Positions 1 through 64,000 of a stretch of 64,000 bases of DNA are shown piece after piece. The number at the start of each line of letters is the position of its first letter. Position 1 is the stretch's first letter. The translations under genes and the position numbers were made by a program. The notes under the pieces were generated by a model that searched no databases, was not told the DNA's origin, and saw only the letters and a program-made list of their open reading frames with translations. Source of the stretch: a virus; IMG/VR virus record IMGVR_UViG_3300031576_000018, positions 1-64,000 of that record; one strand, given 5' to 3'.

Positions 1-44
1 TATAAAGAGGAAAGGTCAAACATTATCTAGGCTGTCATTCAATT

Positions 45-78
45 AAAAAGACCTGCTAATTTTAGTAGGTCTTTTTTT
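45..78 (+). terminator. rho-independent terminator
   Basis: Inverted arms AAAAAGACCTGCTAA and TTAGTAGGTCTTTTT pair with one G-T wobble and a tiny loop, and the right arm runs into a T tract ending at 78. It would end transcription arriving from upstream of the window. The arm AAAAAGACCT recurs in the terminator at 6496-6533. Confidence 0.85.
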
Positions 79-331
79 ATGTCTGGAAATATTTGAATTA
101 ACGCTACAACGTAGGCTACTACTAGGCGGTTAGCACTGGAAATATTTGGTAGTAGAAAGCTATAGACCTACAGTTTTTACTCAGATGCACAAGTAAAGTG
201 TATAGCGTTCAGACTCGTTTAAATGCAAATCTAGCGACCAAATCTTTTTTAATATCGTAGCACCAAATCAGTTTTAAGCCCTCTCTATTGCTCTGTAATG
301 AATTTTCGACTAAAAAATTTATCTCTCATTT

Positions 332-351
332 GCTCGTTAAAGCTCGTTAAA
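332..351. repeat. tandem 10-bp repeat
   Basis: GCTCGTTAAA occurs twice head to tail, and a further GCTC follows at once. It lies in the gene-free region ahead of the first gene. Its function is unknown. Confidence 0.7.
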
Positions 352-550
352 GCTCTGTTTTTAACTCTACACACAAGGCATAATCTCATTCTGTGGATAG
401 AGTCACAAGGCAAAGTTGAGAAAAAAGCAGGGGAAAATTAAGTCAGCACGCAATAAAAATAAAGATTTGTAAACAAATTAAACTTAACCAGAACTTAACC
501 CCACCCACCTTAGGCAAAAAACGTATGACCCCCCGTTAGGAAGCCCAAAT

Positions 551-638
551 TGTACGGTGTACCTTACTGTCCTATTGCACACTGAAAAAACCATCTGTAC
601 CTAACTACCCTGTACCAGCTATTTTTTGCTGGTGTACG
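551..638. repeat. cluster of TGTAC motifs
   Basis: TGTAC starts at 551, 558, 596, 611 and 633, five times in 88 bases; three copies read TGTACC. The copies at 611 and 633 flank a hairpin with arms ACCAGC (614-619) and GCTGGT (628-633). This could be a binding-site array for a regulator or for terminase. That is inference from clustering and position only. Confidence 0.45.
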
Positions 639-731
639 ATACTAACCTAAACATCTTCTACTGGTAAAAAGCCTAGCCTACTAACCTACCCCCACTTGTA
701 AAAAATTTTGCAATATACTATCTTAGCTGTA

Positions 732-760
732 TTGGATACCATACTATCTTTTGATAGAAT
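732..760 (+). promoter_or_regulatory. extended -10 promoter, leaderless start
   Basis: TTGGAT (732-737), a 17-base spacer and TAGAAT (755-760), with TG at 752-753 forming an extended -10. The ATG at 767 begins six bases after the -10, where transcription itself should start. No ribosome-binding site is present, so a leaderless mRNA is predicted. The same geometry occurs at 8210 and 41504. Confidence 0.65.
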
Positions 761-766
761 AGAAGT

Positions 767-1003
767 ATGGAAATAGTAATAGGCTCCCAAACGTTAGATA
801 AGGTTATTACGGTCACAGGAACGAATTTAAAAGAGGTATGCCAGTTTGTGGGTCGAAGGTTAGTTACACTATGTGACTCTTCCGATAATACGTTGAGTGT
901 TCAGGCAGCTAGTGGTTCTGTACGATTAAAACCCAATGATATTATTTCTGTGCCTTCTGACAATGAATTTAGTGTTCCTTTGTGTGTGGTTAAGTCTTTG
1001 TAG
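767..1003 (+). CDS. hypothetical protein
   Basis: A 78-residue protein not recognised from sequence. It alternates short hydrophobic and polar stretches, as in an all-beta domain (MEIVIGSQTLDKVITVTG at the N-terminus). There is no signal peptide or membrane segment. It is the first gene after the long gene-free region and lacks a Shine-Dalgarno sequence; the extended -10 at 755-760 places the predicted transcript start at its ATG. It lies 46 bases before an HTH gene, so it may be part of a small regulatory or packaging-related operon. Confidence 0.65.
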   Translation: MEIVIGSQTLDKVITVTGTNLKEVCQFVGRRLVTLCDSSDNTLSVQAASGSVRLKPNDIISVPSDNEFSVPLCVVKSL

Positions 1004-1049
1004 ACAAAGTAGATAAAGTATTAGAGAAATTAGAGGAGAGTAGAAAGTA

Positions 1050-1415
1050 ATGGGATTAGATGAATTTAACTGGATGACAGCTTCAGAGGTAGCTAAAAGG
1101 ACAAAGTGTTTTAAAAGCGAGGTTTACTACTTAGCCAAGATTTACAAGCTACCTACTAAAACAAATGAAAAGGGTCATAAGTTATTTGATTTAGCGGCTC
1201 TTACGCCCATTATTAAGGAACACTACACACTTAAGCGTGCTAGGTTAACTGATATATACACTAGGAACAGACCCATTTACCTAGAATTGGAGAAGAGGTT
1301 TAACTTAGCTTTAGAGGTTCTTTTTGCGATAGCAGAGACTCCCATATCTTTACATAACCTCAATTTAGTTAACAAAGCCAAGCAAGTATTAAATGAAATT
1401 GGAAGGGGTAAGTGA
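1050..1415 (+). CDS. MerR-like helix-turn-helix protein
   Basis: 121 residues. The N-terminal part (about 9-48) reads like a MerR/excisionase-type winged HTH: WMTASEVAKRTKCFKSEVYY, then a YKLPT turn and a wing ending KLFDLAALTPI. The rest is a helical region without known motifs. GAGGAG lies upstream of the ATG at good spacing. Its stop overlaps the next start (TGATG). Likely roles are DNA binding in phage regulation or packaging; a small terminase subunit is a weaker alternative because the gene lies four genes before the large subunit. Confidence 0.7.
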   Translation: MGLDEFNWMTASEVAKRTKCFKSEVYYLAKIYKLPTKTNEKGHKLFDLAALTPIIKEHYTLKRARLTDIYTRNRPIYLELEKRFNLALEVLFAIAETPISLHNLNLVNKAKQVLNEIGRGK

Positions 1416-1642
1416 TGACACAGATAGCTACCTTCCCAGCAGGTACTAAGGTTAAGTACAGACAGGATTTCAGATCGTGGGAAGACCTCTGGATGGAAGA
1501 TAAAACCTTTACTGTTGTTGGGGAAATACAGCACTATTACCGACTTTCTGCCGAAGGCTATGGCGGAAAAGAGTATGGCAACGGACAAATATTAGTTAAA
1601 AAGGACTTTTGTATTCCTTACCTACAGGAGGTAGACGAATGA
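1415..1642 (+). CDS. hypothetical protein
   Basis: 75 residues, no recognised family. The sequence has an SH3-like feel (PAGTKVKYRQDF, then FTVVG), as in small beta-barrel proteins, but this is only an impression. ATG at 1415 is preferred over the GTG three bases earlier because AAGGGG is well spaced before it and the start overlaps the upstream stop. Its own stop overlaps the next ATG (ATGA), so the four genes from 1050 are translationally coupled. Confidence 0.65.
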   Translation: MTQIATFPAGTKVKYRQDFRSWEDLWMEDKTFTVVGEIQHYYRLSAEGYGGKEYGNGQILVKKDFCIPYLQEVDE

Positions 1643-2085
1643 AATTTACAGAGCAGCCCAAACAAGAAATGAATGATTTTCTCAGAGAGTGTCTAGACTT
1701 TGTAGGACTTACACAGCGGCTCTTAGCCGTATCTGACAAAGAGCTAACTCATCCTGATTTTATTGCCCAGGTTTGGACAGTATCGGAGTCTTACTTAACA
1801 CAAGAACCTGAGAGTCAATTACAAACAATTTTCCACGAAATTGGGCATTGTTTGCTGCACCAACAGCAGCGAATTATTTATGAACTGATAGAGAATAACC
1901 TTGCCAGAGGAGAATATGAAATTTTTACCAAAGCCTACTATTTAGAAGAAGACAGAATCTGTGACAGGCTGGGTTATACTTTCGCCAAGCAATTTAAAAA
2001 ACTACCCCCACAACTTATAAAGGAGACTAATAATGGAACCGACCAGAAAGCAGATAGCCCAACAAATACTTCAGCATTTGATTGA
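1639..2085 (+). CDS. ImmA/IrrE-like HEXXH metallopeptidase domain protein
   Basis: 148 residues. A zinc-binding HEIGHCLLH sequence (HEXXH) lies near residue 71, followed by a helical part with EEDRICDRLGY, the arrangement of small ImmA/IrrE-type (DUF955) proteins. In that family members cleave or sense repressors; here the substrate is unknown. The ATG at 1639 follows a perfect AGGAGG at good spacing and overlaps the previous stop (ATGA). A helix-turn-helix gene lies 224 bases upstream, the partner type usual for the family. The C-terminus overlaps the next gene by 53 bases. Confidence 0.65.
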   Translation: MKFTEQPKQEMNDFLRECLDFVGLTQRLLAVSDKELTHPDFIAQVWTVSESYLTQEPESQLQTIFHEIGHCLLHQQQRIIYELIENNLARGEYEIFTKAYYLEEDRICDRLGYTFAKQFKKLPPQLIKETNNGTDQKADSPTNTSAFD

Positions 2086-2311
2086 ACACTCCAGAGCCAG
2101 AGTAAGAACAGAAGAAGGTGTACATGAATTAGTGCTCTATCAAGAAAAACTCTATCTTACCCACTTAGAGAGTGGAGAAAGCCGTACTATATCGACACCC
2201 TATCATATGGATACGTTACTAGATAAGATTGTACATTTTAGGCTAAAGAATGTGGGTAGGCCTAAAGACCTAGACCCTATAAAGAGGCTCATACAGGAAA
2301 TTGATGAGTAA
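2033..2311 (+). CDS. hypothetical protein
   Basis: 92 residues, mixed alpha/beta, not recognised. It begins with an amphipathic helix (KQIAQQILQHLIEHSRARV). AAGGAG lies about nine bases before the ATG. It overlaps the metallopeptidase gene by 53 bases and the terminase by 8, so it is coupled to terminase expression. Position makes a terminase small subunit conceivable, but no HTH is visible. Confidence 0.6.
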   Translation: MEPTRKQIAQQILQHLIEHSRARVRTEEGVHELVLYQEKLYLTHLESGESRTISTPYHMDTLLDKIVHFRLKNVGRPKDLDPIKRLIQEIDE

Positions 2312-5300
2312 GCTAATTTGTCCACAGAGTAACCAAATTTTGATTGAGTCCTGCATTAAGTTGGGAGAGCGAATAGCGGGTATTCGGCTCTATGACTATC
2401 AGAAGAAGTTTTGCCGAGAGGTTATTTTTGATCTTCTGACTGAGGGAGCTAATACGCTTACCGCACTCTTCTCTAGACAATGTGTTCACCCCGACACTAA
2501 GATAATAACCCCTACAGGTTTTAAGTATGCCCACGAGTTACAAACTAATGACCCTGTACTCTCTGTTTTTGACAATGAGATTTGCATTGACGCTATACGA
2601 GCAAAGACAGTACAGAACTTATTATTTTACAAGATAAAACTTTTTACAAACCATGAGCAAGAAGTCTCTAATATGGAGAGGTTTAAGAAGATAGATCAAA
2701 CGTGGGGCTATATCAAAGACCAATCTATTAAATCAGGCGATCAGATTCAGGTTGCTATTGACCATATTCTCAATGAAGACATTTCTAGAGAGGACTATTC
2801 GGCTAAACAGGCGGGACTTCTTATGTTTGGGCAGCAGTCCCGAATGGACTTATCGGATATTTTAGGTTCCTTAGGTCCTACTAGAAGAGTACAACTCAAA
2901 ACGAAATCGAGAGTGTATGCAGAATCCCTAGCCACCCTCCTCAACACAACAGCATCACAAAGCCAAGATGGGTACACAGTACCTATTGCTTTAGAACCAT
3001 TAGACAGGGAGTATGTTTTTTCGCAGAGGGAGTCTATTCTCAGGCACTTGTTCCAATACGCAGAGATCACCACTTTTCAGTCCAACAGAGGGAAGAAGTA
3101 CAAGATTATTTTCAAGGTAGGTTCTTCAGGTGTGTACAGGGACGCCTTAAGTGCCTTACTCTTGCGAGTTGGCATTATTCACAGGTTCAAGAAAGAAAAT
3201 ATTGAAATTAAGATGTTCGATGGTATTTTTTTATCTCTTCCTTTTCTCAAGACCCATTACCTCTTCTCAGAGCTAAGAAATTATCTCAGGGGTTATAACT
3301 CTAAACTTGGGGTAAGGTTATCACTTAAAGACACCTTCACAATGTTTAAGCAGTTTCCCATCTTACGGGAGTTTGTTAAGGACTCTACGTATAAGTACTA
3401 TAAAAAGAATGGGATTCACTTGACCAAGCTACTCGACCTTCTCTTTAGGACAGAAATTGACCCGGACACGTTGTTTAATTTTCTTCCTAGAACCTATTAC
3501 GCAACGATTAAGGACATTTACTCCACAACTGTAGGTGACGCTATTTCCTTAGAGACAAGAGTGTCAGGAACCTATGTAGCCGAAGGCATGGTAAACCACA
3601 ATTCTGGGAAAACAGAGGCCAATTCAGTTATTTGTTGTTCCATTATGTTGATGTTTCCTCACTTGGCCCATTCTTTCCCAGATGATAACCGCTTTAAAAA
3701 GTTTAAAAAGGGTGTCTGGATAGGTATTTTTGCTCCAAAAGCCGAACAAGCCGATGATTCTTATGAACGGATTAGAACCAAGTTTGAATCAGACACAGGT
3801 AAAGAAATTCTCAACGAGTTCCAAGTCAAGTCCACAGTTTCCAAGGGTGATAGAGTTAAGCTAACAAACGGCTCACGCTGTCGAGCCTGTACAGCCGGAA
3901 AGGACAGTAATATTGAAGGCGATACCCTACATCTTATTATTGGGGAAGAATCTCAGGATATTGACTCTAAGAAGTTTAAAAAGTCCATCCGACCTATGCG
4001 TACAGCCACAGCAGGAACTATCTTAATGATAGGCACAGCCAATATGATTCGGTCGTACTTCTGGGAGACAATTACTCTTAACAAGCGAAAGACTAAGGAA
4101 GCCCAGCGACAATTTCACATTCAAGTGGATTATCAGGAAGCCTCCAAAGTCAATCCGAAGTATGCGATTTCAGTTGTTAAAGAGATAGAAGAGATGGGTA
4201 TCGACTCAGACGAGTTTAAAATGTCCTATATGAACCTTTTTCTCTTCGAGAGGGGTATGGCATTTAAACCAGAGCAATTAGAGCCATTTCACCCCATACT
4301 AAACCCAGAGGGTCTATTCTACAATTATGAAACAACAAACTTTTACAACGGGTACAAGACAGTGATTGTTGGAATTGACGTTGGGAAGCAACAAGATAGG
4401 ACATTTTGCGTGGCTGTGGAGGTAGATTTTGAAAATCCCATCATTGGGAAGCACTTTATAGCCTATCACAAGAAATTAATCGGCTGGACGTGTATGTTAG
4501 GTGATAATTTTCCCCAACAACAGGGAAAAGTAGTCGATTTTCTAGCCCAAATGAACGCCTCAAAAGTCCTGATGGACACCACAGGTAAAGGAGATGCTTT
4601 TTTTGACTATTTGGCAGAAGCCTGTGAACATATTGAGTTTGTTCCTATCCCTTTCTCCTCCAAGTCTAAGCATATGATGTACAGAAGCCTCATTTACGAC
4701 ATGAACGCAGGAAGGGTGCAGTTTCCTTGTGGTAAAGAGACGAAAAAACAGGAACCTTACCACCATTTTATTAGAGAAATGGGAGAATTAGAGAAGAGCT
4801 ACACAGGTGCTTATCTATCCTGCCATAAACCGACTCGATCTGAACACGGAGTACCGCATGATGATGCTTGCTTTCATCCAGATACACCTATGCTAATAAA
4901 AAGAGGCGGTAGAGTGGTTTGCGTAAATATTTCAGAAGCTGTTGTAGGTGATTTAGTGATTACAGACAAGTCTCGATTTAAACCTGTGGTAGCTACAATG
5001 AAAAGAGAATTTGATGGCACGTTGGTAGAGATTAATATTAAGAAGTTGGGTAAATGCTTAGTCACAGCAAATCACCCTATTTTAACTACTACTGGCTATG
5101 TACCCGCGGGGGAACTTAAGTCTGGTAAACATAAAGCTATTAAAACTTTTTACAAAGGAGAGGACAAAGAGGAGCTACCAGACTTCGACCTGCTTCCGGT
5201 TTTTGAAAATTTAGCCAGAAGTTCTAAAAAGAATAATGCTTTAATAGATATGTCCAAGATTATAAGCAAGGGTAAGAAAATAAAATTTAACAACCCTAAA

Positions 5301-6176
5301 GCTAAGTTTCACAACCGCTTTATTAAAATAACCCCCGATCTCTGTAGGTTAATCGGTTATTTTATCTCAGAAGGTGCGTGTGGAAAGCACAGCGTGCAGT
5401 TTTCGTTTAACACGAAAGAGACAGAGTTGCATAAAGATGTTACTAATCTGCTGGCTAAGTGTTTTGGTATCGCTAAGAAAAGTATTGGCGTTCGTCATAA
5501 CGCAAACAACAGCACCGCCGTCTACACTTCGTCTAGAGTAATCAGAGAGTTCTTTAAAAGCCTTGTCCCAGGTACTTCCTCTGATAGAGCGATACCTACG
5601 TTTATCCTAGAGTTAGCACTTGAGTTTAAAGAACAGGTTTTACGTGGTATTTGGCTAGGTGACGGGTATTACAATGAAAGGCAAGTATCTATCGTAACAA
5701 CTTCTCCAACTTTGGCTTATCAGATGAGGGATTTATTCAGTGAACTGGGGGCTATATTCTCAATTGATGTCTCTAAGAGAGCTGGGCGTACTTGTTTAAT
5801 CCGTGATCGGGAAGTAAATCACAACTACGATCTCTTTCAACTTCGCGCAATGTATTTCAAGGATTACAACAAATCTTTAGCTCTTTTAAGCATGGTTACA
5901 AACAATCTAAAAAAAGAGTCTGCTTTTCACAAAGTAGTGGCTGTAGCAGAAGAAACAAGGGTTGTGGCGGAGATACGGTCAATTAAATATTTGCATAAGC
6001 AAGAAAATCAATTCGTTTATAACTTGGAGGTTGAAGATGACCATTCATATACGGTTAACAACCTTACTGCCCATAACTGCGATGCGTTAGCGTTAGCATG
6101 TTATGGAGCTAAGATAGAAGAGAACACGAATCAACAATATGTTGAGGTACGAGATAACATTTTTTACACGAATTAG
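2304..6176 (+). CDS. terL: terminase large subunit with two inteins
   Basis: A 1290-residue precursor that would give a 513-residue packaging motor after splicing. Extein features: Walker A SRQ-SGKTE, split by intein 1; Walker B-like HLIIGEESQDID; coupling motif GTANM; and an RNase H-like nuclease with VGIDVGKQQD, VLMDTTGKGD and HDDA-CDALALA, the last split by intein 2. The enzyme translocates DNA into proheads and cuts concatemers. ATG at 2304 is preferred to the TTG at 2301 because AGGA lies five bases upstream. Splicing of both inteins is required for activity, since each interrupts a catalytic motif. Confidence 0.93.
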   Translation: MSKLICPQSNQILIESCIKLGERIAGIRLYDYQKKFCREVIFDLLTEGANTLTALFSRQCVHPDTKIITPTGFKYAHELQTNDPVLSVFDNEICIDAIRAKTVQNLLFYKIKLFTNHEQEVSNMERFKKIDQTWGYIKDQSIKSGDQIQVAIDHILNEDISREDYSAKQAGLLMFGQQSRMDLSDILGSLGPTRRVQLKTKSRVYAESLATLLNTTASQSQDGYTVPIALEPLDREYVFSQRESILRHLFQYAEITTFQSNRGKKYKIIFKVGSSGVYRDALSALLLRVGIIHRFKKENIEIKMFDGIFLSLPFLKTHYLFSELRNYLRGYNSKLGVRLSLKDTFTMFKQFPILREFVKDSTYKYYKKNGIHLTKLLDLLFRTEIDPDTLFNFLPRTYYATIKDIYSTTVGDAISLETRVSGTYVAEGMVNHNSGKTEANSVICCSIMLMFPHLAHSFPDDNRFKKFKKGVWIGIFAPKAEQADDSYERIRTKFESDTGKEILNEFQVKSTVSKGDRVKLTNGSRCRACTAGKDSNIEGDTLHLIIGEESQDIDSKKFKKSIRPMRTATAGTILMIGTANMIRSYFWETITLNKRKTKEAQRQFHIQVDYQEASKVNPKYAISVVKEIEEMGIDSDEFKMSYMNLFLFERGMAFKPEQLEPFHPILNPEGLFYNYETTNFYNGYKTVIVGIDVGKQQDRTFCVAVEVDFENPIIGKHFIAYHKKLIGWTCMLGDNFPQQQGKVVDFLAQMNASKVLMDTTGKGDAFFDYLAEACEHIEFVPIPFSSKSKHMMYRSLIYDMNAGRVQFPCGKETKKQEPYHHFIREMGELEKSYTGAYLSCHKPTRSEHGVPHDDACFHPDTPMLIKRGGRVVCVNISEAVVGDLVITDKSRFKPVVATMKREFDGTLVEINIKKLGKCLVTANHPILTTTGYVPAGELKSGKHKAIKTFYKGEDKEELPDFDLLPVFENLARSSKKNNALIDMSKIISKGKKIKFNNPKAKFHNRFIKITPDLCRLIGYFISEGACGKHSVQFSFNTKETELHKDVTNLLAKCFGIAKKSIGVRHNANNSTAVYTSSRVIREFFKSLVPGTSSDRAIPTFILELALEFKEQVLRGIWLGDGYYNERQVSIVTTSPTLAYQMRDLFSELGAIFSIDVSKRAGRTCLIRDREVNHNYDLFQLRAMYFKDYNKSLALLSMVTNNLKKESAFHKVVAVAEETRVVAEIRSIKYLHKQENQFVYNLEVEDDHSYTVNNLTAHNCDALALACYGAKIEENTNQQYVEVRDNIFYTN
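2481..3602 (+). other. intein 1 in terminase Walker A
   Basis: 374 residues. It starts with Cys (CVHPDTKIITPTG, block A), has a block B TNHEQEV, and ends VAEGMVNHN with Ser as the +1 residue. It sits between SRQ and SGKTE, inside the ATP-binding loop. The middle is large enough for a homing endonuclease, but no intact LAGLIDADG motif is visible, only weak resemblances such as AGLLMFGQ, so the endonuclease is probably decayed or of another type. Confidence 0.9.
4869..6077 (+). other. intein 2 with LAGLIDADG endonuclease
   Basis: 403 residues. It begins with Cys (CFHPDTPMLIKRGG), has block B TANHPILTTTGYVP, and ends YTVNNLTAHN with Cys as +1. It interrupts HDDA/CDALALA in the terminase nuclease. 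Two dodecapeptide motifs, LIGYFISEG (near 5350) and LRGIWLGDG (near 5640), keep acidic residues, so an active DOD-type homing endonuclease is likely. Confidence 0.93.
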
Positions 6177-6211
6177 TTAAAAAGCGTTAAAAAAAATATT
6201 AGGAGTTAAAT

Positions 6212-6487
6212 ATGCACAAGTATAATTTTGACGAGCTTAAAAAGGTAGCAAACGAACTAGACGCTTTATCAAACGATGAAAGTACAAACACAAGGGCTGA
6301 TCAACAAATTGAAAAGCTGAGAAAAGACGTATTGCCTAAATTGTCTAAACGACTCCGAGATGCGTTAACCAGTGAACAAGAACATTGGGAAAAATCCCAA
6401 CTTCATTTAGCCAATGGTGAACTTGTAGACGACTTTGTGCCTAAGGAAGTCCCTCTTGACCCAGAAGTTACACCAGAAGAGGAATAA
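6212..6487 (+). CDS. hypothetical acidic-tailed protein
   Basis: 91 residues, strongly helical, with a heptad-like region (about 20-60) and an acidic, Pro-rich C-terminus (LDPEVTPEEE). AGGAG lies six bases before the ATG. It follows the terminase gene by 35 bases and is the last gene before the terminator at 6496, so it closes the packaging operon. Function unknown; a DNA-mimic or scaffold-like role would be speculation. Confidence 0.65.
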   Translation: MHKYNFDELKKVANELDALSNDESTNTRADQQIEKLRKDVLPKLSKRLRDALTSEQEHWEKSQLHLANGELVDDFVPKEVPLDPEVTPEEE

Positions 6488-6495
6488 GTAAACGT

Positions 6496-6533
6496 AAAAA
6501 AGACCTCTACGGGAGCTTGTGGAGGTCTTTTTT
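6496..6533 (+). terminator. rho-independent terminator
   Basis: Perfect 12-bp arms AAAAAAGACCTC and GAGGTCTTTTTT with a 14-base loop; the right arm is its own T tract. It separates the packaging operon from the winged-helix genes. The stem core matches the terminator at 45-78. Confidence 0.92.
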
Positions 6534-6604
6534 AATAGGTTGGTAGCAACAAAGGTAAGGAAAAAACATAAAAAGTTATATAGGCAGTATATCAAATTTT
6601 TAGG

Positions 6605-6633
6605 TTGTGTCTAGACTGAAAAATAGTTATACT
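6605..6633 (+). promoter_or_regulatory. sigma-70-type promoter
   Basis: TTGTGT (6605-6610), 17 bases, TATACT (6628-6633). It lies between the terminator and the initiator gene, giving an untranslated leader of about 60 bases that carries a hairpin. Confidence 0.6.
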
Positions 6634-6641
6634 AACTAAAT

Positions 6642-6670
6642 AATCCCTCAAGCTACAAACTCAAGGGATT
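6642..6670 (+). promoter_or_regulatory. leader inverted repeat
   Basis: Arms AATCCCT (6642-6648) and AGGGATT (6664-6670) around a 15-base loop. It sits just downstream of the promoter at 6605-6633, so it could be an operator or a leader hairpin. There is no T tract, so it is not a terminator. Confidence 0.5.
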
Positions 6671-6702
6671 AAAAACTACATAATACTGGAGAACATTGTA
6701 AC

Positions 6703-7650
6703 ATGCCTTTAAACAAAATCCCCACATCATGCGCCGTTGTCAGAAAAGATTTTTTCAAAGTAACTAACCATCAACTAACAGCAATTATTCTTAATCAACT
6801 TATTTACTGGACAGAGAGAAGAAAAGATTTTTTAGAGTTTAAAGAAGAGACACTAACTAAAGATACCAAAGAGTTTGGTTGGGTTTATAAGACTGCATCT
6901 GATCTAAAAGAGGAAGTACTAACGGAACAGTCAAGAATGAGTGTTTCAAGAGCCTTAATTAGGTTAGAGGCTTTAGGTATTCTGGATGTAAGAAATGACC
7001 CGAGCAATCATTTTAATAGAGCACTGCAGTATAGGGTTAATTTAGAAAAGTTAGCTGCTCTGGTAAAAGAAAAAGGGTTTGAAAATAGTAAGTATGCAAG
7101 TGTCAAAAAATTCTTTAACATCAAAGGTGAAAGTAAGGAAAACTCGATTTCACACCATGAGCAATGTTCAATGCACACCCTGAGCTTTCCATTGCACAAC
7201 GTGAGCAATGTATATAAGGAATCAGAGATTACAAAAACAGAGATAGAGATATTAAATACAGTTGACGAAGAAATTAAGGCTGTAAACCTAAAAGAATACA
7301 AGGACAAAAAAGAGAAAAATAGAAATCTACCGGCAGGTACTTTACCTATTTGGGCTAAAGGGTTAAAAGACGAAGCATTTTACATACAAGACTTAGGTGA
7401 AAACGTAGTCAATATACGGAGAATAGATTTTCATGAGTTACGAGACTATTACTGTAAAAGCTCTAATTACCTTGAAGAGTTATTTTGTTATTTCTTAGAA
7501 AAAAGATTAACAAAAGAAAGAGTAATTAGAACAATGAATAAGTTCTCAGACAAACCCGACTGCTACAAACCCAGCTTAGAGTCTATTATCACTAGGCACA
7601 CTCCAGAAGTAGACTCAACGATTGAAGATCCAAGATACGCTAGTCTTTAG
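6703..7650 (+). CDS. winged-helix replication initiator-like protein
   Basis: 315 residues in three parts: an N-terminal winged-helix domain (about 1-135; NHQLTAIILNQLIYWTERR, then a recognition region MSVSRALIRLEALGILDV), a hydrophilic linker (about 140-205), and a helical C-terminal domain. This is the architecture of phage initiators such as lambda O and of DnaD-like helicase-recruiting proteins. The DNA encoding the linker carries three iteron-like repeats (7151-7206), as in lambda O. The N-terminal fold is shared with the products at 57979 and 58427. It has its own promoter and lies oddly between terminase and portal. A late-gene regulator is the alternative. Confidence 0.6.
   Translation: MPLNKIPTSCAVVRKDFFKVTNHQLTAIILNQLIYWTERRKDFLEFKEETLTKDTKEFGWVYKTASDLKEEVLTEQSRMSVSRALIRLEALGILDVRNDPSNHFNRALQYRVNLEKLAALVKEKGFENSKYASVKKFFNIKGESKENSISHHEQCSMHTLSFPLHNVSNVYKESEITKTEIEILNTVDEEIKAVNLKEYKDKKEKNRNLPAGTLPIWAKGLKDEAFYIQDLGENVVNIRRIDFHELRDYYCKSSNYLEELFCYFLEKRLTKERVIRTMNKFSDKPDCYKPSLESIITRHTPEVDSTIEDPRYASL
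7151..7206. repeat. three iteron-like repeats in the initiator gene
   Basis: CACACCATGAGC (7151), CACACCCTGAGC (7174) and CACAACGTGAGC (7195) give a consensus CACAMCNTGAGC repeated at 23 and 21 bases, about two helical turns. The first and third continue as GAGCAATGT. They lie in the linker-coding part of the gene, the place of the iterons in lambda O. Confidence 0.55.
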
Positions 7651-7670
7651 AAAGATACTAGGAGAATAAT

Positions 7671-8183
7671 ATGACTACAAAAGTATTTTTATCGTATTTT
7701 GAGCTTAGGCTCATTACTTTCTCTAGAGATATAGACGCAGACCTGTTAAGTAATTTAATTTTTTTAACCAGTTTAACTTCAGATTTTAGTAAATATGTTG
7801 TAGAGGTGTTAAACAGCGAAAAAATAAAGTATGGTTGGGTACGAATAAATCATAAACTGTTAACTGAGCTTTTAGTTACCCGCAGGGCATCAAAAACAGT
7901 TACAAACGCTCTTAACCGTCTTGTCAAGTTGGGTTTAATTAACATTAGAACGAATAAAAATAAAACAGATAAGACAAGACGGTTTAGGGTAAAATTAACT
8001 GAAGTCTCTAGACATCTTCATGCTGTTAACCTACAGGATTCCCAATTTTTTGATTTACCCAATTTATTAGAGAAACAGAAAAAAGAGTCAAAAGAGAATA
8101 AAGAGCTTTATCTTGATGCGTGTTCTTGCTTTTTCACAGGAATGTATACTCAGGATAGGGAGTACACATATGATGTTATCTAG
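7671..8183 (+). CDS. winged-helix DNA-binding protein
   Basis: 170 residues. It has a helical N-terminus and a winged-helix-like segment around residues 55-115 (RINHKLLTELLVTRRASKTV, then NRLVKLGLINIRT and a basic wing NKNKTDKTRR). It resembles the first domain of the preceding gene but lacks the C-terminal domain. CTAGGAG lies seven bases before the ATG, 20 bases after the initiator, so both share the 6605 promoter. Likely a DNA-binding regulator or initiator accessory. Confidence 0.6.
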   Translation: MTTKVFLSYFELRLITFSRDIDADLLSNLIFLTSLTSDFSKYVVEVLNSEKIKYGWVRINHKLLTELLVTRRASKTVTNALNRLVKLGLINIRTNKNKTDKTRRFRVKLTEVSRHLHAVNLQDSQFFDLPNLLEKQKKESKENKELYLDACSCFFTGMYTQDREYTYDVI

Positions 8184-8206
8184 TTTTTTAGTTCCAAACT
8201 TAAAGG

Positions 8207-8215
8207 TGATATACT
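8207..8215 (+). promoter_or_regulatory. extended -10 promoter, leaderless start
   Basis: TGATATACT: TG at 8207-8208 and TATACT at 8210-8215. The ATG at 8222 begins six bases after the hexamer, the expected transcript start. Only a weak -35 (TTTAGT, 8187-8192) is visible. It is the only promoter-like sequence seen at the head of the structural operon. Confidence 0.6.
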
Positions 8216-8221
8216 TTTGTT

Positions 8222-8542
8222 ATGGAAAGATTTAAACTTCTCTTTGAGCCTTCTTTGAGCCTACCTGTTGGTGGAAAGCTTACTTTAGCTTTCCCAGTTA
8301 AACACCAACTGCCAGGTGATTTAGGCTATGCCATAACCTCTTCCAGCTTTAGGTTACTATCTTCTTCTGGGGTAGAAACCATTGCATTAACAGCGGGTTT
8401 AAGCTTACAACCTACAGTTGCAGGTTTTACACTAAACTTAACTGCTGTAGCCGCGGGGCAGTACACTTTAGTTGTTAACGTAATTCTGTCTACACAGGAC
8501 GTACTTGTAGCAGAGCAATCACTTTTCTTAGGTGGTAACTAA
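8222..8542 (+). CDS. hypothetical beta-rich protein
   Basis: 106 residues with regular hydrophobic/polar alternation and a pattern seen in Ig-like or other beta-sandwich domains (TVAGFTLNLTAVAAGQYTLVV). It has no membrane segment. It immediately precedes the portal gene, with the stop and next start overlapping (TAATG), so it is probably a minor structural component; the family is not recognised. The nearest purine-rich sequence is too far upstream to be an ordinary ribosome site, consistent with leaderless translation. Confidence 0.6.
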   Translation: MERFKLLFEPSLSLPVGGKLTLAFPVKHQLPGDLGYAITSSSFRLLSSSGVETIALTAGLSLQPTVAGFTLNLTAVAAGQYTLVVNVILSTQDVLVAEQSLFLGGN

Positions 8543-10020
8543 TGGGTTTAGTATCAGATTTTGGAAGGCAGTTCTCAATTTATGCGAAAACTTTGTTTCC
8601 TTCCACAGGTAGTACAGATGTTCTTCCGACCGTAGCCCCAGAGGACGCAGAGCGTTTTTCTCGTTACAGCCTTTTTTGGCGTTTTTACATGGGTCAACAT
8701 TGGGAGAATCCGACAAGACCTGATGGAGAGCCGTACTTAACCGCCAATTATCTACAAGCCTTTGTAGACATTGGAACCTATTATCTGATGAATAAACCTT
8801 GGCAGTTAGTCAATACCGATAAAGATTACTCAGATGAGAAAATACCCTATCTAGATGAGATTTGGAAAAACAATAAGAAGCCAGTTTATTCAATAGAGAA
8901 GGCACAAATGGGCGGGGTAACAGGGGATGCGTTTACTCTCATTATGCCTGACCCACTCACAAATCTGCCTAAAAGCTATCTAGTACCTTCTTCGTTCGTT
9001 TTACCGGTCTGGCATCCAACCGAGAGGGGTGTACTTGTTTCTGGTATAGTGCAATTTCCGCTGAAAATGTCTTCAGCGGGTTCTACTGACGTGATGACCG
9101 TAACTGTGGATTCTATGCGTATTGACCAGTATGTTAACGGTGAACTTGTTAATTCAATTGATCACCGCTTAGGTGAACCCCCTCTCATTCTCACCAGAAA
9201 TAAACTTTTATCCTGTTCAAACAGTGGGGTGTCAGACCTTCAACCGGTTATCGACGTGCAAAGGCAGTTTAACCGTAAATTTACAGACATCGGTGATATT
9301 ATTAATCACCATGCTGCTCCCATTACCATCGTCTACGGCACAAAGCTAAAAAACTTAGAGCGGGGTGCTAATAAAGTGTGGGGAGGTTTGCCTTCTCACA
9401 AAGAAGCCAAGGTAGAGAACCTTAACTCTCTAGGTGATTTAAAAGCTGGGACAGAGCATTTAATGTTTATTCAGAAGGTACTCCATCAATTATCTTTCTG
9501 CCCAGAGATTGCCTTAGGTAAAGAGATGGACATTTCCAACACTTCAGCTCTGGCGATACAGCTTTTATTTGGTCCTCTTCTTTTAGTGACGGAAGCCAAA
9601 CACCATTCTTACGGTCAAGGTTTTATGGACGAGAATCGTATTCATTTAAAATGGGGCATCCGGCTAGGGCTTATAACAGCCCCAAGTACACAAAAGGAAC
9701 TTAACAAGTTCTACAGGGCTCCTGTGAAGTTTGGGGTGGCTCTTCCAAGGGACGACATGTTAAACCTTAACAAAGTAATCAACCGTGCTAAAAACGCATT
9801 AATAACTCCTGAGGAGATGTTTGAGGAGTTGGGCGTAACTAATATTGAAGAATATTGGAATGATATTATGTCTTCTATTGATGAAGGAACGTACCCTGCA
9901 ATGTTACTTACCGCTCAAGAAAAGTTAACTAATTTGGGCGGTGTAATGAGAGATGGGGCGACAAATGAACAAATAGACGATATGATAGTTAAAGAATCTA
10001 ATTCAAGTGGAGGAAAGTAA
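8542..10020 (+). CDS. portal protein
   Basis: 492 residues, the usual size for SPP1 gp6/HK97-type portals. Recognisable parts are the N-terminal region (LFWRFYMGQHWENPTRPDGE, then YLMNKPW), the wing strands around 150-220, the long stem/crown region (DLQPVIDVQRQFNRKFTDIG) and a helical C-terminus. It forms the dodecameric ring at the capsid vertex through which terminase drives DNA. The position between terminase and scaffold/capsid genes supports the call. AGGTGG precedes the ATG, which overlaps the upstream stop by one base. Confidence 0.85.
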   Translation: MGLVSDFGRQFSIYAKTLFPSTGSTDVLPTVAPEDAERFSRYSLFWRFYMGQHWENPTRPDGEPYLTANYLQAFVDIGTYYLMNKPWQLVNTDKDYSDEKIPYLDEIWKNNKKPVYSIEKAQMGGVTGDAFTLIMPDPLTNLPKSYLVPSSFVLPVWHPTERGVLVSGIVQFPLKMSSAGSTDVMTVTVDSMRIDQYVNGELVNSIDHRLGEPPLILTRNKLLSCSNSGVSDLQPVIDVQRQFNRKFTDIGDIINHHAAPITIVYGTKLKNLERGANKVWGGLPSHKEAKVENLNSLGDLKAGTEHLMFIQKVLHQLSFCPEIALGKEMDISNTSALAIQLLFGPLLLVTEAKHHSYGQGFMDENRIHLKWGIRLGLITAPSTQKELNKFYRAPVKFGVALPRDDMLNLNKVINRAKNALITPEEMFEELGVTNIEEYWNDIMSSIDEGTYPAMLLTAQEKLTNLGGVMRDGATNEQIDDMIVKESNSSGGK

Positions 10021-10022
10021 TT

Positions 10023-10262
10023 ATGCCTGGACCCGGATATTCTAGTTCACTGAGAACCAACGCACGTATAGGTGGTATGCCTAGCCCTAACTCGTCAACG
10101 TCTCGTATGGACATGGCGAGTGGTTTGGCTATTCAACCTGTAGGACCTAAGAGAATGACACAAGCGGATATGAATAACAGACCCCCAACTATGTTAAATT
10201 CTGCGAATACCTCTCTGGCAGGTTTTATTAAACGCACAGCCATGAAAAATGGTATGCTATAG
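10023..10262 (+). CDS. hypothetical small protein
   Basis: 79 residues, low-complexity, rich in Pro, Ser, Asn and Met with few hydrophobic residues, so probably mostly disordered (MPGPGYSSSLRTNARIGGMP). It starts two bases after the portal stop, with GGAGG about seven bases upstream. It lies between portal and scaffold-like genes, hence probably a minor virion or assembly protein. Confidence 0.6.
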   Translation: MPGPGYSSSLRTNARIGGMPSPNSSTSRMDMASGLAIQPVGPKRMTQADMNNRPPTMLNSANTSLAGFIKRTAMKNGML

Positions 10263-10289
10263 AAAATTAATTTTAAAGAGGATTTACTT

Positions 10290-11546
10290 ATGACTTTAGA
10301 AGAACTTTTAGCCGCTATTAAGGCTTTGCCAAAATCAGAACAAGCAGAATTAACTAAACACTTACCTACTGGTTTAGTTAAAGATCTGACGAAGACTGCA
10401 AAAGCAGAAGTGCAAACAACTTATGAATCGCAACTTGCCGACCTTCAAAAGCAGAACGCACAACTTAGTAAAGAGATAAAGGGACTTCAAAAGTCAGGTC
10501 AATCTGATGCTCAATCTCAATTGGTACAAAACACGTATCAACAAGCTATGGACCAATTGAGTGGACAGTTTAATACTCAATTTCAGCAGTTACAACAGCA
10601 ACTAAAAATGGCTGAGGTAGCGGCTGCTAAATCAGACGTTATCGCTGAATATGGTTTACCACTAACAATGAAAAATCTTATTCACGGTAACTCTCCTGCT
10701 GAACTTCAAGAGGCTGCTTTGTACGCAACTCAATTCCTCAATGAATTTAAACAATCTCAAGAAGTTGAGTTTGCGAAGAAGCATAATATTACACTTGGTG
10801 AGGCACAGGCAGTTATTGCACAGGCACAAGCACCACAACAACAAGCCCAACAACCTCAACAAACTGCTCAAGTGCAAGCTGTAACACAGCAACAACAAGC
10901 CCAACCAGCAGCAGAGCAACAACAAGCAGCTCCTCTAACGGTTGAACAAATACTGGCTCCTTATGCCCAACAACTTCAACAGATGCAACAACATCAACAG
11001 GTGGACACAGCATCTATGGGTTTGTCAGGCGTAGCTCGTAATACGTTGGATGGGAAAAGTAGTAACCCCTATCAACAATCTCAATATTTAGCCCAACAAA
11101 TTCCACAGAGTATGCAAGTTACCAATCACAATATGCAATCTCCTCAACAAGTTCAACAAACGATGCAACTCTTACAGCAAGCCTTGGCAAATAATCAAGC
11201 TGCACAGGTTAGTACTAATTTACAGCCGTTGATGCAAACCCAGTTTCAACAACAACCTCAACAAGCACCTGCTCAGTTTGATCAAGCCCAGTTAATACAA
11301 TTAGCTCAACAATTGCAACAGGCTCAACAACAACCACAAATGCAACAGCAGGTGAATCCCCTAGCGCCTGTTTTGCCGAACAATGTGATACCTTTTAATT
11401 TGGCTCAAAGTCAACAGTCACAACAGGTTAACTCATCACAGCAATTACAACAAATGCCAATGACTGAGTATAATAAGACTAGGCAAAGTCATTTAAGTGC
11501 GTCTAAACAACGTTTAAATGGTTCACCTAAAGCGTATGGTTATTAA
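10290..11546 (+). CDS. Gln-rich scaffold-like protein
   Basis: 418 residues. The N-terminal part (1-110) is helical and coiled-coil-like (ESQLADLQKQNAQLSKEIKG). The rest is extraordinarily Gln-rich, with runs such as QQPQQTAQVQ and LAQQLQQAQQQPQ, ending in a basic tail (SASKQRLNGS). The position between portal and major capsid and the elongated helical composition fit a scaffolding protein that templates prohead assembly. No protease gene or protease motif was seen nearby. AAGAGG precedes the ATG. A tail- or capsid-associated structural role is the alternative. Confidence 0.6.
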   Translation: MTLEELLAAIKALPKSEQAELTKHLPTGLVKDLTKTAKAEVQTTYESQLADLQKQNAQLSKEIKGLQKSGQSDAQSQLVQNTYQQAMDQLSGQFNTQFQQLQQQLKMAEVAAAKSDVIAEYGLPLTMKNLIHGNSPAELQEAALYATQFLNEFKQSQEVEFAKKHNITLGEAQAVIAQAQAPQQQAQQPQQTAQVQAVTQQQQAQPAAEQQQAAPLTVEQILAPYAQQLQQMQQHQQVDTASMGLSGVARNTLDGKSSNPYQQSQYLAQQIPQSMQVTNHNMQSPQQVQQTMQLLQQALANNQAAQVSTNLQPLMQTQFQQQPQQAPAQFDQAQLIQLAQQLQQAQQQPQMQQQVNPLAPVLPNNVIPFNLAQSQQSQQVNSSQQLQQMPMTEYNKTRQSHLSASKQRLNGSPKAYGY

Positions 11547-11584
11547 ATTTAGCTAAAAAAGTTTAAAAAGGAAATTAAAACAGT

Positions 11585-12643
11585 ATGCCTATTATACAAA
11601 GCGGCTTAGTGGGGCTACAGGCTCCCCCAACGTCACCTAATGTAACATCCGCATTGACAGCTCTAGATATTGTTGTTCACTCCAAAGAGCTGCTTTGGCA
11701 GTCATTACCTAGAATGGAGTTTTTGCAATTTGCTGTGCCTCGTCTAGAGCTGGGCGCACAACCAGGACACACCATTCGATTTATTAAGCACCAGAACATT
11801 AATCGTGGTGGTAAGGTTAAGGAATCAGTTCGGCTTGTAACTAAAGATTATGCAATTGGAACGGTCAACGTCACCGTACATGAATTTGCCAATGCTACTT
11901 CTGTAACCGACTTCTTACTTTTATCTAATCCCTATGACCAGATGGAAGCCATGGTCAAACTGCTTTCAGATGACTATGCAAAAGTTGTTGATGAACATTT
12001 TATTGAAGTTATATACCAAACTACACCCACCGTTATGTTTGGTAACGGCACGGTAGCGTCTAGGGCCGCGCTTGTAGCAGGTAATACATTTACTACGGCT
12101 ACAGTTCGCTATGCAGTTACGCTAGCAGCCAAAAAACTCATTCCCATGTTCACACAGCCCCGTATGGACGGTGGAGGAATGACCTCGTTTTATATCTGCT
12201 TTGTAACACAAGAGCAGTGTAAGACTTTGATGGAAGACTCAGCCTGGACAGATGCCTCATTATATGCTGGTGCTGTTCAAATATTTACCGGAGAAGTCGG
12301 CATGTACTACGGTGTTAGGTTTATTAAAACCACTCAAACGCCTATTATAAAAGCTGCGACTGGAAATATTATCGTTAGTGGCTATGATTTAACTTCCAAC
12401 AAACCCCTAGAGTTCCCTGCTGGATTTAGTGTAGCTGCTCATGCCACGCTCGATGTCCATGCCGCCTGTCTCTTTGGAGACTATGTTTATGCAATCGCTG
12501 AAGGTATGCCTGTTGGTATTTACACCAACGGTATCTTAGACTTTGGTAGAGAGCATGACTTGGCTTGGCGCTCAGTTATGGGGGCTGCTCTATTAAATAA
12601 TGACCGAATTATAGTAATAGAAACGGCACAAACAACAATTTAA
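11585..12643 (+). CDS. major capsid protein (N4-gp56-like)
   Basis: 352 residues. The N-terminal and central sequence resembles the N4-gp56 family of HK97-fold capsids: an early block ending PGHTIRFIKHQNINRGGKV, then a strand-rich E-loop region, a helical section (DDYAKVVDEHFIEVIYQ), and a C-terminal block with YAIAEGMPVGIYT. It makes the icosahedral shell. The gene follows the scaffold-like gene with a 38-base gap carrying an AAGGAA-type ribosome site. The family call rests on recalled patterns; the functional call is firmer because of position and size. Confidence 0.8.
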   Translation: MPIIQSGLVGLQAPPTSPNVTSALTALDIVVHSKELLWQSLPRMEFLQFAVPRLELGAQPGHTIRFIKHQNINRGGKVKESVRLVTKDYAIGTVNVTVHEFANATSVTDFLLLSNPYDQMEAMVKLLSDDYAKVVDEHFIEVIYQTTPTVMFGNGTVASRAALVAGNTFTTATVRYAVTLAAKKLIPMFTQPRMDGGGMTSFYICFVTQEQCKTLMEDSAWTDASLYAGAVQIFTGEVGMYYGVRFIKTTQTPIIKAATGNIIVSGYDLTSNKPLEFPAGFSVAAHATLDVHAACLFGDYVYAIAEGMPVGIYTNGILDFGREHDLAWRSVMGAALLNNDRIIVIETAQTTI

Positions 12644-12667
12644 TAATTAGTTAAGAAGGAAATACCG

Positions 12668-13282
12668 ATGTCCAGAAAAACCAGAAGTTTAGTAACTAAT
12701 CACTCTCCGGTAACGGGGTTGGAACAAGTGATCGCTGAGAATGAGGATAAGACGAGGGAAGCCTTGGCAGAAGCCTTTGAACAGCAGTCTACTTCTTCCG
12801 CAGCAAGAAAGCAGTTTCCAACACCGGAGGCGGCTATGCAGAGTGCAGAGGAAAAGTTGTCAGATGACCTGCCAGCTATTTTTACTGATTCTGATTTGAT
12901 ACAAGAAGAGTCTGGTCTGGTATCGGAATTTCCTCCTCCTGACGAAATGGATGCGAGACACCTCAAAGCCTATATCGAAGAACTTCACGCTAAACTTAAT
13001 GAAACCAATGAAGAGCTTAAAGCTGAAAAAACAAAGAAGTTAATGGAAGCTAACAAAGCCCTTTATGCTGATTTCATTGCCCAAGAAGATCAGGTTATGT
13101 CTATTGTTAGCACACAACAAGGTTTTCATGTCTGGGGTAATAAGAGTATTAAGTTTGAGCAAAACAAAGTTTATCACAACGTACCCGAACCTATGGCTAT
13201 GCGTTTGATTAAAGGGGATGCTGCTCTACCCTACGGTCAGGCGATTGGAATGACAAGACGTATAGGTGCGGGAGTAGGCTAA
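12668..13282 (+). CDS. hypothetical virion-associated protein
   Basis: 204 residues. The first 100 are acidic and probably disordered, then a coiled coil (about 105-135; AYIEELHAKLNETNEELKAE), then a compact C-terminal domain (FHVWGNKSIKFEQNKVYHNV). The C-terminal block looks like the short beta domains found in capsid- or tail-associated proteins downstream of capsid genes. AAGGAA is nine bases before the ATG. Decoration or head-completion are plausible roles; no family was recognised. Confidence 0.6.
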   Translation: MSRKTRSLVTNHSPVTGLEQVIAENEDKTREALAEAFEQQSTSSAARKQFPTPEAAMQSAEEKLSDDLPAIFTDSDLIQEESGLVSEFPPPDEMDARHLKAYIEELHAKLNETNEELKAEKTKKLMEANKALYADFIAQEDQVMSIVSTQQGFHVWGNKSIKFEQNKVYHNVPEPMAMRLIKGDAALPYGQAIGMTRRIGAGVG

Positions 13283-13915
13283 GTGCTAACCTTTGATTTG
13301 GTTAAAAGTTTTGTAGATGGGCTAACAGGTACAGACGTACCGGCGGCTCAAATAAATCTTTTAATTCAGAATCATTCTAAAGAGGTGGTAGATAACTTAG
13401 CTTTAGACGGTAGGAACTTAGGACCTACGATGACGCTCTTTAAACTAGCTAAGGAACCGATTCAAGACAACTCCCTTACACTCTATCGAAATGACGATCC
13501 TCAATTTATTATTGACCCTCTTAACGTAATTCCTGTTATTGTGTACGATCATACAACAGGTTTACCGGCTATACCAGCTAACCAAGCTGGTTTAGACGCA
13601 GGGGGTAATGTTTTAAGACTAGCCGAGTTATTCGATTCCACAACGGAGTACATTATTGCCCAGTACTATGCGGTTGATTTAAACGCCATAGAAACAGACG
13701 TTCTATTCAAGTTAGGTATCCACAATCGAATAACCAAGGAAGACCGCTCAAATGTCAAAATAACGAGGATGAGCCATATTGATATGCTGGTGGCAAAAGG
13801 TAAAATCGCTCAATCTCAATTATCTACCGGCTCAGAAGTGGAAGTACAAACCGCTACAAGGGAATCGCTAGGACGTACATTTGGCATAAGAGGTACGGAT
13901 GGCAACAGTTGGTAA
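13283..13915 (+). CDS. probable head-tail connector
   Basis: 210 residues, beginning with GTG directly after the previous stop. The helical N-terminus (VKSFVDGLTGTDVPAAQINLL) and the place straight after the capsid block match gp6/gp15-type adaptor proteins that bind beneath the portal, but sequence similarity is not strong enough to name a family. The middle region is strand-rich. It overlaps the next gene by 17 bases. Confidence 0.6.
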   Translation: MLTFDLVKSFVDGLTGTDVPAAQINLLIQNHSKEVVDNLALDGRNLGPTMTLFKLAKEPIQDNSLTLYRNDDPQFIIDPLNVIPVIVYDHTTGLPAIPANQAGLDAGGNVLRLAELFDSTTEYIIAQYYAVDLNAIETDVLFKLGIHNRITKEDRSNVKITRMSHIDMLVAKGKIAQSQLSTGSEVEVQTATRESLGRTFGIRGTDGNSW

Positions 13916-14336
13916 TCCATGGGCGCAAGGTAGATGGCAAGATTTTTCAGATATCCTAGACAATCCAGAAGAAAATTTCAGGTATTCAATTTATCGTCCC
14001 TTTTCTACTTACGATGAAACCAGAGCTGCAATAGAGCGCACTGTTACGGTTGTCACGGCAGAAGTTGGTATGTGGATATATCCCCAAGAACTAATTAAGA
14101 TTCAAACTCATGATGGAAAGATAGTTAACACGGATGTTATTTTCTTGGTTAAACCCAGGGTAGATGTTTTGCAGAACGACTATATCGAGCGTTTAGGTAG
14201 GGATAGAATCCTTTATCGTGTAGGTGGAATTAACGACCTGCTCTCTCACAAAGAACTTTTTTGTTATCGACCTGACCAAGATTTCCAAGGCTTAGATAAC
14301 TCCGTAGGCACAGAAATAAACGCCTTTGTCATATAA
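13899..14336 (+). CDS. probable head-closure (stopper) protein
   Basis: 145 residues, beta-rich (VTVVTAEVGMWIYPQELIKI, then RILYRVGGINDL). Its order as second gene after the capsid block and its size fit head-closure proteins that plug the portal channel. It starts inside the previous gene and its stop overlaps the next start (TAATG). Assigned mainly from position. Confidence 0.55.
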   Translation: MATVGNPWAQGRWQDFSDILDNPEENFRYSIYRPFSTYDETRAAIERTVTVVTAEVGMWIYPQELIKIQTHDGKIVNTDVIFLVKPRVDVLQNDYIERLGRDRILYRVGGINDLLSHKELFCYRPDQDFQGLDNSVGTEINAFVI

Positions 14337-15115
14337 TGGCAAAACCTAAGCGATTTGGAATAAGTATCGACCCTGATATTACCAAAGAGGCTGTTAAAGA
14401 AATTGAACGTGTTGCTAAAAAAAGTTTTCGAGAAGATTTATTGAAAAAACTCGCTAAAAGTCAGAAGGAAATATTAGACAACGTAGGAGAAGCAGCTATA
14501 CAATCTATTTCTGACGGAGGTACAAAAGTCATCATCGATCCTGAAACACCTGCTAGTGACTTTAGAGTGTACAACGAACCTGCTGGGGCTAGAAGATTTT
14601 CTGATTTAACGGGAGAATCCGCCAAAGCTATTCGGTATCGAGTAGCAGCACAAAGAGGGGCTATAGGCAGGTTTTCTACTAGCCTTACTTTAACGTGGGG
14701 ACCAGTGATAGTTGACGTGGGTTTTGTACACAACAGAGTGAAGAGAGCCGAAGGAGGTATAGAGGGGACGGGGAAAAAGTTAGTGAGGAAAAGGCAATTG
14801 TCTGGTTCAGAGGATAAAGTTAGGATGCTTGAGGAAGGCAGCACTTTTCATCAAGTTAGCAAAAGCCCGTTTGTAGATTTAGAAGGTGTTACGCACGCTA
14901 GGGGTTTTTATCCGTTAGAGGGGTTTGTAAAACACAACCAAGACCCAGTAACTGAAGCCTTTTTTAATGAGGTTAACAAAAATATTTTCGATGTACTCGA
15001 TAAATTAGAAGAGCAATTCAGAGCAAGTAAATCTTCTAAAAGCGTCAAGAAGCCTTCAAGAGGGCGCACTACTATAAAAGGTACACAAAAGAAAGCGGGT
15101 ATGGGTACAAAATAA
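14336..15115 (+). CDS. probable tail-completion/neck protein
   Basis: 259 residues. It has a long basic amphipathic N-terminal helix region (EIERVAKKSFREDLLKKLAK), a middle with RYRVAAQRGAIGRFSTSLTL, and a basic tail (SSKSVKKPSRGRTTIKGT). The order (connector, stopper, this gene, terminator-like gene, tail tube) is where HK97 gp10-type neck proteins lie. It is coupled at both ends by one-base overlaps. No family motif was recognised. Confidence 0.5.
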   Translation: MAKPKRFGISIDPDITKEAVKEIERVAKKSFREDLLKKLAKSQKEILDNVGEAAIQSISDGGTKVIIDPETPASDFRVYNEPAGARRFSDLTGESAKAIRYRVAAQRGAIGRFSTSLTLTWGPVIVDVGFVHNRVKRAEGGIEGTGKKLVRKRQLSGSEDKVRMLEEGSTFHQVSKSPFVDLEGVTHARGFYPLEGFVKHNQDPVTEAFFNEVNKNIFDVLDKLEEQFRASKSSKSVKKPSRGRTTIKGTQKKAGMGTK

Positions 15116-15573
15116 TGGACAACGTAGTCAAAGAGTTATTTAAAACGATTACCAATAAAATTATCACTGATGGCGAAGAAGTAAATTCCCTACTTTCTTT
15201 AGTTGACTCGGCTCAATTTCACAATCCTAAATTTTTTACACAGTTTGATGCCAAGGAAGTTTATACGCAAAACTTACCTCGTTTAACTTATAGAGGTGTG
15301 TCAGAGCCTAGCGTTGGGGATAAGCATTCTTTATTATTCTTTGCCAATATCTATTCTAAAGATTATAATCTAAATGGGGCTATTGGTTTAAGACTCGACT
15401 ACTTACTGATTAAACCGTACGTAGAAAGAAACTTGAGACTTAAGAGAATGTTTCCTCTCTTAAGTAATATAGGAAAAATTTCGAGAGCTGAATCAGATAA
15501 AGAAGCCTATTACCAGGAAACGCACGAACGTGTAATAAAATATAGAATACTGTTTGTAGAGAAAGGAGCCTAA
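15115..15573 (+). CDS. probable tail terminator protein
   Basis: 152 residues, mixed alpha/beta, starting with an amphipathic helix (VVKELFKTITNKIITDGEEV) and ending in a strand that packs against the helices (VIKYRILFVEKGA). It lies directly before the tail tube gene, the standard place of the tail terminator that caps the tube and joins it to the head. Assigned by position and size. Confidence 0.55.
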   Translation: MDNVVKELFKTITNKIITDGEEVNSLLSLVDSAQFHNPKFFTQFDAKEVYTQNLPRLTYRGVSEPSVGDKHSLLFFANIYSKDYNLNGAIGLRLDYLLIKPYVERNLRLKRMFPLLSNIGKISRAESDKEAYYQETHERVIKYRILFVEKGA

Positions 15574-15574
15574 A

Positions 15575-16774
15575 ATGGCTAGCCCTACTGTTAGAAAAAT
15601 GACCAATATTGTTGGTGCGCTTCCTATAGGTTCAACAAGTGTATCTGTTACAGATTCAACAGAACTAGATTTAAACGCCTCTTTGGACTTTGGGGCATAT
15701 AATGGAAACGCCGTTGCTGTAGGGGATATCATTCAGCTTGTTAACCCAGCAGATCCTGGCGGTGTTAGAAATAGATTTCGAGTGGATGTCATTACACCCG
15801 GCGGTGTAGGTGCTCCAGATATTATCACTTTTGATACAACCGGACCCACTCTCACCTCGACCAGCGTTGTCTATCCAGACGGTTCAATCGTAGAGAGGCT
15901 GTCAGCAAAGCAAAACAACGCGGCTTGGACAGCACAAGCAGATGCCATAGTTGAACCAGGAACCTTGATAGAGGGTTTACATTATCAATTTAATCACGGC
16001 TCTGGATTAGTTCGTTTTACCGATGCCTTTATCGCCACAGGCTCTTTATGGAGTGTCTTGTTTGACTATAAATCAGCTTCAGGTAGAGAAGTTAACTTAG
16101 GTAAACGTCAACCCAACTTAGAGTTCCAAGTGAGATTAGAGCATTACTTCCCAGGTGTTGGTGCAAGCGGAAACAGAAAATTAATTACCACACTGCATAA
16201 GTGTGAGGTTACTCCTGAAAACCCAAACATGGACTTCAACGCAGACGATTGGATAGCACCAGAATTTACTATTGCCTGTTTAGAGTCTTCAGACCCTGCC
16301 CATGTTAACAACCCATTTGGTAAGGTTTTTGTTGAAAATAATCCAGTTAACTTGCTACCTTACTCTCAGTACAACACCGAGAACTATTCAGTCGGTGTAT
16401 TTGATATGTTCCTTACCCCGCTAAGTGCTGCGACAGCCATTGCCCGCAACTTACCACAAACTGGTTTCTATGTTGGTAACGTAGTCACAGGCGGTATTGA
16501 AGCGGTTAACGAGTTCTTAGACCACTTCAGGGGCGTTCCTAAGAAACGTGATAAACGGATTCTTATCCAACAAGAGTTTAATGTTAACGCAACCATAGAC
16601 GAATTGACTGCGGTTAACTTAGCCATTCTCTTTAATGGGGACATTACCGATTTAAGCTCCTTAACTCCTGTCAACGCACAAGGCACCGTAACTGTTCCAC
16701 CTGACCAGTTTGTACCAGGTGACTATGTGTATGTATGGGTTCCACTAGGCTATATTTTTATCAACCCAAGTTAA
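15575..16774 (+). CDS. major tail tube protein
   Basis: 399 residues, nearly all beta, with many strand-turn patterns (NKLITT-like stretches, SVLFDYKSASGREVN, GTVTVPPDQFVPGDY). The position before the chaperones and tape measure is that of the tail tube subunit that polymerises as stacked hexamers. It is long for a tube protein, so an extra decorating domain is likely; the N-terminal segment GALPIGSTSVSVTD and the following ~100 residues look like a separate beta domain. AAAGGAG precedes the ATG. A terminator follows 20 bases after the stop. Confidence 0.75.
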   Translation: MASPTVRKMTNIVGALPIGSTSVSVTDSTELDLNASLDFGAYNGNAVAVGDIIQLVNPADPGGVRNRFRVDVITPGGVGAPDIITFDTTGPTLTSTSVVYPDGSIVERLSAKQNNAAWTAQADAIVEPGTLIEGLHYQFNHGSGLVRFTDAFIATGSLWSVLFDYKSASGREVNLGKRQPNLEFQVRLEHYFPGVGASGNRKLITTLHKCEVTPENPNMDFNADDWIAPEFTIACLESSDPAHVNNPFGKVFVENNPVNLLPYSQYNTENYSVGVFDMFLTPLSAATAIARNLPQTGFYVGNVVTGGIEAVNEFLDHFRGVPKKRDKRILIQQEFNVNATIDELTAVNLAILFNGDITDLSSLTPVNAQGTVTVPPDQFVPGDYVYVWVPLGYIFINPS

Positions 16775-16793
16775 AGGGCTAGATCTTTATGTA

Positions 16794-16822
16794 CGGGCGG
16801 TAATAACACCGCCTGTTTTTTT
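16794..16822 (+). terminator. terminator after the tail tube gene
   Basis: Arms CGGGCGGT and ACCGCCTG pair over 8 bp (one G-T) around AATAAC, followed by seven Ts. The next ribosome site (AGGAGG) begins almost at once. It probably attenuates rather than fully ends late transcription, because no complete promoter was seen before the next gene. Confidence 0.85.
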
Positions 16823-16837
16823 AGGAGGTTACTATAC

Positions 16838-17254
16838 ATGGATCTATCACACATTGACCTGAACGCCGTGTTGTCCAATATTGGAATAGCACTGGGTTAC
16901 ATAGCTGGTGCAATCGGGGTGGCTATAACTGCGGCTAAATACTACGTAGATAAAGAGTCTAAGGAACCAATGGAGGCGTTAAAAAAGAGTTTACTGGATC
17001 TTCAACAAAAGGAAGAAGAAGCCAGAAAGGTATTTAAGGAAGAAATTCATGCTGAGTTTAAAAAGAATGATAGTGAGCAGAAAAAGTTTCTTGAAAAGGT
17101 GCAACAACTACTTTTAGATAATGCAACAAGTAGAAAGGATGTGGAGGCATTACAAGAGAAGTTTAATCATATTAGGCAACATCACAGCGGGTTGGACACA
17201 CGAATAAATGATATAGACAAGCGTGTTTTTCATATGGAACAGAAGGGAAAGTGA
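16838..17254 (+). CDS. membrane-anchored coiled-coil protein
   Basis: 138 residues. One clear transmembrane segment (about 15-36; IGIALGYIAGAIGVAITAAK) is followed by a long charged coiled coil (about 40-135; LLDLQQKEEEARKVFKEEI). The topology resembles XhlA/holin-accessory proteins or small membrane-anchored tail factors. It follows a strong AGGAGG. No other holin candidate with a clear membrane segment lies near the endolysin, so a lysis role is possible even though the gene sits in the tail cluster. Confidence 0.65.
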   Translation: MDLSHIDLNAVLSNIGIALGYIAGAIGVAITAAKYYVDKESKEPMEALKKSLLDLQQKEEEARKVFKEEIHAEFKKNDSEQKKFLEKVQQLLLDNATSRKDVEALQEKFNHIRQHHSGLDTRINDIDKRVFHMEQKGK

Positions 17255-17317
17255 GCTATTTGTACGATTTTACTAGTTGACCCACACCCCCGAATGTCTG
17301 TATCTTTACAAAAGTAG

Positions 17318-17620
17318 TTGACAAGTTGGGGTTATAACGTGTGTGGTGTTTTTTCCCTAAAGGACGCTTTGGCTGTTCTGTCTGAACCTATTTCAATTAA
17401 CTTTTTAATTACTGAGTTTTGGCTAGAGGACACATTTAGAGCAAGCGACCTTCTTTTTAACCCACTCTTCCTCTGTGGTGAAATTCCAGAGGTGTGCTTA
17501 ACATTAGAATATCGCTCTTCGGTATTACAACCTCTGAGAAACAGAGGAATTAAAGTGTACAAGAAATTCATAGATATGGCTAAACTTAGAAAAGAACTCG
17601 ATAAGCATCTCATGTTATAA
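17318..17620 (+). CDS. hypothetical protein, start uncertain
   Basis: Up to 100 residues, from a TTG at 17318; in-frame GTG at 17339 is another option. Neither has a convincing ribosome site. The sequence is hydrophobic and mixed (SEPISINFLITEFWLEDTF, then a basic C-terminus MAKLRKELDKHLML) and not recognised. It lies between the membrane coiled-coil gene and the tail chaperone, and an extended -10 overlaps its last codons. Confidence 0.45.
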   Translation: MTSWGYNVCGVFSLKDALAVLSEPISINFLITEFWLEDTFRASDLLFNPLFLCGEIPEVCLTLEYRSSVLQPLRNRGIKVYKKFIDMAKLRKELDKHLML

Positions 17621-17621
17621 T
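17613..17621 (+). promoter_or_regulatory. extended -10 promoter-like site
   Basis: TGTTATAAT, a perfect extended -10, overlaps the end of the preceding reading frame. No good -35 is visible. Transcription would start near 17628, giving a short leader with GAGG before the chaperone ATG at 17654. Confidence 0.45.
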
Positions 17622-17653
17622 GAGCCTAATTTAAAAGCGAGGAATACCTATCC

Positions 17654-18238
17654 ATGGCGATCAAACGTGAGACCCTAGAAAAGAAGTCAGATTTAAAAAA
17701 GACAGAGGAAGACACTTATCTTGAAGAGGTTATAAAAGAGCAGGAAGTAAAGTTGGTGGGTGGCCACACGTTTGTGTTAAAGCAGTTAGGCTATAAACCA
17801 CAAAAGCGGGTGATGGACATTATTGGACGAATTTTTAAAGAGTGTAAGGAAGAGCTCACTATCTGGCTAGACGAATATAAAAAAGAACGAGAAGAGTTGA
17901 ACAAACTTATTCGAGAGGAAAACAACAATATTGTTGAGACCAATAAAGCGTTGATCACCTCAGGAAACGCCGTAGACCTCTTGGAAGCAAAAGCCTTCAT
18001 AACCAATATTGACGTACGTGTTCTTTTCATCGAAAACTTAGATTTGTTTATTGATAAATGCCCAGACGCCGTTGGGGATGTGGTGAAGATGGCGGGCGGA
18101 AAAGACGATCAATTCTTAGAGGAAGCCTTACCAGCCTCAATTATTTATCTCTTTCGGAGGATCGTAGAGATCAATTTTTTAGCAAGCGGCTATCTCGAAC
18201 AGATCGGAAAGCTCCTAAACGCTATGCCAACAGCATAA
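17654..18238 (+). CDS. tail assembly chaperone, zero-frame product
   Basis: 194 residues, helical and charged (KECKEELTIWLDEYKKEREE), with a hydrophobic end (SIIYLFRRIVEINFLASGY). Size, position directly before the tape measure and an overlapping -1 frame make this the lambda gpG equivalent, which coats the tape measure during tail assembly. A slippery U UUU UUA lies at 18175-18181, 57 bases before its stop. GAGG precedes the ATG. Confidence 0.8.
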   Translation: MAIKRETLEKKSDLKKTEEDTYLEEVIKEQEVKLVGGHTFVLKQLGYKPQKRVMDIIGRIFKECKEELTIWLDEYKKEREELNKLIREENNNIVETNKALITSGNAVDLLEAKAFITNIDVRVLFIENLDLFIDKCPDAVGDVVKMAGGKDDQFLEEALPASIIYLFRRIVEINFLASGYLEQIGKLLNAMPTA

Positions 18239-18585
18239 AGTTCAAGGGACGCAATAATGGTAGGCAAGGAGATAAAAATCTGGGTTGGGGAGACGTGGTA
18301 ACCTACCTTGCACGTAATGGGTTTGGCACGGAAGAGCATCTGTTAGAAAACATGTCTAAAGACGCTATGCTCTATTACTATGAGAAGTGTCACGAACAGC
18401 AAATGAAAGAATTGGCTCAGAGCATGAATGCTAATCGCACGGCATACCACGCTAACAAGCAAGACTTTAAGAAAGCGTATAATAAACTCAGTGACTTGAA
18501 AAAAGATGCTCAAGCCACACCCAATAAGTTTATGCAAATGTTAGGAGGTGTTCAGAGTGGCTCTGGGGATAAAGATAGGTCTTGA
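17654..18585 (+). CDS. tail assembly chaperone, -1 frameshift product
   Basis: Ribosomes slipping at 18175-18181 would read 176 codons in the first frame, then 134 in the -1 frame, giving a 310-residue fusion equivalent to lambda gpGT. The T-like extension is basic then helical (SKRLSRTDRKAPKRY, later LLENMSKDAMLYYYEKCHEQ). The -1 frame has no well-placed start and ribosome site of its own, so it is reached only by frameshifting. It runs 29 bases into the tape measure gene. The coordinates span both frames; the joint is at 18181. Confidence 0.8.
18175..18181 (+). promoter_or_regulatory. -1 ribosomal frameshift site
   Basis: T TTT TTA in the frame of the chaperone gene (AAT TTT TTA codons) is the canonical U UUU UUA heptamer. 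An internal GGAGG (18156-18160) lies 14 bases upstream and could act like the stimulatory Shine-Dalgarno of dnaX. Confidence 0.8.
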
Positions 18586-21500
18586 AGCCGAAGGCGGAGA
18601 AGGTGTTCTTTCTTCTTTTACGAGAACTCTAAGTCAGGTTAATAGGCTTGTCCAAAAAACAGCAGATGCTATTGGGAAAGCGTTTAAAGTTGATGAGAAA
18701 AGTGGAATATTCGGTGGGGCTGCTTTTGGTAATAATGGTGTAGCTAAGTTTTTATCAGAGCTAATTCCACTAGGAAAAACTTTAAACGACATTAGTAAAG
18801 TTCCTTTTGTTAAAGAACTTTCTAAAAAAGGTGGGTTTTTAAGAGAAGGCGCAAATACAGTTGCCTCTGGTGTTAAAAGAATAGCGGAGTCTTTTGGGTT
18901 GGTGGAGAAGAGTGCAGGAAAAGCCTCAAAGCAAAGCGATAAAGTGCTTGGCTTATTTGATCGTGTTGGAGGAGATACCTTTTTCGAGAAAAGCCCCGTG
19001 GTTAGGTTTTCAACAGCCTTATTCTTTCTCCAGAACACCATTACTAATGTTACTGCTTTAGCTGAAGGGCTATTCGATTCCTTATTTGGAGCCAATAATC
19101 AACTCGCACAGTTTGAACGAACGTTAACTACAGTTCTAGGAACCTCGGAAAGAGCTAAGAAAGCCATCTTTGAATTTGCCAGGCCGTTTGCCATTAAAAC
19201 TCCTTTCTTTGAATCTGAGGAAATTATTGCCCAGGTAAATAGGTTAGCAACCGAAGGTTTTTCTCTGGATGAAATCACAGGAAGACTAGAAGACGGATTT
19301 AATAAATTCTCAGGTAAGTTTGAAGCCCAGTTCTCAGACGGTTTGTCTTCTATTATTGCCAATACCGCAGGTGCTTTTGGTGCATCCTTAGATGAAGTAA
19401 CAGAAGCATTTATCGCAGCCACACAGAATAGGTTTTTTAGAATTACTAAGTTTGGTATTTCCAGGGAACTTTTAAAATCGTTTGGCTTTAGCGGACTAGA
19501 GAGTGATATTAGGGGAAGAGTAGACGCAATAAAAAGAGTACTTGAACTAAAGTTTGGAGGAACCCTAACCGGATTAGCCACAACTTTTAAAGGTGCGGCG
19601 TCTAATATTTCTGACTTTTTAAGTGTGTCCCAACAAAAGACATTTGCGGCTTCTGCGGATACGGTTAGACTAAAGTTAGTCCAAATTGCCGAAGGCTTAA
19701 ACTTATTAACTACCAAATCTGCCACAGCGCAAGCATTTAATAAATTTTTAACTGACACACTTGGCGGTGCGTTTAATACAGTAACCAAAGCAGCAATTAC
19801 GTTCTTAGACAAGCTATTTCAGTTTAAAGAAATTTTAGCTCTTATTATTTCTATCCCCATAGCCAACTTTTTAAAGAATGGCGTTTTAGCCGTTTTTCAA
19901 TCGGTACAGGATTCTATTTTTGGTTTATTCAATGCCCAGAAATTGGGTACAGCTTTACTGGCTCCTTTTAACCTTGTCTTGCGGTTTGCTAAAGGTGCTT
20001 TTATATCTAGCTTACTGGCTACTTTTATTAAAGCACAGGGCGGTATAGCCACAATCTTTGCAAAGATACCTGCCTTGATTGCCAGCTTTTCAGCAAAGGG
20101 ACTAGGTGCAGGAATATTTACAGCCGAGTTTGCGACGACTATAACGAATATTAGCAAGACGTTAACTCAACTAGGTGCTACAGGGGGCAAAACCTTTTCC
20201 GCACTAAGTAAAATAATCGGTGCTTCTGCAATCAATCTTGGAAAATTTAGCGTAAACATCGGAAGTGTTGGCGCATTGGTATCCAAAATTACACCTATAG
20301 CCGCTGTATTTGGGGCAGTAGCCTTTGTCATTCAAGGCGTAGCCGCTGCAATTGCGTTTGTAAGCCAACTGTTTATAGCCACTTTTCAGTTTGTAGCGAT
20401 ACCAGCTATTTTTGAGGCAATAGGGGCTTTAAACGATTTAAGAAAAGGAATAGAGTCACCAAGAACACAAGCATTGGCTAGTATTATTAAAACCTTTGAA
20501 AAGCTAAACGACAAGATACAGCAAGTGGTTGCTTCATTTGTGCAGATATTCGATAAATCTTTTCAATCAGATAACGCTGTTTTTCTGAAGCTACTAGAGA
20601 GAATGGTAAACGTAGTTTCTTTTTTAATAGACAGATTACAGAAAGCCGTAGACGCATTAGCGTTTTTATCTCCTTTGTTTAAAGCTATCGGTTTCTTAAT
20701 TAAAGTTTTTATTATCGACCCACTCCACGGTGGGTTTATATTGGTAAAGCTGGCTGTTGAGGCTATTATTCCCGTATTCAAAGCGTTAATAAAGGACGCA
20801 CTGTTTTTTTGGAATTTGGTAAAAGTCAGTGCTGACTTCTTAGGGCTTACAGAAAAAGGTAGAAACGCAATTAAAGCGCCTGCACAAGCGAGAGCTAAAT
20901 TTAAAGAAGACTTCGGTGATTTGCCAGAGAAAGCTAAGAGTAAGATATTCAAGGCGAGCAAAGAATTAGAAATTGTCAGGCTAGAAGCTCCCGATAAGGC
21001 TAAAGAGAAGTCAGATGCCTTATTAAAAATATTAGAGAACACTAGGGATAGGTTTAAAGACGCTATCAAAAGGATGAAAGAAGAGGGGTTTGTTGATCCC
21101 AAGGAAATAGCGGTGGCTGAAAAACAATTCGACAAACTTGAGGATAGGATATTTAATCTTCGTTCTGAATTTGAAGACATTTCCGATATTAGAATATTAA
21201 AAAATATTGCAGGTGCAGGCGCTAATAAGAGTTTTAAGGATGCCGAGAGATTTGCAGATGGATTTAAAGCCAAAGTAGAAAGTATTGCCAGTGCTGCAAA
21301 TACAAGAGCTGATGAAGAGAAAGACCTACAGGATCAAATAGTCAAAGCCAACCTAATTGGTAACACAGCGGGTGCTGAGAAGCTAAGCCGTATACGAGAC
21401 AAGTTACGCACTGAGAATGAAAGAAAAGACCGCACGGTCATTGAACAACTTTCAGTGCTACAGGTAGAAGCAAACAACAAAGAAATTGCCTTTGCGGAAA

Positions 21501-23785
21501 AATTAAATCAATCTAGAACAGACCAGCTTAATACTCAGCAGCGAGCAATATTAGATGTTGAGCACGCAGTCGCTAAATTAGATTTTCCTAAACAGTTTGA
21601 CTTAAGTGAAGTTAGACCCCAAATAGAGGGCGTTCTTAGTGCGTCTACAGATGGGTTAAAGGATGCAAAGGATGAACTTATACGTGTTCTTTCTTTTAAA
21701 GGTTTGAGTAAGGAAGAGATAAGCAAAGCCCTAGACTTTGTGCTTACCGAGAACAATCGAATAACACAGCAAGCCGTTAGCAACGAGAAGCTACTTAAAT
21801 CAGCACAGGATAAAGTATTAGAAGGCGGTAAAGCGATTTCCAAAGAACTAACCACTAGAGCTACACAAGAAGGCTCCAGAATTAGTTTAGCGTTAGAGGA
21901 GCTGAAACTAAAAAGGAAGTCACAAGAGGTTACTATCCAACAAGCTCAAGAAGAGTTTAAATCTTTAGAAGCTCGTTCTAAACTATCCTCCACCTTTCTG
22001 GATAGCGAAGAAAAACAAAATGAGCTTAAAGAATTTGGGGCTAAGCTAACCGAGCAACAGAATAAATTACTATCAGGTTCAGACGAAGAATTTGGAAGAT
22101 TAAACGGTACTGTTTCAGACACATTAAAAACTTTCAAACGCCTAGAAGAAACCCCAGAGTTTTTAAAGCAAATCACACTAGAAGACCAATTACAAAACTC
22201 AGCTTTCTTAGCCAATAAATTGAATAAATCTATTGTTGGCTTGCGTGAGAATGTAGATGGTGTTGAAACAATACAGGCTGAGATTAATAACCAGATGTCT
22301 AAGACATTGGGTTTAGCTGATCAAATAGCCTCTAAAAGGAAAGAAGATCTCAATACCTTACTAGAGACTGCAAGCACACTCCAGACAGTATCTAGACAGC
22401 GTGTAGTCTCTGCTGAACAACGACAACTATCTAGTCAATTGCAGAGTAGTAAAGTACCTATAGACCTTGCTAACGGTCGTAGAGCAAGGTTAGAAGCACA
22501 GCAAGCGGATCGAGATATTCAGGCACAGTTTGAATCGGTTAAACGCCGAACTGAGGAAACTGAAAAACTTCTCCAGAAAAATAGGCAAGATAGAAGAAGT
22601 TTAAGGTCATCACTGGGTATAGACCCAATTGATCCAACCGCAGAGCGTAATGATGTCAGAGAACTGTTAGATCTAAGACGTAACGCTATTACTGAGTTAT
22701 CTGGATTAGAAACTAAACTTGCACAGACAGAAACAGATGCACGAATTAAACTCATTGAGCTACACAAGACTGAAAAGGATTTACTCATAGAAAAGGGTAA
22801 AATAATAGATAATTTGGCAAGGAAAGCACAAACAGACGCTAACCGAGCACTCGATACACAAGAAGCCCTGGTCAAGCTAGTCTCTGGTGGAGAAGTACCT
22901 GCTGCGGGTAGACAGTTCTTTGTTGAAGAAAGACTCAAAAATTCTCTAGCAGTAGCTCAAGAAGCCAGTACAAAAGCAGAACGGCTGACTGCTTTAAAAG
23001 AGGCTGCCGAGTTATTGAATAGTGAAGAAGCCAAATTATTTGCTTCTGCTGAAACCAAAAGTAGCGCTTTTCAAGAAATTTTCAAATTAGCCAAAGAGAT
23101 TCAAGAGCAAGCTCCTGATATTGAACAAGACGAACTGAGTAGAATAACAGCCCAGCAGCAAAATGTCAGAGAAGACTTAGCCGCTACTGAGCAGAGAATA
23201 AACAATGTTACCAAGAGTATTGGTAATTACTCTCAAACGCTCAATGGGCTGGTAAAGACAACACTTAACTTAGCCAGTCAATTAGGTCAAGAGTTTTCTA
23301 AACAAACCCCTCTTGAAGACCTCGTTAAAAGAGGACTTAAAGGAGAGTCAATTGGTTTTGATACCAACAAGATAGATAATTCAATGAATAAATTTGCTGA
23401 AGCTGTATCCAGATTTGAAGCTGCTTTAGGGTTAGACTTACAAAGTCTAGGGGTAAGAAAATTAGGTAAACAAGATTTATCCTTCAACTTTAGCCCTGAG
23501 CAAGTCTTTCAAAAACCACTTGAAGAAACCGAGCAACGTGTAAACGGTGTGATTCAGAAAGGTAACTTCAATCAACCCAATTTATTCAATGACTTATTAA
23601 ATACAAACAGTTCTCAGGATGCTAGGTTACAGCAAATTAATTCGAGCTTACGGCAGCTAGTAGAGAGAGAGAAGGAACCACTTGATCTCAACTTGACATT
23701 AAAGGCAGAAGATGAGAAAAGTGGTAGAATAGTAAACAGGATTCAAGTAGATCAAACTGCTCCCCAATTTAGAGCACAATTTTAA
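18557..23785 (+). CDS. tape measure protein
   Basis: 1742 residues. The GTG at 18557 is chosen because AGGAGG lies eight bases upstream; a GTG nine bases earlier lies on that ribosome site. The N-terminal 400 residues are helical, about 424-744 contains several hydrophobic, membrane-like segments (FGAVAFVIQGVAAAIAFVSQ), and the rest is a very long coiled-coil region (VTIQQAQEEFKSLEARSKL). It sets tail length, is coated by the chaperones, and may line the DNA channel into the host membrane. The usual 0.15 nm per residue gives about 260 nm. Long minus-strand reading frames inside it are shadows. Confidence 0.92.
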   Translation: MALGIKIGLEAEGGEGVLSSFTRTLSQVNRLVQKTADAIGKAFKVDEKSGIFGGAAFGNNGVAKFLSELIPLGKTLNDISKVPFVKELSKKGGFLREGANTVASGVKRIAESFGLVEKSAGKASKQSDKVLGLFDRVGGDTFFEKSPVVRFSTALFFLQNTITNVTALAEGLFDSLFGANNQLAQFERTLTTVLGTSERAKKAIFEFARPFAIKTPFFESEEIIAQVNRLATEGFSLDEITGRLEDGFNKFSGKFEAQFSDGLSSIIANTAGAFGASLDEVTEAFIAATQNRFFRITKFGISRELLKSFGFSGLESDIRGRVDAIKRVLELKFGGTLTGLATTFKGAASNISDFLSVSQQKTFAASADTVRLKLVQIAEGLNLLTTKSATAQAFNKFLTDTLGGAFNTVTKAAITFLDKLFQFKEILALIISIPIANFLKNGVLAVFQSVQDSIFGLFNAQKLGTALLAPFNLVLRFAKGAFISSLLATFIKAQGGIATIFAKIPALIASFSAKGLGAGIFTAEFATTITNISKTLTQLGATGGKTFSALSKIIGASAINLGKFSVNIGSVGALVSKITPIAAVFGAVAFVIQGVAAAIAFVSQLFIATFQFVAIPAIFEAIGALNDLRKGIESPRTQALASIIKTFEKLNDKIQQVVASFVQIFDKSFQSDNAVFLKLLERMVNVVSFLIDRLQKAVDALAFLSPLFKAIGFLIKVFIIDPLHGGFILVKLAVEAIIPVFKALIKDALFFWNLVKVSADFLGLTEKGRNAIKAPAQARAKFKEDFGDLPEKAKSKIFKASKELEIVRLEAPDKAKEKSDALLKILENTRDRFKDAIKRMKEEGFVDPKEIAVAEKQFDKLEDRIFNLRSEFEDISDIRILKNIAGAGANKSFKDAERFADGFKAKVESIASAANTRADEEKDLQDQIVKANLIGNTAGAEKLSRIRDKLRTENERKDRTVIEQLSVLQVEANNKEIAFAEKLNQSRTDQLNTQQRAILDVEHAVAKLDFPKQFDLSEVRPQIEGVLSASTDGLKDAKDELIRVLSFKGLSKEEISKALDFVLTENNRITQQAVSNEKLLKSAQDKVLEGGKAISKELTTRATQEGSRISLALEELKLKRKSQEVTIQQAQEEFKSLEARSKLSSTFLDSEEKQNELKEFGAKLTEQQNKLLSGSDEEFGRLNGTVSDTLKTFKRLEETPEFLKQITLEDQLQNSAFLANKLNKSIVGLRENVDGVETIQAEINNQMSKTLGLADQIASKRKEDLNTLLETASTLQTVSRQRVVSAEQRQLSSQLQSSKVPIDLANGRRARLEAQQADRDIQAQFESVKRRTEETEKLLQKNRQDRRSLRSSLGIDPIDPTAERNDVRELLDLRRNAITELSGLETKLAQTETDARIKLIELHKTEKDLLIEKGKIIDNLARKAQTDANRALDTQEALVKLVSGGEVPAAGRQFFVEERLKNSLAVAQEASTKAERLTALKEAAELLNSEEAKLFASAETKSSAFQEIFKLAKEIQEQAPDIEQDELSRITAQQQNVREDLAATEQRINNVTKSIGNYSQTLNGLVKTTLNLASQLGQEFSKQTPLEDLVKRGLKGESIGFDTNKIDNSMNKFAEAVSRFEAALGLDLQSLGVRKLGKQDLSFNFSPEQVFQKPLEETEQRVNGVIQKGNFNQPNLFNDLLNTNSSQDARLQQINSSLRQLVEREKEPLDLNLTLKAEDEKSGRIVNRIQVDQTAPQFRAQF

Positions 23786-23804
23786 AGGAGATTGAGAAAA
23801 GACA

Positions 23805-24551
23805 ATGCCAGATTTTCCCGTAAATACAGTTATACCCGGTCTTGGTAATAAAGTGGGCGTACCTAATTTTAAGAACAGTCTGGAGTTCTATTTTCCCAAC
23901 ATCGTCTCCAGTGGTGCATCTTTAACTACACAGCCAAAATTAGAATGTTGGAAAGCTGTTTCACCTGCATTGGTAACTACTCCTGAAAACGCTCAAGGTG
24001 TGTTTCCTCCGGCTTCGACAGATAGTGCTATTTTTGCAGTAGCGACTTATTTGTATAATGATAATTTGGGTGTTAGCCCATTGCCATCAGATTGGGTAAA
24101 CTTTTTAGCTAGCGGTTACGTAGGCACTGATTATACAAACCAGGCTAGAAAACTTCGAGGAACTACGTCTTGGTTACAATTACGAAATTCACTCGATCCT
24201 TTATTGCTCTCAGCAGGCGGTTTGTACTCAGTTCCTTTTAATCTAACGATGCGTTTGAAAGACGATACGCTTACAGCAGCAGACACAATGAAGTGTTATA
24301 TCTTAGGAAGGTACACGTATATATCGGCTACAGACCCACAATTAGCGTTAAGAGGAAGAGAAGGGGGCACAGACGCTGCTCCGGGGAGTATGAATAGAAT
24401 TAGTGGATTCGCATATCCAGGAACAAGCGACCCCGATAAGAGAATAGTCTTTACAGATGATGGTGCAAGCCCATTAAGCCCTGTGATAACAAGACCAGCT
24501 CCTTTAGATCCCCCATACTACGCTCCACAGGCGGTTGTCATTGCAGTCTAG
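23805..24551 (+). CDS. probable distal tail protein
   Basis: 248 residues, beta-rich, no signal peptide. It follows the tape measure by 19 bases with AAAGGAG upstream, the usual place of distal tail (Dit)-type proteins that cap the tube. The sequence (KNSLEFYFPNIVSSGASLTT, then a strand-rich core) gave no family match from memory. The final residues overlap the next gene. Confidence 0.5.
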   Translation: MPDFPVNTVIPGLGNKVGVPNFKNSLEFYFPNIVSSGASLTTQPKLECWKAVSPALVTTPENAQGVFPPASTDSAIFAVATYLYNDNLGVSPLPSDWVNFLASGYVGTDYTNQARKLRGTTSWLQLRNSLDPLLLSAGGLYSVPFNLTMRLKDDTLTAADTMKCYILGRYTYISATDPQLALRGREGGTDAAPGSMNRISGFAYPGTSDPDKRIVFTDDGASPLSPVITRPAPLDPPYYAPQAVVIAV

Positions 24552-24924
24552 ATTAGTCCAACCTGTTTATAACTCATTTTTTATCACTGTCCATTGTCAA
24601 GGTGGGAAACAGATTGAAGGGTACATGGAGGAATTTCCTTGGGATCAAGTACCCAATGAAGCCTTTAAAATAACAGCGGAGCATATGAATGTTTCTCCAC
24701 CTCTTGAAATAGAGGCAGGATTTCATAAGTTATTTATGTTTAAGGAAGTCACACAGGCTGTTATGGGTTCATCGTATAAACGTGTAGACATGCAAGTTGG
24801 TATAATGGCTTCTGACCTATCGGGGTTAGGGTTTACACTTCACAGGGATGGTTCATTTGAGAGAAAGAACTTTGATTTTAGGGACTATAGTCAAGAGACA
24901 CTAAAACTGCACACTAGGGGGTAG
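24541..24924 (+). CDS. hypothetical tail protein
   Basis: 127 residues if the TTG at 24541 is used; it is six bases after AGGCGG, whereas the TTG at 24535 abuts it. Beta-rich with WDQVPNEAFKITAEH in the middle and RKNFDFRDYSQETLKLHTRG at the end. It lies between two tail-tip genes, hence probably a small tail-tip or baseplate component. Family not recognised. Confidence 0.55.
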   Translation: MQSRLVQPVYNSFFITVHCQGGKQIEGYMEEFPWDQVPNEAFKITAEHMNVSPPLEIEAGFHKLFMFKEVTQAVMGSSYKRVDMQVGIMASDLSGLGFTLHRDGSFERKNFDFRDYSQETLKLHTRG

Positions 24925-24930
24925 ACAGCA

Positions 24931-26262
24931 ATGGATCTTGGCGAAATCTATCCTTCCTCAAGCGAAGATATTGTTTACGGTCTAGCCTCCACAATTGTTC
25001 TTCCCCCACTGGCTGCGTTCGCACTAACAGATAATGCAATTCATCGTTTAATCCAAGAGGTAGACCCCCTTTCTTTAGATAATCTCTTTTCAGTTATCGA
25101 TACGATTTCATCTTCTAGTCCTAATCTGTGGGAAGGTACACAAGATATTTTCCTCTTTGGTACTTCCATAGATCCTCTACAGATATCCTCCTATGGACTT
25201 ATTGCAACCCCGGTAGGCTTATCCTTCGGTAGTTTCTCATCAATTATGATGCCTATCGATACCATTATTCCTCCTTCGCTGGTCCCAGGAAATAATCCTA
25301 TCTTTGTATTTGGGGCGGGTGTATTTACAGAGGCGTACAAAACAACTGAGATCAATGCACTCAACGTTCTAAAGTCAGGTTGGAAAGCAACAGAAGTTAA
25401 CGTAGGGGTAATTACCCCATACTCAAAAACAGAGATTAATGCCTTTGTTCAGCAGGTTAAGACAAGCCCTACTCAATTAAACGGGTTTGTAAACGACTAT
25501 GGCATAGCAGAGACAGAGCTAAATATTGATCAACTACAGTTATCTGGGGCTAGCTCAACACAACTAAACGCCGCTGTTCAAGGTATTAGTATTCAATCTA
25601 TTCAACTCAACACATTTATAAGCAATTACGGAATCAGCTCAACAGAGTTAAATATTGACCAGCTTCAATTGTCTGAGGCTTCCCCAACTGAGTTGAATGC
25701 CAGTTTACTGGCGATTAGTTTTAAGCTAACAGAACTGAACGCCTTTGTTTCAGACCGTACTTTTATAGCCGTTGAAATTGGATTAGCCCCCATCGTTGGT
25801 TACAGTACCGCCTCCACAGAAATTAACGCTATTGTTAGCCTACAGAATAATCGAACGACAGAATTAAATATGTTTCCCACTCTTGCTAACACAAGGGCAA
25901 TGGCTATTGGTGCAATCGTACAGGCAATGAATACTCAGGCAACTCAACTTAACGCAACTATCCATTTGGGGGGTGCGGAAGTAACGGAAGTCAATGCGTT
26001 TATTAATATTGTCAAGACGCAAACTACTCAACTTAACGCTTTTATTAATAAGACTAATTTTGACGCTTTCCAATTAAACGCCTTTGTCAATATAATGGAT
26101 TTAGGAGCAAGAACAGAACTCAATGCTTTTGTTAGAGATTACTTAATTGCAGGGGCACAAACAGAACTCAACGCTTTTTTAATTAATGAAGATGAGTTCT
26201 TAAACCCAATTAATAACCTACCTGTGAAGGACTGTTTTGTAGAAAGTGATTACTATGTTTAA
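24931..26262 (+). CDS. TELNAF-repeat tail protein
   Basis: 443 residues. The first 130 form an ordinary-looking domain. Residues about 139-420 are a chain of roughly 18 copies of a 14-residue unit with consensus T-E-L-N-A-F-hydrophobic, for example TQLNGFVNDYGIAE. Asn is almost invariant and the unit alternates hydrophobic and polar, as in a beta-solenoid or a stacked fibre. The gene lies between tail-tip and baseplate hub genes, so an extended structural tail-tip component is inferred. A larger duplication of four units (two near-identical TELNIDQLQLS blocks) shows recent repeat expansion. No named family was recognised. Confidence 0.75.
   Translation: MDLGEIYPSSSEDIVYGLASTIVLPPLAAFALTDNAIHRLIQEVDPLSLDNLFSVIDTISSSSPNLWEGTQDIFLFGTSIDPLQISSYGLIATPVGLSFGSFSSIMMPIDTIIPPSLVPGNNPIFVFGAGVFTEAYKTTEINALNVLKSGWKATEVNVGVITPYSKTEINAFVQQVKTSPTQLNGFVNDYGIAETELNIDQLQLSGASSTQLNAAVQGISIQSIQLNTFISNYGISSTELNIDQLQLSEASPTELNASLLAISFKLTELNAFVSDRTFIAVEIGLAPIVGYSTASTEINAIVSLQNNRTTELNMFPTLANTRAMAIGAIVQAMNTQATQLNATIHLGGAEVTEVNAFINIVKTQTTQLNAFINKTNFDAFQLNAFVNIMDLGARTELNAFVRDYLIAGAQTELNAFLINEDEFLNPINNLPVKDCFVESDYYV
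25345..26193 (+). repeat. 42-bp coding repeats (TELNAF units)
   Basis: DNA encoding the 14-residue units. Most spacings are 42 bases; a few units are 45 bases or interrupted by a degenerate unit (around 25740-25900). The DNA copies have diverged in third positions, so selection on the protein rather than recent slippage maintains most units. Confidence 0.7.
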
Positions 26263-28144
26263 TTTTGACCTTTCCCTCTTCGACCTAGAACGTAATGCAC
26301 AACTATTGAATGCGTACACACACTGTACGAAAGTCGTATTTGGTGGTTTAGTTTTAGCGGTCAATGAGGTCAAGCCAAGAAATGTTCGCTTTGAGATAAC
26401 TACTCGTAATTGGTTTACCAAAAAGGATAAAGGTATCTCTTCAGTACCTAAGCGAATTGAGCGTTTAAATAAAGACGGCTCTACCACAATTATTAAAGAG
26501 GTTGTTCTAACCAGAGATAATGGAACGATAGTTACAACAACGACAGAGAGTACAACTTTTCCTGAGATTACCAATGTAACCACTATTTCTGAAAGTACCA
26601 ACTTACCTGTGGCAAAATTGGTTACGGCTGCCAACGGTGTTGTTCCCCCCACCTATGAACTTGACGCAGACCGTATTCGTTTAGTTAAAACAAAGACAGT
26701 GGTTACTCCCCCTGATGAAGTTATAGAGTATGTTACTGAACGAACAGAAGAGATTAATTCTACAGCAGACCGTGTAACTCCAGGTAACAACCAAAGAACA
26801 GCGGGTGGTATAGAGATTCAAAAGGTTTCCGAAAGACGTTATATTAACCAACAGAAGCCTGTACCCAAAGCCAAACCAGTTAATTTTGAAACCATAGACG
26901 GTACGTTGTACGACCAATACTTATTAGGTCCCCCTGTACAAGGATTTGATTTGGTCTTTTGGAATGAGGGCATGGGTAATAATCTCGTTACCAACTTTGG
27001 TACTGACACAGACGTACCTAATCCTGCTGACCCATTCGGTCTTCCTTCTTTGCCTGGGGATAAAACATCGAACGAAACCATTACTAGCAAGTTAGATTAT
27101 GGAGACGGTACAGAGGGTGTACGGACGTATAAATCCACACTGAATGTCAGAGGTGAGTTAACAGAGGAAATTACGCTTGTGGTGCAAGCCAAAGAGGTCA
27201 GAGATAAAATTGACGTAACTAAGACAACTACAACACCTCTGAGAACGGTTAAAGAGATTAACCATTATGATATTAAAGGTGTTCTTATTAAGACAGACAA
27301 AACGACAACGACTAAGCAAGATGACGTTAACGCTCTACAAGGAACAAATGGAACAAGTACCTTAAGGGAAGAGACAGACGAAAATGGTAAAGTAACACTC
27401 ACCACGACAACCACTTCTCACGATTCTGATTTCTCCCATGAAACAACAGAAGAACAAAAGCAAGTGATTACCCCCGGTCTTCCTATTATCTCATTTACTA
27501 AAAATATAACCAGGGACTTTAAAAACAATACCCAGGTAACAGTCTTTACTGAAACCGTTAAGAATACCGATGGTGATGATAAAACAACTACCTGGACAGA
27601 AGAACTACCTATCAATGCAAATAAGACAACCTCAGAAGAAATTACAGAAAAAAAAGACGAAGCCATTATTGATGACGTAGTGGTAGGAAGACTGATTACT
27701 GAGTACAGACTGTCTGGAGAATTATTAGAGAGAACACAAGCCTTTAAAATAATGAACAAATATATTGAGCATCAACACGCTTGGGCTATGTTTAATTTCT
27801 TAGGTCAACAATTAGAACTTGGAGAAAGGTTGGCTCCCAAAGATAGAAAGTCACTCTTTGAACAACAGATGAGAATCTTTACCGCAGAGCTTTTAGTCGG
27901 GGAGACAGAAATTAGGCAAGGACCTGTTCTTGATAGAATTGAACTAGAGTGCAACGGAGAAACGCAATTGGGTGTTGTCTTCGCACCTAACGCTGGATTT
28001 GATTTAGAGTGGATAGATGGAACAGATGGATATTACCGCTGGACGATTAATGTTCAAACCTATTCCAATGTGGTTGTAGAAGAACCCGGTGCGATTGGTG
28101 AAGATACCTTAGGCGGTGTTTATATTCGATATGAGGAAACCTAG
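26255..28144 (+). CDS. Thr-rich baseplate/tail-tip protein
   Basis: 629 residues. The ATG at 26255 is chosen within the end of the previous gene; a GTG at 26246 is possible. It has a folded N-terminal part, then a long region rich in Thr, Val and Glu with many short charged strand repeats (VTTTTESTTFPEITNVTT and KTTTTKQDDV), then a helix-containing C-terminal domain (HQHAWAMFNFLGQQLELGER). The repetitive Thr-rich middle looks like an extended beta fibre. Position between tail tip and hub suggests a baseplate component. Confidence 0.55.
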   Translation: MFNFDLSLFDLERNAQLLNAYTHCTKVVFGGLVLAVNEVKPRNVRFEITTRNWFTKKDKGISSVPKRIERLNKDGSTTIIKEVVLTRDNGTIVTTTTESTTFPEITNVTTISESTNLPVAKLVTAANGVVPPTYELDADRIRLVKTKTVVTPPDEVIEYVTERTEEINSTADRVTPGNNQRTAGGIEIQKVSERRYINQQKPVPKAKPVNFETIDGTLYDQYLLGPPVQGFDLVFWNEGMGNNLVTNFGTDTDVPNPADPFGLPSLPGDKTSNETITSKLDYGDGTEGVRTYKSTLNVRGELTEEITLVVQAKEVRDKIDVTKTTTTPLRTVKEINHYDIKGVLIKTDKTTTTKQDDVNALQGTNGTSTLREETDENGKVTLTTTTTSHDSDFSHETTEEQKQVITPGLPIISFTKNITRDFKNNTQVTVFTETVKNTDGDDKTTTWTEELPINANKTTSEEITEKKDEAIIDDVVVGRLITEYRLSGELLERTQAFKIMNKYIEHQHAWAMFNFLGQQLELGERLAPKDRKSLFEQQMRIFTAELLVGETEIRQGPVLDRIELECNGETQLGVVFAPNAGFDLEWIDGTDGYYRWTINVQTYSNVVVEEPGAIGEDTLGGVYIRYEET

Positions 28145-30588
28145 TGGCAGTTAAGTTAACTAAGATAATTCCTGATGCAACGCTGGATAACTGGAGAAAA
28201 TCAGTCTTTGTAGCCTTAGATATCTTCGATGGGTTGTCGCCTTCTGTTATTGGCTCATTTAATTTAAACATGAGTCAAAATGGAGGAACGTTTACCCTTG
28301 TTCTAGAGAATCAATTTAATTCCCATACGTATGTAAAGAACCAATTTGTTACTGTTTTTAGAAGAGGCTCCTTAGAGTACACTGGTACAATCAATGAGTT
28401 AATTCCTGGTCGAACAAAGGGCGGTGTAGCGTTAACGATTACAGGTACGGTTAACCCACCTGCGATTAAGTACATCAGCAAGTGTACATTTATGTCCAAT
28501 CAGAAATTTACCGTCCCTGACTTTCCCACAACAACAGCATTGGCAAATGACAAGACAGCCTTTGAAGATGACGAAACTATTAAGTTTTTAGGGAATTCTA
28601 ACTTTTCTCCTACCGTAGCCGAAGTCATGCAGAACATAGCGGCGTTTAGTGGAGTGGCAATCAATGTTGATCAAGTCATCGAGTTACCACAACAACTTAA
28701 TTATAAAGTCTACCGCTATGTTTTGGGTGCCAACAATGTCTTCGATGCCTTAGAAGAACTGGCTAAAGCCTGTGGATGTAATGCGGTTACACGTATGATT
28801 TCTCCAGGTGTTTTTGGAGTATTTATTGTAGACCACCAACGCAGAGTGTTTAATCATACCTACGAGTTCAGTGACACTTTAGACGGATTAGAACCAGCCT
28901 CGACAGTTACTGACTTTACTGGTTTGGTTATTCATGGTTCTTCGGATATTACGCCTTACAATTCCTCATATGCAGGTGTACCCGAATCAGTAGGAACGAT
29001 TTCTTTCGAGTCTGGTCCGGTGGCGTTAATCGATTTTTCAAAAGGTGAGGGTGTTGTACAGAAGCAGGATCAATGGGAATTTCCAGAAGAAGAAACTCAG
29101 AATAAATGGTCACAAATTACGATTGACCCAACAGCGGAGCATACATTTACTGAGATTTCTAGGAATCTTCCAGTTACACAGTGTTGGGATTATAAGTTAG
29201 TCAGTGAAAACCCTGTTACTTTTTCTTCGCTGACTAATCAGTTTTTAAGCAACTTTACCATAACAGGTGTTAACCCATCTGCACCAAAGCCCGATAGTAA
29301 CGTGCTAACACGAAGAGTGTTTAAGTATTTGGTTTCTTGGGCAAAGGCTGTCTACACACTCAAGCAAGTAGGAGATATTTACCCAAAGGTTTTAGTTATT
29401 CCGAGAGATGCCCCAGATATGGTTGAGCGTTTTGATATTCCCGATAACGAATTTAATACTAAATTATTCTCCTACAGCGTGTTTGCAGGGAACACCCTTA
29501 ACGCAAATTTGCCGAGTAAACTTAGTCTTATCACGCCCAGTGGCTATTCCATCAATGTATTTAAGAATAAAAACTTAACACAAATGGGTTTCACTCAAGA
29601 CGGGGGTTGCTATATTGGTTTAATTCCAAGGTCACGACAAGTTTTAGGGTTACCTGTGTACCCACAGTTACAGATGGTACAGACATCGGTCACAGAGATT
29701 ACAGGGGTTCAGTTTGATACGGTGGATTTTACTTTAGGATCAGACGTTGTTGTAGTAACCAGTGCCAATTACGTTGCCGTTGACGGTTTTGTTACTTTAG
29801 CTAGTTTTCTTAGAGGGAAAAGAAATCCCAACCTCACTACAGAGTATTCAATTGTTAGAGCAACCTCCTCTAAAACGGCTGATCCTAACAACTATACAAT
29901 TAGAGAAATTCTTGAGGAAACTTTGCCCGATGGCACTCAGAATAAAGACAAAGCCCTTATAAAAATAGCCAATAAAGCCCGTAAGACAACCACAGGGGAT
30001 AAGTTCTATTTCGCCAAAGCGGATAGCGTGGGTTTAAATCAAGAGTCTCTACGGGAACTAGTTAATCCCAATAACAATAAAGTATTGATTCTGGATTCGG
30101 GGGTTGTTCAACAAAATAGAGAAAGCCTAAAAGGAGAGTGGACGTTATACGGGTTTAGAAGAAAAGTTTATACACCTACTCTTGTGGCTAGCCTGTCTAC
30201 TCCTGGTATGTATTTTCTATACGACATTGACGATCCCAACGACTCGTTAACTAATGCCCAGAAGATAGAACAAGTAGCTGGCTTTAACCCCAGAGAAATA
30301 AGTTCATCTCTGATTACAGATTTCTTAGCACCTTTAGAGTTTTTCACACACCTCTCCCAATTAGCCTTGAAAATTAAAGAAATACTCAACACAGAATACT
30401 TTATGTTCTCTCCAACTTTTATGGACAGAGGGCAACCCATTCCAGAGGTAGGAGATTCATTAACTATTAACAACGGACTTGCTCAAGGTCAAGCGATTAC
30501 AAGTAAGGTAATTGGATGGAACCTGAGTGTTTCTAGACAAGGTGGCTCTAGGATAACAATTAACTGTGGAAGGTTGCCTATCCTATGA
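28144..30588 (+). CDS. baseplate hub/tail-associated protein
   Basis: 814 residues, GTG start directly after the previous stop. The first 330 residues match the layout of gp27/gpD-like hub proteins: a tube-like N-terminal domain (SVFVALDIFDGLSPSVIGSF), then AAFSGVAINVDQV and a segment VFDALEELAKACGCN typical of late-control/Tal hubs. The C-terminus has PEVGDSLTINNGLAQGQAIT, a hub-type strand pattern. It would join the tube to the tail tip. The hub call is from pattern and order, not from an exact family hit. Confidence 0.65.
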   Translation: MAVKLTKIIPDATLDNWRKSVFVALDIFDGLSPSVIGSFNLNMSQNGGTFTLVLENQFNSHTYVKNQFVTVFRRGSLEYTGTINELIPGRTKGGVALTITGTVNPPAIKYISKCTFMSNQKFTVPDFPTTTALANDKTAFEDDETIKFLGNSNFSPTVAEVMQNIAAFSGVAINVDQVIELPQQLNYKVYRYVLGANNVFDALEELAKACGCNAVTRMISPGVFGVFIVDHQRRVFNHTYEFSDTLDGLEPASTVTDFTGLVIHGSSDITPYNSSYAGVPESVGTISFESGPVALIDFSKGEGVVQKQDQWEFPEEETQNKWSQITIDPTAEHTFTEISRNLPVTQCWDYKLVSENPVTFSSLTNQFLSNFTITGVNPSAPKPDSNVLTRRVFKYLVSWAKAVYTLKQVGDIYPKVLVIPRDAPDMVERFDIPDNEFNTKLFSYSVFAGNTLNANLPSKLSLITPSGYSINVFKNKNLTQMGFTQDGGCYIGLIPRSRQVLGLPVYPQLQMVQTSVTEITGVQFDTVDFTLGSDVVVVTSANYVAVDGFVTLASFLRGKRNPNLTTEYSIVRATSSKTADPNNYTIREILEETLPDGTQNKDKALIKIANKARKTTTGDKFYFAKADSVGLNQESLRELVNPNNNKVLILDSGVVQQNRESLKGEWTLYGFRRKVYTPTLVASLSTPGMYFLYDIDDPNDSLTNAQKIEQVAGFNPREISSSLITDFLAPLEFFTHLSQLALKIKEILNTEYFMFSPTFMDRGQPIPEVGDSLTINNGLAQGQAITSKVIGWNLSVSRQGGSRITINCGRLPIL

Positions 30589-30740
30589 TTGTAGACGTGT
30601 TGATTAAGTCAATTAATTCCGATGGCACAGTGAATATCGAATTTCAAGGTGTTGTTGTTCCTAAAGTAGCAGGAAAGCCTAATGTTTCTTTAGGCTCTGC
30701 CAAAGCGTTCAAACAAGGCAATTCGTTTAAATTGATATGA
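30585..30740 (+). CDS. small duplicated OB-like protein
   Basis: 51 residues, starting with an ATG that overlaps the hub stop (ATGA) and ending in a TGA that overlaps the next start. It is a short copy of the domain at residues 43-90 of the next protein: IKSINSDGTVNIEFQG here versus IKSINSDGTVNVSVKG there. The coupling at both ends argues that it is translated. It probably forms, or once formed, part of the baseplate spike. Confidence 0.7.
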   Translation: MIVDVLIKSINSDGTVNIEFQGVVVPKVAGKPNVSLGSAKAFKQGNSFKLI

Positions 30741-31861
30741 CCTTTAACCCGTCAGATGTAAACATAGAAGGTATTACCCCAAGTGGTAAGAGTTTTATTG
30801 ATGTCTTTACAGAAGGGCTTCGAGAACTTGCAAGGTCTAGGCAAGATGAGCTTTATCCAGGGGTTATTAAGTCAATCAATTCTGACGGTACGGTTAATGT
30901 CTCTGTAAAAGGAACGACAGTTCCAAGATTACCCGTTAACGGTCTAGCCAAATTAGGTGGGGATGTTTTAGTAACTGCTCAGAATATGCTTGTTCTCTCT
31001 AACCTCCCCAACAAAGTTATTAAGGCATCAAAACTTCCAGTAACAAAACCTAGACATGTTTTCGCATCGCAAAGGGATATTCCTTTTGAAAGAACGCACA
31101 GTGTGTCGATAACTCAAGGGGAGTACTTCTTTGATTTCTTTCCTACCGCCGCAGGAGATGGGGTTCTTACGGCGTATATGACAATAAACGGTAAGTTGTT
31201 AGCCGCTTTAATCAACTATGACTTTCCTGACGCTGTATTTGATCCTTATCCACACAGAGCGTTGGAAAATTTCTTGAACTACAACCATGACCTACCCCTC
31301 CCTCTCATGGCTAACCCACCTGACGCTGTGGATATCCCTTTAGGGACTAAAACAGTATTCGGTTTCCCCACAGGTGAAGTTGGTACACACACTTTGATTA
31401 TAGGTGATCCTTTACTAGTTTCTTCTGGTGTATTGGATGCTTTTGTTATTGGTAGTCAGCTCCCGTCTAACGTCAACCCAATAGGTTCAGGTGAAGGAGC
31501 AGGTGTTAGCCCAAATGGGTTAAGTCTTGTAACAGGAACACCATCGTTTGTTCCGGCTCCTTACTTACCATCGCCTGAATCAGGAAGCCTGTTTCATCGA
31601 ATTGACATTACCCCGTACGTCTCCGTAGGACAGGAAAATTGTGGTGTTTTTCAAATAACAACAATTCACAATACGTCCCATTTCGATATTACATTTGATT
31701 TTAGAATTGTAAGAAAAGTTAATGGTACAGAGGTTACTATTTTGAGTGATAATGATACAATGTTCTACAATAGTGGAACGCCTAGCGAAACTAAAATAGC
31801 TTACTTTAGAGAGTTTTGTTTCACAGGTACGACTGTTAATAAAGACCCTTCAGATTGGTAG
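30737..31861 (+). CDS. baseplate spike-like protein
   Basis: 374 residues. Residues about 40-90 resemble OB-fold spike domains (GVIKSINSDGTVNVSVKG, then LVTAQNMLVLSNL). The rest is a beta-rich domain (IDITPYVSVGQENCGVFQIT). It lies between the hub and the endolysin, where spike and puncture proteins are usually encoded. The same OB unit is duplicated in the small gene just upstream. Confidence 0.55.
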   Translation: MTFNPSDVNIEGITPSGKSFIDVFTEGLRELARSRQDELYPGVIKSINSDGTVNVSVKGTTVPRLPVNGLAKLGGDVLVTAQNMLVLSNLPNKVIKASKLPVTKPRHVFASQRDIPFERTHSVSITQGEYFFDFFPTAAGDGVLTAYMTINGKLLAALINYDFPDAVFDPYPHRALENFLNYNHDLPLPLMANPPDAVDIPLGTKTVFGFPTGEVGTHTLIIGDPLLVSSGVLDAFVIGSQLPSNVNPIGSGEGAGVSPNGLSLVTGTPSFVPAPYLPSPESGSLFHRIDITPYVSVGQENCGVFQITTIHNTSHFDITFDFRIVRKVNGTEVTILSDNDTMFYNSGTPSETKIAYFREFCFTGTTVNKDPSDW

Positions 31862-31871
31862 GTAAGAAAGC

Positions 31872-32630
31872 ATGACGGTACCCCAGAATGTTATAGCGTA
31901 CGCTAAGAAAGAGTTAGGATACGGTGAGTACCCATCGGGATCTAATAACTGTAAATTTAACACATGGTACGGAGGAAATGGGTATCCTTGGTGTGCAACG
32001 TTTGTTAGCTATTGCTTCTTTATGGCGGGTCTTCCACTACCTGCGTCAACACCTAAAGGATTTTCTTACTGCCCTGCTGGTGTTGATTGGTTTAGGAAAA
32101 AAAACGCCTATCACACAACACCCGTAGTAGGGGATGTCGTTTTCTTTGATTGGTATAAGGGAACAGGAAAAAGTGGAGCCTATCATGTAGGTATTGTCTC
32201 TGCTGTAAACAACGATGGCACTATCTTAGCCATTGAGGGTAATACGTCTAACGTTAGTCAAGATAACGGCGGTCAAGTGATGGAGAAAAAGCGATCTCCT
32301 GTGAACTATCACGGATTTGGAAGACCAGTATATTCAGGGAGTACCCCTGTTCTTACGCAGCCCGTTATTTTAGCACCTGTTGAGGGATACCCAGAGTGGG
32401 ACGGTACTTATTATTACCTAACCTCTCCTAATATGAATAGAGACAAACTAAAACAGTGGAAACTAAGGATGAAACAGAGAGGTTGGAACATAGATACAGA
32501 ACCCCTGTCAGTATATGGTGAGTTCTGTGCGAAAGTAGTTAAAGACTTCCAACTAGAAAAGGGTCTAGAGGCGGATGGTGTTCTAGGACCGCTCACCTGG
32601 AAGATGGCTTGGGAAGCACCAATAACATAA
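31872..32630 (+). CDS. endolysin, CHAP plus peptidoglycan-binding domain
   Basis: 252 residues. The N-terminal CHAP amidase/peptidase domain has catalytic Cys41 (GYPWCATFVSYC), His near 105 (AYHVGIVSAV) and a polar residue in AIEGNTS. Residues about 185-250 form a peptidoglycan-binding domain (LEKGLEADGVLGPLTWKM). It would cut peptide cross-links to release virions. No signal peptide is present, so export needs a holin; the best membrane candidate is at 16838. A terminator follows. Confidence 0.9.
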   Translation: MTVPQNVIAYAKKELGYGEYPSGSNNCKFNTWYGGNGYPWCATFVSYCFFMAGLPLPASTPKGFSYCPAGVDWFRKKNAYHTTPVVGDVVFFDWYKGTGKSGAYHVGIVSAVNNDGTILAIEGNTSNVSQDNGGQVMEKKRSPVNYHGFGRPVYSGSTPVLTQPVILAPVEGYPEWDGTYYYLTSPNMNRDKLKQWKLRMKQRGWNIDTEPLSVYGEFCAKVVKDFQLEKGLEADGVLGPLTWKMAWEAPIT

Positions 32631-32668
32631 TAATGTTCTACCATTAAACTATAGCTGTGCTTCGGCTT

Positions 32669-32694
32669 GATGTCAGGAAACTGACATCTTTTTT
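32669..32694 (+). terminator. terminator after endolysin
   Basis: Perfect 8-bp arms GATGTCAG and CTGACATC around a GAAA loop, followed by six Ts. Its right arm contains the -35 of the next promoter. Confidence 0.9.
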
Positions 32695-32709
32695 GTTTAG
32701 TAGTATACT
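32681..32709 (+). promoter_or_regulatory. promoter of the fibre cassette
   Basis: CTGACA (32681-32686, inside the terminator stem), 17 bases, TATACT (32704-32709). Transcription would start near 32716 at the ribosome site AAGAGG, giving a leader of only about 13 bases before the ATG at 32729. Confidence 0.6.
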
Positions 32710-32728
32710 TAAAAAAGAGGTAACTAAA

Positions 32729-33124
32729 ATGGCTCAGCAACCTAAAGATTCGAGAAACACCTCCAGTGTTCAAAACATATTAAATGACTCTAGACCAAGT
32801 AAGTTGTTGGGTTGGACACAAAATTGTCTACCGAACACGCAGACGACTATCAATATACCGGTTAATGGGGGGAGCTTCTTCTTTAGCATATTCTTTAAAG
32901 ACGCGGCAACAACTAATACGGCGGCTCCAGTGTGGATTTCAGATACTTCAGGCAACGTGCTACCTTCTGCAAACGGCACAGCAACGATAGCTCAGAATGA
33001 AAAATCAATTTGGTTTGAAGGTGGAAGATTAACGTTTACCGTGGAGAAAGAAATTAAGGCACTTTACGTTTGTCCAGTTGATCCCGCTCAAACGGTAACT
33101 GCTCATTTTATAATTGGAGATTAA
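32729..33124 (+). CDS. hypothetical fibre-associated protein
   Basis: 131 residues, beta-rich (TTINIPVNGGSFFFSIFFKD). The ATG at 32729 is preferred to an upstream in-frame start that would lie in the terminator, because AAGAGG sits eight bases before it. First gene of the fibre cassette, with its own promoter. Probably a virion protein; family not recognised. Confidence 0.55.
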   Translation: MAQQPKDSRNTSSVQNILNDSRPSKLLGWTQNCLPNTQTTINIPVNGGSFFFSIFFKDAATTNTAAPVWISDTSGNVLPSANGTATIAQNEKSIWFEGGRLTFTVEKEIKALYVCPVDPAQTVTAHFIIGD

Positions 33125-33127
33125 CCT

Positions 33128-34120
33128 GTGTTACTTAATACTACTAATTTTTATACAGGTGGAGGAGAAGGTGGGTCTGGGGCTAGCCCACCAATTCCAG
33201 CTATTCCCCCACCCCCTTCAAATTTGCCCGTATTTCCGCCTACTGTTGGTTTAATGACTTTTTTGGCTATTGGGGACAATGTTTCCATTTTCTATAAGTA
33301 TAATGCAGGAACACATGAGCAGTACTACCACAACTTCTTCCTCGTAGACCCCTTCCTAGCGGGTGGGTTTTTGGATTTACCACACACGCCCCTTGTGGTT
33401 TCTGAGGTTACGGTTCAGACTGCGGGTGGGGTTGTGTTAGAGTATGGGGTACACTACACTATTGTATTAGACGGAGCAAACAATCAAAGGAGATTTCTTT
33501 GGAATCCTGCCTATGTGATTGCTGGGTTAACCCAGACTGAGTTTACTGAAATTGCGTTTACTGGATTAGGAGTTGTGGGTGGTTTAAGTTACTTTGACTT
33601 ACCTTTTATTCCTGCTTACCCCTTACAAACGTACTTACAATTTCCTAATGGCACAATTGCAGTTCCTGGGGCTGACTTTACAGTTGTCGAGGATGGTGCA
33701 GGAAATCAGAGAAGAATTACTTGGAATCCTCTGTACGCAGGAACACCTACTCCCAATGGGCTACCCACAGTTGGCTTAATGGTGCTAGCCAATGTGGGGG
33801 ATACACTGATTGCTTTTTATGAAAAATCAGTGTTGACTGTTACACAGTCTGTGGAGATAGAAACATTTTTAGTAGACCCTTTCTTAGTTTCTGGGTCTGT
33901 TCCTCTTACGTATGCTGTTAGTTCTGCGAGTAATATCTTGTTACTACACGTTGGGGCTGTGGCTATGAAAATGGGGGTTAACTATAGTGTTGTTAACGAC
34001 ATATCAGCTCAATTGAAACAAGTAACTTGGAATCCAGCAGTAGACCCAAGTTTGTCCGGTTTAATGAGTTACTTTTCTGCTGGGGATAAAATTATTGCTA
34101 TTTATAAAAGAACAATTTAG
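33128..34120 (+). CDS. tail fibre-like protein with repeated modules
   Basis: 330 residues, GTG start three bases after the previous stop. It contains three copies of a module ending in a NQRRxxWNP-type block and GDxxIxFYK (for example FTVVEDGAGNQRRITWNP and VGDTLIAFYEKS). The N-terminus is Gly/Pro-rich (GGGEGGSGASPPIPAIPPP), a flexible linker. The same module closes the next protein (SGDKILVFYAHA). Repeated beta modules and location support a fibre or adhesin role. Confidence 0.6.
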   Translation: MLLNTTNFYTGGGEGGSGASPPIPAIPPPPSNLPVFPPTVGLMTFLAIGDNVSIFYKYNAGTHEQYYHNFFLVDPFLAGGFLDLPHTPLVVSEVTVQTAGGVVLEYGVHYTIVLDGANNQRRFLWNPAYVIAGLTQTEFTEIAFTGLGVVGGLSYFDLPFIPAYPLQTYLQFPNGTIAVPGADFTVVEDGAGNQRRITWNPLYAGTPTPNGLPTVGLMVLANVGDTLIAFYEKSVLTVTQSVEIETFLVDPFLVSGSVPLTYAVSSASNILLLHVGAVAMKMGVNYSVVNDISAQLKQVTWNPAVDPSLSGLMSYFSAGDKIIAIYKRTI

Positions 34121-34140
34121 GACTATAAGAGAGGGTCACT

Positions 34141-35919
34141 ATGACAATTTTAAAAGAGAAATCGCTAACAGTGGAGTCTATCCATACAAATAAGAATACG
34201 TCGCAGACTGAGCCAGTATCCAGCCTTCCGTATAACACGTTTTCTACGGGTGCTAATACTAAGCTAGACCTAGGCACTGGTTTTATTACCAATGCTGGAA
34301 CACCTACTACTGGACAGACTACTCGATTAGCCAACGTCCAGTTCGTGCTTGACCAGATTGCGTTAGCTGCTACTACGGGTGGTCAGATGAAAGAGGCAGT
34401 CTTATGTGCCGGTCAGCTAGATAATACAGAAGGTATTCTTCCTGCTTTTGGGTTTTATATCACAGGTAGTATTGGTGCGGCACACGCAGGCACCATTATA
34501 GGGTTTGATTCTAGTGCAACCGCTGCCATAACTTTTAAAGAAACAGCTACTCCTTCTGTAGATGGGGATTGGTCTAAGGTTAACGGTAACGCGGTTACTT
34601 CTATGACTAACCTTGTTACAGCTATGAACGCCCACCCAACATTTTCAGCCGCCTATGTTGCTGATTTTAGACCACAGCCAGAGCTTAATACTATCGGTGC
34701 GGGCGCTGGTGTTATTGTTATCTATGCTAAGGCACAGGCGACAACACAAATGAGGATATGGGCAACTATTAACACATCTAATATATTTCAGGTAATTAGT
34801 TATATAGCTGAGGCGAACTATGAGTATCCCAACGCAAATTTTTTAGCTGCGGCTACATCAGACCCCGGTGTAGCGGGCTACCAAGGATTCTCTAGAGATG
34901 TGGCTTCTCTTTTGGAACCAGAAGTTCACGCTACTTTAGCTGAAAACTCTTGGCATTCTTGGGATACTGACGATCAGGTTTGGAATTTTATGGCTTCGTT
35001 CTCCCATGGTATTCCTTTTGGTAATGATGGAACACCCGGTATCGTAGCTCCCAAAGAGAAGCAGTTCACAGTTAATCAAACTACAGGGGAACTAATTATT
35101 AACTTGGGGGATGGTTTAATCGAGTCACCTTCTGAAGACTACGTGCAAGTGGATCTTGAGGCTCCAGGTGCAGGTACCGGTGGTCTCGAGTTTAATGGTT
35201 TAGGCATAGGACTAAAGAAAATTAAGGTTAGCACAGATGAAGCAAGGGGTCTTTCTCTAACTGATAACGGACTTGGTTTAGATATTGGAACGGATACAGG
35301 ACTCCTTTTTAATGCTAACGCTTTAGAGGTTGCTCCTGGTGATGGTATAGCCCTTAGTGCTAATGGAGTAGATGCTGATTTAGAAGCAGTTGCTACTGGA
35401 AGTTTGGAATTTTCAGGTTCTAGCCCTAATAAGAAGATTCGTGCGGCTGTAGAGGCCGCTGGGGTTGGGGTAGGGGGTCTTAAAAGAAATGCGACAGGGT
35501 TGGCTCTCAACTTTGAGGCAGCAGGGGTGGCTACTGGAGGTATTTCGTTAACGGCTAACGGTGCGGCTGTCCTTGTAGATGGCACGACTGTTACTAAATC
35601 CGCTTCTGGTCTATCGGCTAATCGAGCAGCTTTGTCGCCCAAGAATCATGTGATCACACTAACAGGTACGGATATAACCAATCAATGGGTTGCTTTACCT
35701 GCTGCCGCTTTATCGGCTAATAGTGTATGGGTGGTTCCTCTTGGGGGTGTTGCTCAGGAACTGGGTGTGGACTTTACAATATCTGGTATACTAGTCACAG
35801 ACTTTGACAAGCTAGCTTTTGGTACTACTGCCGGGTTGTTTTCTAACCCCTCTGCTAACGGGTTAAGTTCTCTGCTAGCTTCCGGTGATAAGATTTTAGT
35901 TTTCTACGCACATGCGTAA
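34141..35919 (+). CDS. tail fibre protein
   Basis: 592 residues. The first 300 residues are a folded region, then a fibre shaft of repeated Gly/Ala-rich units (GVGVGGLKRNATGLALNFEA and ATGGISLTANGAAVLVDG), as in trimeric phage fibres. The C-terminus carries the WVALPAAALSANSVWVV and GDKILVFYAHA module seen three times in the preceding protein. It would contribute to host recognition. GAGGGTC precedes the ATG by a few bases. Confidence 0.7.
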   Translation: MTILKEKSLTVESIHTNKNTSQTEPVSSLPYNTFSTGANTKLDLGTGFITNAGTPTTGQTTRLANVQFVLDQIALAATTGGQMKEAVLCAGQLDNTEGILPAFGFYITGSIGAAHAGTIIGFDSSATAAITFKETATPSVDGDWSKVNGNAVTSMTNLVTAMNAHPTFSAAYVADFRPQPELNTIGAGAGVIVIYAKAQATTQMRIWATINTSNIFQVISYIAEANYEYPNANFLAAATSDPGVAGYQGFSRDVASLLEPEVHATLAENSWHSWDTDDQVWNFMASFSHGIPFGNDGTPGIVAPKEKQFTVNQTTGELIINLGDGLIESPSEDYVQVDLEAPGAGTGGLEFNGLGIGLKKIKVSTDEARGLSLTDNGLGLDIGTDTGLLFNANALEVAPGDGIALSANGVDADLEAVATGSLEFSGSSPNKKIRAAVEAAGVGVGGLKRNATGLALNFEAAGVATGGISLTANGAAVLVDGTTVTKSASGLSANRAALSPKNHVITLTGTDITNQWVALPAAALSANSVWVVPLGGVAQELGVDFTISGILVTDFDKLAFGTTAGLFSNPSANGLSSLLASGDKILVFYAHA

Positions 35920-35932
35920 GTAGGAGTTTAGT

Positions 35933-36202
35933 ATGTCTAAGGTTAGACCTAAATCATTGCTAGGGGCTTCCCCAACATTGGGGGGGATTCTAGCTGTTCC
36001 CTCTTCAGATGCTACCCAATTTCAAGAGATTGACCCTGCTTCGCTAGGTTCTACCGTGGATATTAGCCCAAGTGCTAACCTTACGTCTAATGGCAGCGAT
36101 ACTTCGGAAATTCAGGCAGGTGCGACTGCTAAGGCTAACTTTGGGGCAACAACCTTAGCCTATACGCCACCATCAGGGTACAATGCGGGGGTTTATGTTT
36201 GA
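35933..36202 (+). CDS. small fibre-associated protein
   Basis: 89 residues. It has the shape of a short fibre segment: polar, Ser/Thr/Ala-rich, with no hydrophobic core (GSTVDISPSANLTSNGSDTS). TAGGAG precedes the ATG. It ends within the next gene, so the two are coupled. Confidence 0.5.
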   Translation: MSKVRPKSLLGASPTLGGILAVPSSDATQFQEIDPASLGSTVDISPSANLTSNGSDTSEIQAGATAKANFGATTLAYTPPSGYNAGVYV

Positions 36203-36998
36203 TCTTTGTCATAAATTTTCATTTCCAGATTTAAACGTAACCCTTTATAGGCATTATAGGGATGGCTTTCTTGATCTTCTGGGCAACGTAGAACATTGGA
36301 AGAGTGTTATTGACCAGTTATTTTTTCAAAACCCCAATAAGGAACTGTGGTCCGGTGTGCAAATTCATGTATGGGATATTAAACATCCTAAGCTCAAGGA
36401 GTACGCTGAACAAAAGAAAGCTCACCTTCTCGATATAGATTTTGATAAAGCAGGTGATCAATCTGCTGTCGGGCTTTACTTTGGTGCGGATGGTAAGGAG
36501 ATTGCTTTAGGTGTCTGGACTGATTGTTCTTATGTGGGTTACCACCCGTATGAGTGGTCTTCTCTGGCATTGTCACATGAGCTCGGTCATCTTGTTCAAG
36601 ACCTGTGCCAGTTAAATGAAGGCAGAACAGAGACAATTTATAAACTTCTTTCTAGTCAGTGGGAAACGCTCAGACCAAAAAAGACTGAAAACGTTTATGA
36701 AGATTTTGCAGAATGTTACCGTGCTATCTTAGGGGATAATCGAGTGAGGGGTTCTTATTCAGACGGTGTTTCTTTTCCTAACGCAGGTAAAGTGATTACA
36801 TTTGTAACCCTGTGCTATTGGCTATCTACTAATTTAAGGAACAAAGAAATTTCTCAGCTAACCATTCAGGACTCTTGGATTGAGTGGGTTGAGGTGTCTT
36901 GGTTTTGGATATTTTCATTCAAAACAAGGTATGCTATTAATAGGAACGTGGAGATGTTTAAAGATCAGAATATGAATTTTTCTTGGAGAAAGATGTAA
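36183..36998 (+). CDS. zincin metallopeptidase-like protein
   Basis: 271 residues (ATG at 36183; an in-frame ATG at 36195 is possible). A SHELGHLVQ zinc motif (HEXXH, His near 131) is followed about 45 residues later by YEDFAECYRA, whose Glu can be the third zinc ligand, as in gluzincin-type peptidases. No signal peptide. In a fibre cassette it could be a virion-borne protease that degrades a surface protein or trims a phage protein. The stop overlaps the next start (TAATG). Confidence 0.65.
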   Translation: MRGFMFDLCHKFSFPDLNVTLYRHYRDGFLDLLGNVEHWKSVIDQLFFQNPNKELWSGVQIHVWDIKHPKLKEYAEQKKAHLLDIDFDKAGDQSAVGLYFGADGKEIALGVWTDCSYVGYHPYEWSSLALSHELGHLVQDLCQLNEGRTETIYKLLSSQWETLRPKKTENVYEDFAECYRAILGDNRVRGSYSDGVSFPNAGKVITFVTLCYWLSTNLRNKEISQLTIQDSWIEWVEVSWFWIFSFKTRYAINRNVEMFKDQNMNFSWRKM

Positions 36999-38467
36999 TG
37001 GCTAAACTAAGTTCTAAACAAATCGTAGGGTCTCAAGTAGATGAGAGGCTTATCTCTAAAACGGTAGGGTCTTCTGACTTATCTTATTCTACTTGTGAGG
37101 CGACTACATCAGGAGTGCTTAGAGTTCTAAACGCCTTGGCTATTAACAAAGGCTCTGGTGTTAACCCTAACAGACGAATTGACATCACATGTGGTGCTTC
37201 TGATGCTTTTTATGCCGAGGGTGCGGGTGAACAGGCAAACGTTACATTAAAAAGAACAGGCACGGTGGGAACTGGTGTTAACCCTTACTTTCAAATGGGT
37301 AGGATTCAACCCTCTCCTGTAGCTGAAGCACAAATGAGTACGTTTTTCGAGGACGATAACTCCGGTGGTCAAAAGAAAGTTTTCTCTGTGGAAAGTACAG
37401 GCACATTTGCTTCGATCACCCGTGGTGTTAGACGTTCTTGTTTTGAGAGTTTTATTACAGACGGGGATGATGAGCCTGTCTTTAGGTTAAACTCCTACGG
37501 TCATTCTGGTGAGATGGCTCTAGAGTTTGGTTCAGGGGGATTAAACACTCCGGCTACCTACGACAAGTCTACTGATATTATGCTTCAAAGAAATCCTTCT
37601 GGGCATAAGATAGATATTATAACTGGAATTTATTCTTCTCCCAATACGACAAGGTATACCCGAATGGCTTTAGGGTCTACAGGAATGGATTTTTATCAGA
37701 ATTCTACAGACCCTGCCCCCACCAGTACCTCTGCCAGATTTTGGGATGACGGAAATACCAACTATGTGGGCTTAAAAGCTCCTTCGACAATAGCTTCTAA
37801 TTTTGACCTTACCCTCCCTAGTTCGGCAGGTAGTGTGGGGGATTCTTTGACTCTGACAGGTGCTACTACATTTGGTTTCATAGCTAAGGCGAACGCCACA
37901 CACACACACGCAACGACGGATATAACGTCGGGTACTTTTGCGGATGCACGTATTGCTTTCAGTAATGTTACACAGCATGTACCTATCTACCTAGAAGTCA
38001 TAGCAGCGGATCAATTTATCACTGTTTCAGGATCAGACTGGCTTGTGAACGCAGGTGCTACACTTCAGAACGACGCAACAAACGCTGCTCTCTTAGTCAG
38101 GGCTTTTGACGATACGACTGACGAGGGCGTTGGCTTTTGGTTAGATGTTCCTAGTAACGCAACAAGCATTATTTTCAAAACAAGGGGTAGGGCTGCGACT
38201 GCATCGACTTCTGTGGTAAAACCTTTATTCGCTAAAAGGGGTATCCCCGATAATGGGGCTGTGGGTGCGTGGGCGAGTGTTGCCTTAGGGGACATTAACA
38301 TCCCTAACAATACTCTTTTCCAAACAGATTCTACTACGCTAACCTTGGCAGCGGCTGGTTTGACAGCAGGGGCGCTCAGCCAGTGTCAACTCATACGAGA
38401 TGCAGGTGCTTCTGACACCTTGACTGGGGACTTTATGTTACTTTCACTTACAATAGCGTTTGTCTAA
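36998..38467 (+). CDS. tail fibre-like protein
   Basis: 489 residues. ATG at 36998 overlaps the previous stop. The N-terminus (MAKLSSKQIVGSQVDERLIS) resembles a fibre attachment segment. The middle is beta-rich (FRLNSYGHSGEMALEFGSGG) and the last 120 residues look like a compact receptor-binding domain (SSTLTLAAAGL-like strands). A short shaft region contains THTHATTDITSGTFADARI, a motif common in phage fibre shafts. Role: probable adhesin. Confidence 0.65.
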   Translation: MAKLSSKQIVGSQVDERLISKTVGSSDLSYSTCEATTSGVLRVLNALAINKGSGVNPNRRIDITCGASDAFYAEGAGEQANVTLKRTGTVGTGVNPYFQMGRIQPSPVAEAQMSTFFEDDNSGGQKKVFSVESTGTFASITRGVRRSCFESFITDGDDEPVFRLNSYGHSGEMALEFGSGGLNTPATYDKSTDIMLQRNPSGHKIDIITGIYSSPNTTRYTRMALGSTGMDFYQNSTDPAPTSTSARFWDDGNTNYVGLKAPSTIASNFDLTLPSSAGSVGDSLTLTGATTFGFIAKANATHTHATTDITSGTFADARIAFSNVTQHVPIYLEVIAADQFITVSGSDWLVNAGATLQNDATNAALLVRAFDDTTDEGVGFWLDVPSNATSIIFKTRGRAATASTSVVKPLFAKRGIPDNGAVGAWASVALGDINIPNNTLFQTDSTTLTLAAAGLTAGALSQCQLIRDAGASDTLTGDFMLLSLTIAFV

Positions 38468-38471
38468 AGAT

Positions 38472-39107
38472 ATGAGTGCTGAATTTAACGATTCGGATAA
38501 TGAGCGATTTGACTCTGCTTCTAATATTGCTCCACCTAGCTCTGGGACGGTTATGTTCTGGCTTTACGCTAGGAGTGTCACCGGTAATAGGCGAATTTCC
38601 GGTGGTGAAACTACTTTTGAGTGTAGGCTGAATGGTGCAAGTATGCTCCATGAATTTTTTTCTAACAACGCCACTAACCCGACAGGACAAACGGCAACCA
38701 TTAATACTTGGGAACACTGGGCGTTTACTTGGAATGGAACAAACAAGAGTGTTTACAGGAATGGGGTTCAAGTATACTCTGCGACTAACACACACGGATC
38801 CCCAGTAACGGGTATATTCTGTATTGGTACTTCTCAACACGACCTTGGTGGAACAAACTACTTTTATGGGGCTATTGACGATTACCGAGTTTATAACAGT
38901 GCTGTGTCCGCATCTATTATTCAGTCCATACACGCCGCCAAAGGTGGCGACTCCGTAAGAACTAGTCTTATTCATCAATGGCTTATGCGTGGTGGGGCGT
39001 TTGGGGCTGTTATGACCAACCAAGTTGACCATGCGGGTTCTGTAACTATGAATGTAGTGGGTAATCCTAATTACGGGGAGCTTATTTCTAATGGGAGGAG
39101 AAGGTAA
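38472..39107 (+). CDS. LamG/concanavalin-like fibre protein
   Basis: 211 residues. Residues 25-160 match the LamG/concanavalin A jelly-roll pattern (TVMFWLYARSVTGNRRIS; WEHWAFTWNGTNKSVYRNG; YFYGAIDDYRVYNSAVS), the carbohydrate-binding fold of many phage adhesins. The ATG at 38472 is preferred; a TTG 12 bases earlier, overlapping the previous gene, is possible. The end overlaps the next ATG by one base. Confidence 0.75.
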   Translation: MSAEFNDSDNERFDSASNIAPPSSGTVMFWLYARSVTGNRRISGGETTFECRLNGASMLHEFFSNNATNPTGQTATINTWEHWAFTWNGTNKSVYRNGVQVYSATNTHGSPVTGIFCIGTSQHDLGGTNYFYGAIDDYRVYNSAVSASIIQSIHAAKGGDSVRTSLIHQWLMRGGAFGAVMTNQVDHAGSVTMNVVGNPNYGELISNGRRR

Positions 39108-39568
39108 TGGCAGATGTTTTAAATAGGACAACTAAGCAATTCTTGAGTAGTGTGAATACACCTGAGTACGCAGTTGAGGATTGGGTTATAAATCCAGATA
39201 TGTCTTCAGTTGATGGTGTTCGTCAGGAGTACTTGAAGATCTCTGGAGATTCAGTCTCTGAGATGACACAAGAGGAAAAGAACGCCTACGATAGTTCCGT
39301 CGAAGAGCATGTTCCTTTGTTTGAGGTAGAGGTTTCTTTTAAGGGCAAGATTCAGACTAAGACATGGTACGGGCTAGATAACGGAAATGGAACATATGCT
39401 AATAAGGCGAGTAGTATCACGAATATTTGGTCTGAGAGTAAGGTAACTTCAGAAGTCCATAGGTCATTTTTTAAGGACGGCTCGGTAAAATCCGAGGTTA
39501 CTTACACTCTTTACACCAACCAAGTTGATAGTTCCACTAAACATCTAATTAGAAAGAAGGCAGTTTAA
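39107..39568 (+). CDS. hypothetical fibre-cassette protein
   Basis: 153 residues, mixed alpha/beta with a strand-rich C-terminal half (VEVSFKGKIQTKTWYG, VKSEVTYTLYTN). GGGAGGAG precedes the ATG. It sits between a LamG-like gene and another virion-like gene, so probably a tail-tip or fibre component; not recognised. Confidence 0.55.
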   Translation: MADVLNRTTKQFLSSVNTPEYAVEDWVINPDMSSVDGVRQEYLKISGDSVSEMTQEEKNAYDSSVEEHVPLFEVEVSFKGKIQTKTWYGLDNGNGTYANKASSITNIWSESKVTSEVHRSFFKDGSVKSEVTYTLYTNQVDSSTKHLIRKKAV

Positions 39569-39569
39569 A

Positions 39570-40511
39570 ATGGAAGTCCAAGGTTTCCAGACAAGTAACT
39601 ATGATTCTGAAGGGGCATTAGTTGTCTCCGAACCATCTAAGGCTGGTATGAGTGGCAGTAATGGGCTAGACTTCCTGACTCCTAACATTTGTGATCAAAC
39701 TACTTGGTATCAGCAAGCGACTCTTTCTGAGGATGTAACACTTTCTGAGATTTCGTCCACTGTCTTTAGGGATAACGCTAATACCACACATGTATGGATT
39801 AACCCATTTAAGCTAGCGGGTAGGGATTATAGGTTACTATGGCTAGATGGTACGTTCAAGAGTTTACTAGATTTTCGACCTGAGTTCACAGCAAACGACA
39901 CACCCGTCGCTTGGACAGATATAGCGAATGTTAACTTTCTTACTAGGGAAGTCACTTTTAGAACGTCCAAGTCTGGGCAGACTATAAAATTCACAGGGTT
40001 TAAGGTTCTTTCCACAAGTCACTTCCAATTTCTTCTTGTTCCGCCTGCTACAAAGATTTATGAGGTTAGCTATGTGGAGTGCCAATTTAGTCCTGACATA
40101 GGTTTTGAACAATTAAAACAATTTTTACGTTTTGAGGTCTTAATCGGAGCATTTTCCCAGACACCTTTTACTGATTTAGACTTTGATACGCGTTTCTGGG
40201 ATGAGACTTGCTTCATGGCTAATGGTGGATCGCAAGGTCTTGCGTTTAGGCAATCTTTTACAGACCCCTATGCTTATGAGAGCGTGGGTAATCGGGGTGT
40301 TGGGAGTATCCCAGATTGGGGAGGAAAAGGACACACCTCTTTAGTGTTTCCGTTTAACTACGGGCAGTCTGTTAACCTTAAGTCTTCTGCTTTAATGGGC
40401 TTAAGATTACATGTTATAGACTCTGTGGATGCACTTGGTACTGACTCTTCTGGTGCGTTGCAGGGTACTTTTGCTACAACTACTTTCTACGGTTATCTAA
40501 AGGATATGTAA
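39570..40511 (+). CDS. hypothetical tail-tip protein
   Basis: 313 residues, strongly beta, with aromatic-rich strands (DYRLLWLDGTFKSLLDF; TSHFQFLLVPPATKIYEVSY). It has no signal peptide or membrane segment. Ordering suggests a receptor-binding or structural tail-tip protein. No family motif was recognised. Confidence 0.55.
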   Translation: MEVQGFQTSNYDSEGALVVSEPSKAGMSGSNGLDFLTPNICDQTTWYQQATLSEDVTLSEISSTVFRDNANTTHVWINPFKLAGRDYRLLWLDGTFKSLLDFRPEFTANDTPVAWTDIANVNFLTREVTFRTSKSGQTIKFTGFKVLSTSHFQFLLVPPATKIYEVSYVECQFSPDIGFEQLKQFLRFEVLIGAFSQTPFTDLDFDTRFWDETCFMANGGSQGLAFRQSFTDPYAYESVGNRGVGSIPDWGGKGHTSLVFPFNYGQSVNLKSSALMGLRLHVIDSVDALGTDSSGALQGTFATTTFYGYLKDM

Positions 40512-40514
40512 CAC

Positions 40515-41108
40515 ATGGTAGCCACGGTAAACTTCAATGCTTTTTCTGTTAAGGGTTGTATCGTATTCGAGAGTAATAGAGCTTCTCTTGTGGGTCATGC
40601 TATTAATGCTGTTACTCAAGGAGAGTTTAGTCATACTTTTATTTTTACAGGAATCGAGAAGGGAAAGAGTATTTTCGAGGCTAATGAACGTGGGGTTGTG
40701 TTTGACACTTTTGACCGTTATAGTTCTGTGGATCATAGGTTAGAGGTTTACGCACCTTATTCCCCTCACAGTAAAGTTCTTGAGTCACTAAGTGCATTGT
40801 ACTTCGTTTACCAGCAAAAGCCAGAAGGCTATGGGTGGTTTGAGGTTTTAGGTAATGCCACAGCTAGGCTTGCTCAGGCTATAGGTTGTAAGAACTTTCG
40901 GAATCCCATAGATGTTGGGAAGATCTGTGTAGAGGTCGTCTTTGATTACCTTGAACTGCTAGACCTTATGGATGAGGAGATGTTAGAAGGTTTTTCTACT
41001 GACGTTTACTCCCCAACTGACTTGCTGAACTATGTTAAGTCTCGTCCTGATAGTTTTTATAAAATTCTGGACAAACCCTATGGCGTTAGTGGTGTTTACT
41101 CAGAGTAA
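40515..41108 (+). CDS. permuted NlpC/P60-like cysteine peptidase
   Basis: 197 residues. An early His in EFSHTFIFTG (near residue 39) and a later Cys in GKICVEVVFDYLE (near residue 137), with IFEANERGV between, match the YiiX-type permuted papain-like NlpC/P60 fold, where the Cys comes after the His. Such enzymes cut peptide or lipid amide bonds. In a fibre cassette it could act on the envelope during entry. The fold is inferred from motif order. Confidence 0.5.
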   Translation: MVATVNFNAFSVKGCIVFESNRASLVGHAINAVTQGEFSHTFIFTGIEKGKSIFEANERGVVFDTFDRYSSVDHRLEVYAPYSPHSKVLESLSALYFVYQQKPEGYGWFEVLGNATARLAQAIGCKNFRNPIDVGKICVEVVFDYLELLDLMDEEMLEGFSTDVYSPTDLLNYVKSRPDSFYKILDKPYGVSGVYSE

Positions 41109-41120
41109 CTAATTTGTATC

Positions 41121-41126
41121 TATAAT
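41121..41126 (+). promoter_or_regulatory. possible -10 element
   Basis: A perfect TATAAT without TG ahead and without a good -35. It is close to the ribosome site AAGAGG (41130-41135), so any transcript start would fall inside that site. Weak. Confidence 0.25.
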
Positions 41127-41142
41127 TTTAAGAGGTATCTAT

Positions 41143-41481
41143 ATGGACACATTAAATCAAGAGGCTATAAATCACCTGACTTCTATAGCCACAGCAGAAG
41201 TAGTTAAGTTAGAGTTAGAAGAAAAAGCCAAGCCTGAATCTGAACAACTTTCTGGTGAACTTAAAAAAAAGTTGGTTATCGCAGGTCTAAAGGAAACTCT
41301 TAATCAGTATGAGAAAACAGGTTTAGCGTTATACCACACGGTAGACCAAAAAATTATAAAATTTCCACCGATTGTTACGCTTGTGGTAGATAACCTAATC
41401 CCTTACTTAAGTGACATTGTAGAGTGGGGTTATTTACAGGCTAATTCCATTCCTTGGTTTAATAGACATAAGAAGAGGTAA
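41143..41481 (+). CDS. hypothetical helical protein
   Basis: 112 residues. The first two thirds are helical and charged (SATAEV-like, LEEKAKPESEQLSGELKKK). A hydrophobic segment (PPIVTLVVDNLIPYLSDIV) follows, then an aromatic basic tail (WFNRHKKR). It could be a membrane-active or tail-associated factor; a holin is possible but not shown. AAGAGG precedes the ATG. It is the last gene before the third leaderless promoter. Confidence 0.5.
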   Translation: MDTLNQEAINHLTSIATAEVVKLELEEKAKPESEQLSGELKKKLVIAGLKETLNQYEKTGLALYHTVDQKIIKFPPIVTLVVDNLIPYLSDIVEWGYLQANSIPWFNRHKKR

Positions 41482-41500
41482 AAGGTCTTTTCTCAGTTAA

Positions 41501-41509
41501 TGTTATAAT
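41501..41509 (+). promoter_or_regulatory. extended -10 promoter, leaderless start
   Basis: TGTTATAAT, a perfect extended -10 (TATAAT 41504-41509). The ATG at 41516 begins six bases later. No ribosome site and no clear -35 are present. Identical spacing is seen at 767 and 8222. Confidence 0.65.
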
Positions 41510-41515
41510 TCAATT

Positions 41516-42322
41516 ATGACTTTTTCCTTGAGTGCAAACATACAAAATTATACAGATGCTTTGGCGTTCTTCCAGACGAAACTATTACTGGGAAACTGGA
41601 GCCAATTAGCCGATTTAGGTGGGGCGAGGCGTTATCGAATTAAAACGCCTTTCAATACCGCAGGTCTTACTGACGAAGAGTACATGGACTTAATTATTTA
41701 TGACAATCCCACAAACCTTACACTTTCTGCAGCCAAAGGGATGTCAGCAGGTGCGAATGACACAGAGACGCCTGCACCCAATAGAATTGTAATAGGCTCT
41801 TTATCTTTTCCTGTTATCGCTACCATACTAGTTACCAACTCAAAAGTAGTACTCAGTCTGCAAGATTCTCAGGGTGTTGTTAAATCAGCGTTTCTCTGCG
41901 CTGTTAATTACCAACTACTTGACCTGCCTGGTATTACGAATCCAACAAACTTATTTAATCTACAGAATAACTGTCACCTTATTGGAGACCCAGGGAATAT
42001 TCCAGGCACAGCCTTTCTTCTCTACTACGGGGATAACTCGAATCCCAATCAGTTTAATAGCACAGCTAATGTAAAAGCAGTTGGTCCAGATAGAGCAATT
42101 ATGCCAAATATTCAAAATAACAGGTATTGGTGTTCGACTGTGTTCGTAGGCAAGACGTTAGCAGGAAACTTCCAACAATCCATTTACGGTCTTTTAGACG
42201 GTGTAGTCACAAGTAACTCACCTGTTTTCTTCAACTATGACATTTGTCCAGATCAAAATGGGGCTGAGTATAGAGCATACCGGAATCCAAGTTCGCAGAC
42301 TGTGGGGATATTTAAAACATGA
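41516..42322 (+). CDS. fibre-cassette adhesin-like protein
   Basis: 268 residues, beta-rich. A region around 15-60 (YTDALAFFQTKLLLGNWSQL) recalls the equivalent part of the next gene (LGVILDQIKVEMQAGPTPW), suggesting paralogues. It begins a set of six large tail-tip genes. Its ATG is at the predicted transcript start. Assigned as an adhesin by context; no catalytic motif is visible. Confidence 0.55.
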   Translation: MTFSLSANIQNYTDALAFFQTKLLLGNWSQLADLGGARRYRIKTPFNTAGLTDEEYMDLIIYDNPTNLTLSAAKGMSAGANDTETPAPNRIVIGSLSFPVIATILVTNSKVVLSLQDSQGVVKSAFLCAVNYQLLDLPGITNPTNLFNLQNNCHLIGDPGNIPGTAFLLYYGDNSNPNQFNSTANVKAVGPDRAIMPNIQNNRYWCSTVFVGKTLAGNFQQSIYGLLDGVVTSNSPVFFNYDICPDQNGAEYRAYRNPSSQTVGIFKT

Positions 42323-43122
42323 GCTTTGCAGGATTTTTAAACAACAATAACCTAGGCGTTATACTCGATCAGATAAAAGTAGAAATGCAAGCGGGTCCTA
42401 CTCCGTGGACATTTGTTTATGATGGGACTGCTTCTTCAATCTCTGCAAACCGTGTATTGATTATGAAAACTAAGTCAGCAGTTAATAGCGCAGGAGCAGG
42501 AACGGAAGAATATTTTTACATCTGCTTAGAAATCACTCTTACGGGACCAGATATTTTACTTAGACTGTGTAAGACAGCTACAGGAGCGGGTGTGGTCACA
42601 GGGTTTACACCAACAATAGATGCACAGGGTCTTGGAAAGATTACTCCCGTTGGAGCCCCTTACCATGCCTACATCGTGTTTAGTGCTAATCGCTTTGCTT
42701 TATTTATTGAGTCGTTCTCCGGAAGTGAGGGTGTTTTCGCTTGTTCAATGTTGACTATGATTCCTACAGGACAATCTGCTAGGAACTTTGCCCATTGTAT
42801 GGGAAAGACAGATAATTCAAATAAGGTATGGGCTTTAGACGCGCCTACTTTCTATACAGCAGACGATTATGATATTTTTGTTCCTGTAGAAGCAGACCAA
42901 TTGAGTGTTCAAGGAACAGTACCTTTTCTTCATTACTGGGTGCAACACGCAGCCGTTTATAAGACAGCCCAGAATACGATGATTGGATTTCTAAACGGTG
43001 TCCATTTCATAACTGACCCTGCGGTCAATTTATTAGACAACTTTACAATGCCCAATTTAGATAACTACAGGGGATTTAAAAATCTAGGCTCCCCAACAAC
43101 CGTTGTTATAAAGGAGACTTAA
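42319..43122 (+). CDS. fibre-cassette adhesin-like protein
   Basis: 267 residues, overlapping the previous gene by four bases (ATGA). The layout parallels the preceding protein: a short N-terminal helix then strand-rich sequence (SSISANRVLIMKTKSAV, IDAQGLGKI). Likely a paralogue arisen by duplication. Function inferred only from the cassette. Confidence 0.55.
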   Translation: MSFAGFLNNNNLGVILDQIKVEMQAGPTPWTFVYDGTASSISANRVLIMKTKSAVNSAGAGTEEYFYICLEITLTGPDILLRLCKTATGAGVVTGFTPTIDAQGLGKITPVGAPYHAYIVFSANRFALFIESFSGSEGVFACSMLTMIPTGQSARNFAHCMGKTDNSNKVWALDAPTFYTADDYDIFVPVEADQLSVQGTVPFLHYWVQHAAVYKTAQNTMIGFLNGVHFITDPAVNLLDNFTMPNLDNYRGFKNLGSPTTVVIKET

Positions 43123-43123
43123 G

Positions 43124-45094
43124 ATGACTGTTTATGGACCAATTGCCTTAGCAACCCCTGTATCCCTTTTCGATGGCATAGTTAATAGCATAGACGCAAT
43201 TCGTAGTGGTAATGCCACGGGTTGGCATATTACCAAAGATGCCAGAGATCCAGCCAGAGTTCCTATTGTTGCGGGTACGCCCAACCCCACAGGTCCTATA
43301 ACACTAGCTAGAAATAGTGGAGTAGAGCAGTTAACTAATTTTGAAGCGATATACCCCGCATTTAACCAGTTTGAAATTTTGGATGCTGTGAAAGACGGTG
43401 GTGGTGTTATTCACGCATTTATGCGGAGAGTTAACGGAACCACGGTTGTTACAGATATCTTGCGAATAACATCCACAGATGGTGGGCATACGTTTTCTCC
43501 TTGGCAAACAGCTACACCGATTAACTTTGTGAGTCCTCCAATAGCGGGTGTACCTGTATCGATGAAGTTTTTTAAAAGGGTAGACCCAACACCCGGAGGT
43601 TGGGGTATTATTATAGGCTGGGCTGATTCTCCTACAGGTGTTCAAAAAAGAATATTCTTTGGAGAGACGCCTAATTTAACTTCGGTTAGTTTTTTTAATA
43701 CGCCTCTTATTGTAGACGCGGGCGGAGGTTTTTTTAATCAGGACTTCGGTGGTTATTACTTTGTTAACCCTTCTTCTGTTGCGTATGTTTACACGATACA
43801 CGGAGGTAGCATAAAAAGAATGACTATTACAGGAGATACTATTTTAGGGGGAGTAACCGTAGGGCCTTTAACCCATTTTCAAAATTTAGGAAGTATACCC
43901 GGTATAGGGTTTCCAGTAACTAGTAGAATAGATGCTATTTGGATAGACGCAGGGAATGTTAAATTTATTGTCGCCTCAACAAAGGGTTCTTCTGCAACTG
44001 AATCTGGCTGTCATACTCTGACTACACCCAATTTGGAATTAACCGAATCAATGACTCTTGTGCCAGGTGGGAGGGTATTTACAGGATTTTTAGATGGAAC
44101 GGCTACAGCATCTGACAATCTTAACGCACCTTCAGCCGCATTAAAAATTAGTAATAACACTGTAGAGAAATTATTTTGTACAAATAAGCGTTTCGCTTTA
44201 GGAAAATTTAGACTCATCATAAAGGACTTAAATCTCCCAGGCGACTTAGACGGCCTTCCCGATTTAGCAGGTAATAACTATGAACTGGTGGTATTAAAGT
44301 CAGATTACGTTTCTCCTATCGGTGGAGAATATAGCCTGGTTCTCCTCTACCCAGTAACTGTACCGGCTAACACAGATGCCTACACAGCTAGTAAACGACC
44401 TATCTTTATGCGTCCTGTTAGACGTTGGGCAGTTGGCGTGCCAGACAATATTAAACGTTTTTACTTTGAACCACACGCACTACCTAATGATGCCTATGGG
44501 CCTTCTATAGAAAGCCAGCCTACAGTAGGCGATTCCCATCAACTTCACCTAAGAGTTGAGCAGCGAGTTATTCACGCGTATGTGGAAAGTTCTTTGAGTT
44601 TAAAGAAACAAATACTGCATTACAACATTCTCGATACTGAGATTGGAATGAATACAGGCAACGCAGAGTATAACCAGGATAATATTGTTACTTTAGCTAT
44701 GGGAAGTGACCAAGGCGCTCAGTGCATTTATTTAGGGCGCAGTGGGGGTGTAGAAACTTCTGGGTTAAGAGGAACGGGTTATAGTTTTTATCCGTTAGGA
44801 ACAATTGAGAGTTATCAGGGTGTCTTATCAGATAACAACTTAGTAGATGGAATCGAATATGTGTTCGTTCCTTATGTGGCTGACAACGAAGGGACGTTTG
44901 TTACAGCTCCCAATAAAAACCTAATCTATGTTGCAGGAAGAATGAAAGATGTTTTTCTTCTAGGTACAACAAGTCCTAACTTATCTATTGTTTCCGTAGC
45001 TGGTGTGAGTTATAAACTATTTACCCCTTCGACAAATCCCGGTTCTAATTTTGCAGCTTGCTTGCCCAGTCATTTGTTAGTTCGGTGGGATTAA
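43124..45094 (+). CDS. large tail-tip protein with Asp-box-like motif
   Basis: 656 residues. It starts with IVNSIDAIRSGNATGWHITKD, shared in form with the next protein. Near residue 115 a STDGGHTFSPW sequence fits an Asp-box (S-x-D-G-G-x-T-W/F), as in sialidase-type beta-propellers. The C-terminus ends LLVRWD. A glycan-binding or glycan-cutting tail protein is plausible; no complete sialidase motif set was found. Confidence 0.6.
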   Translation: MTVYGPIALATPVSLFDGIVNSIDAIRSGNATGWHITKDARDPARVPIVAGTPNPTGPITLARNSGVEQLTNFEAIYPAFNQFEILDAVKDGGGVIHAFMRRVNGTTVVTDILRITSTDGGHTFSPWQTATPINFVSPPIAGVPVSMKFFKRVDPTPGGWGIIIGWADSPTGVQKRIFFGETPNLTSVSFFNTPLIVDAGGGFFNQDFGGYYFVNPSSVAYVYTIHGGSIKRMTITGDTILGGVTVGPLTHFQNLGSIPGIGFPVTSRIDAIWIDAGNVKFIVASTKGSSATESGCHTLTTPNLELTESMTLVPGGRVFTGFLDGTATASDNLNAPSAALKISNNTVEKLFCTNKRFALGKFRLIIKDLNLPGDLDGLPDLAGNNYELVVLKSDYVSPIGGEYSLVLLYPVTVPANTDAYTASKRPIFMRPVRRWAVGVPDNIKRFYFEPHALPNDAYGPSIESQPTVGDSHQLHLRVEQRVIHAYVESSLSLKKQILHYNILDTEIGMNTGNAEYNQDNIVTLAMGSDQGAQCIYLGRSGGVETSGLRGTGYSFYPLGTIESYQGVLSDNNLVDGIEYVFVPYVADNEGTFVTAPNKNLIYVAGRMKDVFLLGTTSPNLSIVSVAGVSYKLFTPSTNPGSNFAACLPSHLLVRWD

Positions 45095-47047
45095 GTGGTA
45101 GCACATCAAGTTAAATCTGGGCTAGTTTCTTCGAGGCTGTGGGATCATATTTGCAACTCTATAGACGCTACCCGTAGTGGTTTGGCTACCGGTTGGGCTA
45201 TTTGGAGAGACTGCCGGAATCCTAATCGATTAACAATAAATGAGAGTAGCCCCAATGCACCGCAGGTTGGTAAAGAACCTGTAGGCTTTAGACCAATAGC
45301 CAGAAGAACCAAACAAATCAGCTACACCAATATCTTTACAACGACAAATCCTGTTCCAATTGTTTGTGGTTTCCATAAGACTAATATCTTTCCAGGCATT
45401 TATAAATTACTTTATAAAAGAGGGAATAATATTTATGTTTCTGAATCGGATGAAGGTTGCTTTTATAGGAATGAAGTCGTTACTTTAGACCCTCTGTTGG
45501 GAAATAGCTATTCAGGGATGAGTTTAATTCCCTCTAAATACCTTGATGGTTTCTATGAAATGTACACAGGGTACGTCATTAAAAATGGTGTAATGACCGA
45601 AGTGGGTTCTAACTATTTATCCACTTTTGCTTTCTTTAACACAGATCCATTAGCAGAGCCTGTCCCTATGGATTCTACTTTATGCACTTATAAGTTTGTA
45701 GTCAATGAATTTACCGTGTTTTACGTAAATAGTGGCTACGGCGCTGTGTTCTTCAGAACAGCCACAGGAGATGGAGCCGGACAGGGAGCACTTGCTATTT
45801 TTATGGACTTAACCGATTTAAATTCGCCCAGCGCACCTGTCTTGACAGTAGCACAAGCCGGTGGAGATATTAATAAACTGTTGGGTATTTCTGGGATATT
45901 TTTTAACGGAGGTGCTTATGAAGTTTTAGTTAACGTAGTACTTTTGACTGGGGAGAGGATGGTAATTAAGTTCACAACCCCTAATCCTAAAACGCCTGGT
46001 TCTTACACCAGGGTAGCCGATGATATAGGTGTAGGATACTTTCCCAATAAGGTTTATCAGACCTATTTACAAACAACGGCTTCATCTTCGTTTAATAACT
46101 TCAGTCACACGATAACCAATCAATTTTATGCCAACTCAACTTGGGATGGAACGCCTAGTATTCCTACCGAAGGTAGGGTATTTATACAAAATCTACAAGA
46201 CCATACCCGTGTAAATGGTTTACCTGATTACTCGTTTAATCAATATGAATATGTTGTTTTTAAATCCACAGCGTCTATTCCACAGCACTTAGTCTTACTG
46301 TATCCCAACACAACTAATTCAGATGCCAGTATAAACTCGCTGAAACCTATCTTTATGAGAATGGCTAAAGACTGGGTACTAGGTACAACACTCAACGGAA
46401 AGAATGATACCCCCGACAGGTTTTTCTTTGACCCAGTAATACCCAGTGATATTATGCCTCTGGCAGATGAGGGGTGGTTCCCTGCGATAGAGACTAATCC
46501 TGGAGGAACAATTGACGCGTCAAAAGTATGGCTTCGCACAACATCTTCAACAGTCTTTATAGGTACACAAACGGCGATAACTAATAAACGACAATGGCTC
46601 CTATTTTCAGATACGGGAGGAACCGTTCCTGTCCAGTTTTCTATTATAATGGGTAAAGGAAGCGATAAAGGAGGAGGTTGCTGTTTTCTCAACAACGCCA
46701 ACTTTACCCCATTTCCTTTTCGCTTTGGTTTAGAAGAGTTCTACTATTTAGGAGGAACCGCTTCTTATGCCTTGTGTGTAGAAGGAGTCAATACCGTGAC
46801 ACAACAGGAGCACGCTTTTGATTTAAGAGTATTTATGAATACGGGAGGTTTTTCTGGTGTACCTCACTTGAGTACTATTTTCTCAGCAGGAAAAATACCA
46901 GACTGTTTCTCTCTGCCAGTCAATATTAATATGTTTGGGGATTTAAAAACAATTTTGGGTAATGAGTATTTAGAATTTTTACCCTCTACCTCTGCAAGTC
47001 CCTTCGATGGTATTGTAGAACCTTTTCTTTTAGTGCGGTGGGCGTAA
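45095..47047 (+). CDS. large tail-tip protein, paralogue of the 43124 gene
   Basis: 650 residues, GTG start immediately after the preceding stop. The N-terminus (CNSIDATRSGLATGWAIWRD) and the C-terminus (PFLLVRWA) match those of the gene at 43124, and the lengths agree, so this is a tandem duplicate that has diverged through the middle. It lacks the clear Asp-box. Probably another adhesin or tail-tip subunit. Confidence 0.6.
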   Translation: MVAHQVKSGLVSSRLWDHICNSIDATRSGLATGWAIWRDCRNPNRLTINESSPNAPQVGKEPVGFRPIARRTKQISYTNIFTTTNPVPIVCGFHKTNIFPGIYKLLYKRGNNIYVSESDEGCFYRNEVVTLDPLLGNSYSGMSLIPSKYLDGFYEMYTGYVIKNGVMTEVGSNYLSTFAFFNTDPLAEPVPMDSTLCTYKFVVNEFTVFYVNSGYGAVFFRTATGDGAGQGALAIFMDLTDLNSPSAPVLTVAQAGGDINKLLGISGIFFNGGAYEVLVNVVLLTGERMVIKFTTPNPKTPGSYTRVADDIGVGYFPNKVYQTYLQTTASSSFNNFSHTITNQFYANSTWDGTPSIPTEGRVFIQNLQDHTRVNGLPDYSFNQYEYVVFKSTASIPQHLVLLYPNTTNSDASINSLKPIFMRMAKDWVLGTTLNGKNDTPDRFFFDPVIPSDIMPLADEGWFPAIETNPGGTIDASKVWLRTTSSTVFIGTQTAITNKRQWLLFSDTGGTVPVQFSIIMGKGSDKGGGCCFLNNANFTPFPFRFGLEEFYYLGGTASYALCVEGVNTVTQQEHAFDLRVFMNTGGFSGVPHLSTIFSAGKIPDCFSLPVNINMFGDLKTILGNEYLEFLPSTSASPFDGIVEPFLLVRWA

Positions 47048-48187
47048 GTGTTAATTCCTGCGTCCTTTACTGTAAACTACGCACCGGGAGCTACCCCTTA
47101 TTTATTTACTGGGCAAAATGCTTACACGATTTTTGTAACCAGTCTTGTTTCTACTGGTTGGACATACACACACGGAGCGGGTAGCTTATCAAACACCAGA
47201 ATCTATCAAAAGACGATTAATGGTGTTTTAAAGTATCTGAGCATAGCGCTTAGCTTCAACACCGGTAGTTTCGCTTCTGTAGATACTTCGGTGGTTGGTT
47301 CTACCTGGTTTAGACCTCTGCTTTTTTGGAGACTGGGGGATTCTTTTTCTGTCGTAGACGCTAACAACGGATTAGTATCTGCGCCTTTTTTAGCAGGAAA
47401 CCTCGCTTTAAATTGTGTTAGAACTCAAAACAGCGCACCTGGTGTTTCCGTAGACCCTGATGATCCTGGAGTGGTTTTTATAAACAGATTCTTCCAGCCT
47501 ACGCATACCGCCAAGTGGTTTTCTTTCCGTTCTTCTGATTCGTATGCAATCGCCTACTGTATTTTTGACAGTCTTAACCAACCCATTTTTATGGATGGTA
47601 TAATGTTCCATGGTATTAGCTCGTATAACCCCGTATACAACGTGTTAAACGTAGCTTGTTTAAACCCACGAACGGGTAATAATTTATTGAGCATTGATAC
47701 AACAAACGGACCGCAAACGCATCAAAATGTAATTTTTTCAAGCAAACCTCCTTTTCCAGGCGGAAACCTTTTTCTTGTGGGAAATACTGATATTGACTCT
47801 ATTTTCTCTGCACCGGATATCTCAAAAAAGAATACGCTAGAAAGACCACCGAACACTGTGTTTAGGGCTTATCCAAGGATAGCTGCAACCCCTAGTCTAA
47901 ATAGTCCAAAGGCTTGTAAGATTGTAGAGAACTACATGGTTATACAAGAACCAGACGCAGGTATCGCACGGCCCGGAGTTATTACTTTGAGCGATCATAC
48001 TTTGTCAGGAGTTATAAACTATCTTCTTGTGTTTGGTCATACTAACGGTATTGTCTCTGACTTTTCTTTAGCTTTATCTACGAGTCCTGCATTTGCAGAC
48101 TTTTATAACAGCGCGTTTGGGGCTAGACTACCTATTACAGGTAGCCCTGTATACAACGTATCTTACATGATTGGACCCAGTATATAA
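47048..48187 (+). CDS. fibre-cassette protein
   Basis: 379 residues, GTG start directly after the previous stop. Beta-rich with a long N-terminal region (PYLFTGQNAYTIFVTSLVST) and repeated aromatic strands (FRPLLFWRLGDSFSVVD). It resembles the 268-residue and 267-residue proteins in general layout. Adhesin role inferred from context. Confidence 0.55.
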   Translation: MLIPASFTVNYAPGATPYLFTGQNAYTIFVTSLVSTGWTYTHGAGSLSNTRIYQKTINGVLKYLSIALSFNTGSFASVDTSVVGSTWFRPLLFWRLGDSFSVVDANNGLVSAPFLAGNLALNCVRTQNSAPGVSVDPDDPGVVFINRFFQPTHTAKWFSFRSSDSYAIAYCIFDSLNQPIFMDGIMFHGISSYNPVYNVLNVACLNPRTGNNLLSIDTTNGPQTHQNVIFSSKPPFPGGNLFLVGNTDIDSIFSAPDISKKNTLERPPNTVFRAYPRIAATPSLNSPKACKIVENYMVIQEPDAGIARPGVITLSDHTLSGVINYLLVFGHTNGIVSDFSLALSTSPAFADFYNSAFGARLPITGSPVYNVSYMIGPSI

Positions 48188-48948
48188 TGGCAACATTTAG
48201 ACACATAGGATTTTTCGCTAAAGATTTGCATTTTAAGCTACTTCAAGTGCTAACAGGCATTCATTTTATTACAACGTCTAATACTTTAGTTAATGGGTTT
48301 GGAGAAACACTACACGAACCTATATCTGATTTGCAGCCGTTTAAGTTGAGGATAAGAAGTCAGGCTGGGCCGGCTGGTGGAATTAACCTCTCTATCGGTT
48401 TTGACGGGTCTACAGCGGTTGCCCAAAACTACCAAATTCTGCTAGCAGGAACGGGTTTAAATCTTTACGGATTCGTGGGTCTGAACGCTGACAATAAGAT
48501 ACTGTTCTGGTTTACACTTTTTAACCTCAATCAAGTTATAGGCCCTTACACATTTGTCTTACAGAATGTTTATGAAAAGTTCTATGCCAGTGATTTAGGG
48601 CTAGTTATAATCAATAGCAACTTCCGTTCTAACGAGATATGGGGAGATCCCGCAGGCGTACAATACCCAACCACAGCAGGAAATATGACTTTACTTAACA
48701 ATGTCTCTAGTATTTCTGGGGTAGGTAATGTAGATGGTGTGGGTCAGCACGCCGCTTTTGTAGGTGTAATAAGTAGAGATGCGGCTTTATCCAATGCAGG
48801 CGCGAGAGGATTAACTCAGGATGATACTTTTTTCCTCTTTGGACAAAACACAGAGTTGGTTAACCTCAGTCAAATTCAAGTGGATGGACAACCCTGTTTA
48901 ATTGTTCCTATCGCCGCAGGCAAACAAGCTGCAGTTTATTTCCCTTAA
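48187..48948 (+). CDS. fibre-cassette protein
   Basis: 253 residues, last gene of the fibre cassette, starting one base inside the previous stop. Strand-rich (PFKLRIRSQAGPAGGINLSI; NKILFWFTLFNLNQVIG). It is followed by the early promoter at 48994, so the late block ends here. Function inferred as tail-tip or fibre. Confidence 0.55.
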   Translation: MATFRHIGFFAKDLHFKLLQVLTGIHFITTSNTLVNGFGETLHEPISDLQPFKLRIRSQAGPAGGINLSIGFDGSTAVAQNYQILLAGTGLNLYGFVGLNADNKILFWFTLFNLNQVIGPYTFVLQNVYEKFYASDLGLVIINSNFRSNEIWGDPAGVQYPTTAGNMTLLNNVSSISGVGNVDGVGQHAAFVGVISRDAALSNAGARGLTQDDTFFLFGQNTELVNLSQIQVDGQPCLIVPIAAGKQAAVYFP

Positions 48949-48993
48949 ATTAACTCAACTATTTTCTTGACACCTATTAACCCATTTATTTTG

Positions 48994-49022
48994 TTTACAA
49001 TTTAGTCTTTTTATGGTATAAT
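48994..49022 (+). promoter_or_regulatory. early promoter, copy 1
   Basis: TTTACA (48994-48999), 17 bases, TATAAT (49017-49022), with TGG ahead of the -10. It shares ATTTATTTTGTTTACAA and TATGGTATAATAT with the promoters at 49890 and 55510. Confidence 0.85.
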
Positions 49023-49055
49023 ATTAGCTGTTACCAACAAAGTATTAACCATTTT

Positions 49056-49085
49056 AAATAGTGTGGGAAATTTCCCACACTATTT
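49056..49085 (+). promoter_or_regulatory. leader palindrome, copy 1
   Basis: A perfect 28-base palindrome (AATAGTGTGGGAAA and its complement), 30 bases counting one further pair, lies in the leader between promoter and ribosome site, ending about 19 bases before the ATG at 49104. It could form a strong hairpin or bind a dimeric protein. It shares TTTCCCACAC with the hairpin at 49978. Confidence 0.8.
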
Positions 49086-49103
49086 TAGTTAGAGGAGAAA
49101 GTT

Positions 49104-49316
49104 ATGCACGCACATTTATTTCTTACAAAGGTCTTTTTATGTGTTCAGGATTTTTATACAGTTAACTCAATTCTGCCTACTTTTGGGTTGTCTGCCCATT
49201 ATGAAGCTACTCGAACACTAACCCCAGACGGGGATATGTACGTAATTAAACTAAGTAATAAAAGCCACTGGTTTACTCCAGAGGAGTTTAAGGTCTACTT
49301 TCAGGAGGTCAAATGA
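49104..49316 (+). CDS. hypothetical early protein
   Basis: 70 residues, first gene of the early region, with GAGGAG upstream. It begins with a hydrophobic stretch (HAHLFLTKVFLCVQDFYTVN) but is not a clear membrane segment. Its stop overlaps the next start (ATGA). Function unknown; early position suggests host takeover or regulation. Confidence 0.6.
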   Translation: MHAHLFLTKVFLCVQDFYTVNSILPTFGLSAHYEATRTLTPDGDMYVIKLSNKSHWFTPEEFKVYFQEVK

Positions 49317-49594
49317 AAACAATTTCTTCAGAAGAGTGGGAAGAATCTTATGGGATTCATCTAGACGAGTGGGGTAATCCAAAACCTTACGAAACGTACG
49401 GGGATGACCTGCAGGTTGTATTGGAGAATAGGAACAAAGTTTGGACAATGCTAGAAACTGATAATGAAGAATCAGACGAGAATGGTTATGTAGACAATAC
49501 TTTAGTTGTTAGTGGCTATCATTGGGTAAATCGTATTCATCATTTCATAGGTACAAAAGATGTTCCAGCAGAAGATATACAAGTAGATTGGTAG
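49313..49594 (+). CDS. hypothetical early protein
   Basis: 93 residues, acidic (HLDEWGNPKPYETYGDDLQ), starting four bases inside the preceding gene, with AGGAGG a few bases upstream. Not recognised; coupled expression with its neighbour implies a shared role. Confidence 0.6.
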   Translation: MKTISSEEWEESYGIHLDEWGNPKPYETYGDDLQVVLENRNKVWTMLETDNEESDENGYVDNTLVVSGYHWVNRIHHFIGTKDVPAEDIQVDW

Positions 49595-49603
49595 AAAAAG
49601 ATT

Positions 49604-49837
49604 ATGGAAGAAGAATTTCAAAGTTTAACAATAAGACAATTTGCAGAGCAAGAAGACGTTGATTTAGATGAAACAATCTATAGGCTATGTACGCACGACT
49701 TTTTACTGGCTTTGGATCAAATGGAATTTTCAGAAAAGTTAAATAAAAAGGTATTGGGTAAGTTTAGTCCCAATTTAATCTCAGGTAAATTGCAATTCAA
49801 GACTTCATTAGATACCGAATGGTTTAAAGCTGTTTAA
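49604..49837 (+). CDS. hypothetical early protein
   Basis: 77 residues. It starts with a helical segment (LTIRQFAEQEDVDLDETIYR) that could be a small HTH-like unit, then a basic strand-rich tail (KFSPNLISGKLQFKT). Nine bases follow the previous stop; ribosome site weak. Last gene before the second early promoter. Confidence 0.5.
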   Translation: MEEEFQSLTIRQFAEQEDVDLDETIYRLCTHDFLLALDQMEFSEKLNKKVLGKFSPNLISGKLQFKTSLDTEWFKAV

Positions 49838-49889
49838 GTTGAAGAAATAACCTAAGTGGTTAACTCAGCTAATCTATTCATTTATTTTG

Positions 49890-49918
49890 TTTACAATTAT
49901 AGGTTTATATGGTATAAT
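49890..49918 (+). promoter_or_regulatory. early promoter, copy 2
   Basis: TTTACA (49890-49895), 17 bases, TATAAT (49913-49918). Nearly identical to the promoters at 48994 and 55510 over about 40 bases, including the AT-rich sequence upstream. Confidence 0.85.
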
Positions 49919-49977
49919 ATAGACTATCTTTAGGATATTTTCCTTTAGATTTTTAGGCAATTTTTATTTTACGTTAG

Positions 49978-50013
49978 TTAGGTGTAGGGAGTTTTCCCAC
50001 ACCTAATTTTTTT
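49978..50013 (+). terminator. leader hairpin with T tract, copy 2
   Basis: Arms TTAGGTGT-a-GGGA and TCCC-ACACCTAA pair over 12 bp with one bulge, followed by seven Ts. It lies in the leader of the second early promoter, upstream of the ribosome site, so it looks like an attenuator. The core resembles the palindrome at 49056. Confidence 0.7.
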
Positions 50014-50036
50014 ACTTTAATGGGAGAAAAGATAAT

Positions 50037-50267
50037 ATGAAAAATAACTTAAAAGCTATTTTTGCTCTAGGGCAAATGTTACAACACATTTCAAGCAGCG
50101 ATACGCATAGGGCTGTGACAGAAAACAAACCAGCTTCACACACTTTTTATCCAGACGGAGTTCCTTTTATGTCCGAATTGTTACCACAAAAAAGAAAGCG
50201 TAAAAAGAAAGATAAACTAAGTAGGTCTGAGAGAAAGAAAAAAAAGACAAGTGGTCAGCTCAAATGA
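50037..50267 (+). CDS. hypothetical protein with basic tail
   Basis: 76 residues. The C-terminal third is strongly Lys/Arg-rich (KRKRKKKDKLSRSERKKKK), suggesting nucleic-acid binding. GGGAG precedes the ATG, after the attenuator-like leader. Overlaps the next gene by four bases (ATGA). Confidence 0.55.
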   Translation: MKNNLKAIFALGQMLQHISSSDTHRAVTENKPASHTFYPDGVPFMSELLPQKRKRKKKDKLSRSERKKKKTSGQLK

Positions 50268-50494
50268 ATGAATTTGACGCAGCGTTAGATAACTTGGCAA
50301 AGACTGGAGATGTAACATATCTTCAGGAGTGTAGAGAATGGCTTGCTAAAAAACAAAATAGCCTGGGGTGTAACCACGATGACTTAGAAGAGTTGGATAA
50401 ACTTGTTAAGATGATTCGTTTTCTAGACGGAACAATTAAAGTATTTACGAACTTTTCTAATATGGGAAGAGCTGAATGTGGAAATCCAAGATAA
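50264..50494 (+). CDS. hypothetical early protein
   Basis: 76 residues, helical and acidic (EFDAALDNLAKTGDVTYLQE). ATGA overlap with the upstream stop; it overlaps the next gene by 17 bases. Not recognised. It belongs to the cluster leading to the helicase at 50761. Confidence 0.55.
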   Translation: MNEFDAALDNLAKTGDVTYLQECREWLAKKQNSLGCNHDDLEELDKLVKMIRFLDGTIKVFTNFSNMGRAECGNPR

Positions 50495-50768
50495 CGACTT
50501 ATATATCGCTATGACGAGAACGGAGATAAGTTCACATCTTGTCAAACTATCAGATGAGCTTAGTAAGCTAATATCGGAATTTGTTCTCCTTAAGGATGAC
50601 CTAGAGGACGTTCTCCAACTAAACAAGACAAATCCGTTTAGTTTAATCGGTCAGAAAGTAGGTCATAATCTACAGCAAATAGACAATATGTTTAATACAG
50701 TTAAACGAGATATCAACCATCTTGGGGATAGACACCGGAGATGGTGGGAGGAAATAGAAAGTGTTTAA
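50478..50768 (+). CDS. hypothetical coiled-coil protein
   Basis: 96 residues, GTG start, long amphipathic helices (SHLVKLSDELSKLISEFVLL; VGHNLQQIDNMFNTVKRDIN). It overlaps both neighbours and precedes the helicase by overlap, so it may be its partner. Not recognised. Confidence 0.55.
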   Translation: MEIQDNDLYIAMTRTEISSHLVKLSDELSKLISEFVLLKDDLEDVLQLNKTNPFSLIGQKVGHNLQQIDNMFNTVKRDINHLGDRHRRWWEEIESV

Positions 50769-52650
50769 TGAACAACAGTTAGCAGCGATACAACACCGAG
50801 AAGGGCCTGCCATTGTTTTAGCTGCAGCAGGGTCTGGTAAGAGTACATTGATTGTAGGAAGAATAAAAGAGCTTATAGAGAGTGGAGTAAAGCCTGGGCG
50901 TATTCTCACCATTACCTTCTCCAAAGCCAGTGTAGAAGACCTCAAGAAGAAGTGTGACAAGCTGAACTTAACGGGTGTGGAAATAAGAAGTTTCCACTCT
51001 CTGGGCTTTTGGATTGTTCGTACAGAGGTCGAACACTTAAGACTACTTCCACTATCTTTGCATTACAAGAAGGGAGTAAAAGTATTTACTGAAAATTCCC
51101 AAGGTTTCTTTATGCGAAAGTTTATCAAAGATAACGACTACAAGGTAGACTTTGGTTCTGCCTTGGGTGTGATTGGAATGTTTAAACGGAATCTGATAAC
51201 TGTAGAAGAAGTAGGAAGATACTTGGCGGAGCACTATTGGGAAAATGCCCCGATGTGGCTACACATTTACGAAGCCTACGAAGCATTTAAGCGTGAACAA
51301 AATTCCATTGATTTTGATGACATGATTTTCATAGCCGTTAAACTATTGGGGATTGAGGGGATTCGTAAAAAGTGGCAAACCTTCTTTGACTATATGATGG
51401 TGGATGAAGCACAAGATAACTCGTTAATGCAGTTTCAACTCCCACAGGCTTTAGCAGGAGAAGAGAATAACATTATGATTGTAGGAGATGACTTCCAGGC
51501 TATCTATTCTTTTAACGGGAGTCGAGTAGAACAGTTTTTAAATTTTCCTAATCTTTCTCCTAAGACACAGGTTTACTTGTTGGAGAAGAACTACCGTTCT
51601 GGAGAACCTATTTTGGAGTTGGGCAACAAGTTAGTCCGATACATGGATAACCCCTTTCAAAAGCAAGTGCAAGCTACCAGAAATGGACAGGGTGCGTCCA
51701 TAAACTATCAGCAGTACATTGACTCAGAGGAAGAGGGTTTGGGGATTGTAGAACAAATTATGATGAGTAGCGAGGATACTCCGTATGAAGACATGTTGTG
51801 TCTTTACAGAACCCATGCCCAATCCAGGGCAATAGAAGATGCCCTTATCCGTTCTAGAATACCTTATGTGATCGTTGGGGGAATATCCTTTTATCAGAGA
51901 AAAGAGGTAAAAGACGTTCTTTCTATGTTGATGATAGCCTACGACTCTAGAAAGTACGAAGATCATATAGCCAGAGTAGTTAATATTTCTTCAAATGATT
52001 TCCCTTATCCTACAAGAAGACTGGGAAAAGAATTTATAGCTGAAATGAAGGCTTACGCTAAAAAAGAAGGTGTGTCTTACGCAGAGGCGTTAAGTGGAAT
52101 GAGACTAACTGATTTCCAACGTAAAGGGGTCAGAGATTTCTCCGCTTTCTTAGGTATGCTTCGCAAAGAAGAAACATTAGCCAAACAGATAGAAGTATTC
52201 TTAGATAAGGGATACCTGCGTTATGTTCGTAACGAGTTGGGTCTACAGGATGACGAAAGCTGTGACCGAATAGAGATGATTAACGAGCTAAAATACTTTG
52301 TCTCTCTCTACCCAGACCCAGAAGAATTGTTCAGCTATGTTGAGCAAATATGGGATGGTTCTCAATCTAAGGATGAGGGAGTACGACTGATGACTTTGCA
52401 TAAGTCCAAAGGATTAGAAGCCCATACCGTGTTTTTACCTGGGTTAAATCAGGGAATCTTACCTCACAAGAACGCAGGAAGACTGCAAAAAGGGGAACCT
52501 TCTGGTTCTCTTGAAGAAGAGAGAAGATTGTGTTACGTTGGAGTAACCAGAGCAACGCATAAACTTTATATCAGCCGGTTTCGTTGTAAAGAGGAGAAAG
52601 TATTCGCGCCTTCCTACTTTCTTAAAGAAATGGGCTTAATAGAATATTAA
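50761..52650 (+). CDS. UvrD/PcrA-like SF1 helicase
   Basis: 629 residues from a GTG with GGAGG eight bases upstream. Motifs in order: Q-motif region FNEQQLAAIQ, Walker A AAAGSGKST (about 21-29), motif II DEAQDN (about 215), motif IV-like YRSGEPIL, motif V TLHKSKGLEAHTV and motif VI RLCYVGVTRATHKLYIS. This is a 3'-5' SF1A DNA helicase/translocase for replication, repair or recombination. Length matches the UvrD/PcrA family, somewhat short. Confidence 0.93.
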   Translation: MFNEQQLAAIQHREGPAIVLAAAGSGKSTLIVGRIKELIESGVKPGRILTITFSKASVEDLKKKCDKLNLTGVEIRSFHSLGFWIVRTEVEHLRLLPLSLHYKKGVKVFTENSQGFFMRKFIKDNDYKVDFGSALGVIGMFKRNLITVEEVGRYLAEHYWENAPMWLHIYEAYEAFKREQNSIDFDDMIFIAVKLLGIEGIRKKWQTFFDYMMVDEAQDNSLMQFQLPQALAGEENNIMIVGDDFQAIYSFNGSRVEQFLNFPNLSPKTQVYLLEKNYRSGEPILELGNKLVRYMDNPFQKQVQATRNGQGASINYQQYIDSEEEGLGIVEQIMMSSEDTPYEDMLCLYRTHAQSRAIEDALIRSRIPYVIVGGISFYQRKEVKDVLSMLMIAYDSRKYEDHIARVVNISSNDFPYPTRRLGKEFIAEMKAYAKKEGVSYAEALSGMRLTDFQRKGVRDFSAFLGMLRKEETLAKQIEVFLDKGYLRYVRNELGLQDDESCDRIEMINELKYFVSLYPDPEELFSYVEQIWDGSQSKDEGVRLMTLHKSKGLEAHTVFLPGLNQGILPHKNAGRLQKGEPSGSLEEERRLCYVGVTRATHKLYISRFRCKEEKVFAPSYFLKEMGLIEY

Positions 52651-52694
52651 CTCACTCCATGAGCAGACTTTGCTTTCTCCCATTAAACAAGCAC

Positions 52695-52725
52695 AGATGG
52701 GGGTTACTCCCCCTCTATTTTTTTT
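52695..52725 (+). terminator. terminator after the helicase
   Basis: Arms AGA-T-GGGGG and CCCCCTCT around a short loop, followed by ATTTTTTTT. It separates the helicase gene from the 52733 gene, whose ATG lies just downstream without a ribosome site. Confidence 0.8.
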
Positions 52726-52732
52726 ATAAACT

Positions 52733-53992
52733 ATGAGAAGACAACTAAAACTATATAGCTTTCATCCCCACATAATTTATGAACCTGTAGAAACCTTAAT
52801 CGAGATTCTATCGGTTAATGGGTATGGGGTTAGAAAGAATACCCAGAGTGTAAAGGTCAGAGACTTTGTAATTTCTTGGAAACCTGCTTTAAGCGTAGAG
52901 ATGATTCAAACACAATTCCCCTACACCATCTACTACCCCTCTGGAGCTGTAGGAGAGGCCACAGAAACAGATATTTGCCAGTTGGTAGAGGAAATACAAG
53001 GAGTAGACTATAGTGTTAAACGTAAAGTCTCAGAAGGCATTATCCAACATAACCAGGTAGAAGAGTTATTAAATGATACCAAAATGGTACTACTCCCAAA
53101 ATGTGAAAACCTAAGAGTCTATATTAGCCGTAGAAAGAAAGTAAAATTTTATCAGGCCGGTAAACATGAAGTGCAATACTGTGACACAGCTATTACAATG
53201 GAGCCTGTTTCTGGGAGTGTAGACATTATCGATTGCTTTCCAGAGTTGAAAGAGGCACTAAGTAAACTGGACAACGATTTAAACTTTATTGTAGAAGGCT
53301 GGTTGTATCATCCTAATTACAATCCAAAGGCATTCCTAAAAACAATCGTTCAGAGAGAGGAAGGAGTCTTTTCTCGTAGAGGTCAGGATTCACCTAAGCT
53401 AGTTTTAAGTGACATTCACCTCTACGGAGTAGAAGATTACTCTCAATTGAAGTTTAAAGCTAGGAGAGCTATCCTAGAGCATTTCTACAGCCTTCTCGAT
53501 ACAAAGTCAGTCTGGTTGGGAAAAGTTTTATATGAAAAGGATAAGAAGGATTACTTCAGTAGACACCTAGGTAAGGCATTTAAGTTTGTGTTTGTCGACA
53601 CCAGAAGGACGCTAGCAGACCAACATATCTTACCTATCTTTAAATCCTATTGCCACTTCCATGCTGTAGTCTGTGAGGTCAAGTTTGGAGATAAGCCGTT
53701 GGCCCAGTCCATTACTTTTGGATTTTACGTGGAGAATATGGACACAGTTATCGCGTATATGGAGTTGAAGCTGGATAATTTTTCTGGTATTGATAAACAC
53801 AAACTCTTAATTAAAACAAATGCCTCCTTCTGGAAGAACAGAGTTGTAAAATTAAGAGGCTATGTCACACCACAGTTTGAATTTATAAATATTAAAGTAC
53901 TGAAGTATTGGGGGATTGAGTATATCAATGACTACAGAGTCTGTACAATCGAAAGATTTAAGAGAGAATCCGTGGAAGAACGAAGAGGTTAA
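52733..53992 (+). CDS. candidate divergent ATP-dependent ligase
   Basis: 419 residues, with no ribosome site before the ATG. It is not an obvious family member, but ligase-like features occur in order: a KCENLR block (near 122) that fits motif I KxDGxR with E/N in place of DG; FIVEGWLYHP (near 185) like motif III; LVLSDIHLYGVEDY with KARRAIL (near 223) like motif IIIa; and LLIKTNASFWKNRVVKLRGY, which contains Lys residues as in motif V. If correct it would seal nicks in phage DNA. A nuclease or unrelated fold cannot be excluded. Confidence 0.4.
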   Translation: MRRQLKLYSFHPHIIYEPVETLIEILSVNGYGVRKNTQSVKVRDFVISWKPALSVEMIQTQFPYTIYYPSGAVGEATETDICQLVEEIQGVDYSVKRKVSEGIIQHNQVEELLNDTKMVLLPKCENLRVYISRRKKVKFYQAGKHEVQYCDTAITMEPVSGSVDIIDCFPELKEALSKLDNDLNFIVEGWLYHPNYNPKAFLKTIVQREEGVFSRRGQDSPKLVLSDIHLYGVEDYSQLKFKARRAILEHFYSLLDTKSVWLGKVLYEKDKKDYFSRHLGKAFKFVFVDTRRTLADQHILPIFKSYCHFHAVVCEVKFGDKPLAQSITFGFYVENMDTVIAYMELKLDNFSGIDKHKLLIKTNASFWKNRVVKLRGYVTPQFEFINIKVLKYWGIEYINDYRVCTIERFKRESVEERRG

Positions 53993-54317
53993 GACAGAAC
54001 TCCAGTTTAAAATGTGGCTACAGAACTTTGAGCTTCAGGCTATCGCAGACGAACTAATTGAGGGGGTGTACAGGGGAAAATGGTGTACCTATATTGCAAC
54101 AGACTCTAAAATTTACAGATTTAGACCTGTAAGAGGATTTGAAGGGCCAAAGGTTCGTTGGCGTATCGAAGTCTTTGTAAAACAACTAACTTTTGAAGTT
54201 AACGAAGAGCTTTCACAAGTACGAACAGTTGAGAAGGATAAACTCATTGCCAATTTTCAAGTCTACGGAAAACACCAAGGATTAAAAACAGCTATAGAGG
54301 AGATATTCAAATGTTAA
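53928..54317 (+). CDS. hypothetical protein
   Basis: 129 residues. The ATG at 53928 is inside the previous gene (65-base overlap); an earlier TTG is less likely. Strand-rich core (YIATDSKIYRFRPVRGFEG; VRWRIEVFVKQLTFEV) and helical ends. No recognised family. It overlaps the next gene by seven bases. Confidence 0.5.
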   Translation: MTTESVQSKDLRENPWKNEEVKTELQFKMWLQNFELQAIADELIEGVYRGKWCTYIATDSKIYRFRPVRGFEGPKVRWRIEVFVKQLTFEVNEELSQVRTVEKDKLIANFQVYGKHQGLKTAIEEIFKC

Positions 54318-54538
54318 CTTTAGTTGATACAAAAGGGAACATGGTTAATTTAGACATTAATATGGTAGAAAGCTTTTTAATTGATAAAGAGAAAACTAAG
54401 TTTTCATTACGGGTGTGGCGAATGGACGAACCCACGCTTATGAGGTTGCCAACAGACTTTATCATAACAAAGACAGAAGCTAAGATATTCTGTGAAATGT
54501 GGGTTCAGTCTCACTTAGTTAGAATAGGGGCTAAATAA
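54311..54538 (+). CDS. hypothetical protein
   Basis: 75 residues, mixed alpha/beta (SFLIDKEKTKFSLRVWRMDE). GAGGAG precedes the ATG by a few bases; it abuts the next gene. Not recognised. Confidence 0.55.
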   Translation: MLTLVDTKGNMVNLDINMVESFLIDKEKTKFSLRVWRMDEPTLMRLPTDFIITKTEAKIFCEMWVQSHLVRIGAK

Positions 54539-54724
54539 ATGAGGGAGTATCAATTAAACGCGGTTGTTGAAAACTTTGACCAAATTACCGAGTACATTAT
54601 CCAAGAACTTGTTCCTGTTGTAGTTCTAGAAGAGCAGGTTAAAAGAATGATCATCTTACCTTGGGAAGATTACTTTACGATAAAATGTAGGCTACTAAAG
54701 GTTGAGTTGAAGGAAAATACTTAA
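54539..54724 (+). CDS. hypothetical protein
   Basis: 61 residues, a short acidic helix-rich protein (YQLNAVVENFDQITEYIIQE). Starts directly after the previous stop and is followed immediately by the next gene. Not recognised. Confidence 0.5.
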   Translation: MREYQLNAVVENFDQITEYIIQELVPVVVLEEQVKRMIILPWEDYFTIKCRLLKVELKENT

Positions 54725-55096
54725 GTGGATAAAATGGAACTGCTTAAGCAAGCACAACAGAAAGTAGAGAGAAAGAAGAAAACCCTTTCTAAAAAATCAG
54801 CCAAGAAGCAAATATTGAGTTATTTCAGAATGAGGTATAAAGAACAATACCAAGAAACCTATGTTCCCAGTGCAAATGTACAGTTTACTCTGGAGCACAT
54901 CTTAGGTTTATTTGATGAAGACTTAACGCTCTTAAAACAATCCATTGACTGGTTAATGAAACACTATGAGGAAATGCCAAATATTAATCTAGATGTATTC
55001 CCTAGACCGTCTATTGTTGTTTTACATAGGTGGGGAAGCTATATCTCACAACAGCTAAATAAGCCAGAAATTGATCCAAGATTTGGAATACTATAG
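54725..55096 (+). CDS. hypothetical protein
   Basis: 123 residues from GTG 54725 (ATG 54734 also possible). A basic helical N-terminus (AQQKVERKKKTLSKKSAKKQ) precedes a helical domain with FDEDLTLLKQSIDWLMKHYE. It could be a nucleic-acid-associated replication accessory protein, but no family is recognised. Confidence 0.55.
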   Translation: MDKMELLKQAQQKVERKKKTLSKKSAKKQILSYFRMRYKEQYQETYVPSANVQFTLEHILGLFDEDLTLLKQSIDWLMKHYEEMPNINLDVFPRPSIVVLHRWGSYISQQLNKPEIDPRFGIL

Positions 55097-55105
55097 GAGG
55101 TTGGT

Positions 55106-55483
55106 ATGAAGAAACAGAAAGTGATAAGAATAGAAAAACCAGAAAATTTAATGTCCGGTTTAATATCTGCGTCACAACGCATTAAACGAGTAAGACATTA
55201 CTTTTATGCGTGTAAAGTCTGAGAACGTTTTGCCTTTCTCTCTGCCCAAGAAGATATTGAAAAAGAGGTTGTGGGTGAGTTGGTTTCTTTGGGGTTTAAA
55301 GAGATAGATACGTGCGGATTAGTAGAAGACAAGTATTACCTTATTGTAGACTTTGAGAAAATGAAATTTATGTTTGTTGAAGAAATTTATGAACTAGATG
55401 ATTTTTCCACGCCTGGTTTTTATCTAGAACAGTTGATATTTAACGAGCACACAACAAATTGGGCAAATAACTCAGAAGATTAA
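55106..55483 (+). pseudogene. open frame interrupted by a TGA
   Basis: Starting at the ATG at 55106 with AGGAGG upstream, 38 codons run to a TGA at 55220-55222. In the same frame a further 86 codons continue to a normal stop at 55483 (ERFAFLSAQEDIEKEV, then YYLIVDFEKMKFMFVEEI). Both halves look like coding sequence, and nothing in the middle looks like a start signal except a GTG at 55271 without a good ribosome site. It may be a disabled gene, a readthrough gene, or an artefact. Confidence 0.6.
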
Positions 55484-55509
55484 GACAGGTAATTAACTCG
55501 TTTATTTTG

Positions 55510-55538
55510 TTTACAATTATACCTTTTTATGGTATAAT
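55510..55538 (+). promoter_or_regulatory. early promoter, copy 3
   Basis: TTTACA (55510-55515), 17 bases, TATAAT (55533-55538), the third member of the early promoter family. Its leader has no strong hairpin, unlike copies 1 and 2. Confidence 0.85.
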
Positions 55539-55592
55539 ATTTAGACTTTCAGGCAGTTTTAACTAAATTTATTTTAATTGGGAGAATAAAAA

Positions 55593-55835
55593 ATGATGAC
55601 AACAATTCCGTTTACAGTTTCTATACTGGCAAAACCATTAAAGGAGATAATCACACAACTTAACTTTGTGAAAGCGCACAAAGCAGTTATCCCAGAGCTA
55701 GAGAATGTTGTTTTGGAGAAAGACGATAAAGGTTGTCTACAACTTTGTGGAACAGACTTAGAAGTTTACATGACAGTTTCTACTAAAATTCGTGTAGCCG
55801 GTGACTTTAAACCAGGAGATAAAAAATATTTGTAA
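55593..55835 (+). CDS. sliding-clamp domain I-like mini protein
   Basis: 80 residues. The order and spacing of residues match domain I of bacterial DNA polymerase III beta (DnaN): an N-terminal helix (KPLKEIITQLNFVKAHKAV), IPELENVVLE in place of the clamp IPIL-strand, then CLQLCGTDLEVYMTVS as the next clamp strand pair. It ends before domains II and III and is much shorter than a 360-residue clamp. It could be a minimal clamp piece that binds host clamp subunits or interaction partners, or a relic. First gene after the third early promoter. Confidence 0.55.
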   Translation: MMTTIPFTVSILAKPLKEIITQLNFVKAHKAVIPELENVVLEKDDKGCLQLCGTDLEVYMTVSTKIRVAGDFKPGDKKYL

Positions 55836-56113
55836 TGAAAGTACAAGACTTAATTAGGATGCTCCACGAAGAATACTTACTTTTAAAGAAGCGGAAGTAT
55901 AAGATTGAAAACACACCTCAAGTCTCTGTATACGAAGTTTGCGGCCAAGACGAAAAGAATATTCTGATCAGCCTAATTAACTTGTCTTCGGATGACTTAG
56001 ACCGAATTTTCCATATTGACCTACCTTGTGTTGAAGATTTTGTATGGGAATTTCAAGAAAGAGATAAACTAACTATTCATCAATTACCGCACAAACAACG
56101 TAAACTAGAGTAA
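55835..56113 (+). CDS. hypothetical protein
   Basis: 92 residues, charged and helical at first (LIRMLHEEYLLLKKRKYKIE), then strand-rich. It starts at the last base of the clamp-like gene, so the two are coupled. No family recognised. Confidence 0.55.
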   Translation: MKVQDLIRMLHEEYLLLKKRKYKIENTPQVSVYEVCGQDEKNILISLINLSSDDLDRIFHIDLPCVEDFVWEFQERDKLTIHQLPHKQRKLE

Positions 56114-56138
56114 TTAAATTTTAAAAGAGGACTTACTT

Positions 56139-56429
56139 ATGTTTACACAACTTGCGCTGATTACACTTACAACCGTTTCTTTTTACGCAGATAAATTTGA
56201 AGGAAAGCGAACAGCTTCTGGAGAAATCTTTCACCAGGAGTCTTATTATGCTGCCCATAGAACACTTCCCTTTGGAACCTGGGTACAGTTGAATCATAAA
56301 GGGAGGATTGTATTTGTTCAGGTAGTAGACCGTTGTAATTGTAAAGGGATTGATATTTCTAAACGTGCTTTTCGAGCCTTGGGCTTACTAGAACAAGGTG
56401 TTTTGAAAGATGTTCAATTAACTTATTAA
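56139..56429 (+). CDS. RlpA-like double-psi beta-barrel protein
   Basis: 96 residues. After a short hydrophobic start (FTQLALITLTTVS) the protein follows the RlpA/DPBB pattern: FYADKFEGKRTASGEIF, then AAHRTLPFGTWVQ, VVDRCNCKGIDIS and ALGLLEQGV. Asp in the DRC block matches the conserved Asp of RlpA-type lytic transglycosylases. A complete barrel without the SPOR domain. It probably binds or modifies peptidoglycan; in an early region it could modify or protect the envelope. AAGAGG precedes the ATG. Confidence 0.7.
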   Translation: MFTQLALITLTTVSFYADKFEGKRTASGEIFHQESYYAAHRTLPFGTWVQLNHKGRIVFVQVVDRCNCKGIDISKRAFRALGLLEQGVLKDVQLTY

Positions 56430-56442
56430 AAGGAAAAAGATT

Positions 56443-56796
56443 ATGCAAATAGATTTAAAAGAAAATAGCGTCATTATTGACGGAATTGAGTATGAAAAGA
56501 AACAGCCGCCTCTATCTGATTTTTGTATTATACGCACCTATTCAGCGGGTGTGTTCGCAGGGTATGTAAAAGAAAAACGAGGACACGAACTAGATTTAAC
56601 AGACGTAATTCGACTTCACTACTGGGGAGGGGCTTGCAGCCTAAGTCAGTTGTCTCAAGAAGGAGTAAAGGAGCCGAACGTGTGCAGATTCTCGGTGGTT
56701 GTTCCTTTTCAAACAGTTAACGGCTGGATTGAAATTATACCTTGCACCGCTGCCGCAGAAAAAAATATTAAGGGAGTAAAGACGTGGAAAAGTTGA
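56443..56796 (+). CDS. DUF6948-like phage protein
   Basis: 117 residues. IIRTYSAGVFAGYVKEKRG, HYWGGACSLSQLSQEGV and WIEIIPCTAAAEKNIKG follow a conserved phage protein of unknown function, recalled as DUF6948. In other phages such genes are recalled next to Gly-rich repeat genes, as here. AAAGG precedes the ATG. The DUF number is from memory; the similarity pattern is stronger than the name. Confidence 0.6.
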   Translation: MQIDLKENSVIIDGIEYEKKQPPLSDFCIIRTYSAGVFAGYVKEKRGHELDLTDVIRLHYWGGACSLSQLSQEGVKEPNVCRFSVVVPFQTVNGWIEIIPCTAAAEKNIKGVKTWKS

Positions 56797-57038
56797 CGAA
56801 TCCTTTTTTCAATCATACTTACACAGGCGATGGCTGTGGCAGTGGCAGTGGCGATGGCAGTGGCGATGGCAGTGGCTATTATGGCAGTGGCGATGGCTGT
56901 GGCTGTGGCAGTGGCTGTGGCAGTGGCTGTGGCAGTGGCGATGGCAGTGGCGATGGCAGTGGCTATGGCAGTGGCTATGGCGATGGCTATGGCAGTGGCG
57001 ATGGCGATGGCTATGGCAGTGGCTGTGGCTATGGTTAA
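56784..57038 (+). CDS. Gly-repeat protein
   Basis: 84 residues from GTG 56784 with GGGAG upstream. After a short ordinary N-terminus (EKLTNPFFNHTYTGD) every second residue is Gly and the other is Ser, Asp, Cys or Tyr (GSGYGSGYGDGYGSG). This is encoded by tandem GGCNNT hexamers. Such a protein would be flexible, possibly metal- or aggregate-prone through Cys and Asp. It overlaps the DUF6948-like gene by 13 bases. Confidence 0.65.
   Translation: MEKLTNPFFNHTYTGDGCGSGSGDGSGDGSGYYGSGDGCGCGSGCGSGCGSGDGSGDGSGYGSGYGDGYGSGDGDGYGSGCGYG
56829..57036 (+). repeat. tandem GGCNNT hexamer array
   Basis: About 34 consecutive hexamers drawn from GGCAGT, GGCGAT, GGCTGT and GGCTAT. One TATTATGGC interruption lies at 56877-56885. 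Copies combine into 12- and 18-base patterns. The array can change length by slippage without breaking the frame because the unit is six bases. Confidence 0.85.
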
Positions 57039-57054
57039 AAAAAGGAATTTGTCA

Positions 57055-57064
57055 CCCCCCCCCC
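57055..57064 (+). repeat. C10 homopolymer
   Basis: Ten consecutive Cs follow the Gly-repeat gene by about 17 bases. It is the longest homopolymer seen in this part of the genome and could be phase-variable, but it lies after the stop of the gene in the reading frame favoured here. Confidence 0.8.
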
Positions 57065-57107
57065 TGTTAGCCAAGGAACAAAGCATATTTAGGTAAAGGA
57101 GAAATTA

Positions 57108-57440
57108 ATGGGAGTTGTACAAGCAAGTAAAGTAGATGTGACTAAAGAATTAATAGGGAAGATGGAGAAGCACGTTAAACGTGTTTTGGAAAACTTCGCC
57201 TCTGACTTCTATGACCACGATGTGAAAGAAATAGAGGAGTATGCTAAGGAGGCCGAACCGCCTAAACTTTTGTGGAGTATTAGGGAATCTGGAACCTGGT
57301 TAATTCCGCTTATACCAGAGCAGGAAGAGAGGATAGAACAGATTAAAGAGCAATATAAAGACCACAGGGTAATTGAGTATTTCATAGTCGATGTGAAAAA
57401 AGGAACACTTAAAAAGATTTATTTTTACAATTCACAATAG
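57108..57440 (+). CDS. hypothetical protein
   Basis: 110 residues, helical first half (VKRVLENFASDFYDHDVKEI) and strand-rich second half. AAAGGAG precedes the ATG. Not recognised; it is first after the repeat locus and may mark the start of the replication-associated block. Confidence 0.55.
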   Translation: MGVVQASKVDVTKELIGKMEKHVKRVLENFASDFYDHDVKEIEEYAKEAEPPKLLWSIRESGTWLIPLIPEQEERIEQIKEQYKDHRVIEYFIVDVKKGTLKKIYFYNSQ

Positions 57441-57451
57441 GGAGGTTTACC

Positions 57452-57976
57452 ATGATCGTCAATTTAAGAGACTTTTTAAGCACCTATGTACAAGAGGCAG
57501 TAGGGGAGTGGCTAGAAGTACAGGATATCCCGCAAAGTAAGCATGAACTCTTTTATAGCGTGCTTAGAAAGAAAATTCAGGAAAGGGTTGAAGGATTTCT
57601 TCACCGTAACGCGATTATAGCTACGGCAATTGAAATAGCCAGACATGACGAGTTTAAACCAGATAAATTAAAGCTAGTGTGGCAAAATTCTCAAATAGGC
57701 GAAATAGTCTTAGCGGGAAAGGTTATTGGGCAAGCAAGAACATTCCCAATAAACGGTATGAGCACAAACATTTATATCTTGGATAAAATTTCAGACGCTT
57801 TAATTGTGGAGGTGGATAGTTTTTACTCAGGAAACGAACCAGAGAAACCTGAGTTTGTTATTGTCCATCCCAACAAGGGTCAGTCTAAATACAGTTACAG
57901 TCTTATCTTCACTCAGTGGGAAGATGTACAAAAGGTCGTAGATGGATTTTTTAACGTAAAAGAGTGGGGTAAGTAG
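57452..57976 (+). CDS. hypothetical protein
   Basis: 174 residues, mixed alpha/beta, with N-terminal helices (LSTYVQEAVGEWLEVQDIPQ) and strands (IGEIVLAGKVIGQARTF). GGGAGG precedes the ATG. It lies directly before a winged-helix gene. No family recognised. Confidence 0.55.
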   Translation: MIVNLRDFLSTYVQEAVGEWLEVQDIPQSKHELFYSVLRKKIQERVEGFLHRNAIIATAIEIARHDEFKPDKLKLVWQNSQIGEIVLAGKVIGQARTFPINGMSTNIYILDKISDALIVEVDSFYSGNEPEKPEFVIVHPNKGQSKYSYSLIFTQWEDVQKVVDGFFNVKEWGK

Positions 57977-57978
57977 AT

Positions 57979-58347
57979 ATGTCTAAAACCTACCCACTTC
58001 TTAAGCCTTTAAACAATGAAGTTGTTATTTTAGTTCCTCCTTTACTTGCCAAAGAAATTGGTGTGTTAGAAGCTATCTTTTTACAACAAGTTCATGAGTG
58101 GTTAGAAGCAATAGAGAAAGTTGACCCAGAGACAGAAGAAAACCCAGTTAATTATATTCGCAGACCTAAAAAAGTGTGGCTGAGCGAACTACCTTTTATA
58201 ACTTTTTCAGAGTATGACCGAGTAATTGCAAGTCTACACCCTAAAGGATTATTGACTTTTAAGAATGATTATGACCATTTAACTATGCGGATTGATTATG
58301 AGAAATTGGCTACCTACAAAGGTCATTTGGTGAGCACAGAGCGTTAG
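57979..58347 (+). CDS. winged-helix protein related to the initiators
   Basis: 122 residues. The first 60 (LKPLNNEVVILVPPLLAKEI, GVLEAIFLQQVHEWLEA) match the N-terminal domain of the 58427 product, followed by SELPFITFSEYDRVIASLHP as the recognition-helix equivalent. It lacks the C-terminal domain, so it is a one-domain paralogue, possibly a regulator of the same sites. It starts two bases after the previous stop. Confidence 0.65.
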   Translation: MSKTYPLLKPLNNEVVILVPPLLAKEIGVLEAIFLQQVHEWLEAIEKVDPETEENPVNYIRRPKKVWLSELPFITFSEYDRVIASLHPKGLLTFKNDYDHLTMRIDYEKLATYKGHLVSTER

Positions 58348-58359
58348 ATAAAAAAATAG

Positions 58360-58390
58360 CCCCACTGTTTTTCAATATGTTACAATGGGG
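58360..58390. promoter_or_regulatory. operator-like inverted repeat
   Basis: Arms CCCCACTG (58360-58367) and CAATGGGG (58383-58390), one mismatch, overlap the extended -10 at 58378-58386. The overlap suggests that a protein bound here would control the promoter of the initiator gene. Confidence 0.5.
58378..58386 (+). promoter_or_regulatory. extended -10 promoter
   Basis: TGTTACAAT (TG 58378-58379, TACAAT 58381-58386), no clear -35. Transcription would start near 58393, upstream of GGAG (58411) and the ATG at 58427. Confidence 0.45.
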
Positions 58391-58426
58391 AAATAAATCT
58401 TTTTTGAATTGGAGATATTGTACCTC

Positions 58427-59275
58427 ATGTCTAAGACTTTAATCAATGAAGCCCCCTTATTAATTCCCCGCACTTTAGCTAAATACCTTGGTTTATTGGA
58501 TGCTATTTTCCTACAACAAGTTCATTTCTGGGTAGAAATTAACAAACAAGCAGGAAGAAATCTAAAAAAAGGTGATTATTGGATGTATCTCTCCTCAGAA
58601 GGCTGGATAGAAGAACTTCCCTTCTTGTGTGAAAAAACAATAAAAAATATTATTGTTAGACTAAAGAAATTAAATTTGTTAATTGTTGACCATTTAGATA
58701 AGAATCATTTTAATCGCACAAATTGGTTTCGTGTTAACTATGAAGAGCTAGAAAGATTAGAAGTTTCTTGGTTAGAAGAGAAAGAAGAGAAAGCCAGATT
58801 AAAATTTTTTGCACTCGCTGTTAAAGAAGTGGAAGAAGAATTAGAAGAGTCAATGGGTTCTAAAATACCAGATAGATTGGGTAAATTTACCCAATGCATT
58901 AGTGAACCAAATACCCAATCAGAAAGGGTAACTGACGCACAATCTAAACAGAGAGTAACAGAGATAACAAAAACAACTTCTTCCGAAGAAAAAGATTACC
59001 CAATGGATATAGAGGAAGAGGACAAAGAACTACGAGAAGATTTTGAGTTAGTGTGGGGAGATTTTCCTAAGAAAGATTCTCATAAGGAAAAGCACTGGTT
59101 AAGATATAAACAGCTCAAACCAAAAATAAAACTAGTTAAATTAGCTTTAGACCTTTTAGAAGAACAAACAAACGGACAAGTAAAATTCTATCCCAACTTT
59201 GATAACTTTCTTACTTCTTTTGTAGCTAAGAAAACCAGTTCTGATGACTACGACCCTAAAACAGGGATTCTTTAG
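58427..59275 (+). CDS. winged-helix replication initiator-like protein
   Basis: 282 residues. ATG 58427 is favoured over TTG 58409 because its sequence aligns with the paralogue at 57979 and GGAG lies upstream. An N-terminal winged helix (LIPRTLAKYLGLLDAIFLQQ; TIKNIIVRLKKLNLLIVDH), an acidic linker and a C-terminal domain (WGDFPKKDSHKEKHWLRYKQ) resemble lambda O/DnaD-like initiators. The DNA for its linker holds a 20-base palindrome and a matching half-site. The DnaC-like loader follows two genes later. Confidence 0.65.
   Translation: MSKTLINEAPLLIPRTLAKYLGLLDAIFLQQVHFWVEINKQAGRNLKKGDYWMYLSSEGWIEELPFLCEKTIKNIIVRLKKLNLLIVDHLDKNHFNRTNWFRVNYEELERLEVSWLEEKEEKARLKFFALAVKEVEEELEESMGSKIPDRLGKFTQCISEPNTQSERVTDAQSKQRVTEITKTTSSEEKDYPMDIEEEDKELREDFELVWGDFPKKDSHKEKHWLRYKQLKPKIKLVKLALDLLEEQTNGQVKFYPNFDNFLTSFVAKKTSSDDYDPKTGIL
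58876..58920. repeat. palindromic iteron-like sites in the initiator gene
   Basis: ATTGGGTAAATTTACCCAAT (58876-58895) is a perfect palindrome; a further half-site TACCCAATC lies at 58912-58920, 24 bases after the second half-site. They fall in linker DNA, so they are candidates for origin binding sites of this protein. Confidence 0.6.
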
Positions 59276-59277
59276 TT

Positions 59278-59523
59278 ATGCCAAATATATTACCGTTTCC
59301 TACAGGGGATAGTCTTGAGGGTGTAAGCACTAAAGCACCTACTGGTGTTAACGTAGACGTGGTTTGTGCGAATTGTAGAGGTGTATTCGTTACAAGTGTT
59401 AGCGAAGAAGAGCTGCTCAGAGGCGCATTAAAGGTTCATTTGCCTTTTCCTGCTGCGTGTCCTAATTGTGGTGTTATGCGTAAAAAATTTAGACTGCTTG
59501 AGGATGATTGGATAGATGAGTGA
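59278..59523 (+). CDS. zinc-ribbon protein
   Basis: 81 residues with two CxxC knuckles, VVCANCRGVF and AACPNCGVMRKKF, spaced like a zinc ribbon. Such small proteins bind nucleic acid or help transcription or replication complexes. ATG starts two bases after the initiator stop; it overlaps the loader by eight bases. Confidence 0.65.
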   Translation: MPNILPFPTGDSLEGVSTKAPTGVNVDVVCANCRGVFVTSVSEEELLRGALKVHLPFPAACPNCGVMRKKFRLLEDDWIDE

Positions 59524-60052
59524 TGAGATATTAGGTCGATATGGAATAGGAAAATCCTATAGAGGTTTACAGCTTCAACACAGTAAATCTGCTTTTGTTG
59601 CTTCAGAAGTTTCAAGTTACTTAGAAAGACTTAAAACCCATGTTCAAGAAGGAACGGGTTTACTTTTCCAAGGTGCTGGGAATACAGGTAAATCAGCTTT
59701 GGCTTCTATAATTTGCCGAGAGGCAATTCTAAAGCATTACTATCCTGCTTATTTTATGTCTTTAGATGATCTTCTTCTTTTAGACAACGCTCGTTGGAAG
59801 ATGAAACAGTACCAAGAAGAGTATTCCAAGAAGGTAGAGAAGCCTAAGATTTTAGTTTTAGATGACGTACCTTTTGTTTCTAACAAAGCGAAAAGTCCAG
59901 AAGAATTAATAAAACAGGTTCTTGCTAAGAGGCTTAGAGAGAATAATGTAACCATTTTTACAACTAAAAGCCTGAAAAATATTAAAGAGCCTATTCCAGA
60001 ATTGATGTTGAGAAAGAACAAAATTATAGAGTGTACGGTGGAATATGTTTGA
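59516..60052 (+). CDS. DnaC-like helicase loader ATPase
   Basis: 178 residues. Walker A GAGNTGKSA (about 53-61), Walker B ILVLDDV (about 112-118) and a sensor-like TIFTTKS follow the IstB/DnaC AAA+ pattern. The size and location between an initiator and the DnaB-like helicase suit a loader that places helicase on the origin. It overlaps both neighbours slightly. Confidence 0.82.
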   Translation: MSDEILGRYGIGKSYRGLQLQHSKSAFVASEVSSYLERLKTHVQEGTGLLFQGAGNTGKSALASIICREAILKHYYPAYFMSLDDLLLLDNARWKMKQYQEEYSKKVEKPKILVLDDVPFVSNKAKSPEELIKQVLAKRLRENNVTIFTTKSLKNIKEPIPELMLRKNKIIECTVEYV

Positions 60053-60500
60053 AGGGAACATTTCTAATCAGCCCGCGGCTACTATAGGCTGGTATTATGA
60101 TGTACTTCTGATTATTAAGTATCCAAAATTATTTCGATGGGCTAAAAAAAGTATGCCTTCTATACTTAAGTTTCTTTATCAACGTAACGAATTGGCGATA
60201 GCCCAAATGGAATTGTATTTCAAAGACTACAATGTCAAAGTAGTCGTAGACCATCCAAACCTGAAAAAGATATTTGATGACGAATATAACACAGTAGCGG
60301 TAGGACACATCTCACAGCTTAGCCAGTTGCCTTATTTTAGGGTTTTTACGACAGATAAGCGTTTTATAGGTCTAAGTGGAATTGTACGTTATATTATGCC
60401 TTTTAAGCAGTTTATAAAAGAAGACAAACAACTTAAAGATAATGTAGCTGGTTTTGCAGAAATGATGATTGAGCTTGGAGAAAGGTTGAAGAAAGAATGA
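60045..60500 (+). CDS. hypothetical protein
   Basis: 151 residues with an amphipathic start and mixed folds (WYYDVLLIIKYPKLFRWAKK, then VVVDHPNLKKIFDDEYNTVA). Not recognised. It lies between the loader and two further small genes, so it is probably a replication accessory. Confidence 0.5.
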   Translation: MFEGNISNQPAATIGWYYDVLLIIKYPKLFRWAKKSMPSILKFLYQRNELAIAQMELYFKDYNVKVVVDHPNLKKIFDDEYNTVAVGHISQLSQLPYFRVFTTDKRFIGLSGIVRYIMPFKQFIKEDKQLKDNVAGFAEMMIELGERLKKE

Positions 60501-60757
60501 GCTACACCAAAAGAGAAGTACAGAAAGACACATTAGCAATTCTAAAAAGCATTAAAGGTTACGAGCTAGTGCAAATTGTTCCTGCCTGTTTTTCAGACCC
60601 AGAAAAGGAACAAATGTTTCAGTTTGTTCCATTTAACAAGATTGAAGACAATGTAATAACCATTTATACCCGCTTTTGTAATGATGAGGTGGTGGAGCAA
60701 ATAAAAAGAATCCATAAAGAGTTTTATTCGTATTTGTATTTGGGACAAAAAGAATGA
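60497..60757 (+). CDS. hypothetical protein
   Basis: 86 residues, helical with a charged N-terminus (SYTKREVQKDTLAILKSIKG). ATGA overlap with the upstream gene. Function unknown. Confidence 0.5.
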   Translation: MSYTKREVQKDTLAILKSIKGYELVQIVPACFSDPEKEQMFQFVPFNKIEDNVITIYTRFCNDEVVEQIKRIHKEFYSYLYLGQKE

Positions 60758-61188
60758 CAGAACATAGAAAGTATAAGCGAATTAAAGAGAACAGAGGTAG
60801 AAGTCAAATACTTCGCAGCACTACGTTAAGTATTTCTAGGTTGTATGGGAAGGGGCTAAGTGTAAAAAGCATATCAAAAAAGTTAGGTATTTCTACAACC
60901 ACCATATACACGTATATAAAAAGTTTAGGCGTAAAAAAGGAAAGTTTACTATCGCCACAGCAGCTAGTTTTAAGAAAATGTGTAGCGTCTCTGCTATGTA
61001 TTAAAATGCCGCCAGCGGCATTGAAAAAAATTCTTAAATTGAAACAAACTAAAAAAGTCATTAGAGCTTGGGAGAACCAGTATGGCTATTCCGAGGATTA
61101 TTTTAACAAGGGTTTAACTTTAATTAAGTATAAGGTACTACAAAATCCTCCAAAGAAAAAGGGTAGCAAACGGGTTAAAGAGAGGTGA
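60754..61188 (+). CDS. helix-turn-helix protein
   Basis: 144 residues. A resolvase/homeodomain-type HTH lies at about 27-60 (SISRLYGKGLSVKSISKKLG, ISTTTIYTYIKSLG), followed by a basic helical region and a Lys-rich tail (NPPKKKGSKRVKER). Likely a DNA-binding regulator within the replication operon. It overlaps the helicase gene by four bases. Confidence 0.65.
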   Translation: MTEHRKYKRIKENRGRSQILRSTTLSISRLYGKGLSVKSISKKLGISTTTIYTYIKSLGVKKESLLSPQQLVLRKCVASLLCIKMPPAALKKILKLKQTKKVIRAWENQYGYSEDYFNKGLTLIKYKVLQNPPKKKGSKRVKER

Positions 61189-62396
61189 GTCTTGACAGAA
61201 AATTTATAACAACCCTGATTACTGAGGATGAAGCTCTTCGTAAAGCCATAGACGCTAATATTCAGGATAACTGGATATTAAAAGAACTTAGACCTGCTTA
61301 TCAGTGGATTAAATCTTTCTACACAGACTTTGGTAAAATACCCTCAAGGGAATCTCTCATTAAACGCTTTGGTGATATCCTCACCCTATCCGAAGAGAAT
61401 GTAGCTTTCTATATTTCAGAGATTAGAAACCGTCAGAAGTTTAGTGTTATGGTCATGACTGCTGAACAAGTTTCTAACCTATTAATGGATGATAAGCAAC
61501 CCGATAAGACCAAAGCCTTAGAAGAAGCCGAGAAGTTATTTAATTCTGCTCATAAGCAACTCTATACAGAACTGAATACCTCTAAGGTAGTTAACATTGC
61601 TAAAAAGGCTACAGACAGGTATGACCAGTATCTTCATAGAAAATCCAATAAAATCACAGGGGTTATAACCCCATGGGAACCATTAACCGAAGAAACAATG
61701 GGTTGGCAACCAGGAGAGTTTGCCCTTTTTGTAGGACGTAGAGGTTTAGGAAAGACCTTAACACTTCTTCTTAATCTCTCCAAAGCCTACCAAGCTGGGT
61801 ATAAACCATTACTCTTTACCCACGAAATGGGTGTAAAACCAATCAGTTTAAGACTAGATGCTATTTTAGGGCAATTTGATTACGAAGCCTTGAGAAAAGG
61901 TAAGCTAGACCTCTCTGAGGAAAGAGCCTACTTAGAATATCTTAAACGTATGGAAGAATCAGAGATGGTTTTGGAGGTAGCCGAAGGTGCAGGAAGAAAA
62001 GGAGTAGAAACTATTTATGCGTATTGCAGGACATTAAAACCAGATATTGTCTTTGTAGATTCTGCGTACCTCTTCGCTAAATCGTATGACTGGAAAGACC
62101 AGTATGCTTTTTCAGCAGACTTAAGAGCAATGGCTGAATCTTTAAAGATACCTATTATTATCTCTTTACAGGAGAAAAAAGACGGTGTAGCCATAGCGAA
62201 AGCCTATGAGAATGATGCGACGTGTATGTTCAGGCAGTATAAGGATAAAGACATGGAAGAATTACCGTTTATGTGTTTTGAGACTCGGAAAATTAGAGAA
62301 GGAGAACCCATTCGTTGGGTATCCCATTGGGATTTTAAGTCTATGAACTTTACTTGGAACCCCCAAGTAGACCCACAGGAATATATAGATATATAA
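61185..62396 (+). CDS. DnaB-like replicative helicase
   Basis: 403 residues from GTG 61185. RecA-like motor with Walker A GRRGLGKT (about 184-191), motif LLFTHEMG, Walker B DIVFVDSAYLF and a late arginine-bearing FETRKIREGE. The N-terminal part is shorter than in host DnaB. It would unwind phage DNA as a hexamer loaded by the 59516 product and works with the primase encoded next. Confidence 0.88.
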   Translation: MSLDRKFITTLITEDEALRKAIDANIQDNWILKELRPAYQWIKSFYTDFGKIPSRESLIKRFGDILTLSEENVAFYISEIRNRQKFSVMVMTAEQVSNLLMDDKQPDKTKALEEAEKLFNSAHKQLYTELNTSKVVNIAKKATDRYDQYLHRKSNKITGVITPWEPLTEETMGWQPGEFALFVGRRGLGKTLTLLLNLSKAYQAGYKPLLFTHEMGVKPISLRLDAILGQFDYEALRKGKLDLSEERAYLEYLKRMEESEMVLEVAEGAGRKGVETIYAYCRTLKPDIVFVDSAYLFAKSYDWKDQYAFSADLRAMAESLKIPIIISLQEKKDGVAIAKAYENDATCMFRQYKDKDMEELPFMCFETRKIREGEPIRWVSHWDFKSMNFTWNPQVDPQEYIDI

Positions 62397-62397
62397 A

Positions 62398-63354
62398 ATG
62401 TTAGACACGACTGCTCTGGTAATAGCTCTTCAATCCGCAGGCATTAAGAAGATTAAAGTATGGAAAGACGAAGTTAAATTTTGCTGTCCTTTTCATGCTG
62501 ATAGAACACCCAGTGCTTTCCTTAACGTTTCCAAAGTCGTCTATAAATGCTTTTCGTGTGGGAGAGGAGAATCAGCGTATAGCTTTCTTCACTTAATAGG
62601 TATTCAACCTTACTCTTTAGAAATAGAGTCCATAGTTGACTTTGTCAGCTCAAAAGTTAATAAGGTAGTACAGAAAAGGAAATCTAAAACGTATGATCAG
62701 TTTATGGGACGTGTTGTTTCTCAAAGTATGCAAGAAGGACTCCTTATTTGGGAACAAAGTGTACCTACTTTTACGGTAGACCCTGTAGAGGAGTATATAA
62801 AGAATCGAACAGGAAATGCGTTTACACCTATTCCGGTTGCTTATCATCCTCAACGGTACTCACTGGTTTTTAAGACAGAATTTAATATTGTTGAACGCTT
62901 CTTTAAATGTCGGTCGCAGAAGATTACTGTTCCTTCTATGGTCTATGGAGAAAAGCATCTCTTTACACACGACTTTAAGAGCAAATCAGACACAGTTTAC
63001 TTGGTAGAGGGGTTATTCGATTACTTGAACCTTTATCAAGCAGGATTTAAAAACTGTGCGGCTTTACTAGGTAGCTCTGTCTCTGATATTAACCAGGTAG
63101 AGATAGATTCTCTAGGAGAAGACGTTACTCTAATACCAGATAGTGACAAAGCAGGATTAAACAGTCTAAAACCAAATGCAAAGAAATTAACTGAACTCGG
63201 TAAAAGAGTGTATGTGATTTACCCAAAACCAGAGAAAGATTTTGGAGCCATGACACACGAACAAATTAGAGAAAATATTTTTAACGGGAGAACAGCGTAT
63301 GGTAACAGGATATCTGGGGGCAACCTTGAAGATTGCCTTAGCCGATTCGGATAA
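62398..63354 (+). CDS. DnaG-like primase
   Basis: 318 residues. A CHC2-type zinc finger (FCCPFHADRTPSAF, VVYKCFSCGRGES, about 26-58) and a Toprim domain with VEGLFDYLN (about 203) and LIPDSDKAG near 245 are present. It starts two bases after the helicase stop. It makes RNA primers and is shorter than host DnaG, with no helicase-binding domain visible. Confidence 0.88.
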   Translation: MLDTTALVIALQSAGIKKIKVWKDEVKFCCPFHADRTPSAFLNVSKVVYKCFSCGRGESAYSFLHLIGIQPYSLEIESIVDFVSSKVNKVVQKRKSKTYDQFMGRVVSQSMQEGLLIWEQSVPTFTVDPVEEYIKNRTGNAFTPIPVAYHPQRYSLVFKTEFNIVERFFKCRSQKITVPSMVYGEKHLFTHDFKSKSDTVYLVEGLFDYLNLYQAGFKNCAALLGSSVSDINQVEIDSLGEDVTLIPDSDKAGLNSLKPNAKKLTELGKRVYVIYPKPEKDFGAMTHEQIRENIFNGRTAYGNRISGGNLEDCLSRFG

Positions 63355-64000
63355 GATTAATTTAGACTTATGGAAAGTCCCCAATTCAGCCCCAGCTAAA
63401 AACAGCTTTGGAGAATTTATTCCTCTCTATTACGAAGAAGCTGGTTGGGTACACTTCCCAAGAAACAATATGCCTGAATTAGAGTGCATAATAGAGGAAA
63501 GGAATTATACATCCTCAATAGAAACTGGTTATTTCTTTCATCAAGAGTATAGAGACTATCAAGTTGAGGTAGTAGATAAAGCACTTAAATTTATGAGGAG
63601 GAGTATTCGTTTAGGAATAGCCAGAGATGTTATTATTTGTGCACCATGCGCCAGCGGTAAAACCCACATGGCGTTCTATGCAATTGACCAATTGGCTGTA
63701 AAAACTTTAATCGCCGTCCCAACAGAGCCTCTATTTAAACAGTGGGTAGAACGGTTAACTGACTGGACGGGTGAAGAGCCGGGTATGTTTACAGGTAGAA
63801 AAAAGAGTTTCAAAAATATTACAGTGGCGCTAGTGCCTTCTTTAATCTCTAAATTAGCGAAAAAGTATCAGCACGAATTGAATAAGTTCGCCTTGCTGAT
63901 TAATGATGAAGTACATAGGCTAGGCGCTGATAAATGGTCAAAGGCGGTATGCCGTATACCGGCAGGCTATAGACTGTCTTTTTCAGCTACTCCCAAGAGA
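63299..64000 (+). CDS. SF2 helicase, cut by the window end
   Basis: At least 234 residues, truncated at 64000. ATG 63299 has GGGAG eight bases upstream and lies inside the primase gene (56-base overlap). Walker A ICAPCASGKTHMA, motif II INDEVHRLGA and motif III FSATPKR place it in SF2 (RecG/UvsW-like or DEVH-type). It would act in branch migration, restart or transcription coupling. Confidence 0.82.
   Translation, partial: MVTGYLGATLKIALADSDKINLDLWKVPNSAPAKNSFGEFIPLYYEEAGWVHFPRNNMPELECIIEERNYTSSIETGYFFHQEYRDYQVEVVDKALKFMRRSIRLGIARDVIICAPCASGKTHMAFYAIDQLAVKTLIAVPTEPLFKQWVERLTDWTGEEPGMFTGRKKSFKNITVALVPSLISKLAKKYQHELNKFALLINDEVHRLGADKWSKAVCRIPAGYRLSFSATPKR

Follow-up and report, generated by a model that had tools for sequence, protein, structure and literature searches.

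Two inteins in the Walker A and nuclease motifs of a phage terminase large subunit

The window analysed here, a stretch of 64,000 nucleotides, comes from a 90,839-bp virus record (IMGVR_UViG_3300031576_000018). Close to its start lies a long gene that, judging from its sequence, codes for the terminase large subunit (TerL) of a tailed phage, made as a 1290-residue precursor with two inteins. The relevant features are as follows, with slashes marking insertion points.

2304..6176, + strand: terL precursor gene, 1290 codons; start codon (ATG) overlapping the end of the preceding ORF
2304..2480, + strand: N-extein, 59 residues, ending with ALFSRQ, the first half of Walker A; aligned to intein-free TerLs
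2481..3602, + strand: intein 1, 374 residues, CVHPD to MVNHN, followed by a +1 Ser; site SRQ/SGKT in Walker A
2676..2678, + strand: residue 66 of intein 1, Glu (GAG), at the block-B His position (SNME versus SxxH or TxxH)
3060..3062, + strand: residue 194 of intein 1, Ala, at the acid position of the second LAGLIDADG helix (LRHLFQYAE aligned with LRGIWLGDG)
3546..3548, + strand: residue 356 of intein 1, Ser (TCC), at the block-F Asp position
3603..4868, + strand: middle extein, 422 residues, with SGKT of Walker A, Walker B and most of the nuclease domain, ending with HDDA
4869..6077, + strand: intein 2, 403 residues, CFHPD to LTAHN, followed by a +1 Cys; site HDDA/CDAL in nuclease motif III
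5073..5075, + strand: block-B His of intein 2 (TANH), present
5370..5372, + strand: Glu168 of intein 2, LAGLIDADG catalytic acid 1 (LIGYFISEG)
5661..5663, + strand: Asp265 of intein 2, LAGLIDADG catalytic acid 2 (LRGIWLGDG)
6078..6173, + strand: C-extein, 32 residues, beginning with CDALALAC
8542..10020, + strand: portal protein gene, context (phrog_64, 5.2e-22)
11585..12643, + strand: major head protein gene, context (phrog_1357, 1.1e-33)

Removal of both inserts from the 1290 codons leaves joined exteins of 513 residues, exactly the spliced length given by a first-pass annotation of this DNA. The joined protein matches the PHROG family of TerL proteins (phrog_2, 1.3e-25), its scores with Pfam Terminase_6N/6C being below cut-off. 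It has Walker A, Walker B and the nuclease acids of a terminase large subunit, and its gene lies in a packaging context, with the portal and major head protein genes downstream. It is 33% identical to intein-free TerLs of Streptomyces phages, and the alignment of the exteins with these and other intein-free TerLs is free of gaps at both junctions. The motifs that the inserts interrupt, SRQSGK[TS] and HDDxxDS, are near-invariant among intein-free TerLs (RQ-GK in 92 of 92 alignment rows, DD in 91 of 92), and the TerL catalytic residues, i.e. the GK of Walker A, the Glu of Walker B and the nuclease Asp, are invariant across the alignment. The exact reading frame, the junctions and the gap-free extein alignment thus bear out the first-pass proposal that a single TerL carries an intein in each of two catalytic motifs. 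A chance origin of this arrangement is excluded.

Since Rfam at its gathering threshold detected no RNA element in the window, we rejected introns as an explanation for the inserts. The 90.8-kb record, which is possibly incomplete, yielded no intein beyond these two and no second TerL, be it of another kind or the intein-less copy that the first-pass annotation had named as evidence against its proposal.

Intein 2 has all the features of a canonical class 1 intein with an intact endonuclease. Cys1, the TANH block-B motif, the AHN end and a +1 Cys are present, as are two LAGLIDADG helices, each with its acid (FISEG and LGDG). It matches Pfam Intein_splicing (PF14890; 6.6e-10, 39.4 bits, over the cut-off) and LAGLIDADG_3 (PF14528; 2.1e-12, 47.5 bits). 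In the window this intein looks mobile, and it probably homes.

Intein 1 alone matches nothing in Pfam or PHROG, as would be the case for an in-frame insertion into Walker A that has nothing to do with inteins. We regard that explanation as highly improbable, because a profile of intein 1 with three relatives matches solved inteins (gp41-1, 6.9e-10) and its profile-profile match to other TerL inteins spans the full length (98%); together with the fold matches given below, these results refute it. The junction residues are also those of a class 1 intein, with Cys1, an NHN end and a +1 Ser. An AlphaFold model based on a 10-row alignment has a mean pLDDT of 73.8, with values of ~90 for residues 1-90 and 341-374. 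The PDB structures that match it best in Foldseek are homing-endonuclease inteins (TliVMA and PI-PfuI; E 2.7e-11). Folding from the single sequence gave a pLDDT of 36.

By homology, therefore, intein 1 is an intein by descent, with an atypical active site. The block-B His of class 1 inteins, described as their most highly conserved residue (PMC6333167), is replaced by Glu66, a placement on which three of three MAFFT modes agree and with which the gp41-1 alignment of the family profile concurs. The block-F Asp is likewise replaced, by Ser356, and both consensus residues are kept in the relatives from contigs L104 and L155. A shifted block B (TNH, residues 56-58) was considered and rejected, since the spacing between Glu66 and the following Trp is that of the His in L104 and L155. 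Going by these residues, the splicing chemistry of intein 1 must be unusual. The loss of the block-B His, which escaped the first-pass annotation, is the one real hint of atypical chemistry; together with the loss of the block-F Asp, it could mean slow or failed splicing.

If intein 1 no longer spliced, or only cleaved, the terL allele would be dying or dead. Both replacements occur in this phage only, and GAG and TCC each lie at least two base changes from a codon for the consensus residue, so that neither is explained by a single sequencing error. We nevertheless find a dead or dying allele unlikely. Intein 1 retains Cys1, Ser63, His373, Asn374 and the +1 Ser, the reading frame is open across all 1290 codons, the TerL catalytic residues are intact and no other TerL is present in the record. 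Moreover, inteins of the Tko CDC21-1 group, which like intein 1 are naturally devoid of the block-B His, have a compensatory route to splicing, and the missing His can be made up for by a bulky residue at position -1 (PMC6333167). The residue at -1 to intein 1 is Gln, invariant among TerLs. The Tko CDC21-1 group resides in a different host protein, however, and intein 1 differs in having Glu at the block-B position and in having lost the block-F Asp as well.

The endonuclease region of intein 1 is, by its sequence, decayed. The catalytic LAGLIDADG acids and the DG/EG motif are absent from intein 1 and from its three relatives (4/4), and Ala194 is invariant in the four family members, in a helix register that was deduced and varies between alignment modes.

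Single-protein searches returned no close relatives, and the relatives described here were recovered by alignment-based and junction-pattern searches. Those of intein 1 are found in contigs L104/L198, L141/L154 and L155. Together with the window, the carriers all belong to one TerL clade, supported in a quick tree search by SH-aLRT values only, and this clade was found by a pattern scan independent of the Walker A junction. Intein 1 is present in four of the four clade members in which Walker A is sequenced, which fits a single old insertion retained by descent. The fifth member, L216, starts after Walker A, and its label 'none' on the TerL tree means unknown for intein 1. The four intein sequences share 23-33% identity; with so few and such divergent sequences, vertical inheritance appears probable, and intein 1 looks old and immobile. 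In both inteins, third codon positions differ more than first and second ones, a pattern consistent with selection on the proteins; synonymous sites are saturated, and dN/dS was therefore set aside.

The closest parallel to the window is the L141/L154 contig (IMG/VR 3300035670_009024), which carries homologous inteins at the same two sites. The middle exteins of the two TerLs are 50% identical, and the inteins only 26-29%. Unlike in the window, the endonuclease of the L141 intein 2 homologue (29% identity) has lost both LAGLIDADG acids, and the contig ends inside intein 1, leaving the N-terminal half of that intein unseen.

Both sites are occupied in other TerLs. A scan for the HN/SGKTE junction pattern returned 51 viral contigs, most of them with evident inteins ending precisely at the SGKT of Walker A and several with the same type of TerL; as pattern scans detect exact codon choices only, all such counts are lower bounds. 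On the TerL tree, the SRQ/S site requires at least six changes, and at least ten are needed for inserts of any kind, which identifies Walker A as a repeated target. Two TerLs have their inteins at GK/T instead (L085 and L197), and in two others (L050 and L163) the Walker A motif is interrupted by group I intron-like inserts. The nuclease site, HDDx/CD[AS]L, is also occupied in L141, L146, L147, L150 and L233, as well as in the published TerL of cyanophage Mic1. TerL identity was established by Pfam for L147, L150 and L233 and by PHROGs for L146. A further candidate with inserts in Walker A and at a nuclease-like site, L125, was excluded as a TerL, with confirmation from neither Pfam nor PHROGs. 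The nuclease-site inteins of L146, L150, L233 and Mic1 are mutually related across TerL lineages and only weakly related to intein 2 of the window, a pattern expected from homing into a conserved site.

Two-intein TerLs have been published before. In that of Microcystis cyanophage Mic1 (MN013189; PMC7156551), as in the window, the inteins occupy the ATPase and nuclease domains, one of them has a LAGLIDADG domain, and the nuclease-domain insertion is at the equivalent site (DHL/CDALRY, versus DDA/CDALAL in the window). The Mic1 protein nevertheless represents a different lineage, not found by tblastn with the window TerL. Its ATPase-domain intein is located in the C-motif (LLTG/TPKG) rather than in Walker A, and the distribution of the endonuclease is reversed: in Mic1 the intein of the ATPase domain carries it, and a 146-residue mini-intein occupies the nuclease site. 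The TerL of a crAss-like phage of the Delta group (OBYQ01000140) is also a single ORF with two inteins, but these were called Hint-Hop type and the ORF is TAG-recoded as well (PMC7886860). In a survey of mycobacteriophages, TerL was the commonest intein host (Kelley 2016; PMC5050341). There, inteins interrupt Walker A, as in the window, and other ATPase motifs; in contrast with the window, all seven sites fall within the ATPase domain, with none in the nuclease domain, and the 'classic' site, GK/T, is three residues away from SRQ/SGKT (PMC5050341).

Our reading of the locus, to which we assign a probability of roughly 0.87, is that of a TerL precursor with two cis-splicing inteins that differ in age and lifestyle and whose splicing is most likely spontaneous. 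The insertions split the residues for ATP binding (Walker A) and for cleavage (motif III), so both inteins should leave before packaging; this logic supports the first-pass claim that they must do so. Each intein would excise itself and ligate its flanking exteins, rebuilding SRQSGKT and HDDACDAL to yield the 513-residue motor. For intein 1 in this phage, the N-terminal junction would have to be activated without a block-B His. We infer that both inteins splice, probably without regulation, given that ready splicing was seen for all five TerL inteins that others assayed in a reporter system, the endonucleases of two of two being active (PMC5050341). Intein 2 would be a mobile element whose spread takes place at the DNA level, by way of a target in which TerL has little freedom to change. 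Intein 1 would stem from an old insertion common to its TerL clade and persist by vertical descent, since it would seldom be lost precisely.

Alternatively, one or both inteins might serve as a gate on packaging, timed or redox-controlled, as the first-pass annotation suggested. Both insertions lie within catalytic motifs, the nuclease site brings Cys1 and the +1 Cys together and intein 1, with its atypical active site, could be slow. The authors of the Mic1 study proposed the same idea, biosensor control of packaging, without a test (PMC7156551). The DnaB protein of Mycobacterium smegmatis offers a further precedent: like the TerL of the window, it is an ATPase with an endonuclease-free P-loop intein and an endonuclease-bearing second one, and its two inteins differ greatly in rate, the P-loop one being redox-sensitive (PMC6195587). 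It differs in being a replicative helicase, with a class 3 P-loop intein in which a redox disulfide was demonstrated (PMC6195587). If that system is taken as a model for the order of splicing, the unusual active site of intein 1 might make assembly of Walker A slow and rate-limiting, with intein 2 quick and packaging gated, a scenario to which we give little credence.

The cysteines themselves do not suggest redox control. The first-pass annotation placed Cys residues at both insertion points, which holds for Cys1 of both inteins; as for +1, Cys is found at the nuclease site only, with Ser at Walker A and Gln at -1 there. Among homologous inteins that occupy the same sites, Cys1 is the sole conserved cysteine, and every non-catalytic one (C35 of intein 1; C18, C63, C159, C171, C198 and C309 of intein 2) is replaced in relatives. 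Cys1 and the +1 Cys are an ordinary catalytic pair and in themselves no sign of a switch. For timing, there is no positive evidence either, and the ready splicing of the TerL inteins tested elsewhere speaks against it. Finally, homing into conserved DNA combined with rare precise loss accounts for the location in catalytic motifs. We thus hold conditional splicing to be improbable, and retain spontaneous splicing of two inteins of different histories as our interpretation.

Neither the two-intein TerL (Mic1 and the crAss-like OBYQ01000140) nor the regulatory idea (Mic1) is new. Relative to the open-access literature, what is new is the pairing of Walker A and nuclease inteins in this type of TerL and again in L141, the repeated use of the nuclease site in different TerL lineages and the absence of the block-B His from intein 1. 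TerL is an intein hot spot, and the nuclease motif now emerges as a recurrent site in several of its lineages, with Walker A and nuclease inteins paired in two related phages. One polypeptide here combines an immobile intein 1 of divergent active site with an intein 2 that appears mobile, which makes it directly testable whether inteins are retained only because they are difficult to lose or because they have acquired a use. Such genes also call for caution, as automatic annotation can miss or fragment TerL.

Walker A is a target of inteins at two positions and of introns at a third. The latter are represented by inserts in two viral contigs, L050 and L163, whose TerL genes are related to each other:

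L050:300-615, non-coding insert in the Walker A SGK of a TerL gene
L163:1430-2530, non-coding insert in the Walker A SGK of a TerL gene

The inserts have a core sequence in common. That of L050 matched the group I intron model RF00028 with 27.7 bits (E 3.5e-5), which is under the gathering score, and that of L163 contains a LAGLIDADG-like ORF.

Like intein 1 of the window, the Walker A inteins of L172, L181 and L191, which form a second lineage, are devoid of the LAGLIDADG acids. The existence of this second acid-less lineage suggests that homing was lost while the Walker A intein was kept, more than once. The same Walker A site also harbours a mini-intein of 140 aa in a 765-aa ORF of contig L106.

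Two inteins in one protein were also found on two other contigs:

L104, about 12781-10100, minus strand, two-intein TerL
L125, 1090-aa ORF on the minus strand

In the L104 TerL, one intein is located at Walker A and the other, a mini-intein of 153 aa, directly past Walker B (junctions KKIRK/C...SSN/SISPM), at the site of the intein of Bacteroides phage BS162P1. The L125 ORF, a probable terminase of unconfirmed family, has one intein at a Walker A (NR/C) and one at a nuclease-like site (KDF/CDLVRY).

The window also codes for the following products around terL:

1639-2085, upstream of terL, small IrrE-like (M78) metallopeptidase-like ORF (Pfam score under the cut-off)
6703-8183, between the terL and portal genes, two adjacent DnaD-like helicase-loader or replication-initiation ORFs
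10290-11546, downstream of the portal gene and upstream of that for the major head protein, ORF of 418 aa very rich in glutamine

The terL-portal interval is an unusual location for replication genes such as the DnaD-like pair. The glutamine-rich ORF occupies the position where the scaffold gene usually sits.
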